DNA from: Phycomyces blakesleeanus NRRL 1555(-)
Taxonomy: Eukaryota; Mucoromycota; Mucoromycetes; Mucorales; Phycomycetaceae
Direction of reading: 5' to 3'
Assembly (NCBI RefSeq): GCF_001638985.1
Contig: NW_017265141.1
Coordinates: forward strand, 248,001-312,000
Length of the DNA: 64,000 bases
Shown: positions 1 to 64,000 of the stretch, piece by piece
Position numbering within the stretch: the first letter of the stretch is position 1
Layout of the letters: each line of letters starts with the position of its first letter
The notes under the pieces: model-generated
Database searches by the model: none
The model's input: the letters and a program-made list of their open reading frames with translations, nothing else
What the model was told of the DNA's origin: nothing
Position numbers and translations under genes: made by a program

Positions 1-135
1 TTTCCTAGTTGATGTGAAGCATGAACTCCGATTCCAAATTTGGGTCACGCAAAAGCAGCATCATTCCCCGGTCAAGACTATAGCAAGAAACATCCTCTTC
101 TATCACCTTTAGATAGCCATCCATCCTTTATCAAA
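1..135. other. Upstream flank of RPL43
   Basis: This is the 5' flank and leader of the ribosomal protein gene that begins at 136. I see no coding sequence here. The short open frame across the first 243 bases runs through the RPL43 start and first intron and has no protein character. Confidence 0.5.
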
Positions 136-755
136 ATGGTAATTAAACCATATCCAAGCACACATCCGCGCCAATCTCACCAAAAACCATGCCAATCCAT
201 TTTTACTTATCATCTATGCGTGCTTTATTATTGTTATTTTTGAATATTCTCATTAATTCAGGCCAAGCGTACTAAGAAAGGTATATAAATTAATAATATA
301 CAGTTATTACTATTATTTGAAAAATAAAAGGGCAAATCATTATGGATTCCAAATTATTGACATGAATTTCTTCATTTCTTTAAATTCACTAATATAGTCG
401 GAATCACCGGAAAGTACGGTACCCGTTATGGTGCCTCCCTCAGAAAGCAGGTGAAGAAGATGGAAATCACCCAGCACGCCAAGTACACCTGTACTTTCTG
501 CGGTAAGGACGCTGTCAAGCGTACTGCTGTTGGTATCTGGAAGTGCAAGGGCTGCAAGAAGACCATGGCCGGTGGTGCTTACACCGTTTCGTAAGTTATT
601 CTCTTAAATATAAAATATAAAGTTTTATTCTTTTCACTCTTATTAATATTATTTACTTATATACACATTTTTTTTAAAAAAATATATATAGCACCACTGC
701 TGCTGCCACTGTTAGATCCACTGTCCGTCGTCTCCGTGAGTTGGCCGAAATCTAA
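136..755 (+). CDS. RPL43: 60S ribosomal protein L43 (eL43, L37Ae family)
   Basis: Structural protein of the large cytosolic ribosomal subunit. The spliced model is 136-138, 262-280, 398-590 and 692-755 (279 nt, 92 aa). The product has the basic AKRTKK start, the four-cysteine zinc ribbon (CTFC then CKGC at about residues 39-60) and the ending RRLRELAEI, all typical of eL43, and the length matches the 92-residue family norm. The first coding exon is only the ATG, followed at once by a GTAATT donor. This fits the conserved MAKRTKK start, because the in-frame AAG-rich exon begins after the CAG at 261. The last intron ends in a T-run followed by an A-run just before the TATATAG acceptor. The gene converges on AIM24. 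Identification is very secure; the one-codon first exon is inferred from frame and family. Confidence 0.95.
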
Positions 756-1188
756 AAAGTTTCAACGCAAAAAATACACCAACACCAACACCAACACGCG
801 TACCAGCACCAGCACCAGCACCAACAACAATATCAACCTCACCATCACAAACAATCGTTATACATTTAAGTTTTGGACATCTCAGTTGTGCGTTAAAACA
901 AAAATGGAAATTTTCCAAAATAAAGAAAAAAACACAATTAAAACATAAGCATTTGGTAAAAGAAAAATGTTACTTGTATATTATAAGGCAGTGAAAAAAA
1001 AGTAGGACCAATTGGTTCTTGTTTTTCTCTGGTAAACTGGATTGATGGTTTGAGAAAAGGTGACTTTTATGTGTGTATGTATATCTTTGTGTGTACATTA
1101 TGTCAACTATACTTTTACATAAAGATTTATTTATTCTTTTTTTTTTTAAAAAAAAACAGTTGCACCATGAACTAATGGGTGAAATTAC
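756..1188. other. Intergenic, RPL43/AIM24 convergent 3' regions
   Basis: Shared 3' region of two convergent genes. Directly after the RPL43 stop (about 774-830) there is an imperfect CACCAA/CAGCAC repeat tract. At about 1136-1157 there is a T-run followed directly by an A-run. No gene is supported. Confidence 0.5.
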
Positions 1189-2934
1189 TTATACGGATTC
1201 AGATTGTTTTGCAGGAATAAAGAGCACCTTGCTTTTTGGACCAACTTCGGCATAGTACGACACTTCACCTTGTGTAGACTTTTGAGAGGCATATCCGACA
1301 TTTGATTTCTTGATTTGGTTGATCTTTGCAGTTTGTTCTGGTGGAGAAGGGAATACGGCAGACTGTTCAAACAATTGAACGGCAGAATCGTTCATTCCAG
1401 CCAATGCATTCATTCTATAAAAGAGGAAGAAAAGCCGGTAGAAATATAGTATTAGTATCAGAGACAGAAAAGGCGGAATTCAATCACGACAGTACAGTAC
1501 AGTACAGTTTAGTAACCTACAATCGAGATTTTTCGAAGCGAGGCTCAACTCTTGAGGAGAGGTAGAAATCTCCAGGACCCTTGAGACGTACGAAATCCTT
1601 ATAAAGAAATTGGGAAAATTGCTTTGAGCCACGAACCAACTTTGATCACTGTAAATTCAAATGACTTACAGGTGCACCAAGAATGTAGTTTCGCAATGTC
1701 TTTGAGACACTGTTGATGTACTGAAGTTTTGTCTGGAGGGAGGGGCTATCGACGACATGTCTCACAAAGGCGTACTTTCTCAAGGGTGATCTTGGGGAAG
1801 GTACGATGGGATTGGCAGGATGAAGCTTAGTGGGATTAGTACGACGATCCCACATAATGAGATTTCTGCAATTTAATATATATGTATAATCAATTGATTA
1901 ATGTATAAATAAGTCGTTAGTATTCACAACATGTTTGTGGACATATTACTATCTCTTTACCTAGGATTGGCCAAGTACTCTTCACCAGCACCAAGAGAGA
2001 AACGATACAGGCCTCCATAATGAGATATCGCAATTGTACCTGGACCAGTGACAGTATTGACGATCTTGTTGACAAGTCCCTACAGGATAACCACCAGAGC
2101 TTTTAGTTTCTCCGTCTGCTTTACTATATCTCCTACTGATAATAGAAATCCACAACTTACGGTATCTCTTCCTTTGACACCTTCTAATCCAAGTTCAAGC
2201 GTGACTTTCTCGGTCTTTGCGAGAAAGGCATCTCTACGGAGAATATGCTTTCCACTTCCCTTGAGTTCGATCACAGCAATTTCACCCATACGTTGAGGAG
2301 ACAGCAAGATATCTCCAGCAGAATGTCTAGTGTAGAACTACTCCCCTCAACCAAAATAATAATAAGATATTGTAAACCCATCAAGAAAACATTTTTCCCT
2401 TTCGTATTTTTGTTTTGTTTTAAATCAATATTCTTTCTTTCATCATTACTTTTTGGTGGAAAACGGGGCTTCCGATCAATGATTTGCTTGCTGCATTCAG
2501 GACATTACCATCCAAAGTCAATTTGGATGTAATCTAAGAGAGTAAAGTAGGGTTTGAAAAGTATAAGCGGCATAATTCTTTAGCGTACACACACAGTTGG
2601 GGGGTTATTACCTTGCTAGATGATCCAATTGCACTCCCGGTAGCTGCTGTAATCTCAGTATCTGGAGGCAGCTAGTACAGACACAGATTGATCTTATTAA
2701 TTTCTCATAAGATATTTTATATTGAAATACAAGTAAAATCTACCTTGATCAACAGAGCAGATCCTGAGAATCAAACGACAGGGTAAATAATTTGATAAGC
2801 TTTCATTATTTGTTTTTTTTTTCACGTGGGTAAGGTACATGATGTGACTTACCCACACCGGAAGATACCACTTCAAAGGTAGGTTCTGTACTGTCAATAC
2901 CCAGGGCTTCTGCGAGTGTTTTTGCAAAATAGAA

Positions 2935-2994
<60 letters not shown>

Positions 2995-3294
2995 GTGAGA
3001 CAAGGTGTTGGCTACCAATATATAGAAAGTAAAGATAGAAATGATAGGCTGTTATTACTATTAAATTGCTAACTTACCTGGACCAACCGAGGATATCGCA
3101 CTGGACACGTTGGGAGTGCTGGAGTACTGAAACGATTTCAAAGAGCGGTCGACAGTGGGTGCTTTACCAAACAAGTTTTGAGAAGAGTTCTCATTGAAGG
3201 CAAGGGCAACATAAGTACGGGGTGTAGTGGCCTGTACGCGCTTAAGGACTGTCTTTGCCGAGAAAGATGAGAGGGAAGAAAGGCGCGGATGCAT
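1189..3294 (-). CDS. AIM24: Mitochondrial AIM24-like protein (AIM24/TRAP-like fold)
   Basis: Ten-exon model: 3078-3294, 2853-2909, 2744-2763, 2612-2671, 2450-2533, 2161-2337, 1961-2079, 1670-1865, 1521-1597 and 1189-1414 (1233 nt, 410 aa). AIM24 proteins act at the mitochondrial inner membrane and in yeast help keep MICOS intact. The N-terminus (about residues 1-45) is rich in Ser, Arg and Lys and poor in acids, as in a matrix presequence. Family landmarks follow in order: a LPPDTEI strand, the GSPVFH segment, the GPGTIAISHYGGLYRF turn and a late GPGDFYLSSR motif. Exon 3 is only 20 nt and was found because it alone joins phases 1 and 0. Intron 1 carries a long (AAT)n array. The last junction (1521/1414) restores an open frame past an in-frame TAG. 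Confidence is high for the family and moderate for the final exon. Confidence 0.82.
2934..2993. repeat. (AAT)n microsatellite in AIM24 intron 1
   Basis: About 19 uninterrupted AAT units lie in the first intron of AIM24. On the other strand they read as a poly-isoleucine shadow frame. Confidence 0.95.
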
Positions 3295-3794
3295 TGTGGT
3301 GATGAATGTGCCTTTCTTTTAATAAATTTATTATTATTATTATTTTGTGTGTCCAAAAGTGGAGGTAGTGATTTTTTTTTCTTTAAATATATTTTATATA
3401 TAAATATATAAAATATTTAATATATATATTAGATAATTATAATTATATATATATGTGTGTGTGTGTATGTGTGTGTTGAGTAGAAGCTCAGGACCACACA
3501 ATTTAAGAAATAGGTGAATAGGTGTAGGTGGAGGGGGTAATAAGCTAAGCCCCGCAAAACGTACGGCATCTGAAGCCAAAACAATAATAATCATAATCAT
3601 AATATAAATAAATATATAATATATCTGTGTGCGCGAGAGTGAGTGCGTGAGTGTATATATATAAATAAATAAATAAATAAAAAACGCCAGTCTGTTCACT
3701 GCTTGGTCGACCTGTCTCTATTTGGCCAAACCTATTCCAAAGACCGACTGCCCAAGCTACGTTTAGGCTGCGGTTTGTTCTAGTTTGCTGTTTG
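3295..3794. other. Divergent promoter region AIM24/DCN1
   Basis: A head-to-head intergenic region with AT-rich stretches, a (GT)n tract at about 3453-3475 and an (AAAT)n tract at about 3660-3682. A C+G-richer block at about 3480-3790 could be a promoter or untranslated leader. No conserved coding frame was seen. Confidence 0.45.
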
Positions 3795-5300
3795 ATGGTA
3801 AAAAGAAAAGAAAAGAGAGAAAGAGAAAGAATCCAACAAGAAGAATCCAAAAAAGAATAATGGTTGACCTCCTGCAAATACACATGTATACAATAAATCC
3901 TAAACTACTCCATTCCAGTCGTCTCTTAGCTCAAGTCAACAACAGAAGTTGAGCCAACTTATTGAGTTTACTCGTCTAAGGTGAGAACGTCCTCTAAACT
4001 TCATTTTTTTTTGTTTCAACAAGTCATCTCAACGTGTTTACTACCATTGCAATTTTACTTATCATCATTTCTTATTTTCTTTAGTGAGAACGATGCCCGT
4101 AGACTCTTAATGATCTCAAACTGGGACATCAATACTGCAATTGACAATTTTTACCAAAATCCTCGCATCAAACATGAACCTCAGAGAACAGACTTTAACC
4201 CAAGACTAGCCCAAAAGATGTTTGATAAATATCAAGGTAAACTTTCGTATTTCTTCATTTTTTTTGGATGAAAAATATATGTATATACTCCTTTGACCAA
4301 CTTTTTTTTTTAATTCTTTCAATATATATATATATATGTGTATCTAGATCCTGAAAAGCGTGACAAGATCACAGTTGAAGGATGTATGCTGTTATGTGAA
4401 GATCTGGGTATTGAACCTACTGCTCTTGAATTCCTCTTGATTTCCCATCAACTCAACTCAAAAATGATGGGAGAGTTTACCCGCCAAGAATTTGTTGAAG
4501 GCTGCACAAAGCTTCAATGTGATACACCCCAGAAATTAAAGAATATCATCCCATCCCTGCGAAACAATCTTTCAGATGATGCCAGCTTTAGAGAGATCTA
4601 TAGCTATGCCTTTGTGTTTGGCCGTCAGTTTCAGCAAAAGAGTCTTTGTAAGTGATAAAATATTGAAGGGATGTAAATGCAAGAAAGAAAAAAGAAAACT
4701 TAAGAACTATTGCTGACTTAAACTCTTTCTTCTATGTTTGCGTCTGTACACAATATTACAGCTCTCGAAGCTGCAGTGGAACTATGGAGACTGTTGCTGA
4801 CCGGTAGATTTAGTATGTTGGACCAGTGGATTCAGTTTTTAGAGGCAAGTGTGTTTTTAGCTTAACCATTTGATTTGGTTTTATTTGGTTTCCTTTCTTT
4901 CTCTCTTTATCTAAACTCTTTTATATATATATTGTATTTACATACAACAGGAAAAGCACGGAAAAGCCATTTCGCGTGATACTTGGAATCTTGTGAGTTG
5001 GATATTTGGGCATTATTTTATGCACTTCGTAGTATCATGTTCCTGCAAATTTTGGCGAAACTAATTGAAGCGGCATTTCCGTTTATTTTTAGTTTTTCGA
5101 ATTTGCTAGCCAAAAGGATCTTGACTTGTCCAAGCACGACGCGGAAGGTGCATGGCCTATCTTGATTGATGAGGTATAGTTGCAAGGGTTACAATGTGTG
5201 TCTTTTATTTCAACGTATAACTAAAACCAAGAGGGCTTTCATTGTTTTTACTTTCTTTTTTCTTTTACACTTATAGTTTGTAGAATATTTGAAACAATAA
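3795..5300 (+). CDS. DCN1: DCN1-like cullin neddylation co-E3
   Basis: Potentiates Rub1/NEDD8 transfer to cullins by binding cullin and the E2 Ubc12. Model: 3795-3797, 3919-3980, 4085-4236, 4348-4647, 4762-4844, 4951-4992, 5093-5173 and 5277-5300 (747 nt, 248 aa). A UBA-like region (about residues 5-45, with WDINTAIDNFYQNP) is followed by the PONY domain (DPEKRDKI, FREIYSYAF, LDQWIQFLEEKHGKAISRDTWNL and a WPILIDEFVEYL end). The exon starting at 3919 has no in-frame ATG, so the start must lie upstream. An ATG directly followed by GTAAAA at 3795 fits; a second ATG at 3860 is possible. The intron after 4844 has a GC donor (GCAAGT), needed to keep the frame into EKHGK. Family call is very secure; the start is uncertain. 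Confidence 0.88.
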
Positions 5301-5663
5301 GATGTCACTATCCATTAATATTCCATCATATTTTCCTTCTCCTTCTTTTCCTTCTACCTCTACCTATATCTATACGCTGCTGTTCAAATATTCATGTATC
5401 TGTTTCTATCTCGCTTCTATCGATGTATCAATCCTTATTTACCATTTTTTTGAACTTGTGATTATTGATTTCAGGGTTACAAATCCACATATCAAACAGC
5501 TGTTCCTTCATTAAGAAGTAGAGTATTAACAGTCACACTATAAAGTCAAAAGCGGGATCAAAATAAGTGGCTTAGTTTTGGCCAGGGTACAACCTGCTCC
5601 CATCAAAACACATTCTATACTCTTATTATCTCCCCGCTCTTCACCACTCTATCCTAAATCGCC
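5301..5663. other. Intergenic DCN1/QCR6
   Basis: Tandem intergenic space holding the 3' end of DCN1, a pyrimidine-rich stretch at about 5330-5400 and the QCR6 promoter. No gene is supported. Confidence 0.45.
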
Positions 5664-6385
5664 ATGGGTCTCTCTGATTTCTTGTCCAGCCTTATGCCTA
5701 CTGTCTACGCCGAAGAGGTGGAAGAGGTCGTTGAAGAGGTCGAAGCTGAGCCTGTTGAAGTTGTCGAGGAAGAAGAAGAGGAAGAAGAGGAGCCCGAAGA
5801 CCCCAAGGAAGCCATTATGGAGGGTAATTACTATTCTTTTTCTTTTTTAATTTCTCTTTATTACTTTTAAACATTCCGAGAGAAACTTATCTAATACATA
5901 TATGCATTTGTTTATTTGTTTTTTTATTTATTTTTATTTTTAAAGAATGTGCCCAGGAATGCTCTTCCCTCAAGAAGCATCTCGATGAGTGCAACGAGCG
6001 CGTAGAGAACGGCTCCCACGAGAACTGTACGTTATAATTCCTGTATACTCGTAAAAAAAGGACAACAATATGTAGAAACGAATGGAAGAGAAAAACAAAA
6101 AAGAAAAGGAAGCAAAATAGGGTTATTTCTGCTGTCCCTTGGGTATCAGGGCGGTCATTGACGCGAGCTTTGATATATATACTTTGTGTATTCCCTTTTT
6201 AGGCATCGAGGAGTTCTTCCATTTCATGCACTGTGCTGATGAATGTGTAAGTTTTATAATGTTTTTCGAAAGAGAAGATATGCATTTATCTGTGTGCGTT
6301 ATATATATATATACTAAATACCTTTATCTATTTTTATATATAATATATATAGGCTGCTCCCAAGATCTTTGCTGCCACCAAATAA
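5664..6385 (+). CDS. QCR6: Cytochrome bc1 complex subunit 6 (hinge protein)
   Basis: Acidic hinge subunit of respiratory complex III on the intermembrane-space side, helping docking between cytochrome c1 and cytochrome c. Model: 5664-5823, 5946-6026, 6203-6246 and 6353-6385 (318 nt, 105 aa). The N-terminal half has a long Glu-rich run (about residues 17-45). The C-terminal half has the expected cysteine helical hairpin: CAQEC, CNER, NC, HCADEC. The start is the only ATG ahead of MGLSDFLSSL. Every junction is phase-consistent and rebuilds ENCIEEFFHFMHCADEC across two introns. The downstream 657-bp gap holds no gene. High confidence. Confidence 0.93.
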
Positions 6386-7042
6386 ATTGCACTTTATTTT
6401 GTAGATTTATGTTCAATAAAACGGTCGTCCCCCGCAACGCTACTTTGTTACATTACTTCATATACTTGTAATTATTATCATTATTACTGTTTGCACCCGT
6501 AAAGAAAACTAGTAGTAAAAAAAAAAGACAAAACAAAAACCAAGAATGAAAATCAAATTAATTAAAGGGTATAAAATCAAATAAAATTAAACAAAATCTA
6601 TTATTGGTGTAAGTAATAATGGTCAAGATAATCATTTTGTGCATATTATAAATATATAGAAAAAGTATTTTTTTAAAAGGCATTTATTGTAATTAATGAT
6701 GTACTCTTTGATATATGCATTCATTTAATCTATCAAAAGCCATTGCAGAAAGTGTACCATAAAAAATAATAAAAAAGTGATCTAGAAAGCTATACCTTTA
6801 ACCTACAAAAAAATACTATTAGTGCCGCTACCATTCTTGTCTATTGTCTAAAGACACGTATAAACTAACCTAGTTAAAACATAACACAAGAGGCATTTAG
6901 TATACAGAATGTCGGACTTTGAGATTAACAGTGTCAAAAAGTTGAAGAGACAAAGAAACCTCTAGTTTAATTACCAGTAGTATACGCTTCTTTCTTTTAC
7001 TTATAAATTACTTTTATTTTTAAATTCATAATCAAGTAAACA
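6386..7042. other. Intergenic QCR6/calponin gene
   Basis: AT-rich intergenic DNA containing the QCR6 3' end and the promoter of the next gene. No coding frame or RNA gene was recognised. Confidence 0.45.
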
Positions 7043-7832
7043 ATGTCTACTCTTTACGGTCTCGACAGAGGTAAGTAATTATGAACAATTGACGAATAGA
7101 CAAAGTATCATGACACATGATGAGGTAACAACAGAAATCCAAAAAAAGCTCGATTCAAAGTACTCCGTGGAGCGAGAACAAGAAGCACGCGAATGGATCG
7201 AAGAGACTATCGGTGAACAATTACCGAGCGATGATTTTCATGAGAGTTTGAAAGATGGCGTAATACTATGCAAGTAAGGAATCTCGGTTCATTACTTTCA
7301 TTTATTTCCTAAAATCGCATCCTTAATATTTTTTGTCCCCTTATCTCTCTCTCTGTCTCTCTATGTGTGCGGGTGTAGAGTCATCGAGAAGCTTGTACCA
7401 GGAAAAGGAAAATATAGAAAGTCTGCAATGCCGTTTGTTCAAGTAAGGTTGGGCTGTACACACACTAACACAAATTAATATACACGAACATAAATGAACG
7501 TATTTTAGATGGAAAACATTTCCAAGTTTTTGTCTGGAGCTGAGGCACTTGGTGTTCCTAAACATGATCTATTTCAAACAGTAGATCTATTTGAGAAAAA
7601 GAACATGACGCAGGTAAGAGCATACGTTTTATGATTTGTTTCGAAAACAAAATAAAATAAATAAATAGACAAAAGCATAGATGCAAAAGTATTTACTCTA
7701 CAAGCTACATATGTTTATAGGTGGTTGATGCTGTTTTCGCTGTATCGCGTTATGGTTACAGGGCAGGAACTGCGTCCAGAGTAAGACTTTTAAACATCTG
7801 GATAATTCAATTCATTTATTACCGTAATCTGA

Positions 7833-7863
<31 letters not shown>

Positions 7864-8116
7864 TTCCTGTCGATAGCTCTTAGGTCCAAAACTGGCAGAT
7901 AAGCAGCAAATGAACTTTAGCCCTGAACAGCTTAGAGCTGGCGACGGCATGTTCAACACTTTCCAATATGGAAACCACAAGGTCCCAAATCAAGTAAGAT
8001 TATTTTCTATTATATCAATTTGATGCCTAATGCAATAATTATCACTATAGCCTAGATTGTCATTTGGATCGCGTAGAGAGATAGGTGGACGTGATCCCCA
8101 CCCAGAGCTTAAATAA
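7043..8116 (+). CDS. Calponin/transgelin (SCP1-like actin-binding protein)
   Basis: Single calponin-homology protein that bundles and stabilises actin filaments, as fungal Scp1/Stg1 and animal transgelin do. Model: 7043-7070, 7135-7273, 7379-7442, 7509-7613, 7721-7780, 7877-7993 and 8051-8116 (579 nt, 192 aa). The CH domain spans about residues 25-135, with REWIEETIGE, FHESLKDGVILCKVIEKL, MENISKFL, LFQTVDLFEKKNMTQV and AVSRYGYRA. A single calponin-like repeat follows (GPKLADKQQMNFSPEQLRAG, then a short FQYGNHK). Length fits the roughly 200-residue fungal family. The gene converges on eIF5B. An actin-related gene, ARP2, lies 44 kb away but is not linked. Confidence 0.92.
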
Positions 8117-8188
8117 ATGGCATTTAATCCTAAGCAAATAATAATAATAACATAAAATGTAGCAATATATACGTGAAATACAATAAAA

Positions 8189-8212
8189 GAAAGAAAGAAA
8201 GAAAGAAAGAAA
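8189..8212. repeat. (GAAA)n microsatellite
   Basis: Six GAAA units between the convergent calponin and eIF5B stop codons. Confidence 0.85.
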
Positions 8213-8307
8213 AAGTTACTTTATTTATTATAGTAAAAAGAGAAAAATGAGGATAGTGAATACATAAGAGAGAGATAGAGAGAGAGATAGAAACAACCGT
8301 AGCTTGC

Positions 8308-11300
8308 TTAATCGACACCAAGTGTCTTTTTAAGCTTTACAATCAAAGCCCAGTCTTCCTTGGACATATCGTTACGGAAGGACTGTTTCAGAACATCAAT
8401 CGACTGGCGGGTAATCTTACTGTAGAATTCGTCGGTCTCTTCGAAGTGACGACCATAGGTCTTGGGTGTCTCATATACAGCACACTCAATCTTGATGGCT
8501 ACACCACCACCAGCTTGTCCCTTCTTAACAATATCGATAGACTTGTGATTCATTTCAATAGAAGTAACCTTTCCGAGAGTATTGATTTCTCTTGCGCCAG
8601 TCTCAGAGTTTGTTTTAACTACGCAGATAGGTGTACCGACACGTAATGCGCCCTCAACAACATCAACACCGATAATAATAGGATCCTTCTTGTTGAAGAT
8701 AGCACCGGGAACCATCTTGAGCACACAGGGGAAGACAGCAGATGGTGCCTGGTCCTTACGCTTCTGCTCAGTAATGGCTGCGTTGTATTCAACGTAACGA
8801 TCGAACAAGTGGTAAATAATGTCAGCAGTGAAAACGCGGATACCGAGTTCCTCCGCCATTTCTTCAGCTTCCTTGTCAACCTTGACATCGAAACAGAGCA
8901 TGACAGCGTATTCACGTGCCTTCTCCAACATGACACTAGCCTTAACAACATCCTTTCTGTGAACAGGACCAATGTTAATACCGGAAACAGGAATCTTGGA
9001 GGTCTTGAGGAACTCCAAAAGGGCCTCGAGAGCACCAAGAGTTGAGGCCTGAACCCAAACACCATGACCACTGCGATCAATAGAGCTCATGAGGTTGGTG
9101 AGATCAGACATGACTTCTTCCTTAAGATCCTCTTCATCATCATCAGGACCACACACCAACAAACGAGAACCAGCAATAGCCTTCTCAAGATCAGGAGCAG
9201 AAATCTTTACACCCAAAGCAGCCTTGACAGACTTGTGGTGAACGTACTGAGACTTGATACGGAGTTCGCGCATAGGTTGGGGTGTAAGTAGAGCTCTGAC
9301 TTGAGTGACAATAGGTCCGTTAAGACCGCACACGACAATCTTGTCACCCTCGTGAAGCCAGCCGTTAACAAGGACAACATCGATAGTAGTACCAAGACCT
9401 TCAATAACCTTGACTTCGAGAACAGTGCACTCAAGCTCGGTAATGTACATAAGCTTGTCGCTCATGCGGCTCTGGGTCAAGTTAACCAACAAGTTGAGCA
9501 TGTCTGGGATACCTTCACCAGTGTGGGCAGAGGTGGGGACGAGCGAAACGTATTTGGCGAAGTTCTTGTTCTTATAATACAAGGTGGAGTTGAGTCCCTG
9601 TTCGGCAAAAGCTACCTGGGTCTGCTCGACACGACGCTGGAATTCATCTTGAACGGAAGGCTTCTGCTTGGCAAGAGAATCCTGGAAAGAGTTGTCGGGA
9701 ATAGCCTTCCAGTCAAAGAGACGATCGATCTTGTTAAGAGCGACAATAAAAGGTGTCTTACGGTCACGGAGGAGACGGATAGACTCGAGAGTTTGGGGCT
9801 CAAGACCGTGCATGATATCGACAACCAGAATGGCAATGTTACAGAGGGAACTTCCTCTTGTTCTCAAGTTTGTGAAAGATTCGTGACCTGGGGTATCAAT
9901 AACAAGCAAACCTGGAACCTTTACTTCTTCGGCACGATCAGGTCCAAGAACAGCAGTCTTCTTGACAATAGCGTCGGCAGGGAAGTAAGTGGCACCAATC
10001 TGCTGGGTAATACCACCAGCTTCACCTTCCTGGACGTTTGTTTGACGAATCTTATCAAGCAATTTGGTCTTTCCAGTATCTACGTGACCAAGAATACAGC
10101 AAATTGGCGAACGAAGGTCATCCTTGGATCGAGCAGCCATAGCTTCTTTTTGTCTTTGCAAGCGACGCTCAGCAGCCTCTTCCTTCTTCTGGAGGGCAAG
10201 GCGCTGGGTGGGAGTGAGCTCCTCATCAGAGCTATCATCGTCGGAATCATCGTCAGAGTCAGAGTCAGAATCGTCAGAATCGTCCTCGGAATCGTCATCT
10301 TCAGAATCGTCGGACTCTTCGGACTCACTCTCAACAACGGGCTTCTTAGCACCAGTCTTGGGCGCAGGTTTGGCGGCGGCCTTTGGTGCAGGTTTGGCAG
10401 CAGGAGCGGCTTTAGCAGCAGGAGCGGCTTTAGCAGCAGGAGCGGCTTTAGCAGCAGGAGCGGCTTTAGCAGCAGGAGCAGACTTGGCAGCAGGAGCAGG
10501 CTTGGCCTCTTCCTCTTCCTCCGAGGAAGCATCCCAATCTTCCTTCAAGTTTTCTTCTTCCTCCTTAGCTTCAGGAGTGGCCTCATCTTCACTGCTAAGA
10601 GCTGCCTTTTCCCAATCATCTTCGGCTAAAAGAATGTAATATCAAATAAGAATTTTTTTTTGCAAAATTCTCTCAAACTTACACTCTTCCTCAGCTTCAG
10701 CAGCAGCCTTCTTCTTTGCTTCTTCTTCCTCCAATCTCTTGCGTTCCTCCTCCTGTCTCTTCTTTTCCTCGTTTTCAAGACGTCTCTTTTCTTGCTCCTC
10801 CTTGGTGGGACCCTTCTTCTTCTTTCCGTAGAAAGGTTTCTTAGTTGGCTGCTCAGGGCTCTCAAAAGCAGAAATCTTAACCTGACCAGATTCGATCAAT
10901 TGCTGGTGACGGAGCTGTGCAAGTCTCTGAGCTTCCTTCTGGGCCTTTGTCAAGAGCTTGCCTTCCTTACGGAGTTGCTCGCGCTTGAGCTATTATTTCC
11001 GTAGTCAGAAAAAATCACGCCACACATATCCTTATATCAATTGTACTTACTCTTTCCTTCTCCTTCTTTGCAGCTCTGATTTCTTCCTTTCTAGCTTCCT
11101 CTTCGGCCAAAATGCGCTCCTCCTCAGCAATTCTACGAGCCTCTTCCTCAGCAATTCGGCGAGCCTCTTCTTCAGCAGCCTTTTGGGCTTCTACCATTTT
11201 CTATAATTGGGTTTAACATATATCCTTGATCTTGATACTGTCTCAAAATACTTACTCTCAAAGCAGACACTGGTCCTCCGCTCTTCTTCTTACCCTTGCC

Positions 11301-12348
11301 AGTGGCAGGGGCAGGGGCAGGGGCAGGAGCCTCAGCTTCAGCAGCAGCACCAGCCTCTTCGAGGGCAGCCTGCTTTTTCTTCAACTTTTCTTTCTTGAGC
11401 TGGTTCTTAGACTTGACACCACCTTCGGCAGGAGCATCAGTAGCAGCAGTAGCAGCAGAAGCCTGTTCAACGTTCTTGGCCTTGTTCTCCAATCCAAGGA
11501 GACGGTCAAACTCGGCATCTTCAGCTTCCTGCTTTGCTTTTTTCTCAAGTGCTGCCAATCTCTTGGCCTCCTTGAGCTTCTCCTTCTTGAGCTTCTCCTT
11601 CTCCTTCTTTGTTAAAAGGCGGCCAGAGTTCTCGTCGTCATCATCAGCAGCTTCAGGGGCAGGAGATTCAGTTTGCTTGGATCCCTTCTTTCCCTTTTTA
11701 CCCTTTGGCTCTTCAAAGTCATCCTCATCAATTTCGGCCTCTTGGGTCTCAATCGGGGCAGCTTCTTCTTCAGGAACTTCGTCATCTTCAACAACAGCCT
11801 GCTTCTTCTTGTTCTTTTTGTTCTTCTTGGATTTCTTGTCGTTAACCCAGTCAAGATCTTCGTCGTCGAATGTAGGCTCTTGGGCCTCAATAGGGCCTGT
11901 GTCGGCCTCTACTTCCTCCTCTTCGACAACAACCTGCTTCTTCTTGTTCTTCTTTACTTTGTTCTTTGCAGCCTTGTTGACCATAGCCATCAAACTATCA
12001 AGGGTTCCCAATATTTATTAACTATTATGTACTCATGTGTTGTATAGTATAAAGTCAAGCATAAACTGCTTTTTTCCTTTTATAGACACATACCCGCCAT
12101 CTTCATCTTCTTCAACTTCGGCAAGAGCACTAAATGAAGCAGCTCTGGATTCAAAGTTGTTAGAGTCTTCTTCTTCTTTTGGGGCAGCAGCTCCGGTAGC
12201 AACCGCATCTTCAGCGAAAGCCTCATCCCTGAAAGAAATGACGAGATGCTTTAATATATAGATATAAAGGCATAATTGTTGTGCAGTATTCTTTACTGTC
12301 ATACCAGTAATCGTCCTTCTTTCCCTTTCCAGATTTCTTCTTTGCCAT
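8308..12348 (-). CDS. FUN12: Translation initiation factor eIF5B (FUN12/IF2 family GTPase)
   Basis: GTPase that catalyses 60S subunit joining at the end of translation initiation. Model: 12305-12348, 12094-12228, 11256-11994, 11051-11200, 10683-10989 and 8308-10625 (3693 nt, 1230 aa). The first about 600 residues are a charged, low-complexity Lys/Glu tail including an (APAAKA)n tract, then Asp/Ser runs. The GTPase domain starts near residue 630 with G1 GHVDTGKT (about 638), then [14 protein letters not shown]3 DTPGHESF and G4 NKIDR. Domains II-IV follow, ending in [15 protein letters not shown]. Length and order match fungal eIF5B. The start is the ATG before [14 protein letters not shown], and all introns keep frame. 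It is divergent from the RuvC nuclease gene about 1 kb away. High confidence. Confidence 0.95.
10380..10500 (-). repeat. Coding minisatellite, APAAKA repeats in eIF5B
   Basis: A tandem 18-bp unit (about six copies) encodes Ala-Pro-Ala-Ala-Lys-Ala in the disordered N-terminal tail of eIF5B. Units differ by single bases. Confidence 0.9.
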
Positions 12349-12707
12349 TATGAATATGTAGTTTTTAGAGTCGTTTTACGGACAATAATATGAATGTATG
12401 TATATATGAAGGCAAGCCTTGGCTAGTGCTTGAAAAGAAGGACAAAAAAACACCAAGTCAAGCGACTAATAAAAAAATCGATTTACAAGCCACGCATGCG
12501 ATGTCACGGGTAGAAATGGTCCTTGTAGTTTTTAACATCCGCTCATCTCTACTAACCACAGTGTTATCTACTACAAAATAGAGACAGCCACATTTTTCTC
12601 GAACCTGAAATAATTCGGCAGGTCCGGCACAAACTCGGTGTTGACAGACTAAAAATTCGAAAAAAAAGGTTCAAAAAAAGGGCAAAACAAGCTCATCTTG
12701 AACTTGG

Positions 12708-12716
12708 CCAATCAGA
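12708..12716 (+). promoter_or_regulatory. CCAAT box (first of a pair)
   Basis: CCAATCAGA, 360 bp upstream of the eIF5B start and 656 bp upstream of the nuclease ATG. Similar text occurs again at 12921. CCAAT boxes are bound by the HAP/NF-Y complex in fungi. Function is inferred only. Confidence 0.35.
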
Positions 12717-12920
12717 CTAATTTATTACTGACCACACCTTTCTTTAAAAAAGTGCAAAATTAGTCCAAGTACATATTAGATAAGATTGTGCTTATAAAGC
12801 CTTCCCTGTTATTATGTGAAAACCTATTTTGCGAGTTATTCTAGATATCACATTCTATGGCACATTTTTCCTATAAAAATGCTCTTTTTCTCAATTCTAA
12901 TGGCAATGGAACAATTATAG

Positions 12921-12929
12921 CCAATCAGA
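12921..12929 (+). promoter_or_regulatory. CCAAT box (second of a pair)
   Basis: Second CCAATCAGA, 443 bp upstream of the nuclease ATG, in the same orientation as the copy at 12708. Confidence 0.35.
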
Positions 12930-13371
12930 GTCGTTTCCAAATTGATCTTTTTTTTGCCCTTTTTTGCCCTTTTTTTTACCCTTTTTTTAACTTGAAACTA
13001 TCACAACTCGACACCTTTATTACACGTACTCCATTATTAAACAACTTTTTCAATAATCCGAATGACATTTATACTGGGGCTCATATTCACCCAATATTCA
13101 TCCAATATTCAGCTTGAGGAACAATTTATCAATTGATCGCAACTTTTGATTACGTCAACCCCGTGAGCACTACCTCTTGGATGTTTACCTCTTTGTTTTC
13201 TTTGTTTTCTTTTTCTTACCCTAAAGTATTTTGGCAACTCACATATCCACTGAGCTGGTAAGATTAGCTGCATAAATATAAAACGAATTCACATTGTGAA
13301 TAAATATATGACAATTGAAATGTATAGTACAAACAAACGCCATATTCGCAAGTTTGAGAAAGAATAATCGA

Positions 13372-16300
13372 ATGCGTCGAAAAAAAACGCCGCAAGAAAC
13401 TTTTTACCAAGGAGTGAACACCTTGCCGCCATCCTTTCTACAAAGTAATACCAAACGAACCTTATCCGAAAGCTTTTCAGAAGAAAGTTTCAACAAAAGA
13501 AATCGTGTAGAAGGGCCGGTGAAAGACTTGGAGGAATGCTTCTTTACTTCGATGAGAGACCGCGTAGAAGAACTTGTCAAGCAAACTAAAACTCAAGATA
13601 AAACAAATGAACTGAAAAACAAGCTCCTAAATGTAAAGACTCTACCGGCAGCAATAATAACGAACGCAGCACAACTTGCTAAGTGTGATAGAAAAGTAAT
13701 GCGCTCACATATGGAGCACCGCCCTGGGCTAAAAAATATTGAAGAATGGAAGAAGTTCGTATCTCAAAACTTCGACAAAATAGCTGAGGCTGCCGTAGGT
13801 TCGGTCGTAAAAGACACAGCTAAAGTATACTCTTCTTCCACTCCAACAAATAAACAGCCGTATGAAGAAATGAGAACGTGCACGGTCCAGATAAACAGCC
13901 TCTTTAGATCGGATCTCCCTCCTATTGTAAAGACATTCGTGTGTACTAGATTACAAGATTCGATGGTTACCTCGACAGATCATACCCTTTGCTTTTCGGC
14001 ACTCGTAAATATGATAATAAGTGAGCTGAAGACTAGCGAATTCTTCTTTGACAACAATGATATCAAGATTAAGAAAGTTCCTGGATTCAACCTCGCCAAA
14101 TTGCTGCCTTTTGTTACAATTAATGAGCCAAAACAGACCATCCAGCCATTGGACAAGGATTTAATTGCCTCTAAACGATTTGAGACGGACTTCAAGTGTC
14201 TCTTCACAAGCCAACATCTGCAAGTTGTGCATAGTTATTTTTTTGGTGCCCGTGGTGCTAAAGAAGAAAATTTAAACGCCCACCCTGTGCAGAATAGTCT
14301 GTTTTGTTCTTTCAAAGAATCCGGCCTTGATAAGCAGAGCTTCTATCTTGAGAAAGCATCATCGTCGGCAATGTCGATGGCTCTTGAAATGTACCTGGTC
14401 AACTTCGAGAATATGTGGGACGGAAAAAAGATAATTAACAAGCTTTTGGACAAAGTGGTACTAGTGCTACTTCGCCACCATCTTGCCCGCAATAGAGAAT
14501 CAAAGCGTATCTCGACCACAACAACAAGGAATCCACCTGGAAAGAAGGATATAAGAAACCATGCGCGTTATGTTTGTCGTGCAGAGGATAAAAAGCTGAA
14601 AAAGTTGGTACAAAGAAAGGAAAAGGCAAGCGGATTAGAAGAAGAAAAGTGGGCCACTAAGATAAATAGTGCGAAGCAGCGTCTAGCAAATTTAAGGCAT
14701 ACTTTTAAAAAGGTAAGGTGGGAACATTTTCATTGGCTTGAAATTGCCAGCTAATGCTTCATTTTACTTTAGAAGATAAGCCAAATGCTGAATGATAGAA
14801 AGGAAGCTTCTGTGGAGCACAAGCTCGTTGTTCAGGATTTGAACATCGCGGAAGAACAGCAAGATTTTCTGGAAGAGGAGGGGACTTTGGATGATGATGT
14901 TCCGGAAAGGAGGTTGAATCAACTCAAGTCCGTAATCAAACACTTGGTCTTCAGCAATGATACGCCTGTATATTTAGAAGATGTCAAACATCAGTCCCCT
15001 GAGGCCACCACCACCGAACAGTCAGTATGCTTGTTGATCTGCAATACGTTGATGAAGTTCTTGCCTCGGAAAAAGTAATATCACGTAATTGCGTATCAGA
15101 TGTATTTCTGTATCTTTGCAAACGACGTTCTTAAATATGCACGTTATACAAAGTTTACTCGCGCATTATGTCCTTCAACATAATTCTCGTCATTGAGTGC
15201 ACTACACCTGGATTCAGTTGCATTATATCAGCTATTGACCCAGAATATAGATCAAGAAAAGTCGGAAGAACCACCATCACATACCAACCAGCAAGAAAAG
15301 AAAGGGTATAGTAGAATGATACTCTATGGGTATAATAGGGATGAGCTGATAGGGTCTCAAGACAAAGCACGCCAAAACAAAGATGCCACATTTAACGCAG
15401 TATTTGATATGGGAGAGATTCAGAAAGCATGTGAATCGTATGGTCTATCTTTTGCACATCGGATGACATGTCTACCAGGAATGAAAACAGTACAATTATT
15501 GGGATCAAAAATAAAAACCCATGGCACCGTAAAAGAGGGGACAAAAAAGTCATATGAAGCACGGATTTTAAGAAACCCGAGCATTATGCAAGAAGGACGA
15601 AAAACAAAGGATGTTCTTTTTTCTGAGTTTCAAAGCTTAACAGAAGAAGTCAAGACGCTTGAATCTGTTCGTAAAAGAGAGCTAAATCTTCTAAAAGACA
15701 GTAACTTCCAAAGGAAAATCAAAGAATGTAAATCAAATTGGGGGACAACAGATGACAAGGATCAGTTATACCGGACGATTGAAAAATATAAAGAATCGAG
15801 ATATAAATCTTATTTGATGGTTAAAAAGATCAGAAACGAACTCGCCGAAAAAAGACAACAGCTATATTTCCGACAGATGGCAATTCGTTCCAAATCAAAG
15901 CTCCATAATGTTAAAGATGTCCCTCATGATAGCAGAAGTCCAATTGAGAAATGTGGCAAAGGTGTGACCAAGGCGGAGGACCGAACTGTTGTGAATCCTG
16001 GCGACTTTAACTATGCGGGTACTGACAATGGCCTGGTGAATATGACAACATCAATACCGATGTCATTACAAAGAATGAAATTTCACATAAAGCTTTTCAA
16101 CTATTACACCGCGTTAAGCAAGGTCTCCAATAAAGACAGTATCGGCTTGAATCTATCTAAAGAAGAAGAATCATTCCTACATTTGCCATCAGTTACAAAT
16201 ACGAAGGCTAGTGATGTTGATGTTGGCTGTGGGTATTTTCGGCAACGAAAATATTTAGAAAGACGAAAGAAGTACACGGATGAAGGGAAAAAGGTCCAGT

Positions 16301-17061
16301 TAATAGAAGATTCAATGAAAGAAATGGAGTCGGCCCCTGTTACTTCTATTGACATGGCCATCGGGAACTTTCGTGCTAAATACGATCAACGGCGAAGCCT
16401 GTGGGATTTCTACAATTCTCCAAAAATCATCAACCAAAAAAGACATGTAGAAATCCAACAACATCGTTATCGACATCATCTCTGTCGACGAGAGAGATTG
16501 GAATTGAAGCATTCAGAGAGTAATAGTTTGTTACCAATATTAGTATTATATTCGGTTTTTATTAAAGCGCATTTTTTTTGCTCAACAGATAAGTCGTCTT
16601 CTAAAAAGCCCTTGATACTCTTCATTGGTGATCGAGGAACCGGTTCCGGTTCTCGAATCAAAGGCTTTAGAAAGTATGGTGGTAAGTGGAAGCAGAAGAT
16701 ACATGAGGAAGCAGTTAATGTCTGCATCACAAATGAGTGCAAGACCTCCCAAACGTGTATATTCTGCTTTTCGCCTTTAACCAATCCGAGGATTCCTGGC
16801 AAAAAGGAAAGAAGTTACAAAGTCAACAAAGACACCTTCCTTTGTATCAATCCTCTGTGCATAACTGTCAAGAATCGATGTGCAAGTAAGCCGAGAGATG
16901 CACTTTCAGCTCTCGCCATTGGGCTGGTAGGCCTAAGCTCAGTTATGTTTGGTGCCGCACCACCTCCTTTTTATAACGTCAGCCAAATAAATGCTGAACA
17001 TTATACAAAAATAACATCTGACTTCTGTACACGAAGAGACGATTTGGCAGCTACGTTGTAG
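13372..17061 (+). CDS. TnpB/Fanzor-like RuvC nuclease, transposon-derived
   Basis: Four-exon model: 13372-14712, 14773-15074, 15198-16519 and 16589-17061 (3438 nt, 1145 aa). The C-terminal third has a split RuvC fold with a zinc ribbon. RuvC-I is AGTDNGLVNM (Asp about 824). Next is FIGDRGTGSGSRIKG (about 1000-1014), where RuvC-II is expected but with Asp not Glu. TNECKTSQTCIFC follows, giving Glu about 1038 and Cys 1045/1048, then CINPLC (Cys 1074/1079), then RDALSALAIG with RuvC-III Asp about 1092. Placing the catalytic Glu just before the zinc ribbon is the rearrangement reported for eukaryotic Fanzor proteins. Residues 1-800 are Lys/Glu-rich with no domain I recognise. Joins 1 and 2 are required by frame. 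The third (69 nt, GTAATA...CAACAG) is in frame, so a 1168-aa read-through is possible. The frame is intact. Family call is good; RNA-guided activity is inference. Confidence 0.78.
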
Positions 17062-17221
17062 CTCTGGGGGTAAATATCATTGTATAGTACCAATGCTTAT
17101 GAATTTTTAATTTATTAATTAATATTATCATTTCTTTTTTTTTTTAAAAAAAAAAGTGGCTGCCCATTTTTTGTGGGAAATAAAGGCACTCCTCTACTTA
17201 ATAGTATCGAGCTTAAATTAA
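17062..17221. other. Nuclease 3' flank up to the MITE
   Basis: AT-rich stretch after the RuvC nuclease stop. It holds a T-run/A-run tract at about 17138-17155 and a small potential hairpin (CCCA, T-rich loop, TGGG) at about 17163-17177. In TnpB and Fanzor loci the guide RNA commonly derives from the 3' end of the ORF and its downstream flank, so this is where one would look. No such RNA can be shown from sequence alone. Confidence 0.35.
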
Positions 17222-17515
17222 GAGCATTTTCAGCTGTGAGATCACTTTTAATTTATATAAAGTTAAACACCACTACTTTATCTAAATAAAAGGTCAATTT
17301 TCCCAGCAGTTCGATTTATCTTTTTCTTTAAATAAATTTTGAGAGCGTTTTTATCAATACATTTTACCTTCTTATTAAATTTAATAGGAAGATAAAAAAA
17401 GAGATTATCTTTTATATTTAAAGTGAATTTAGTTGAACTGCCGGGAGGACCAACTTTAGCTAAATATTTAAATTTAACGTAAAAGTGGAGATAAAGCGGA
17501 CTGCTGAAGATGCTC
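17222..17515. mobile_element. 294-bp fold-back MITE (PIF/Harbinger-like signature)
   Basis: The left end GAGCATTTTCAGC is the inverted complement of the right end GCTGAAGATGCTC with one mismatch in 13. Each end is flanked by TAA (17219-17221 and 17516-17518), the 3-bp TWA target-site duplication typical of PIF/Harbinger elements. A second internal inverted pair exists: CCCAGCAGTTC near 17303 and GAACTGCCGGG near 17433. A near-perfect 24-bp palindrome (CTTCTTATTAAA and its complement, 17368-17391) sits near the centre, so the element could fold along most of its length. There is no coding capacity. It lies 160 bp after the nuclease stop. Superfamily assignment rests only on the TSD and termini. 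Confidence 0.75.
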
Positions 17516-17518
17516 TAA

Positions 17519-18835
17519 GGCGCCTAATTCGAAGATTTAAGGCGCATTTTTGGGATATTTTTTTTTCAAAAGCTTTTTTTTATTTAAACAAAAAGTTGAG
17601 TGTACCTTATATAAAAAAATAGTGTCAAAATGTTTAATAAGTCAATAGCCCACTTGAGCACAAAGCTCCCTACAAATAAACGAAAGTAAGTTAATAACCT
17701 AAGAATAATTTTCTGTACTGTTTATTTGAAAAGAAGATCCATTCACAACGGCTAGTAACTCTTAAAAATAAGCATTGTATTCTCGAATTGTGCGCCTTGT
17801 ATAGTGTGTTTCACTATACACTGGATCCTCTTTAACACTATCTTATAACATACCAAAAGATTGTTTAATAAACAAAGATACTGTGATTTACTGTTGATCT
17901 ATGGTAGTAAATATTTAAGTATCGTATTTGTAAATATACTGATTTTTTTTTGTAATTCGTGCTTACACTGTCTATCATAGAGTGCACGCTTAAACGATTA
18001 AGCTTTTTTATTATCTTTTACAGTTGCATAATACAAATATAGAGTTTAAAGGACCAGCTAAGCTAAAATTCCAGAATATTTTACTGCTCCTAGCTACCCA
18101 GCCATGTAAATGTAGATATAAATTACAGATTTATAAATCAACTTGGCTTTATAAAGTAGCAATACCTTTTAAGTGTACTTGTGAAGAGAAAATATATTTT
18201 GAGAAAAAATAGTCCAAAAACTGAGAGACGTTGTACCCAACTCTGTGTACAGAAATTTACACACGTATTTTTTTTGAATTATTATTATTATTATTTTTAA
18301 AAAAAGGTATCTTTTTGTATGTAATTTACAATATATTTTATTAAAGCAAATGTTATCAATAGTTATTTGTGATAGATAAACCTTATAGCTTGGAAAGGTA
18401 TTTTGAAATAAGCTTGACATTACAAGCTTTACTTAAATGTATCTTGCATACAGACAATATCCTGTAAGATATGCAGTAAATAAGGGTTAATTCATGCCAG
18501 ATACTTTATGCTCTTTTACCAAATACACATGTTTTATTTTTACTCTTATTTTATATTCAAAGCTAGCATACTTTTTTTGGATCTTAGAAAATATAAAGAG
18601 AAATAAACCTTTTGATACCCTATATAGAATTAGATGGATAAAGAATAAAGAGGTAATCTGTAGATCTACCATAATAATACAACCATTATTATTATTTGTT
18701 GTAGTAGTATCTATATCTAAATATGAACTGACCAACACCCTAGATTGCCCCACAATCATGACAGCTTTAAAAATATAGAATATGTAAAATATAAGAACAT
18801 GTAGTAGATCCTTGTATAAAATCTAAATTCAATTT
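17519..18835. other. AT-rich intergenic DNA
   Basis: No gene is recognised. TAAGGCGC occurs twice close together just outside the MITE (about 17516-17523 and 17539-17546). A T-run/A-run tract lies at about 18293-18306. Open frames here have no recognisable protein character. Confidence 0.4.
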
Positions 18836-19325
18836 CTAAAGGAACTTTGGATTTAAAAAGGCTAATTCATTATGATTACAGTCTAGATCATTCAATAGCA
18901 TACTGTTTTTGATAGAGAGAATGTCGAGTAAATATTTAGATACAGTGGTATTTGCACAGTAAACACTCAAGAAATCGCCACACGTTGCACGGGAATACAG
19001 TATATACACTGCGCAACCCTGTGTTAATATGATCTTAGTGCCTCTTACATGTACTTCATTACTATTTATCTTTATCAAGACTTTTTTTTATATCATATTA
19101 TATTATATTATATATATATATATATATTTGCCTTTATAAAATTCTATAATCAGCCCGTTCATTATATAATGCTATTATACATATCCAAGTTGATTTTTCA
19201 TTATACTCACTTGGTTGAATCATTGTCATCAATGATCCCAAAGGCTGCACCCTTAACACCTTTTGCATTTGATTGGCTGGTAATTCATTTTTGATGGTCA
19301 CAATTTCACCGTTTCTAAGTCTCAT
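18836..19325 (-). CDS. Possible small spliced gene or relic, unknown function
   Basis: Not recognised. A two-exon model, 19211-19325 and 18836-19041, gives 321 nt (106 aa). Exon 1 starts at an ATG and reads MRLRNGEIVTIKNELPANQ. It ends at a GTGAGTAT donor that agrees in phase with an acceptor at 19042-19043. Exon 2 is open to a TAG and contains four cysteines. Codon choice and residue mix look more protein-like than the surrounding shadow frames, but no domain or membrane segment stands out. It may be a lineage-specific gene, a decayed transposon piece or chance. Confidence 0.2.
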
Positions 19326-19989
19326 TTACTTTATTCGACTCCTTCCTATTCAACAAATTCAAGGCAACCATGGGGTCCTACCGTAGTTCTTTTGCAGCAC
19401 GTGGTAGAGGTCGTACAATGAAGTTTTATGTCTGGAAAACTAAATGGCTTTTATATACATATGTTCTCTTTAGTTGAGAGTCATGTTTTTCTTTCTATCA
19501 AGAATTATGTCTACAGCACCAAGAGATATAACCTCGGAATGAAACGGCCGTCGGTGGATAGATGCTAGCTGTGTGGAACATAAGGCTGGATAATCTTGAG
19601 GACAACTACAGATAGGGTTACCATGGCCATACAGAGTGTCTGACAGACGGGGTTGTAATATATTAATTTCAACAAGCGAAAAATAGAGATGGCATAGGTG
19701 AATGCATTCAAGTCAAGATATTGATCATAGAGGCAAGGACTTTACAGGAAAACAAGGCTGAGGTCTGTTAGACCATGGGCCGAGGTCTACAAAGTGACTT
19801 GTGCATTAATCACAAAGAAGAAGACGGCTAGGGAAGCAAGGCGGATGTTGAATTAGAGTGCGACAAGCCACTCTACCTTCCATTCAACTCACCACCTTTT
19901 GTCCCCTCTTTGGCTTTCTATCTGATCTCCTTTCCTCATCTCGGATTCTCATCTGCATCCCATTGTGCCAACACATCTAGAAATCTAAC
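19326..19989. other. Upstream region of the Ras gene
   Basis: A stretch clearly richer in G+C than its flanks (about 19500-19900), without an open frame that I can assign. It could be the promoter and leader of the Ras gene or a decayed element. A pyrimidine-rich segment precedes the start codon at 19990. Confidence 0.35.
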
Positions 19990-21009
<1,020 letters not shown>

Positions 21010-21624
21010 AAAAGAAAGAGAGAAAAAAAAATGACAAAGACCTCTTTCTTTTCCTTTGAAATTGGTTTCTAAACTATTGCTTACTTTTGTATTATCCTAA
21101 TCCCTCCCCCTTACACCACAGTGAGTGTTACTGAATACATGCCAAAACCCCCTCTTGTCTTTCTATTATAAGATCAAGACAAGAGAAAAGCTATTCCACA
21201 CAGCCACTCCTACTTCCCCTTAACTCTCTACCCCTCATCTCTCATTCACTCACTATCTATCTTTATTTCTTTATTTCTATCTCTATTTCTATCTCTCCTA
21301 TTGTCCCTCCTCTCTTTACCATTTCCTTTTTATTATTTCTATTATTTTTATTACTATTACTATTACTATTACTATTTGCCCTTTTGCTTTAATGTGTAGA
21401 TATAAAAATAATAATATGCATTTACAAACAGCAACGAAGTCTAATATTTGTGTGACATTTGAATCTGTAAGATAAACACATTATTTCTCTCTCTCTTTCT
21501 CTCTTTGTACGTGTGCGTGTGTGTTATCAAGGAAAAGAAAATTGTTATTATTGTATGAAATATATATATATCGTAAGGGAGGAGAGTATTTCTGCTTGCT
21601 AGTTTTTTTTTTACAATTCGAGAA
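21010..21624. other. Convergent intergenic Ras/Rap-type gene
   Basis: Shared 3' region with long pyrimidine tracts (about 21200-21370), an (ATT/ACT)n run at about 21340-21375 and CT/GT simple repeats at about 21486-21525. No gene is seen. Confidence 0.45.
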
Positions 21625-22490
21625 TTACAGAATAAGGCACTTGAACCGCTTCTTTTTTGGTTTGCTGGGCATTTGCTTATTGATTTGACGTACTACATCG
21701 TAAAACACCTCGTCCACATTGATCTTGTATCTAGCTGATGTCTCATAAAAAGGTTTCCCGCCCCATTCCTGAGACAACGCCATTCCCTGTTCACGTGGGA
21801 CAGCTCTCTCTTCTTCCAAATCGCACTTGTTGCCAACTAAAACCATAGGAACCTAGTACCAAATAATGGTAACGATAAGGATATATATAAGCACAAGTAT
21901 ACACACACATATATATACAAACACACGCACACGCACACATACACATACACACGCATATATATATATATATATGTATGTATGTGTAGTTATGTGATAATAA
22001 GGTGATAGATAACAAAGGCTTACATGGTCAACATCCTTTACACGTAAGATTTGTTCTCGTAACTCGCGGAGATCCGTCAGTGTAGCCAAACTTATAATTG
22101 AGAAAACGAGAATAAAACCCTGGCCATTTTTCATATACAAATCTCTCATGGCTGTAAATTGCTCCGTACCGGCGGTGTCGAGTATCTCGAGAACACATTG
22201 CTGACCGTCAACTTCAACTTGCTTTCGGTAAGAGTCTTCAATAGTAGGGTCGTATCGTTCCACAAAGATCGATTGTACAAACTGGACAGTCTTTTTTGTT
22301 TTTGTTTTTGTTTTTGTTTTTGTTTATTTATTATTATGAAAATTAAAAAAAAAGTATTTCATATATATATATATATATATATGTAGTAGAAAATTTTTAG
22401 ACGGACTGTAATAGGATGTCAGATATAACTTACCAGGGCAGATTTACCAACACCTCCAGAACCGAGGACTACAAGTTTGTATTCTCTCAT
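21625..22490 (-). CDS. Rap1/Rsr1-type Ras-family GTPase
   Basis: Bud-site/polarity-type GTPase related to Rsr1 (Bud1) and Rap1. Model: 22434-22490, 22024-22290 and 21625-21852 (552 nt, 183 aa). It begins [19 protein letters not shown], has switch [15 protein letters not shown], switch II with Thr in [16 protein letters not shown] (Thr at the Ras Gln61 position is the Rap hallmark), [25 protein letters not shown], and a polybasic [12 protein letters not shown] tail whose final Leu predicts geranylgeranylation. Length matches Rap1 (184 residues). Intron 1 has a (TTTTTG)n array; intron 2 has CA repeats. Downstream of the stop it faces Ras, 615 bp away. Confidence 0.95.
22291..22326. repeat. (TTTTTG)n tract in Rap-type gene intron 1
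   Basis: Five to six TTTTTG units next to the exon 2 acceptor, on the + strand. Confidence 0.85.
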
Positions 22491-25400
22491 TATTAAGAAT
22501 CGACTAGGTTGAAATTATATGATTCTTAGCGTTAAGATGAGATCTAAGGGAACTGAAGATTAGACAACATAAGACATCTTGGATGTAAAGCTCACATAAA
22601 GGATAATGATGAACAGTAGGAGAGGTATATGCTTGATATAATAATAATAATAATAATAATAACAGTAGTAGGAGGAGGGAAAAAAAAGAGAATATAAAAA
22701 AATATGAATGTAATAACTATAAAAAAGAAAGAGAGAAAGAGAGAAAAATAAAAAGAGAAAAAGAAAGAGAGAAGAGAAGGGGGTGTTGCACAAGTACCCT
22801 TCATTCTAGCATTGTAACTCAACGATGAAGGCATACCCTGTTCTCTTTAGCTATTTGTTGATCTCCTTGATATAGACAACGCATGTTGTGTCTAACCACC
22901 CTTCAAGGAGTAATTTTTTTACGAGAGGTCATAACAGAGTGCACTGACTCCAACTGTAAAGAAAATAAACATTACTCTAAAACATATTTGATCCACATTT
23001 ACTGTATATTTTTCTCTTTCTTTATCTATCTCTTCTTTAAAGTACCGTAAAGAAAAACAGGATGATTATCTTTAATAAATCTCGAGAATATTTTTTGTAA
23101 TTGAGTTAACATATTATATTATATTATATTATATTATATTTGATGATAATTATTAAATCACCACGGCTTAAAGCAGGTGCCATTCAAGACAAGACATGAG
23201 GAGGTTATAATCGATCAAATACTTAATTGCGAATATTAGGGAATACTTATGCACAACATCGCTTTAGTAAGCAGCATAAAAATGCCTGCTTAACAACTTT
23301 ATCTTGGTCAGGGTCAATATCATGACAAGTTACATATTTTGCCTCTCATTAACTACCAATATCAAGCCACTAGCCTTGGTATAGGCAGCACACGTATACA
23401 AAACAAAGTATTGGATTAATATCTTGATTGTTGTCAATCTCATAATATTACTAGTATAATTGTCCTTAAATCTAAAGATCTAGACAATTAATATAGATTA
23501 TATTCTGTAGCTTGGGTGTCATGGATACCGCTATTTTCATGTGATATAGTGTAAATCTGTTGCTGTAGAAACCATCTTCATCCAGTATCAACCGTGATGT
23601 AGGAGAATTAATTGTTATAAAGACAAACAAGTCTTTTATCATGCCCAATAGAGCCACACCTTTACTGACATCAATTTTTCTTTGTTTCATAAATACATAA
23701 TAACTACCTTTATTAATTAATTTATCTATATTATTACTATTATTATTTTTTAAAAAAAAAAGTACATTGAGTAACCTCAACCTATTACCATTCAATCAAC
23801 AATTCTAAAACGTAATTTGAAAGACATAATATATATATATAATTAATGTCGCTCTTTTAAGCAAAACACAAAACTGTCGCATTCTCTATAAATAGATGTC
23901 GTGCCTTGATCAAATCGTCCAAGATGTGTAGGGGACAGACCATTATTCTTTATTGAATGTTTTACAAGTGAAATATACAATATTATGTGTGTAATTGACG
24001 TACAAGATAGTAAGCATTATGATACAAAATTAATAGAACTTATAACTGTCACAAGAAAGTGTATATCGCCTTTTCTCTCTCTCTTTCTCTCTCTAGTATA
24101 GAAGCTGTAACTATGACGGGGATATCTTTCAATACACTCAAAGATCGGCAGTCAATTTCCTGAATAGAATACTTCCGGCCCGGGTACCGATATTCTCAAG
24201 CACAATTCGGATTTCTCGATAAAAGTCAAAGCAAGTTTCTTGAGCTCACATATGCACAGTGTATTATTTAATTTTAAGTAGTCGGATTAAAATAGCTCAC
24301 ACCCTTCTCTACATGCATTTATCACGTAAATTAAATGCCATAGTGGTAAGAAAAAAGTATGTACTGATTGCTCAAATGAATTTTGGAAAATTATTGTGCC
24401 AGTTGGGTCACAACTTGTCCCTAGTACATTAGGTATTCAGGTTACAGTTATATTTGGTAAACAAAATTGTAGATTTTTGTTTTATTTTTATGACCAAATA
24501 TGGATAATAAACTAATGATTGTTATTGTAATCTAGTAATAGTTTTAATCACACTTGTCATGCTTAAGAATATATTTATTCGTCAATGATATCTATGAATA
24601 TCATTGTTCCTTTTTTTTTGCAAAGATTATTCAAATTGTAATTGGGAACATTATGTATATAAAATACGGGATTTCATACCCATATATAAAGTCAATAACA
24701 TTACACCGGTTCTAAGTTACAATGCAAACAAAAAACTAATAAATCACGAGAAAACAATAATACTGCTTCACCAGACCTGATAATATCTAGTGTGCCCGGT
24801 AGACCACAGTTATTAATATTCTCGAGTGATTTAAAGGTGTGTTTTTTGCGGAATTACTTTTTTCTTTCTTTTGGGCACGTTGTGGGCAAGTATTTGTAAG
24901 TGAAAAATCAAATTTATATGTATAGATATTCTATAGAACAAGTGAATTTTTCAACGATTCTAGAACCTTGCAAAAGTTAAAAAAAAACTGAGTTTTTGGT
25001 ATAATTGCACAAGGAACACATGTATTCCTGTAAGTATGACTGACATCCAAGGAGAAAATGATAGTTAAAAAAAACAAAGAATACTAATAAACCTGTCTGA
25101 CAAGCTGTCCGTATATAAATTCAAAACGAATAGATTCCTAAAAATCTGGTACACATTATTTGTTGGTAAACATTAAATATATACTATATGATATTTGTTT
25201 AATGTATGGAGTGTACATGTTGTGAGTACACAAACAAACGATATTGGCTGTTTTGTTTTTGGTAATTCTACACATATTACTCTGGGTATTACACACACAA
25301 TTGAAACAGCAACATTCAAACAAAAAACAGAGGTAAAATATAGATCTCTATCTGACATGTGTCAAATAATGGAATTAATATGATATTAGACTCATTCTAT

Positions 25401-27185
25401 ATTTATGAGCTAACCCACCTAAAATAAGAACCAAACTGTCAAACGAATGTATATTCCAAATAACAATAACACTAATAATCTCACATTTGGGTACAAGACC
25501 AGCAGTCCCCTTTTCTTACATATCAATTGATCATTAGTAAAAGGACCAATAGGAAAAAAACTATCAACCATGCAATTTACCTTGGCTCATGGACTGTACC
25601 ACATTTTATTCAATAATCATATTCCCCATCTCATAAGCTCTAATATAGCACCTCTAATATGAAATAATTAATCTCAGAAGAATCACAAGCTTATTACATG
25701 AAATAAAATAATAAAAAAAAGCTTCCTAATACCAACACTCATAATGAGACCTAAAACACTTTTAAAGATCCAAGCATTTAAAAAGTAACCAAGAAAAAAT
25801 ATGCAATAAGTGTTATGTATAGTATTTGTTACAGATAATACTTTATCTATATACTCTAACCACAAAGTGGGTTATTTAGACACCAGGTGATAGTTAAGAA
25901 AAGAAAAACTCCCGTAAAACGTGCTATTTATGTACTACATTCTGACACTAGATAGAGTCTTACAACTCAGGATAAATCTATGATGAATTAGGTTTTTACG
26001 CTAAAAGTCTGTTGGTAAAATGCACACAACTTGAGTGTAAAGAAAGCTATAAAAGCTAAAATCTATAAAGGAGAAATATATACTGGTAAAAAGATCCAAT
26101 ACTTCTAGAAGCCTCTAGAATAATACTCCTTAAAACTAACAGGGATACTTTATTCTCTTCTAGCTATTTACTATCATTTAGGCCTTTAATATAAAAAATA
26201 AAAATAAAGGTTTCTTATCAGGGTTATGTTTACTATAGAGAGCATCTTTTTAAATTCATGGTCAGAACTATGATAGATTATTTTTCTTATTTGCAGCTGT
26301 ATCTATCTGGTGATATTACAGAAATAGACGCTAGTTTTGAAACTAAAGAATAAATCCCTCCTTATGATGATAGGGTCTTAGTAATACCCTAAATAATAAT
26401 GTGTTTTTGACTGCCGGGATCAAGCAAACCAGTATATAAGTATACATACTAAATGAAGATTAAAAGAAGTCTATAAAATATTTCTCAGGATAGCTCATTG
26501 GCTGTCAACAAAGAAAAGGGCTATAATAAATGAGCCATAGTTTATCGATAGTTAATGACTGTTTATCACCCCCACAAAAATGACCAAAAGATCGTTCATT
26601 TTCTCTCTCTTTCCCCATTCAATATTCCTCAAGTAGTGTAAATTTATTCAGAATTTTGATTTGGATGATTTTAATTGAGAATAATATAAATACAATATTA
26701 GCTCTTCAGTACATTGATAAAAAGTAGTGTCTATACTCTTACCAGGAGTATATATATATATATTTCTGTTTTATCCCTTTATTGTTTACAATTTATGTTT
26801 GAAATTAGGGCAGACAGTATATTAGATAGAACAAACCCCCTTTCTCCTCCCAAAGAAAAATCAAGACTGTCTGTAGAGAGATATACCACATACAATTATT
26901 TATATTTATTTATTTTGCTCATTAAGCATATGTATGTATTGATTTGGCTAAAAATTACAAATATTTATATACGCTTTGTAAATCATTAATACAGAATACA
27001 AAAGGCGATTATTATTACTATTATTACTATTATTTTTATAAGAAGAAAAAGAAAGAAACAAAGCAAAGCAAAACTATACAGAAAATAGACTAAAAGGACA
27101 GGAAGTAGATTTTTTCGTGTCCAATAGTAATAATAAGGCTGCAATTATGCGAGTATAAGTATATAGAGATTACACTTGTTCTAAA
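22491..27185. other. 4.7-kb gene-poor AT-rich region
   Basis: No intact gene is supported. Features seen: (ATT)n at about 22639-22660; GA-rich tract at about 22720-22780; (ATATT)n at about 23110-23142; T/A-run tract at about 23745-23762. Several frames look protein-like but are short and broken: about 23472-23795 (-), about 24110-24240 (either strand) and about 25195-25383 (+). They have no start-to-stop model. I read the region as decayed sequence, possibly old transposon or gene relics. Confidence 0.4.
24110..24240 (-). pseudogene. Possible coding relic, unknown
   Basis: On the minus strand an open stretch reads FDFYREIRIVLENIGT and then RAGSILFRKLTADL before a stop. It is locally richer in G+C (GGCCCGGGTACC) than the surrounding AT-rich DNA. 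I do not recognise the family. There is no adjoining exon with matching phase, so a relic or chance frame is most likely. The plus strand is also open here, which lowers confidence. Confidence 0.15.
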
Positions 27186-28619
27186 TTACAAAGAGAATCT
27201 CCAATATCTTTCCATGGCCGAGCGTGGAATCCTTCCTACGGCAGGTAACTTTTGTGGCATGGAATAGCACGGGTTGACATCTTGACGGAAATAGTAGCTG
27301 CGAAGATTGTGAGTCATAAACTTCCATCCTAGCCAGGTATCAGGGAAACGCATGGTCTTTGACGAGCAAAACTCGATCACCTTGAGACTGTCGAGGTACT
27401 GTGACTCTTTAATAACAAATAGTGTAGTTTGAAGACCATCAATGGTTGTGTCAAAAAAGGTATTTGACAGATCAAGGTATTCCAGATGAGGCATCTGAGC
27501 AAGGGTATCCAAAAAACTCTCTGCTGTGACTTTGGATGCCCCAGCAATAGAAAAGTGGGTGAGGCGGTGTGTGGTTGGCTTGCAAGAACCAAGGATCTCG
27601 TCATCTAGTTCACCCTGTCCGCCCAAGTGGAGTACTCGCAAGTCCTTCTTTTTGTTACAAGATAGCAATAGTTGACTGAGTGATTGAGGGGAGAACCAAT
27701 AGCAGGGTGGGGCATCTCCAGGATTTCGCGGTATTACAATACCAGCACGCATGTTTAGATTAAGCTCTTGAAGATTTGTGCAGCGTGCGAAGAATTGCGA
27801 GGCATTGTCATCAAGCGAGACCATGCGACAGCCTTGAAGGCCAAAATGAGTGAGTTTCTGAGGTAGGATGTGGTTGAAGATATCATTTGTTACTCGAGTG
27901 TGCCCAACATCAATGCGAGTTAGTGAAATATTGTTTTCCTTGAGAAGTTTGAAGAAAGGTGTGAAGAACTCAGACTGGGTGAGGGTGGCATTGAGATAGA
28001 ATGATACTCGTGAGAGATAAGATGATATTGTGATTGGTGGAAGTTGGGTTGGAAGAGTTGAAGCATAATCAGATGGCTTGTTACAAAGTGCCTCGTGTTT
28101 CTCATGCAGGTCCTTGTCACACATCGTCACGTTTTGTGCAAAAAGACTAGACATGGTGTTGGCATACTTGAGTTGAAAGAATCCAATCAGATCAATAGAT
28201 TCTATCCTTTGGTGGTTGGCGAAAATGGATCGAATGACGCTTGAATCTTGGAAAACATGGTTTAGTTCATTTGTGACAGAGAGCTCCCTTAGATCGATAC
28301 ACTCGTCCAGCAGTTGGGCAAATCCTTCTGGAGTGACAGCCTTTCTGGCCTCTTCCTGGCTGTAGCGGACACCGTGGGTGGTGTAACCCATGAAATCAAG
28401 ATGGCGGACGAGCTTAAAGAGACCTTTCTCGCGCATAGAGGCCATGTGCCTACAAAAAGTAATGTACTGTGCAGGGCCTTTGATTTCAACCGTTTTGAAG
28501 AGGGTTTGTATGGTAATGGAATAGAACTTCTTGTTGAGTCTGCATATTTGTGCAATGTCGCGAGAAGAATCGCAAAATTGCAAGCACAGCTGAACGAGCT
28601 CAGTAGAGAGTGTGTCCAT
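27186..28619 (-). CDS. F-box/leucine-rich-repeat protein
   Basis: Single-exon gene of 477 aa, unusual in this intron-rich window. The N-terminus (MDTLSTELVQLCLQFCDSS, then DIAQICRLNKKFYSI, residues 1-42) matches an F-box, the SKP1-binding part of SCF ubiquitin ligases. The rest shows irregular leucine-rich repeats, for example LTHFGLQGCRMVSL, LQELNLNMR, LRVLHLGGQGELDDEIL, LTHFSIAGASKVTAES and LEYLDLSNTFFD. The family is expanded in Mucoromycota, where most members are single-exon and of unknown target. The start is the first in-frame ATG, after AT-rich promoter sequence. The substrate cannot be inferred. Confidence 0.82.
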   Translation of the reverse strand: MDTLSTELVQLCLQFCDSSRDIAQICRLNKKFYSITIQTLFKTVEIKGPAQYITFCRHMASMREKGLFKLVRHLDFMGYTTHGVRYSQEEARKAVTPEGFAQLLDECIDLRELSVTNELNHVFQDSSVIRSIFANHQRIESIDLIGFFQLKYANTMSSLFAQNVTMCDKDLHEKHEALCNKPSDYASTLPTQLPPITISSYLSRVSFYLNATLTQSEFFTPFFKLLKENNISLTRIDVGHTRVTNDIFNHILPQKLTHFGLQGCRMVSLDDNASQFFARCTNLQELNLNMRAGIVIPRNPGDAPPCYWFSPQSLSQLLLSCNKKKDLRVLHLGGQGELDDEILGSCKPTTHRLTHFSIAGASKVTAESFLDTLAQMPHLEYLDLSNTFFDTTIDGLQTTLFVIKESQYLDSLKVIEFCSSKTMRFPDTWLGWKFMTHNLRSYYFRQDVNPCYSMPQKLPAVGRIPRSAMERYWRFSL

Positions 28620-31206
28620 GGAATTAAGATAAAGATAATCAAGAGAAGTCTTGAGATTTTTTAAAAAACGAATTGAATTTATACATTTTTTTCTCTCTTT
28701 TACCCCGAACTTTTCATTTTATTATTATTTAGTATTATTATTGGATATTTTTAAATACAAAAAAAAAATGCTACGGATCTGGTTGTTCCGCGTCTCAGTT
28801 TGGATACAAAAAGGTGCGTCGATTCTCACGATAAAAGCAAAATGTAAGCTATATGATTGGTGGCAAAGATCTTTGTAGCACAAAGAAATAACTCCCGCCA
28901 GTGCTTTGTTACACACTATTAGGTAGAATGATAATCATTAATGGGAAAATGTAAAGAAATATATATATACTACGTGGGCTGTTTATCATTAATATGAAAA
29001 TGGCTCATAGGAATTCCACACAACTACCATGTGTAAACAGAAGAATCAACACTTTCTTTAATTTTCCCAAGCAAGAGAGAAAGAAAGAGAAAGGAAATAA
29101 TGATTGGCAGTCTTTGGTATACATAATTCTAGGCATATTTATGCTTGTATTGCCGAATATATATATATTGTATTGATCTTTCAGCCTTGCATTTCCCCTC
29201 CATTAAGCTTCTTTTAGTACTCAACATAGATTCTGGTGCACCTTGAATGTAGTCCTGACTAGCGACCCTCACCTTTTATTTTCCTCCTTTGTTTCCAAAC
29301 GGCTCCTTATCAATAATTGTGTAATTCATGACATTTCAAAACAAGAGAACACAATTCTAAATGCAAATATAAATTTGCTTTCAAGTAGTCCACACACACA
29401 CATATATATATTGATGTATATAAATGAGTTACATGTAGATAAACATTTGATAAATTCTCAAAATAATAGTAGTAATAATAACAAAAATAAAAATCAGATT
29501 CCACGATAATTTCTATAAGCGATTCCGTGTGGCGCCATCTTTCTATAAGAACAAGGGAAGAAGAAGAAAAAATATCGCAATTTACATCAGCGCATGCTCA
29601 TGTATGCACACACCGTCATAGTGTTTCCAATTCAGCGCATATAAAGGTAATAGCTGTGAATACATGGTTAGGGTATATCTATTCCAAAATCAGTGCCTTT
29701 TCTTCCAAGTTTATAAAAAAAAACAACAACAAATAAGGGTGTAAATTCTTTATAGGCAGAAAGCAAAAAAGAATCAACGCATACTTGTATTATTTCTCTT
29801 GGCTGTAGTACAGACATATATATTTCATATATAAATACTTATATGCTTATAAAATTAAAATACACAATAATTTTGAAACGTGATTTGGCATTATTACAAA
29901 TAAAATGATATAAAAGAAAGTTTGCTATGGTAACCGGAGATTTAAAAGAAATTAATATGGTATTCATGCCAACTGCAGTCAATGGGATTTTTTTTTCTTT
30001 TTTGCTCGTTTTCTATTGTGTCTCTATCTATATATAAAAAAGGCTCAAAAAGAAAATAAAAAATAAAAGTCACTTTTATGTGACACACCAAATTCTGACT
30101 CGTGTGTGGTGTATTCCATAAAGGGTATTATACATATCTGTAATGCTACTTCAAAGTGTATAAAGTTGACAAAAATAGGTTTCTACAATAGAATCTAGGT
30201 CATAATACACTTGTAGCTTTTGAGATACAATGCTGTCAATTGATTTTTAGCCAAGATAGTTTATGAGCAAAGCATACCACTAAATACAACAATAATATTA
30301 AGCTTACCAAGCAATTAAGATATATATCAAGAAGCATTTTGTCACTGCTATTGTTTCTATATTTTAATATACCGCACCTACAGAAATGTACTGCTTTTCA
30401 CTCCAACACTTTTTGTACATGGTATGCTGCACCTCATTCATCTCATCCCCCTTATTATAACAACAATAACAACAATAACAACAACAACAATAGCCATAAG
30501 AAATTATTGCTATATTTCTTTTTCTTTTTTTTTCACTTCTCCTTCTTCTTGTTCTTTATCACAACAATCAAACAAAAATAATATTTTTAAGTGAAGGAAA
30601 AAAAAGACACTCGTTTCTCATCAGTCTGTTACTCATCTCTACTTCAGAGCACCACCAAGGTGTGAATGGAATGCAACGCACCCAGACATCTTGCCTTCAT
30701 TATCCTCCCCCCCCCCCCTTTTTTTTTTACCTTTATATTCGCCGCTTCGATTCAATCTTCTCTTTCACAGGTAGTCCTAATACAACCCCAAAAATGACCT
30801 TCTCTCTCTCTCTTACTATCTTTTCTTATTACTGTAGTCGAGTATCTTTAACTCACATCTCGCTTATTTTGTGCACATACACATACAAATACAAATACAC
30901 ATACACATACATATAAATACATACATATATCCTGTCTTTCTTTTGTTTTTGACCTAACCTATCTCGACCAAAGCAACCAAAGCAACCAAGAAAAGAAAGC
31001 AAAAAAAATCAAAACAATTATTGTATACTGATATATATAAAACCGTATATATATATACATATATATATATATTTTCTGTAACCGCCCACCCTTCCTTTTA
31101 TATACATTTATACGGTTGCTGGTCAACTCCCTTTTTTATTTGTAGTTTTTGCATACCTTGTTGATTTCTTCATTTCAGGTACAATTCTCATCCACAAACC
31201 AGATGG
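28620..31206. other. 2.6-kb intergenic region upstream of the Pom1-like kinase
   Basis: Divergent region between the F-box gene and the kinase gene. It holds a (CAA)n tract at about 30460-30492, a C-run directly followed by a T-run at about 30708-30730 and ACATAC repeats at about 30878-30930. The last about 600 bp are pyrimidine- and CA-rich and probably hold the kinase promoter and a long 5' leader. No gene or RNA was recognised. Confidence 0.4.
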
Positions 31207-36412
<5,206 letters not shown>

Positions 36413-36796
36413 ACAATATATATATATGCGTATATAGCAATCCATTATACCCAGCAAACCAACATAACCATAAACATATTTCCACCATTACCCATAGATT
36501 CTAATCTCTAAAGGCAATATAAAAAGAATACGGACAACATAAATATCTTAATACATTTTTTTTATAATGTCTTGCACTCAAATAATATCATTTCGTGTCG
36601 CGTATAATTATGTGCAGCTAACAGGGCTACTCCCAAGTATTTGTTTCTTTCAGCAAAAGTAAAGTGAAAATAAAGACATCCAATTAAAGGTGTTCTTATA
36701 TTTACTCAATTGTAAGTTGTGTATATATGGCGGGGAAAAGATGCAGATATCAAAGCAAAAGCAAAAGTAAAAGAAAAGGTACATTTCAAGAAAATC
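36413..36796. other. Convergent intergenic kinase/RED
   Basis: AT-rich shared 3' region of two convergent genes. Nothing coding is seen. Confidence 0.5.
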
Positions 36797-38765
36797 CTAA
36801 GACTTTCCATACTTTTTATCCATCAAGTTTTTGACTTGCTGATAATCTCGATCGAGTTTCTGCTTGTCATTCATGCCTCTTCTCTCTCTGTTACGCTTTC
36901 TGCCATCTCCCAATTTGACACCGAACTGGAAAGCACTCTTTGAATAGATTTCAACAGTATCCTTGTACTTTTGCCATTCCTCTTCATTGTCAAAGTCCCA
37001 GCGAGTTAACTGGGCCTTTTTGTTGCGATGTGTGCCTTGATCCACTAGCGATGTCGGAACAGACGTGCCTTCATTTTCATCATCATCCGAGGTTCCGTCA
37101 TACGCTACTGTACGCTGACGATCTTCGAATGAGGTTGGAAGGGCAGACGTACTGAGACCATACATGTCCATGTCATTAGCATCTGCATCAACTTCATCTG
37201 CTTGATAATCCCGTCGTCTTTTTGAAGGAACTTCAAGGGGTTCCTCATTTTTGTTTTCCAGAGGCTGCGATCCAGCTACTGGGATATCCGGTGTTGCCAA
37301 GGCACCGCGACCCGTCGCCTGCGACAGGAGTGCAGATACTTGCTCTTCTGCCACATCTTTCATCTCCACATCTTCATTTTGATTATCCTTATTATCAGAT
37401 CCATTGGGCTGGAATCCCTTGAAATAATCCAATTTTCCATTCTCATCTACTTCTGTGCTCTTTTCAATGGTTGATTCATCTAACTGATAATCTCTGCCAG
37501 CGTCTTCAAAAATATCGCAGTCAATTGTGACCATTGGATTAGGCTTTGATATAGCAGACAAGTAAGCAGGGGTAGATGCAGCCGATGCAGACGATGCAGA
37601 TTTGGCCAAAGCTTTTTTTGTTTCGATAGCCTTCTCCACTACGCGCGCATTGGCCATAACTTGAGACACTTTGCTAATCACGAGAGTAGACTCTGCCTCC
37701 ATATCCTCCGACCATCCTGTCTGACCAAGTCGAGTGACGCCGTCTGTTTTACTTCTAATGATGCTGGTTGGAATAGAGAAGGCATCACGATAATGGCCAA
37801 CCTCATCAGCCAACTCGAATACAAAGGCCATTCGACCAGGCACAAAAAGTTCGTTTATACCGCCTGATTTGGTTTCTGTTTTGGATAATAAATCAGCAAT
37901 CTGTCTTCCCATTGCTGTATGAGTGATTATGGATCCGTCTTCTGCAATCTCTTCTTCGTTTGTTGCAATCGATTCTCCTCGATCGATCTTGTCTAGACAG
38001 TCATCTAATTCATTCTCTGCTTCAGCCTCGCGGTGTATCTCGTCCACCTGGGCACGTTTAGTTTCTAGTTCTGTTCGGACTCGTTCCAAGAGACTGAAAT
38101 CAAGACCTTTGACTAAATGGGTATGGTCTACATCACCACCTAAGTATTTTGACTTTTCGTAGGCTTGCTTAGCATCGAGTGTACTATCTTGTGTGATCAG
38201 GGTACTACGAAGAACGTCCTCCATAGTTTGTACAGGTGCTTCTGCTTCATCAGCAGTTGTTTCTTCATTACGTCGTTCAGCAGCACGATCGCGGTATTGA
38301 TGTGATCTGCCTTCCTCATCATCATCGTCATCGTCGTATCTTTTCTCTGATCGTTCATTTCTAAAGCAAAACAGAGAGAAAGAAAAAAGTAAGAACTAAT
38401 TAGTACCAAGATATTGAGTTTTTTTTTCAAATATATATTTCTCTCTCTATCTTTTATACCGTTTCTTTCTCACAGGTTCTGGTCTGGCAAATACAGCTCC
38501 TGTATCACGTCTAAGATGTGTATATATGCATAAGCGCATGAGCATTGCACTCCATTTCACGTTGAATGTTTACTTGCGGTGTTTTTGAAACTGGTGTTTT
38601 AAATCGAGAAGGATGAGGTGTACTGCTGCTGTTAGATGATGCACGAGGCGTCTGCATGAGTTTACGAAAATCGTCTTGGCTTAGTCTAATAACGTTTAGA
38701 ATGTCAACTTTAAGCAATTATTACTCTTTTTTCTTCTTTCTTTCTTTTTAGTACCCTTCACTCAT
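36797..38765 (-). CDS. RED/IK-type spliceosome protein
   Basis: RED (IK) is a spliceosomal B-complex protein that pairs with SMU1 in pre-mRNA splicing. Model: 38755-38765, 38578-38685, 38460-38510 and 36797-38360 (1734 nt, 577 aa). Landmarks: LSQDDFRKLMQTPR near the start, then SHQYRDRAAERRNE, KYLGGDVDHTHLVKGLDFSLLERVR, FVPGRMAFVFEL, IDCDIFEDAGRDY, and a C-terminal RED domain (WDFDNEEEWQKY ... SAFQFGVKLGDGRK ... KQKLDRDYQQVKNLM). Exon 1 is only 11 nt (MSEG). The junction from exon 2 to exon 3 works only with a GC donor (GCAAGT, donor bases 38577-38576), since no GT site has phase 2. The human-type RED dipeptide repeat is absent or short. Confidence 0.9.
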
Positions 38766-39404
38766 GGTGTACAGTAATTGACAATTTGATCAAGTTGCTT
38801 ATTTTGTGTTTTATTTACTGAATTAAAGCAGAGAAGAAAAATGAAAAAAAGAAAACTAGAAAAGCCAAGTTCGGAGAAGTTTATAAAGTGTAAAGAAATG
38901 GCTGTCAATATGTATATATTTATATATTTTTTGGTGTGAATAGATAATAATGATAATAGCAGACCCTTTGTAATTAAATAAATAATATCATCTAAAATAA
39001 GCAAACGCAAACGCAAAATAATAATAATAATGTGATATTTAAAGAGGATTTATATGTATATCTAGATTTTAACAGAGCTGCTAAAAGCATATATATATAT
39101 ACACCGGCTATATTCGATAAAGACTATTCGACTGTGTGGCTTGTATAGTGGATTTGTCTTTTGTATAGTTTGGATTTTTTAAATTACCAAAAAAAAAAAG
39201 AGAACGTATTAAGTCAAGGGTATGGACAGCAAATATAGACAGAAAGGCAAGTGTCAATGTTTCTTTTATGGGTATGTTTTTACTTTTTGGATTGATTTTG
39301 GAGCTCATGATTACACTCATCGATAGAAGGTTAAACCTCTTGTTATTATATTATCTTTATTATTAATTATTATTATGTAATGCCCAGCACCATTTTATTG
39401 TATC
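38766..39404. other. Intergenic RED / Seb1-like gene
   Basis: Holds the RED promoter and the 3' end of the Seb1-like gene. AT-rich, with short (AAT)n and (TTA)n tracts. No gene is seen; the 84-codon and 70-codon minus-strand frames have no protein character. Confidence 0.45.
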
Positions 39405-42400
39405 TTAATTTACAGGTTTTTTGATTGGATTCTTCTCGTAATAAGGAGAGATAGGACGTCTCCTCGGTGGCCGCCTTCTTGGGGAGCGAGATCTTGGTGA
39501 GCGAGATCTTGGACGTCTTCTTGGAGAGCGAGATCTCGGAGAACGGGATCTTCGCATGGATCTAACGCCATAACTTGATGGTGGACTACGATCTCGGCTG
39601 TGATATGAATTTGGACTGTGCATCAGATATCGTTCTGAGCTTAGGTTTCTGTTATATTCAAGCTTATCACTGAGACCCTCCCGCGGCTGAGATGATGGGC
39701 TACATGCCCTGACTCGACTTCTGGTTCTGCTAATGTTAATGTTTGGACTTGTGTCAGCAATTATATCTCTACTTGTGCTTCTACTCCTGTTTCTGCTTCT
39801 GTTTGTGCTTGTGCTTCTGTTTGTGCTCCTGCTCCTGCTTCTACTCCTGCTTCGATTTATGCGGCCAAGTCTACTTCTCAAAGAACTGGGGGGCTCGGTA
39901 TTATGTGGACCCTTGTATATATAGTTTGTCTCGGGTTCTTCGACTACATATTGATCCCGGACAATATGAGTGCCAAACCCGCCTATATCTGAATTTCGCA
40001 AGGCATGCATTTCGTCGCGTTGGACATTCTCGAGTTCTACAATGGAGATACCATTTGTGGCATCTACAACACCACGGGAAGGTCCAAACGTACGAGCCCA
40101 GCTAAGCTGTTGTTGTTGTTATTGTTGATGATGATGACAATATTGTAGAGATGGGAGATATGTTTTTTTTTTAAAAAAAAGCAAAAACACAGGGCAATGA
40201 ATTACTTTCTGTTTCCCATCTTTTTTTTTATATACATGATTTTTTGTTGCTGTTGCTGTTGTTGTTATGGTTATTGTTTATATTCCATTGATTGGTTTTA
40301 TCAGATTATTTTACTGTAAAATGGTTAAATAATTATACTCCTCTTCCATTCATTCAAACTGCCATATATTCAGCGCTTATAAGCTGTACACTTTGGCAAA
40401 AACCTTTTTTTGGTTTTGGTTATAAAAACAAGCAAGAAATATAGGAAGAGGAAGAGGATAGAAGACGAATGATAATAGAAAAAAAAAGACCCTAAAAAAT
40501 GACTTGCGACTAATGCACAATTAAACTTACTTTGACTTTCTCACCATTAGGACCTGTTTCGACTTTTGAGTTGACAGCCTTGACAGCTTCTTCACGTCTC
40601 GAGTATCGTACAAATCCACTTATTATCGTGCCTTTAGCCTTGACGGTCGTGAGCTAATCATGTTGAGTCAATCGTAAATACATCAACTCTATATCGTTTG
40701 TCTGCTATTCTTTCTTTCTTTCTTCGTTTGGAAAACTTTGGACGTGCCTTTACAGATGTCACTACTCCGTATTTCTCCATAGCCTTTCGGAGATCTTCTT
40801 TAGATGTAGTTGTTGCAAGAGGTCTTACGAAAACTGTCCTTGAGACGACTATACACCAGCAAATAAATAAAAGATAGTCTCTCTCTTTCTCTTACATATC
40901 TCTTCTTTTTCTTTGGAAGGAGAGAGAAAGAGAATAATGTATTGATTTACTTACTACAAATTGTTCCCCTTTCAAGACTTGGATCAAAGAAAGGGTAATT
41001 TTTCGGAATCGAACCGGCATCTTCTCTCAACATTCGTACAACTCTTTGAGCATTTTTTTTACCTGGAAGCCTCTTTTTCACAGGTTTAGCAGGCTTGTTT
41101 TTTGGTTTAGCAGGCTTATTTTTGGGTTTTGAAGCATTCACCTTTGAAGATGCTTTATGAAATTGCTCGGGAACGATGGGAGTTTGTAAGGCACCTCTCT
41201 TCAGAAACGCTCTTGGTCCAGTGGGTGGTAGTTCAGAGTTTTTCTGTCTATGGTTATCAATATCAGTAGTCGTTGATTCGGGGAGAATCAACGGCTCGAG
41301 TAAAAGGGCAGATTGGTCCAAAGTGTTTGAACCGCTGGTGCCACTGATGCCACTGTTACCACCGATTCCATTGATGCCACTGATGCCGCGGATGCCGCGG
41401 ATGCCACTGATGCCACTGATGCCACTGATGCCACTGATGCCGCGGGTGCTGCGGGTGCCGCTGGTGCTGCTGATGTTGTTGTTGGTTCGGCTGCTACTAA
41501 TGCTGCTGCTTGGAATCGCTGCAATCGGAGGCTCTGGGATGACAGATGCGTCGACATCTTTTGTTGGACTTGATTGCTGAACAGAAGGCGACATTCTCAA
41601 ATGACTTTGGATACCAAGAGTGTCTATGCCTGGATATATTGGATAAGGTTTAGGCGAGTCACTAGCATTCCTTTCAAAGCAACTTTCCACGAATGACTCG
41701 ATTTGTTTGGAGAACGAGCTAGCATAAGAAGGCGACAATGATGAAGATGTACGAAGCTGGGAGGATGGACTAAGAATAGATGACCCTGCTGGTTCCTTGG
41801 GCCGCCCCTGAAACTGGGGAAGGTCCAACCAGGATGTACGTGTGTCTTTCTCTACAGGTGCTGCTGTTTTAGGGTACATTGGTGTCCATTTTGCAAGTAT
41901 GTCAGCATCAGAGGGTTGTATCGGCTGTTCCTGAATTGAAGTATCCAACAATTGACTGTGGTTTCTGTCCTTTTCTATGACATTTTGTTCTTGGGGATGG
42001 GTTAAACCATGGACTCCATTGTTCTCCACTACACCATATGATGCCGATGATGGATGAGCTGGATACTCTTTGTAAGTATTTTGGATATGATGCTGTTCCT
42101 CGTGTTCGACATTTTCAGCATCTTCTTTATCATCATCTTCTGGTAGATAAGGCGGCGTTTTTGGACCATCATTGTCTATTTCCATCGGGATTATAGCTTG
42201 GTCATCTTCTTCGTGTTTAATTCTACTGCCGTGCGCCTCAATATAATTTTCAGAATTGGCTTCTAAATGACCAGTGGTATGGTTCTGCTGGGGACTGTTT
42301 TCGAACTCTCTTTGATTCCTGCGGATCGACGACTCTTGATTACCAAACTCATTTTTGTAACACTGATTGACGTGTTTGTTTTCTTGGTTTTGTGCTTCCG

Positions 42401-44177
42401 TCTGCATTTCAATTTGCATTGTGTGCGCTCCTTGTCCTTCAATGTCGTCATAATCACCACCATTATGATCGTCATTCTCGTCCTCGTCGTCCTCGATCGG
42501 TGGTGTTTTTGGACCGTCATAGTCATATTCTTCGTGGGTCTGTAAAGATGATGGTTGTGATGATTGAGATGCGTGTGGCGGGGAAGCGATATGGTCTGAT
42601 ATGGGCGTTTTTTCCCATGTCTCGGGTTGGATTGCTGTCTCTTCAGGGTTTATGGCTGAATCGATATCCATTTTCCAGTGCGCCCGTTGAAGTGCCTCTG
42701 CAAGTAATTTTGCGGTTGCTTCAGATGGAGCGGCTGCCAATTTGCTCATAAGCTGGGCTATAGTTAAAGGTACTGCGACGGAGACTGGTTCGGAAGATTC
42801 GACAGATTCGTCCCCTCTTGGAGGTGAGATTGAAAGCGTCCTTTTTTCTGGACTAGCCTGTGGAGCGCGTTTCTCGATTACTGGTGATGTAACCATAGAA
42901 TCCGCCGTAGAGTTATTGGCTAAGTATATAATCAATAGTGGTATAGTGGTATATAAAGCATACACAAGTACAGACACACAAGAATAAAGATATATACATA
43001 TACATGTATGTATGTATGTATATGAATACGAATATGTGTATATATATAATTAAAAACGTTCGTTATTTTCACTAGCCCTATCCACATGCACACGCACAAA
43101 GACAGATATATAAAGAGAGAGAGAGAGAGCAAGAGAGCGAAACAGGGAGATGGGTATGGAGAAAGATGGGTATTTTCCTTTCTTGATTTGCTGTTGCCTT
43201 TCGCAGTCCGTGGGGCTCTTTCTTTTTGGTGTTTAATTTTACCTGATGATTCGGATGGCCTGTTTGGATTTAAGGAAGAACTTTTGTGAAACAGCGTTTG
43301 CTTGAGGTGTGCAATATCATCTGGATGGTATATCTTTGTCTCGTTCCAAATATCCAAGACTTTAATCACCTTTTCCTATTAGTAATCACAACCAGTCTGT
43401 CAAGTCCACGTTTATTGCGCATCACAACATCACACATTCTTTGATGTGAATCATAAAGGGGAAAAAATTCTCACAATAGTAATAGACAATCTACCCCTAC
43501 TTATCTACCTACCCACACCCCCACTCTCCATCTTCCATCCTTATGTTATCTGTAAAGAGAAGGCTCCTTTCCCCTTTTTTTCTTCTTCCTTGTCTACCCA
43601 CATTCTCTTTCTATATATGTAATGCATAAGAAAGTGAGGAATATAGGCTTACCTTTTCGGTGGTCGTGCAATTACTAAAAGCACCTTTGAATACATCATT
43701 TCTAAAAAGAATTGAGAATGACTTGAGATAATTCTCAAGTCCTTCTCTCCTGCTTGGATCTTTGCGAGCCATCTTGGCAGCCATTCTTGAGATAGCATTG
43801 ATTACGTAGAATCCAGATAGTCTGTATTCAGGATGAGATTTCTTCATGAATTTGATAATAGATCTTATGATGGAAGTACTGTGCTATTCATTATTATTAG
43901 ATTATTTATTTTTTCAATTATTTGACGATATATATATATATATAGATATGGATGAATGAATAAATGAATAAATAAATAAATAAAATAATGGTGAGTATTA
44001 TTTCCTTATTTTGTTTTTTTTATCTTAATGTAGGTCATTCGCTTTTTATATTACCTGTGCATGAGCCATTGCCAAGTCTTGAAGGGTGATTATCTTTGAG
44101 GCAGAGACCGGTAGTCTCGAATGATAGATAGAATATAGTTCATGTTCAAATACTGCTGGATCGAATGAATGCGTCAT
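39405..44177 (-). CDS. Seb1/Nrd1/SCAF-like CID-RRM-RS protein
   Basis: RNA polymerase II CTD-binding RNA-processing/termination factor. Model: 44055-44177, 43653-43883, 43243-43375, 40955-42919, 40754-40848, 40531-40653 and 39405-40106 (3372 nt, 1123 aa). The CTD-interacting domain spans residues 1 to about 150 (FEHELYSIYHSRLPVSASKI ... FYVINAISRMAAKM ... VIKVLDIWNETKIY). A long disordered acidic middle follows. Then comes a single RRM (about 820-905; RTVFVRPL, GFVRYSRREEAVKAV) with the Nrd1/Seb1-type extension: LSWARTFGP, GISIVELENV, GGFG and VVEEPETNY. A C-terminal Arg-Ser tail of about 150 residues follows. Seb1 and Nrd1 share the CID-RRM order; the strong RS tail is more like metazoan SCAF proteins. 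The middle has a Gly-Ile-Ser minisatellite. Start is the ATG before THSFDPAVFEHE. Confidence 0.88.
41335..41470 (-). repeat. Coding 9-bp minisatellite (Gly-Ile-Ser units)
   Basis: About 14 tandem 9-bp units of the form GGCATCAGT (and variants) encode GIS/GIR/GIN/GNS triplets in the disordered middle of the Seb1-like protein. Confidence 0.9.
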
Positions 44178-45154
44178 GTTGGAAAGAGATGCAAATCTAA
44201 ACAATCTATAAAGACGTGCTATTCATTTATAGACAATTGAAATCCAATGAAATATATATATAATATAAATAATATATATATATCCGCCTATTTAAGCAAA
44301 TAATAAAAAAAAATAGATATATGAATATATATATAAAAGAAAAATCTACATGACTTTCAAAGTCCGACAGAAGAATAAAAAGGAAAGAATTTGGTACAAC
44401 AGTAGAAGGCTAGAGGTTATCACGAGTCACAAAGTTAAATTTTAATTGATTGTTCTAATTTACCCTTTTTTATTTTTACTTTTTTTTTTTCCCACCCCCC
44501 TTTTGAATATAACATGCCGCCATGATAGATCAAAGCATGGTAGTAAATGCCAAGTTATCTGATCTGCTACAATAGTGAAGCATTTTGGGTATTTAATGGC
44601 TACAATGGAGCTTCGTATTTAATCCGTAACTGAAAATAAGTTCCGTAATCTTATTAAAAGAAAATGAAAATGACAATTCACAAAAAATGTCTTTCGTATG
44701 GGTAATGGGTAATGGGTAATGGGTATATAAAGGCTTTTATAATTTCCAACATATTGGCTGAATCAAGCAATTGATCCTTTACTATTTATGAGTGACCGCT
44801 GTGGAACGTATGTTGATTTTAGGATATATTACTTGTCAAATGATACAAATACTTGAAGCTGTTGTCCTAAAGCTAAAAAAAAAACCCCCTTTGGCAGGTA
44901 GAAGAAAAGGCATTCCAGGACATGACAAGACAAGACTAATTGTGTAAACATATGTCTTTTTGCTGTGGATTGTGTTTGCTTTATCGACAATCTTTTATCA
45001 ACCCTCTTCTTTACTGTATCTAGGTTTACTAAGAAAAAATGCATACACATCAAGTAATCAAGTTATAAAAGTCCAATGCTAATTTTTATTTATTTTTTTA
45101 TATAATTTTGGCTTGAGTACCAAATAATAATACATGGCCTTGTTAAATTTATCG
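44178..45154. other. Intergenic Seb1-like / UBX protein
   Basis: Holds the promoter of the Seb1-like gene and the 3' end of the UBX gene. A (GGGTAAT)n tandem lies at about 44699-44727. The 74-codon minus frame at 44829-45053 is cysteine- and phenylalanine-rich but has no family resemblance that I see. No gene is supported. Confidence 0.4.
44699..44727. repeat. (GGGTAAT)n short tandem repeat
   Basis: Four near-identical 7-bp GGGTAAT units. Confidence 0.8.
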
Positions 45155-47542
45155 TTATTCTTGATTTACAGAGTTACCGTTGTATGTCTCTCGGTTGGTA
45201 GAATCAGTGGATCTCAAGGTATTCACATTTGAAGGAGAGTTTCTTTGTTTTATAGATAATGAAGTGTGAGAATACTTAACTGTCCTAATATAGTAAAGTA
45301 AAATAAAATTAATTTTTTTTTTAAAAAAAAAAAAACTTACGAATGATTGGTAGAAGCACTTGGTCCTCCCAAACGCTGACCGCCTCCTCCTTGCTGGTGT
45401 GAATTTGTGTAGCCACCGATATTTCCAGGTTCGGCTGGGAACAAGGATCCCAGGGCACTTGATAGGGTAGTACCCACTGTACCAGCAGCTTGGTAAAGTG
45501 TACCTGTGGCCGAATAGACATAGTCCATCAACCCACCACCCACAGTCGATGGAGCATATGCGTGACTGACATTCTTGATGGCCTTCATAATAATCGTTCC
45601 ACTTGGGCAGAGGTCTAGTTCGGTAAGCGATCGCTCTTCATCTCCGATACTAAACTGTCTTGTGGGGAACTGTGCCAATAATTTGTAAGGTTGATCTCCA
45701 TCACTACGATTCTATAGATACATATATAAAAATAAAACAAAATAAAGAATCATTAATATACATGTATGTGGATCTGCATGTACATGTGCATGTAGATTTG
45801 CATCTGCATCTACATCTGCATATATGTGTAGCATGTACCTGGTCAATCCAGTTCTGAACATTAGATAGCTTATCGGTAGCTTATATTGTGCAACAAAACA
45901 TCAATTAGAATTGTTTAACCAGCAGCTTTATACTTCCTTTCGTTTATAGACATGTCTAAATATCTAAATATCTTATATACTTTACCTTGAAACGTATTAC
46001 GGAGCGTAGAGCCATCTAGCTGACGGATACTAAGCTTACTTTGGTCGCTATTTTGTCTTGTTTATAGACAATATATGTTTGTATGTATATAGATATATTA
46101 ATATCTATATATTTAAAAATTGCTTATGTTCCAAGGTAAATTGACCTACCTTGACTTTTGCTTTGGCTCTGAAGTTTCTACTGGATTGCTTGGTTTGGCT
46201 ACTTGTCTGCTGGCTGCTTTCTCAGCTCTGTCGCGTGCAATCTGTTCCTTTACTCGCTTCCGGTGTTCTTCTTCTTCCTTTTTCTCTTTTCGCAATTTAT
46301 CAAAATATGCCTTGTTCTGTTTGTCTTCCAGACTCTCCTTTGTCTCCTGGTTTGCTTTACCATCCTCGCGTCTCTTGAGTTCTCTTTCGTGTGCTTCCTA
46401 TAATGTGTGTGTATGTTTTTTTTCTCTATTGTAAATTATCCAAACCCCAAGTTCAATTCTATTATTTTTCTTAAAAAAAAAATAGAAGAATATTTACCCG
46501 TTTTTCCCTTTCTTCTCTCTTTTTTCTCGCTTCTTCAAGTTTACGCTTTATCCTAGATAGCAATTTATTTTATTTTATTTTAAAAAAAGAAACAATTAGA
46601 ATTTGAATGATTTTTCTTTGCTTCTAATTAATATAATATAAAGAATTTCTTACTTTTCTTGCTTTTGAGCGTCTTCAGCAGGATTTACAGAGCGTGCTAC
46701 AGAGGGTACTGCCAAAGGTGCTGTCGAAGGCACTACTGAAGGTACCGCTGATGGTGCTGTAGCAGAGGCCGAGGTCGGTGTTGGAGTTGTGGGTGTTGCA
46801 TTGGGTGTTGGGGTGGCCAGTGCAAGCTTGCTTAGAGTATCGAGCTTTGTGATTATGGCATCGGGTGTGATATCTTCTGTACCAAAGTCCTTTATTATAC
46901 CTTGCCTACACATTAGCTGTATTAAAATCACATCGCATCATATCACATCACATATATTCTATTCTATCCTATCCTATCACGGCACAAACCAAGCTCACTT
47001 ATATTACAAACTTACTTTATAAAATAAACAATAGGAATATGATATGTTGGATCTAATATAAAGCCATCACAAGAAAGTAAATACATGCCCACCACATTAA
47101 CAACAACGGCAGCAAGTATTGGCAAACTATAATCTACTCACACAACTGGGTAAATAGCTTTGCGTTATCAGAATCCTTTTCAAGTTTCAAGGCAACCGTG
47201 TGCTCAGTTAGCTGTGCTGAGACCTAGAATATCAATAATGTATATATAAATATATATTAGCAAGATCCAAAGATGTGCTTTTATATTTTTTTTATTTATT
47301 TTTTTATACATTTGAGTCTTCCAAGGTGGCGCTTAATTGATCACTTTGAGGGGAATCGTCTACAATGATGAAGGTGAGATTCCGACTGTTGGTTCTTTTT
47401 CTTTTTTCTTTTCTTTTTTATTCAATATAATTATTAACTCACCATATATATAGACAAACAAAAGACAGTTTCTGTCGTTTACTTTGGATACTGCCTCTCC
47501 AATAGGTCCTTCAAACCAAATGTTGTTGGCAATTGATGACAT
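45155..47542 (-). CDS. UBX-domain protein, UBXN4-like
   Basis: Likely Cdc48/p97 adaptor, possibly in ER-associated degradation. Eleven-exon model: 47443-47542, 47310-47359, 47142-47223, 47016-47052, 46654-46905, 46498-46552, 46150-46397, 45986-46047, 45839-45879, 45341-45711 and 45155-45284 (1428 nt, 475 aa). A UAS/thioredoxin-like N-terminal domain (about 1-115: NIWFEGPIGEAV, LLFVYIYDDSPQSDQL, LYPTYHIPIVYFIKQG) is followed by a Pro/Thr/Ala linker and a Lys/Glu/Arg coiled coil (about 190-270). The UBX domain is about 276-355 (KLSIRQLDGSTLRNTF ... LLAQFPTRQF ... LCPSGTIIMKA). The tail has a glycine-rich stretch. The UBX FPR-type loop reads FPT here, so Cdc48 binding may be altered. All ten junctions are phase-consistent. 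Confidence 0.88.
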
Positions 47543-48569
47543 TAGTAGCAGTAGTAATACTAAAAATAAAGAAGGTGTACGTGACGGGGTTTAAAGATGT
47601 TTGAAAAAAATATAGTGCTTTAAAAAATTAAAAAAAAAATAAAGAGAGAGAGAGAGAGATAGCGATAGCGATAGAGTGATAAAAAGAGGGGAGGGGGGTA
47701 GTGGTAATAATTGAAGTAGTGGCAATTATAGTAGTGAGTATAGAATTGATTATGATCGATATTCTAAATAAAGGTATATATAAAACTCAAAAATTACAAT
47801 TTCTGTTTAAAAAGAAGATATAGCTAATGGTCAGATTAGTAAGGGAAGTTAAATGAAGTATTTATTGCTTGTCTTTTAGAGAGAAATGAACTGTGAAGAA
47901 GTAGAGATATTAAATAATAATAATATAATTCATTCAGGTTACAAGATTGCATTTTTGTTTCCTTCTTTTGTTTCTGTAATTTCTATATATAGAGATGTTT
48001 ACTAATAGTATCACATTAATGCATTTTAATCACGCTTCATAAAAGGAAATAGTAATAAGTACAAGAAATAAAAAAAAGGAGGTCCCAGTTTTCTGATCCC
48101 CCTCCCCCCTCTCTCTCTCTTTTCCCTCCCCTCTTATTTTGTTTTTGTTCCCCTCCTTTATATATTATATAGATAAAATATTCGAATTGTATGTATGAGT
48201 TAATATGTGGGTAAAGAGGTATAGAAGTGTATAAGAGTGTATAAAGAAGTGTATAAATGTGTGTGTGTCTATGGAAATATGTGCGTGTTTTAATAATTAT
48301 TTTTACTGATCCTCAGGTTGGACGAGTGCCACATTAACAATGGTAAATGGAATATAAAGTCGGCTGTCAATTGTGGGACAGACTTTTTATATATACATAT
48401 CATTTTGATAGCCAGCAATATTATTATTATATAAACATTTTTCTAAAAAAAAAAAAAAAGAAAAGCTAACCAACCCCAATTCTAATCGCTTTACCTTTAT
48501 TAGCCTTGAATATTATTATTTATATATATTTTATATATATATTTTATATATAAATTTAAATAAAATTTA

Positions 48570-48571
<2 letters not shown>

Positions 48572-48609
<38 letters not shown>
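48572..48609. repeat. (AAT)n microsatellite
   Basis: About 12 AAT units in the UBX/FPK1-like divergent promoter region. Confidence 0.9.
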
Positions 48610-48696
48610 TATTATTTCACTCCCTAGACGCCTCTCTTTCTTTTCTCTTTTGCTTTTACTTTTATTTTATTTCATTTTTTATTATTTTTATTATTT

Positions 48697-48742
48697 ATTT
48701 TATTTTATTTTATTTTATTTTATTTTATTTTATTTTATTTAA
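48697..48742. repeat. (TTTTA)n microsatellite
   Basis: Nine or so TTTTA units, with one T-to-A change near the end. Confidence 0.9.
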
Positions 48743-48909
48743 TTTTATTGATTTAATTTTTATTTATATATATTTTTATATATATAATATCTTACAATTA
48801 CACACGCATACAACCACACACACACACATCGACACATCGACACTCATTCACCCATTCACTCATTCACTCATTCGCTCGTTCACTCAGACACTCAGACACT
48901 CAAACACTG

Positions 48910-48913
<4 letters not shown>

Positions 48914-48945
<32 letters not shown>
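48914..48945. repeat. (CA)n microsatellite
   Basis: About 16 CA units, 90 bp before the kinase start codon. Confidence 0.9.
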
Positions 48946-48947
<2 letters not shown>

Positions 48948-49035
48948 AACGACGCAGCCATAGCCACACAGCCAAAAGAAAGAGAAATAGAAAGAGAAAT
49001 ACAATTGAGAAATATTATATTGCTTGTATTTCACA

Positions 49036-51618
49036 ATGACAGTTTATAGAGATGATAAGGATGTAGAGATGGCCATCACAGCTCCACCTCCATCCTACTC
49101 GTCTTCCCAGATACCTTCTAGGTTCAAGTCTTTCTTTAGTCCTCAGGCTAGCGACATTTCATGCGATTCCTACCTGTCCTCCTCGTCCTCCTCTTTTACC
49201 GTTCCAAACGACTTTGAAGCCCCCAAGCAACAAAAGGGCTTCAAGAGCAACTCTTGGTTCTCAAACACATCCCTCGCCACAAACTCCAACAAAGGAATCC
49301 GCAGAGTCGCCTCAGCTCCCAACGCAAACTCGCTCAACGCACACCGCCCTCCGAACTACCCTGCCCAGTCTCAGTCTCAGTCCCAGTCTCAGCATCAGAA
49401 TCCTCCCCACTACAGCAGTCTTCTCCAGATGAAACTCAACAGTAGTACCTCTGAAGCGTTCTCTTCTGTTCCTGCCTTTCCAGGCCAACTTCAACGTGTA
49501 CGATCTTTCCGTCGCACATATAGCTCAAATAGTATTAAGGTGCGCCAGGTTGAGGTCGGTCCGTCTAGCTTTGTTAAGATTCGTATGCTTGGCAAGGGAG
49601 ATGTTGGCAAGGTTTATATGGTCAAACAAAAGGACACTGACAAACTATTTGCCATGAAAGGTAATATCTATAAAAGTATAAACATTATTTTTTCTATATT
49701 GTGCTTATTGGTAAATCCTAAATTTATAATCTACAACAATATATATATATATATTCGTAAATGTATGAATATGAATTTTGTTAATGATTTCTTCTTCTTT
49801 GTTGTTGTTGTTGTTGTTGTTGTTATTCTAGTACTCTCAAAGAGGGAAATGATCAAACGCAACAAGATCAAGCGTGCCCTGGCTGAGCAGGAGATCCTTG
49901 CCACCTCAAACCACCCCTTTATCGTCACTCTGTTCCATTCATTCCAAAGCCAAGATTATCTTTATTTCGTCATGGAATATTGTATGGGAGGAGAGTTCTT
50001 TAGAGGTAAGAAACAAAGAAACAAATACCTCTTCTTTAAGTTCATGCACACACACACATATATATATACTTCTTCTTCTTTGGTTCTGTTTGTTTGTTTG
50101 TTTGTTTGTAATAAATCACACCCTAATTAATTATAATTAATTGATTTTTTTTTATTAATTAATATCTATATCCTTTTTAACCTGTGTTGTATTTTAGCAC
50201 TTCAATTGAGACCAGGAAAGTGCTTGGACGAAGAAGGAGCAAAATTCTATGCAGCCGAGGTTACTGCCGCATTAGAATATCTTCATCTTCAGGGTCATAT
50301 CTACAGAGATCTCAAACCAGAAAGTAATGTGGACAATCTCATACTAAAGAAAACATGAACTCAATTCAAGTATAATTACGCGTGTGTGTATGTACGTGCA
50401 TATGTGCGTATATGTACATGTATATACATATTTACACGCACACGCACATATATATATACATATATACATATTATCATTATCATTATCATTTCTGTAGATA
50501 TTCTTCTTCATCAAAGTGGACACATTATGCTGACTGACTTTGATCTCAGCAAGGGATCTAGTCCTCCAGGAAAACCAGGTGTAGTCAAGGCTAGTTCACC
50601 CAACCAAGTAAGTATTATTTTTTCTCTAATTTATAGTATACTAGATATGATTGGTTGAGAGAATTTGATTGTACATTATTGTCATTTTGATCTTGATCCT
50701 GATTCTTGATTTTGGTCAATGTTTCTATTGTTCATTTACACATACGCATATATATACACATGCATACATCTAAATACAATTATTCCTTTTTGTATGTATA
50801 TCTTTATCTTTATCTTTATATTGTTTATTATCACCTTTACAAGCCGCCGTCGATCAACACAAAATCATGTGTCAATAATTTACGAACAAATAGTTTTGTC
50901 GGCACCGAAGGTACTCCACACTTCGCTTCGTACTTTGCGGGCCATGCGCTGATACTTCCCTAGAATACATTGCTCCCGAGGTTATCAAAGGTTGCGGTCA
51001 CACCAGTGCCGTTGACTGGTGGACCCTGGGCATCTTGATTTTCGAGATGCTCTATGGAACAACCCCTTTTAAGGGTGCCAATAGAAACGAGACCTTTTCA
51101 CGCATCATGTTTTGGGAAGTCAAGTTTCCTGATCAACCGGCACCCTATCAGAACCGGACCCTGTCGAGTTCGGGCAAGAGTCTCATCCGAAAACTGCTGC
51201 ACAAGGATGAGAACAGTCGACTAGGATCCTGCGCGGGCGCGGCTGATGTCAAGTCACACCCTTTTTTCAAAAACGTCAACTTTGCACTCCTTAGACACCA
51301 ATCGCCTCCAATCCTGCCTCTTATCCACAAGTCAAACGGTATCGATGCCGTTAACTTTCGAAGAATGCCACCAGAGAGCATGAGCCTTGATCTAGAATCA
51401 GACGATGTCATGGTCAGCATTCACAATGACCATAAAAATAACCCCTTTGAGAAGTTTAGTTCAAGTAAGTCAGTCATCTTGGTCTTTAACAAAGACAAAG
51501 AGAACCCTTTTATTTTTATTTTTAATTTTTATTAAATTAAATTAAATTAACCACCATTACAATAGTGACTCTGTATCATGAAGGTGATTCTGACTCTGAA
51601 ATCGACAGTGAGGTCTAG
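49036..51618 (+). CDS. AGC kinase, FPK1/KIN82/nrc-2 type
   Basis: Seven-exon model: 49036-49660, 49832-50005, 50198-50323, 50498-50607, 50844-50910, 50964-51464 and 51566-51618 (1656 nt, 551 aa). FPK1 and KIN82 phosphorylate and activate phospholipid flippases; nrc-2 is the Neurospora relative. Residues 1-170 are disordered and Ser/Gln-rich. The kinase domain begins about residue 177: [58 protein letters not shown]. An insert follows before [15 protein letters not shown], as is usual in this subfamily, then [15 protein letters not shown]. The DFG Phe-Gly is DFD here, which is normal for FPK/nrc-2. The fifth intron is only 53 nt. ATG 49036 is the first ATG in frame. High confidence. Confidence 0.93.
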
Positions 51619-52517
51619 AACTTGCCTTTACTCTTCTTCATCTTCATCTTCATCTTCTTCCTCTTAGTCTTATTCTTCCGCTTAATTCTCCTTGTATTTC
51701 TGTGTTTGTATGAGTGCGTGCGAGTGAGTGAGTGAGTGGGTGAGTGGGTGAGTAGATAGGTGGGGTGGGTGGGTGGGTTTGATTATGTACCTTCTTTTTT
51801 TTCGCTATCATTTATTACTATATCTTATTTTTAGAAATCTCAAAAAACCTCCTTCTTCTTCTGTCTTGTCCCATCGTCCTACCTTCAATATCCATTGGCT
51901 ATAACCATCTTTACTTCTTTATATTTTCCCTTTATTCGCCTTGTTCTCTCTCGCTCTTATACACACACTCACTCGCACAAACACATACACAAAACCTACA
52001 CTAATATTTCCTTTTTATAATTGTTTTATTTAGTTACCAAAAAAAAACACGCCAATTTTTTTTTCTTTAATTATTTTCCTAAACCTATTATTATTATTAT
52101 TATTATTACTATTATTCTTATTTTTTTTCTTACTATTTATTCTATTATTTTTAAAGAAGAAATATATATATATATATATATATAAAGTGGTAAATATTAT
52201 TCACATCAACAGCATCATAAACATTGCATACACACAAGCATAGGATCTATAAGCTTAACATGGTCAAAAAGGTTATTTAACAAGTATTTCAATTTTGAAA
52301 CAAATCAACCTAGAGAAAAGAACGTTTTTTGACACATTCATATGTAGTTATAGATATAAATTTATATATAAAAGAAAGGTATAATTATTCTTTTGCTGAT
52401 TTTTTTTTATCGATGTATTGGTTATTTATCATCATTATCATCGTTTTTCTTCTTCTTTACAAAAAAAAACAAAGAAAAATAAAAGAAGAAAGAGAAAAGA
52501 AAATATATAAAGTAGTA
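51619..52517. other. Convergent intergenic kinase / ARP2
   Basis: A long 3' region with GAGT/GGTG tracts at about 51718-51778, pyrimidine-rich segments and (ATT)n at about 52090-52110. The 115-codon plus frame at 52329-52676 overlaps the last ARP2 exon on the other strand and is a shadow. No gene is seen. Confidence 0.45.
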
Positions 52518-54675
52518 TTAGGCAGTAGAGCCCAATACACCCATCTTGTCCAATGCACGGACACCTTGTTCTTCCCATTCTTGCTTTGTCACCCACCAAG
52601 AGTCCTTGTTCTTCATAATGTCAGCAAGAACAGCTCCACCCAAGAATACCCTTTTATCATACGTCAGTTGAATTGAATTAGTTTGCAAAGACCTTTAGAA
52701 TCTAAAATATACACTTAAAACTTACATGTGCTTGCGTCTAGGTGGATCTTCAATACGAATCTTGAATTTCTATTATTTTTTTTAAAAAAAATAAATAAAT
52801 TATATCGTGAGTATTTATTTAAAGTATGTATGTATGTATGTATGTATGTATTTATATATGGACTAACTTACGTTCAATCGACTAACATCACCATCCAAGA
52901 CATTTGTAAGATACAACTGCTTCATCTCCTTTTCAAGACGACTTGGTAGTCCAGGATACATGGTGGATCCTCCAGAAAGCACAATGTGCTTGTAAAGATC
53001 AGCACGGATATCAATATCAGCCGATTGAATGGTATTGAACAGCATCTCTATAGATAGTACACAAACATAACAAATATTAGGTTTATCTTGAAGAGGGTAT
53101 TGCAAAACCTATATATGTAACTTACCAGCCATTCCACCAGCTTCAACATCAACAAGATGAGGTTGGAAAAGACACTCGGGTGCTTCGAATCTCTCTGATC
53201 CAACCTTGATTACACGACCATCAGGAAGCTGAATAAATATATAGGAATTTAGACATAAATCATCAGTATCTTATTCTTATATTATTATTTTTTACTTTAT
53301 TACCAAAGCCTTTAACTCCTTTTGTTAAATATATTAACTTACTTCGTAGTTCTCTACCAAGGTTGTTGTCTCATTACCAAGCTTTTGGTCCAATTCAAGA
53401 TCATAACTGGCACACAATTAAGCATAATAATAATAACGTTATTATACATATGGACACAGTTACATATATCCTATGAGTGCAAAATACATTTATATATTTT
53501 TACCTGACATAGCACAACTTTTCCTTGATTTGTCTAATTGTCTCAAAGTCAGCAGTACGGTTGAATGCATAACCACGGAGAAGCAAGAGCTTGATAAGGT
53601 ATCGAGTGACATGTCGTCCAGCAACATCGAGACGGCGTGTCAAATTTGCAGGAGCATAACCTTCATAGACAGGAACCTATCGTATATATATATATATATA
53701 TAGATTGTAATAATAAATAAATAAAAAATAAACCTTGCTTTCACCTACACCTACACTTTTGCACTCCCCCTTTTTTTTTGAAGAAGTATATCTATACCCA
53801 TACATATCTCTTTCTCTTCCACACACACACACACACTATCTCTCTCTCTATTTATATACAAATCGCATACCCACAGATATAGATATAGATTTATGTATCT
53901 ATGTATGCATTTATACTCACAATGTGGGTCACACCATCTCCAGAGTCAACCACAACACCAGACAAGAGACCCTGAGCGAACAAGGTCAAGACAGCCTGGA
54001 TGGCGACATAGGCGCCCTGGAAACCATACTCCTCAAACATAATCTGAGCCATTTGTTCACGGTTGGCGCGTGGGTTCATTGGTGCTTCGGTCAACAGAAT
54101 CTTGCAGTCTCTGGGGTCAACCTTAAGCTTCTCGTCGAAAGTGTAGTTCCACAAGTGACGCATGTCCTCCCAGTTTCTAATGATACCATTCTCCATTGGA
54201 TATGACATCTGAAGACTGTTGCGAAGTGCAGCAGCCTCATCACCAATCATTATGTCCTTGATCTCGAGATTGCCTACTTTCTCCTCGGCACGCAAGATGG
54301 GTCGACCAACTACACTCGGAAATACATGTTCGGGAAAGTTGGAACCAGCATAACCACACTTTACGAACTGTGTTTGTAGTTGGGTGTGGTTGGGTGTGTG
54401 CGTAATATACATAAAAAAAAAGGTAATTTTTTTTTATAACTGTCAATGGTGGACTTTCATCATCTTTCTTGTAATGTATAAATGTAATTAGGAAGGACTA
54501 ATGTAGTTGTACATTATAAAAATAACCATAAGAGGACCTACTACATCTATATAGCTATGTCTCTCTTTTGGTTTTGTGTGTGCCAAGGTAAGCTAGTATG
54601 TGAATGAATAAATGAAAATTATGAAAGACTTACACCCGTTCCGTTATCAACGACGAGTGTCTTTGTTGCGTCCAT
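52518..54675 (-). CDS. ARP2: Actin-related protein 2 (Arp2/3 complex)
   Basis: Subunit of the Arp2/3 complex that nucleates branched actin at endocytic patches. Eight-exon model: 54634-54675, 53921-54367, 53504-53676, 53343-53406, 53126-53228, 52872-53047, 52726-52769 and 52518-52650 (1182 nt, 393 aa), matching the usual roughly 390 residues. It has the actin phosphate loops ([13 protein letters not shown] and [19 protein letters not shown]), [54 protein letters not shown] and the C-terminal [13 protein letters not shown]2, not actin or ARP3, is shown by [24 protein letters not shown] and the DVDARP2-type PRRKHMVFLGG segment. All splice phases agree. Very secure. Confidence 0.96.
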
Positions 54676-54954
54676 AGTGAGCTTTCAAATGATATGTAAT
54701 AGTAATAAAAAAAAGAGGCAAAGTAAAGCAAAGTAAAGGAAACGCGGGAATAAGTAATAGGTTAAAAGAAAATGCGCTTGTAAAGGGGAGGGGAGGAGCT
54801 TAACACTTTTTTTTTTGAAGTTCGTTTTTTGTCTTTAATCTCAGTATAAAGCCATTTGCTCCGCTTTCTTTCTTTCTTCTTTTCTTCCTCTCTCTCTCTC
54901 TCTCTCTTATTTTCTCTTCCTGGCTCTGGCTTTCTCCAAAAGCTTGTCTCGCGT

Positions 54955-54968
54955 CAATGATGTCATTG
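54955..54968. promoter_or_regulatory. Palindrome with adjacent TGACGT, ARP2 promoter
   Basis: CAATGA-TG-TCATTG is an exact inverted repeat with a 2-bp centre, about 280 bp before the ARP2 ATG. TGACGT, the CRE/ATF half-site, begins 6 bp later. Binding is inferred only. Confidence 0.3.
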
Positions 54969-55865
54969 AATCATGACGTGAAATTTAAAAGCAATTATAA
55001 AATATATATTGGTAGTATTTTATGCTTGGTATTCATCTTAATGCTTGCCAAGATATTTTCTGTATTGTTAAATATAAGTCGCCTTTTTTTATTTAATTTT
55101 AAGTAATAATAATGATAGCAATTCAATATTGAAACATACATAAATGCATATATAATGAATTTTTGTGTAAATGCATTGTGTCTAAAATATATATAAATAA
55201 TTATTCTGAACTTTTTTTTGGAATTTTATAATATGAATATACACAATTTATGTGAAAATTAGGATGAACAAATTAATTAATTAATTAATTAGTTCAATTA
55301 TGTATGTTCTAATAAGTATAATATCCGCATTAGGAATGTTCTTATAAGAGTGCAAAAAAGTAGTAAAAATTACGCTTTTTGCGTATATTTTTATTTTATT
55401 CCAAGTTTTTTTTTGATAATTGATAAATGTAAGGACATATATGCATAATACATAATACAAAATAAAAAAGTAATTTATTAAAGAAGTATATGCGAATTTT
55501 GTTTGATTGACCAGTGCTTAAGTATTACAACCATGCACTTATACACATGCATGGACATTATGTATGTATGTCTATATGTGTATCCATATACCATTAAGTG
55601 ATATTTCTTTATGTATATAGAAAGAGACTTTCTACAGTACATACCTATATAGCTGTACTTGGTTAATTAAGTTACAAGCTACAAAATGAATAAATATTAG
55701 GATTCTTGATGATTTACACAGCACAAATATTGAAAGCCACATTTTCCACTTTGTTCGGGTTATATGTATGAATTATTCTTCTACTTCTTCTTCTTTCTAC
55801 TCCGGTTCTCGGACCCAAAGAAGAAAAGCAAATAATGATATTCTTGTACTTACCAAACCATCACT

Positions 55866-55928
55866 TGGGTTTAAGTTTAAGTTTAAGTTTGGGTTTGGGT
55901 TTTGGTTTTTGGTTTTTGGTTTTGGGTA
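55866..55928 (+). repeat. Degenerate G3T3-type tract (telomere-like)
   Basis: The + strand shows successive GGGTTTAAGTTTAAG and GGGTTTGGGTTTTGG-type units. It is not an exact repeat array, and the location is internal. Confidence 0.5.
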
Positions 55929-57256
55929 GGGCGAGTTTGGGTACTCGATTGATTCGATTAAGTAACCTGGCCACAATAATCTGAACTCAACTTTTGTTCC
56001 ACTACCTTTCTCTCTCTCTTGTCTTTGTTTATAAACACACAATGTATATACCATTTTGAGTTCAAATTAGGATGATTTTGATATTTTCTTATGGAAGCAA
56101 ATAAATTTATCTTCAGACCTTCATCTTTTTTTAAAATAAAATAAAATAATAATTGTTACTGAGATATTCTTACAAGCAGCCAACATATTCTTTTGGAGCT
56201 CAATTGATATTTATCTGTCAAAAGGTGTCTTTGGTATTGTTAATGCAGTTTCTTGTGTGTATGTCCGACCTTACTTTTGACAAATGTCTCTTCAATAGGA
56301 TTCATAAAGAGTGAATAATGCTACATAAATAAAAGGGTTCTGTAACCATGTTTCTTTATATTTTCAGAAACAAAATCCGAGTAAATTATTCATACAACTC
56401 TGTGAGCCACCTACAGAAATATATATGCATATTATATCAACAGCTTTACTATATACAATCTCTCTCCGTTCCTAAAGACTGTTTTTTCTTTTGCCTCTAT
56501 TTGACGAAATATTTTCTATTAGATATTTGGTTTGTTGCATGCCATTCTTGTTTATCAAAAAGGCACATAAGATATATATGTAAATACTGCTACAAGTTTT
56601 CACAGAGTTGATTTATTATTAATACGCTCCATAAAAAGAAATAAAGACAATGGTATATGTGAATGTATAGAATTGAAGAGGACCGCTAATCATCAACCAT
56701 AGTAAAATTTGTCACCTTTACTTGTAAAGACTTCAAATTCAAATTCGTTTTAGTATAAAATAATAATAATAATAATAAGGAAAGCCCTTCTAAATATGGA
56801 ACAAATTTTTCTATTGATATCATATCATATCATATCTTTTTTTTTTTTACTTCAATGTCACACTTTGTGAGCACCAATAAATACATCGTTTCATCTTATT
56901 ACCTTTGTTATAAAAATTCTGCAAGCTTATAAATAAATAAATAAATGTATGTATATATGCGCGCGTTTCTGTGTGTTGGTTATATATTTAACAGCCAAAG
57001 AAGAAGAGGAAGAAGAAAAATAAGTTTTGTGAAAGCAATCACGATAATTCAATAGGTGACTAGATTGTGTGTTCAATAAGATGATAAGGAATTAGGTTTT
57101 ATTAGAGATAACTGTATTATAAATAAGTAACATAAAAAAAAGAAGCTGATTATTTTATATATGTATATAAATGTGTGTGTGTGGGTGTATATATGTGAAT
57201 GTGATTGGGAAAGTGTGCGAGTGTATGTATATTATTATTATCACTATTATTATTAT

Positions 57257-59073
57257 TTAACTGCCATAGTACTCAGTCTTTTCAGCCTTAGAAGTAAAAT
57301 CTTGACGGGCTGAGATGTTGTCTTGAGAAATACCAGAGTGGTTGGTAATAACACCAGTAGGAGTCTCGAGCTTGACATCGTCTTCGAACTCATACTCATC
57401 CTTGTGCCAGTCGAACGACTGTCCACGCGACTTGGCAATCAAGAACTGGATCCAGGTAGGAACAAAAGAGCGGCTCATGGCAGCAGTCCACCAGTCCTCG
57501 CGCTGAGAGTAGTCGGGACGGATGTAACCGCCAGTAGCCTTGTCCAAGACGTAGGCAAAACCGTTGATAATAACATAAGAAATGATGCCACCAATGACAC
57601 CATAGGCAATCGAGTAAGTGAATGGCATGATGGCAAGTGTAATGAAGGCCGGAATGGCATCTCCGGGGTAATCCCAGTTGATGTTGCGGATACCAGAGGT
57701 CATCATTGAACCGACGATGATCAGGGCAGGCCCGGTTGACCAGGGTGGGAAACTGGCAAAGATTGGAGAGAAGAAGATGGAGACAAAGAAACCAAAGGCA
57801 GTGGCAATGGCAGTGATACCAGTACGACCACCTTCGGCAATACCGGCACCAGACTCGATAAAGGCAGTACAAGGCGAAGAACCAAAGCAAGAACCAATGG
57901 TGATGGTAATAGCATCGGTCATGAAAGCCCAGGTCGAATGTTCAAAATCACCGGCCTTGTCAGTGAAGCCACCATAGCGAGCCATGGAGTACATAGTACC
58001 AGTGGTGTCCATGATATCAACATACTAAAAGCACACAAAAGCAAAGTAAAGTAAAGAAAGGTAAGTAATCTACTCATTAACTTTTTCTTTGGGTTTCTTG
58101 CTAGCTTATTGTTGCCATTCTTACCAAGAAGGTGATCAAGGCAATCCAGATATCCTTGCCAGTGAGGTTAAAATCGAATCGACCAAGAGTACTATTTTTT
58201 TTTAAAAAAAAAGGTAGTTTTATTAGTATTTAATTAAATGATAATATTTATGGTAACGATAATGATACTTACTGTTCCATCTTGTGCACTGTAACAACCT
58301 TTTTGAAATAATCAAACATAAGATCACCCTGAGGAGTGTAGGGGAAGTAGGTGACCTTGTTCACACGGGGCCAGGAAGTGATAGCAATGAAGATAATAGA
58401 GATCAAGATAGCACCTCTGACACGGTACATCAAAAGAATAGCCATCATTACCAAACCAAGAAGACCTTTTTTTTAAAAAGAAAAATATTGCTTGATATCA
58501 GTACACAGCACATAATAATGACAATACAAAAAATACAAAGCTCCTGCTTTCTTGGTAGCTTGTTTGGTTGCTTAACTCACCCATATAAAGAGTTCCAGAC
58601 TCCATACGACCCCATTGACAAACACCTTCAGCACTCAAAGCTTCAGTAGGACAGCCACCTTAAAAATAAAGAAGAATATTAGTAAAAAAAAATAACAAAA
58701 AAATAACAAATAAAAAATTGAACAAGATGCTTACCTAATGTTACTAGTGTAGACATGTCGAGACTGACAAGACCAATACCGGCTGATTTTTGAACACCAA
58801 TAAAGCACAAGTACAAGCCAATACCACAACCCATAGCAATTTTTATACTCATAGGAATTATTCGAGCCAGCCATTGTCGGATACCAAAGATTGATAGGAC
58901 AAAAAAGATAAGACCTTCGATGAATACAGCAGCCAAGGCAGTCTCATAAGACACCTTGCCGCTACCATGGAAACCAACTACGGTATAAGTAAAGTAAGCG
59001 TTGAGACCCATACTATTGTTGTTATTTTAAAAAAAAAGGAGGTTAATATAAATAATGACAGTAATGGTACATA

Positions 59074-59110
<37 letters not shown>

Positions 59111-59661
59111 TAATTAATTAATTGTTAACTTGAAAGATCAGGTTTAACTTACCCAGGGGCCATACCGATAGGAAGATTGGCAAATACACCGAGAAGAATA
59201 GAGGAAATCATAGCAATAACAGTTGTGCCCATAATCAAATCCAGTTTGACTTGGTAAACACAGCTCATGTAATCTTCATTGAGGGAACAGACAGGATCAG
59301 CTTCGGTGAATTCACAAACGCAGGTTCCTCCACTGTCACTGATAATCGAGGAATTTACAGAAATGATATAGGCCTAAGTCAGGAATAATAATTAGAAAGG
59401 AAATTTATATATATATATATATTTGATGCACGTATAAATAGTTTAATTAAAGGTATTATTTTATTGATTTTACTATCAAGAAAAGACAATACAAGAAGCT
59501 ATATACCATACCATGGAGAAAAAGGTAGTCAAACCAGCACGGATTTCGGTGGAAAAGAGAGTTCCTTTGCGTTCACGTCTGGCACCTGAACCTTCGAGCT
59601 GGAAATGCCTTCCAATAAATGAATGCGCTATAGCGCTATTGAGGGTATCAATCCAAGTCAT
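57257..59661 (-). CDS. AzgA-type purine (hypoxanthine-adenine-guanine) permease
   Basis: NCS2-class proton symporter of the plasma membrane for purine bases. Seven-exon model: 59512-59661, 59153-59373, 58735-59012, 58581-58658, 58273-58465, 58125-58191 and 57257-58024 (1755 nt, 584 aa), the usual AzgA length. Hydrophobic segments occupy about residues 45-470. Landmarks: [18 protein letters not shown], the signature [64 protein letters not shown] and [18 protein letters not shown]. The loop after segment 1 carries several Cys. The C-terminal about 110 residues are hydrophilic and cytosolic. Several introns end in a T-run/A-run tract just before the acceptor. Substrate range is known for the family, not shown here. 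Confidence 0.95.
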
Positions 59662-59998
59662 TGGGGGGTTTTTTTTTCTTGGTTGAATTGACTATCTGTT
59701 CAACTTGATCGATCGGTTTAATGGTTCGTTAATTGATTGATTAATATGTATTATAAAGATAGGTAGATTTCTTCTTTCTTATGTTTGCTTTTTATGATCT
59801 GCAAAGAAGCAAGAACAACAAGAACAAGAGTCAATCGAAATTTAGATAACTTGATATTTGGCTTATATATATACATATTGTACATTTATTCGCTTGTATT
59901 ATAATTCTTGACCCACCTTCCTAACATAGACAAGGCAGGCAGACATAGATAGATACATTGTACTATTGTTATTTTATTATTATTATTATTATTATTCT

Positions 59999-61374
59999 TT
60001 AATAAAATAGGATAATATGTGTAGAGGTATGTCCTTCCATGGCAAGTTCCACAGCCATGTTGATACGATTGGGTATGCCAGTGGAATCTCCGAATTTTCT
60101 AGTACCACATAATCAAGAGACACACGCACATATATATAAATATGAAAGAGATAAGACTATTAAAAGATTAAATATAAAATAAAATAAAATAAATATCAAA
60201 CCATACATATAAAGAGATATATATATATATATATCTTTGGAAGGATATTTAAAGCTATAGATTAAATTGTTTTCAATTGCAATACTTGATCTATTAAATC
60301 AAATAGCATCTTGAATTATATTGATACAAATCTCTTATTAACAAACCAGTCCTCAAGCAAAAGCAAGCCATTTTGAATGTGCGTGAGTGTAGTGTGTGTG
60401 TGTTTGTGTGAGTTAGGAAGAATACTAATAATATATAAAAAAAATTGCTGCTACTAAAAAGCTAACCTGGCCTACCTGTCTTACCTTCTTTAATTAGCGA
60501 TACTTGGATGATTTCTTTTTTACTTTTTGCTGCTTCCATTTAGATTTCAGCTTCTGAACGTTTACAGTGGTAAAATAGGTTTCTTTTTTTTTTAGTTTTG
60601 TAACCTTTGATCACAATAGCACTTCTATTCTATTCCATGCAAAAAATTTATTGGATTTCAATATATCGGGATAATAATCTTGAATACATAAGGCAGAAAG
60701 AGAGAAAGATATTGAGGTAACTATTTGTCTATAGATGTTCTAGTTGGCAACAAGATAAGAACCCGAAATATTGTGCCAAATGAACAAAATAAGCTATTCA
60801 GGATAAGAGATTATGAAATATATATATATATAAAACATTTGTGATTCACCTTTATCTTTTATATATATATATACCCACTACAAATTATCATTATTATCAT
60901 TATTCTAGTCGTAGGTTTGTAGTAAACGGTCCATTTATACCCTGATCAACATCATTTTAATATCACTCTATCTATCTCTCTATCTACATACAGACACACA
61001 GACACACAGACACACACAGAAGTGTCTATCCGTATGTACATATATACATTTAAACACTTTCTAGATCAAACATCGTTCGATTCTCCTAGCAACAAAATGC
61101 TTTGTTTCTTATTTTGGCTGGGCTTTATTTTGTCTTGTATTATAAATATATATATAGATAAATAGATCTGACACACAAAAAAAAGAGAAAAAAAAAGGAG
61201 ATCCATCTACAAGGGACTTCTTTGACTCATCAATATCCAGATTAAAGGAAATATATGCACATTCTAATTATTCGAATTATTACTATTATAAAGCAGCAAT
61301 TGAAACAATAACCTGGTTTGTATTAAACGTTCCACACAGAGAGTGGGTGCACGAGCATTGAACCCTGTAAAAAA

Positions 61375-61419
<45 letters not shown>

Positions 61420-61555
61420 AGTACACAAACAAAATAATCATCAAAAACAACAAAATACTGTAGCCCTTGTTTTTTGTCTTATAAAAAAGAAGAAGAAGAA
61501 TAAAAATATATCTATTAGATGTTGCCATGGTAAATGTCTCACAAGCAGATATCAT
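59999..61555 (-). CDS. Tentative small gene with a long intron, unknown function
   Basis: Not recognised. Exons 61543-61555, 61313-61364 and 59999-60098 join in phase (165 nt, 54 aa). The product reads MISAWFNARAPTLCVERL, then IQTRKFGDSTGIPNRIN, then MAVELAMEGHTSTHI. Residue mix and splice sites (GTGAGA donor, TTTTTACAG and GTACTAG acceptors) look real. Against it: the second intron would be about 1.2 kb, far longer than others here, with a weak GTTATT donor. The piece may instead be the 5' leader or an upstream ORF of the permease, or two unrelated fragments. Confidence 0.25.
60504..60560 (-). other. Exon-like basic fragment
   Basis: On the minus strand a possible acceptor is followed by KLKSKWKQQKVKKKSSKYR and a stop codon. 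It could be the last exon of a small basic protein, but no upstream exon in matching phase was found. A second frame over the same bases starts with an ATG (MEAAKSKKEIIQVS). Probably chance or relic. Confidence 0.12.
61374..61417. repeat. (AAAT)n microsatellite
   Basis: Eleven AAAT units next to the polypyrimidine acceptor of the tentative small gene. Confidence 0.9.
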
Positions 61556-62353
61556 TCACCAAAGAACAGCTTTAATGTATAAAAATGCGCTTTCGTATCT
61601 TTGAACTCCCACTTTCTTCTCTCTCTTTTATATATATATTAATTCCTTTATATTTTGTACACATTTTACACTTTCTAATGTATAAAAGCTTTAGGTCCTT
61701 GGAATCTTTCCAAAACCAAACACCAAAAGAAAGAAATAATGGAAACATTTAGGTGATTAACGAATATCTAGTCCTACGAACAATGTCTATTGACGAGTGT
61801 ATAATGTATTCAGAACGTTTATTTTTTTTTAATTGTTGTGGTAATACTGGCTTACTTCTTTGATTTCCATACGCAAAAATATAAAGAAAGAAAAGTCAGA
61901 ATCATCGTATTTTACGTGTCTAAAATAATAGTTATAATTTGTGGTCCATGCTCAAATCTGCTTGATCTCACAATACACCCCCACCTATATACACATGGAG
62001 ATATATATATATATAGTAGATATAATAAAGTCTTTGGACATCCCTACTCTCCGATATTGATACGGATAACGCATTGACCCAGTTCAATAAAAGAAGAACA
62101 TAAAAAAATATATGAAAGGTTAAGATAACGTAAAAATAAAATAAAAATGCCCTGTTCTGCCCTTCCTTTCCCTTCCTTGTCCTGCCATACCGAACACGCT
62201 CAAAAAGAACTTTATCACGTTGGATTCTATTTTTGTATTTGTACTTATTGCTACTATTATCATTGATAAATAATGATACTAAGGATTGACTTTTTGGCCT
62301 AGTATCAATAGACTTTTCTTTATGCTTTTATTTTAATTAATAGCCATATTATA

Positions 62354-62374
62354 CCGGACAGTATATATGTCCGG
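62354..62374. promoter_or_regulatory. Perfect 7-bp inverted repeat with 7-bp spacer
   Basis: CCGGACA-GTATATA-TGTCCGG, G+C-rich arms in very AT-rich DNA, followed by another ACCGGA. It resembles a dimeric (Zn2Cys6-type CGG) binding site. Role unknown. Confidence 0.3.
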
Positions 62375-63041
62375 ACCGGATTTTATAAATTATTAAAATT
62401 TGATCGAAATAGAGAAAGAGGCATTGCGATTTTTTTTTTGGATTTTTTTGGTTGGCCGAGCAAGGTCTTTAGGTACCGGGTACCAAAGCTCATTAAAGCT
62501 CCTTCTCTCTTCGACAGTGCGTACGTATCCATCTCTTATAAATGACATGAGACTTCTATTAGCCACAAAGATACTTGGCCCATGTATCCAAATGGATGAA
62601 ACAATCCTTGGAAACATGGATACCATGTATTGAATGGATGGACAAAAGATATATATATATATATAGATGTAGATTTACATGTATATTTTAAATTTAAATA
62701 CACAAGATGTGTGTAGATATGCATATAAAATTATATAATATACACATATATATAATATGTATATATTTTTATAATATATAATTTATTTATATAATATGCT
62801 TAAATCCACATGTATATATATAATATATATATATATATATGTATATGTACATGTATATTCTTTAAAGAAGTATATCATAATGGTTTACTAACCAACTGAA
62901 TATGATGTCTATTTCTTCTTTTACTTCCTCTTCTTCCTCCTTCATGTATTGCCTTGACGCCAACTTAAAATATATACATATATAAAACAATCAACAATGT
63001 TATTTAATTTATTTTAAATAACAGAAACTTCTGAGCAAACA

Positions 63042-63727
63042 ATGGTCAGATACGCTGCTACACCCGTCAACCCTGCCAAGGCTGCCAAGTCCAGAGGCTC
63101 TTACCTCCGTGTTCACGTAAGTATATATATATATATATATATATACGTGTATAAATGTATACATGCATAATCTACAATCAATTTTCTTTTTACATATTTT
63201 TTTATTCATTTGATTAATCAATCATGTATACCATTTAAACATATAAATATAAACAGTTCAAGAACACCCATGAGGTTGCCGTCGCTGTTCAGGGTTTGAA
63301 GCTTTCCAAGGCTTACAGCTACTTGAACAACGTCAATGAGCACAGACAGGCCATTCCTTTCCGCCGTTTCAATGGTGGTGTTGGTCGCACTGCCCAGGCC
63401 AAGGAGTTCGGTACCACCCAGGCCCGCTGGCCCGTCAAGTCGATCAAGTTCGTCACTGATCTCTTGAAGAACGCCGAGTCCAACGCCGAGTCTAAGGGTT
63501 TGAATGTCGAGGAGCTTTACATCTCCAGCGTCATTGTCAACCAGGCCCCCAAGCACCGTCGCAGAACTTTCCGTGCCCACGGTAGAATCAACCCTTACAT
63601 GACCTCCCCATCCCACATTGAGGTCATCCTCACCGAGAAGGATGAGGTCGTCCCCAAGGCCAATGACAAGAAGGTCGTCCGTCTCAATGCTCGCCAGTTG
63701 GCCCGCAATGCTCGCACCTCTGCTTAA
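63042..63727 (+). CDS. RPL17: 60S ribosomal protein L17 (uL22)
   Basis: Large-subunit protein lining the peptide exit tunnel. Exons 63042-63116 and 63257-63727 give 546 nt, 181 aa, the family length. It starts [21 protein letters not shown], has [18 protein letters not shown] across the splice, then [39 protein letters not shown] and the uL22 signature [21 protein letters not shown] with SPSHIEVIL. Codon use is C-ending and strongly biased, as in RPL43 and unlike the nuclease gene, which points to high expression. The intron holds an (AT)n array. Confidence 0.97.
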
Positions 63728-64000
63728 ATCATCATCATCATCGACTTGGTCATCAGGAATAAGAATGTCGACGATAATCAAGACGAAGACGACAGTAGCA
63801 GCATATTATTAAATAAATATATACATATATAAAACAATGGTTTATTTATTTTTTTACGCGTATGTGTATGTGTGTGTGTGTGCGTGCTTGAATCATTGGC
63901 ATTTTTTTTTTTGGATATTGTTATTATTATTAGGATCTATATTATATGAGTGTTCACTGTGTTTTGAAAAAAATCAAAACATACAATGAAATAGAAAAAG
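63728..64000. other. RPL17 3' flank
   Basis: 3' untranslated and downstream sequence with an ATC repeat after the stop and a GT-rich stretch at about 63856-63882. No gene is seen before the window ends. Confidence 0.5.

What the first reader, a model, noticed from the sequence alone, without database searches (positions are those of the whole stretch)
13372..17061. Intact TnpB/Fanzor-like RuvC nuclease gene with three introns and a rearranged active site
Seen: one phase-consistent four-exon gene ends in RuvC-I (Asp about 824), a GDRGTGSGSRIKG block, a Glu (about 1038) just before a CxxC...CxxxxC zinc ribbon, and a RuvC-III Asp (about 1092). Known: eukaryotic Fanzor proteins are RNA-guided TnpB relatives, and many have the RuvC-II Glu displaced towards the zinc ribbon. 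Inference: this is a Fanzor-class or sister family, abundant in Mucorales, that may be a guided nuclease. At about 1145 aa it is large, with about 800 residues upstream of RuvC-I that I cannot assign.
Basis: partly seen in the sequence, partly recalled or inferred. Interest (0 to 1): 0.85.

Follow-up and report, generated by a model that had tools for sequence, protein, structure and literature searches.

The report
Broken copy of giant Fanzor transposon
This is a damaged copy of a fungal jumping gene that carries an unusually large, divergent relative of the Fanzor/TnpB RNA-guided DNA-cutting enzymes, in a species where transposons of this general kind were reported in 2013.

Summary
The gene lies in a 4.6-kb transposon (12556-17191) with imperfect 35-bp inverted repeats, 9-bp target duplications and 18 other fetched places in the genome, which I infer to be Phycomyces blakesleeanus NRRL1555(-). 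There are two introns, not three: the middle 'intron' is coding sequence in relatives, and this copy has two in-frame stops there, so it is not intact. An open copy elsewhere encodes 1186 aa.

The protein is a divergent Fanzor-class nuclease: RuvC-I Asp, a Glu six residues before a C4 zinc ribbon (the known Fanzor 'alternative Glu') and the RuvC-III Asp. Predicted models match solved Fanzors best, including parts of the long N-terminal stretch. It departs from typical Fanzor1 in size and in DNG instead of DPG at RuvC-I. Named relatives were all Mucorales.

The carrier looks like a non-autonomous Mutator (MULE) element. Bao and Jurka (2013) reported such a Fanzor1 element in this species (PBl-3), perhaps the same. 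RNA guidance is inferred; I found no conserved guide-RNA structure at the right end.

The parts
12556..17191 (+). whole transposon copy (MULE-type, non-autonomous, Fanzor-class cargo)
   Evidence: blastn of the window against 18 other genome places: homology starts and stops at about these ends; refined by termini and duplications
12547..12555 (+). left 9-bp target duplication CTCTACTAA
   Evidence: 8 of 9 letters equal to the right one
17192..17200 (+). right 9-bp target duplication CTCTACTTA
12539..12541 (+). CCG of the insertion-site preference, 5 nt outside the left duplication
   Evidence: CCG exactly here in 13 of 21 left ends; 0 of 5000 shuffles for the first 15 ends
12556..12590 (+). 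left terminal inverted repeat (imperfect, about 35 bp)
   Evidence: read by eye against the reverse complement of the right end (sequences)
17157..17191 (-). right terminal inverted repeat
   Evidence: as above; GGAAATAAAGGCACTC-like end in other copies
12637..12988 (.). nested high-copy repeat inside the left non-coding part (approximate ends)
   Evidence: 27 rows match only from element position 74 or later (a lower bound: 40 of 124 candidates scored; two or three rows lie in other copies of the element); inverted in L021; arms 12661-12687 and 12962-12988
13372..14712 (+). exon 1
   Evidence: open frame and donor GTAAGG
14713..14772 (+). intron 1
   Evidence: GTAAGG...CTAAT...TTTAG; donor GT kept in 11 of 16 aligned copies
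14773..16519 (+). exon 2, interrupted in this copy by two in-frame stop codons
   Evidence: open throughout in L009; homologous protein in Mucor and Rhizopus
15076..15078 (+). in-frame stop codon 1 (sense codon in the open copy)
15181..15183 (+). in-frame stop codon 2 (sense codon in the open copy)
   Evidence: GTAATA...CTCAACAG; 69 nt here and 71 nt in L009, length indels in other copies
16589..17061 (+). exon 3 with stop codon
16024..16026 (+). RuvC-I Asp codon (GTDNG)
   Evidence: Asp in 17 of 18 rows of A2, Asn in one; the following N and G in 18 of 18
16627..16665 (+). GDRGTGSGSRIKG block after a core strand (477-482); possibly the RuvC lid (inference)
16735..16737 (+). alternative RuvC-II Glu codon (TNE)
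   Evidence: Glu in 17 of 18 rows of A2, gap in one; six residues before the first zinc-ribbon Cys
16756..16860 (+). zinc ribbon CxxC ... CxxxxC
16897..16899 (+). RuvC-III Asp codon (RD)
   Evidence: Asp in 17 of 18 rows of A2, gap in one; near the start of helix 571-589 in the model

Best explanation
A degraded copy of a non-autonomous, Mutator-type (MULE) DNA transposon whose only gene encodes a divergent, unusually large Fanzor-class protein. Shown: repeated element with inverted repeats and 9-bp duplications; two-intron gene; this copy broken by two stops; an open copy elsewhere; Fanzor-like active-site motifs and predicted fold; past purifying selection on the protein. Inferred: the element is moved in trans by a MULE transposase that recognises the ends and prefers sites with CCG upstream; the Fanzor-class protein binds an element-derived RNA and cuts complementary double-stranded DNA with an Asp-Glu-Asp RuvC site, probably helping the element persist (for example by cutting unoccupied sites so that repair copies the element back), as proposed for TnpB and Fanzor (recalled). 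The copy in this window should make no full-length protein.
Confidence: 0.8

Rival explanations
1. The protein keeps the Fanzor fold but has left RNA-guided cutting behind and serves the carrier in another way, for example as an accessory factor of MULE transposition or a DNA-binding regulator.
For: No RNA signal at the right end; larger N-terminal part; DNG instead of DPG; element otherwise gene-less.
Against: The three acids and the zinc ribbon are nearly invariant across Phycomyces, Rhizopus and Mucor (17 of 18 rows each for the acids) and the coding sequence shows purifying selection, as expected of an active nuclease.
Confidence: 0.2
2. The 1186-aa protein is itself the transposase of an element family unrelated to MULE, and its RuvC-like domain does the strand transfer.
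For: It is the only gene seen in the element; RNase H fold; the element has inverted repeats and duplications.
Against: A derivative of about 1.05 kb with the same ends, too short for the gene, exists (L035), and the same left end stands upstream of a MULE transposase: both point to a trans-acting MULE, though the first would also fit trans action of an open Fanzor-class copy. Fold and Glu position are those of Fanzor/TnpB.
Confidence: 0.06
3. Chance: a RuvC-like pattern in an unrelated coding sequence, with introns drawn to keep the frame.
For: 84 splice combinations keep a frame open; no curated family matches at threshold.
Against: Relatives in three genera with conserved motifs, open copy, dN/dS below 1, profile and fold matches with a shuffle control for the profile match.
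Confidence: 0.01

Closest known systems
Fanzor1 in MuDR-type elements of Mucorales: PBl-3, ROr-4, MCi-4 (Bao and Jurka 2013, PMC3627910; passages read, supplements not readable here)
   Same: Same species (P. blakesleeanus NRRL1555), inverted repeats, 9-bp duplications, Fanzor-type protein, no MuDR transposase in the element; the three genera are ones where I found relatives.
   Different: Identity not proven: the element sequences are in supplements I could not read. Five other Fanzor-type loci of this genome have a right end unlike ours, ending in CACTGTATT in 3 of 5; I did not determine their target duplications, so one of them could still be PBl-3.
SpuFz1, PpFz1, GtFz1 (solved Fanzor1 structures; PMC10432273, PMC11423790, passages read)
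   Same: RuvC with Asp-Glu-Asp, Glu between the fifth strand and the zinc ribbon, partly matching N-terminal part.
   Different: Most Fz1 have 600-700 aa (PMC11423790); this family has relatives of 1050 to 1083 aa and an open copy of 1186 aa. Sequence identity to SpuFz in the structural alignments is 12-18%.
TnpB and Cas12f/Cas12j
   Same: RuvC fold and zinc ribbon; Cas12f and Cas12j rows stand close to the Fanzor rows for the window ORF.
   Different: Canonical TnpB Glu lies about 50 residues upstream of the zinc ribbon (PMC10711439); here it is the displaced one.
Mutator-like (MULE) transposons
   Same: 9-bp duplications, inverted repeats, left end shared with a MULE-encoding locus.
   Different: No MULE transposase inside this element; inverted repeats imperfect.

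Membership tests
Fanzor1 | Bao and Jurka motif D-X(125,275)-[TS]-[TS]-X-X-C4 zinc finger-X(5,50)-RD | tested here: met
   216 residues between Asp865 and Thr1082; TSQT; C4; 11 residues to RD, in the open copy
Fanzor1 | alternative RuvC-II Glu six residues before the zinc ribbon | tested here: met
   open copy; pattern found in 21 of 32 collected proteins; of the other 11, those I looked at are fragments or gene models without the region, or changed at the Cys (P0009, P0023) or the Glu (P0024)
Fanzor1 | DPG at RuvC-I ('near exclusively' in Fanzors, PMC10711439) | tested here: not met
   N and G follow the acid in 18 of 18 rows of A2; among 32 proteins 22 read DNG, one NNG, none contains DPG anywhere, 9 show no such motif. 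A typical rather than absolute feature, so I file the protein as Fanzor-class, divergent subfamily or sister clade, not as a plain Fanzor1
Fanzor1 | Fanzor fold over N-terminal lobe and RuvC | tested here: met
   but Foldseek E-values above 0.001 and models of moderate confidence
Fanzor1 | catalytic Asp, Glu, Asp meet in space | tested here: inconclusive
   coordinates not given by the tools; secondary structure and aligned ranges agree with SpuFz D383/E541/D606
Fanzor1 | omega-RNA from the 3' end of the element | tested here: inconclusive
   no structure or covariation signal; transcripts could not be examined
Fanzor1 | RNA-guided double-strand cleavage | not testable with these tools
   needs biochemistry
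Fanzor1 | carried by a eukaryotic transposable element | tested here: met
MULE / MuDR element | 9-bp target duplications | tested here: met
MULE / MuDR element | terminal inverted repeats | tested here: met
   imperfect 35-bp repeats read by eye
MULE / MuDR element | MULE transposase inside the element | tested here: not met
   no other long frame in the element; hence 'non-autonomous MULE-type' at most
MULE / MuDR element | ends shared with a transposase-bearing MULE | tested here: inconclusive
   left end up to position 80 shared with C31:294800, 595 bp upstream of a MULE frame; matching right end not found

The most novel reading that the evidence does not exclude
A Mucorales clade of giant Fanzor-class nucleases, with an enlarged N-terminal part and a DNG active-site motif, that rides MULE transposons and is guided by an RNA that does not come from the element's right end (or by none), so that it links a Fanzor-type nuclease to a cut-and-paste DDE transposon with its own CCG-biased target choice.
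Probability: 0.2. Interest if true: 0.75.

Novelty: new variant of a known kind. Interest (0 to 1): 0.5.

Why it matters
It extends the size and sequence range of Fanzor-class nucleases beyond what the curated family models tried here detect, shows that such proteins can be about 1.7 to 2 times the usual length, and gives a defined element, an open copy and sister species in which guide RNA, target motif and the cooperation of a Fanzor-class nuclease with a MULE transposase could be tested. The copy in the window itself is a broken repeat.

Tried and rejected
Pfam and NCBIfam on exons and relatives: nothing relevant over cut-off. PDB by sequence, single and profile: no Fanzor; a Fanzor-type Phycomyces piece reached SpuFz only at E 0.7. 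CCG as a Fanzor target-adjacent motif: considered and judged less likely, because it lies 5 nt away from the duplication and also occurs at the short derivative L035, at the MULE locus L042 (shifted by one) and at other ends of unknown content; these numbers cannot exclude it. Right-end pattern search was badly written (one letter short) and gave 2 hits; I do not use it. Left ends of 7 other MULE loci: nothing in the 601 bp looked at for each. Guide RNA at the right end: nothing; a global alignment made the 3' part look less conserved than coding sequence in several copies, a local one made it about equal except for the last 50 bases, so I draw no conclusion. VIA-align rows other than Fanzor and Cas12 for both models are mostly long-helix matches and were ignored. 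The wider alignment A4 (28 rows, with fragments) lists none of the three acids at 90% or more, which I put down to gaps; the counts I give are for the 18 rows of A2. Literature on Fanzor in Mucorales, Phycomyces, Rhizopus: (open-licence library only); of PMC3627910, PMC11423790, PMC10711439 and PMC10432273 I read passages, the rest are listings.

Full report
WHAT IS THERE. The window is G000:C8:248001-312000 of a 53.5-Mb assembly. One database relative (P0002, Phycomyces blakesleeanus NRRL 1555(-)) lies on a contig of 1,566,027 bases, equal to contig C10 of this assembly, so I infer that species. Six-frame search of the genome with part of exon 2 gave 37 matched pieces, which I grouped into the window and 18 other places and fetched. 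Blastn against these shows homology starting and stopping at common edges in many of them, others being truncated. With the termini the element is 12556-17191. Both ends were read in 11 copies: the 9-bp flanks are identical in 5 (L009, L011, L014, L015, L018), identical with a shift of one base in L010, and 6 to 8 of 9 in the window, L012, L020, L021 and L035. The ends are imperfect inverted repeats of about 35 bp (read by eye).

GENE MODEL. Intron 14713-14772 keeps its donor GT in 11 of 16 aligned copies; intron 16520-16588 is 69 nt here and 71 nt in L009, with other length indels elsewhere. The window copy has stops at 15076-15078 and 15181-15183 in that segment, so it is broken. L009 is open over 1186 codons with introns of 60 and 71 nt; of the 9 copies whose frames I listed it is the only open one.

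RELATIVES. Searches of 5.8 billion proteins gave 3, 21 and 20 proteins, with overlap, 32 in all: Phycomyces, Rhizopus microsporus, R. delemar, R. arrhizus, Mucor velutinosus, M. circinelloides, a Helicostylum fragment and unnamed metagenome proteins. The Pfam column is empty for every row. Candidates are limited by shared words and length, and one search scored only 7997 candidates, so absence of known Fanzors there is weak evidence. In alignment A2 (18 sequences) the RuvC-I Asp is present in 17 (Asn in P0008), the Glu and the last Asp in 17 each with a gap in one, and N and G follow the RuvC-I acid in 18 of 18. Of all 32, 22 read DNG and one NNG, and none contains DPG; the Glu-to-zinc-ribbon pattern is found in 21, and P0024 has Gly instead of Glu.

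CLASS. The Glu is six residues before the first zinc-ribbon Cys, the 'alternative Glu' that PMC10711439 (passages read) gives as a Fanzor trait together with DPG. PMC11423790 (passages) places the Glu of Fanzors between the fifth strand and the zinc ribbon; in my model strand 512-516 is followed by TNE518 and RD572 stands at the start of helix 571-589. The 2013 Fanzor/TnpB motif is met. A profile of 10 relatives against C-terminal pieces of five Fanzor-type loci from the same genome (all over the PF07282 cut-off; 5 of the 8 loci fetched, those with a readable frame) gives probability 79 and E 1.6e-5 over 57 columns; 0 of 100 column shuffles reach that (best E 0.011) and the reversed alignment gives E 0.61. 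Curated libraries do not reach the family: Pfam PF07282 is the family most often touched, in 5 of 18 members, but only at E 0.16 at best; NCBIfam none relevant in 4 proteins.

SELECTION. Over 55 pairs among 11 copies dN/dS is 0.37-0.71. Since most of these copies are broken, this reflects past constraint on the protein in the lineage that transposed.

CARRIER AND TARGET SITES. I saw no transposase gene in the element. A derivative of about 1.05 kb with the same ends exists (L035). At C31:294800 the same left end up to element position 80 (72-bp hit at 97%) stands 595 bp before a 680-codon frame with a MULE domain; no matching right end was found there. Insertion sites show CCG exactly 5 nt outside the left duplication in 13 of 21 left ends, and CCG or GCG within one base of that in 17 of 21; for the first 15 ends 0 of 5000 shuffles reach the observed counts. 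The motif is one-sided by eye. As it also occurs at ends without the Fanzor gene, I ascribe it to the transposase (inference).

GUIDE RNA. The right end gives no signal: z-score 0.27, 1 compensatory pair of 15, conservation similar to coding sequence except in the last 50 bases, where it is lower, no Rfam hit. This neither shows nor excludes an omega-RNA.

KNOWN OR NEW. PMC3627910 (2013; passages read) lists three Fanzor1 families in P. blakesleeanus NRRL1555 and says that PBl-3, with ROr-4 of Rhizopus and MCi-4 of Mucor, has MuDR-like inverted repeats, 9-bp duplications and no MuDR transposase. Our element fits that and the three genera fit our relatives; five other Fanzor-type loci of this genome that I inspected end differently, though I did not determine their duplications. 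I think it may well be PBl-3 (about 0.6), but the supplement was not readable. What I did not see in the passages read, nor in searches, is the size, the DNG motif, the fold assignment of the N-terminal part, or the CCG preference. Hence 'new variant of a known kind'.

Noticed in passing
window 17221-17516: A separate repeat of about 296 bp starts 30 bp right of the element; one search lists 28 nearly full-length rows including this one (72 rows in all; 40 of 87 candidates scored), and the same repeat lies inside two copies of the element (L013, L021).
   Followed up: partly
window 12637-12988: A high-copy repeat with complementary arms is nested in the element's 5' non-coding part (27 rows, a lower bound) and is inverted in copy L021.
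   Followed up: partly
window 12539-12541 and 20 other left ends: One-sided CCG preference 5 nt outside the left 9-bp duplication, preceded by a T/A-rich stretch; unusual for an element with inverted repeats, cause unknown.
   Followed up: partly
L027, L029, L030, L032, L034 (ends near 2411, 1950, 1150 reverse, 1971, 1962): Fanzor-type loci of this genome share a right end of about 50-65 bp (86-92% identity in several pairs), even in a pair such as L027 and L029 where nothing else matched; a candidate guide-RNA scaffold or shared terminal repeat.
   Followed up: partly
window 8308-10641, minus strand: Neighbouring gene with GTP_EFTU, IF-2 and EF-Tu domain 4 matches (eIF5B-like); frames continuing to about 12347 look like its upstream exons (by eye), so the element would lie just upstream of it.
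   Followed up: partly
window 20569-21009 (+) and 21853-22323 (-): Two Ras-family gene pieces to the right of the element.
   Followed up: partly
L035:121-1173: Short derivative with the element's ends, too short for the Fanzor-class gene, carrying other sequence inside.
   Followed up: no
L042:3202-3789: Open frame of about 196 codons downstream of the MULE transposase frame, without a Pfam match.
   Followed up: no
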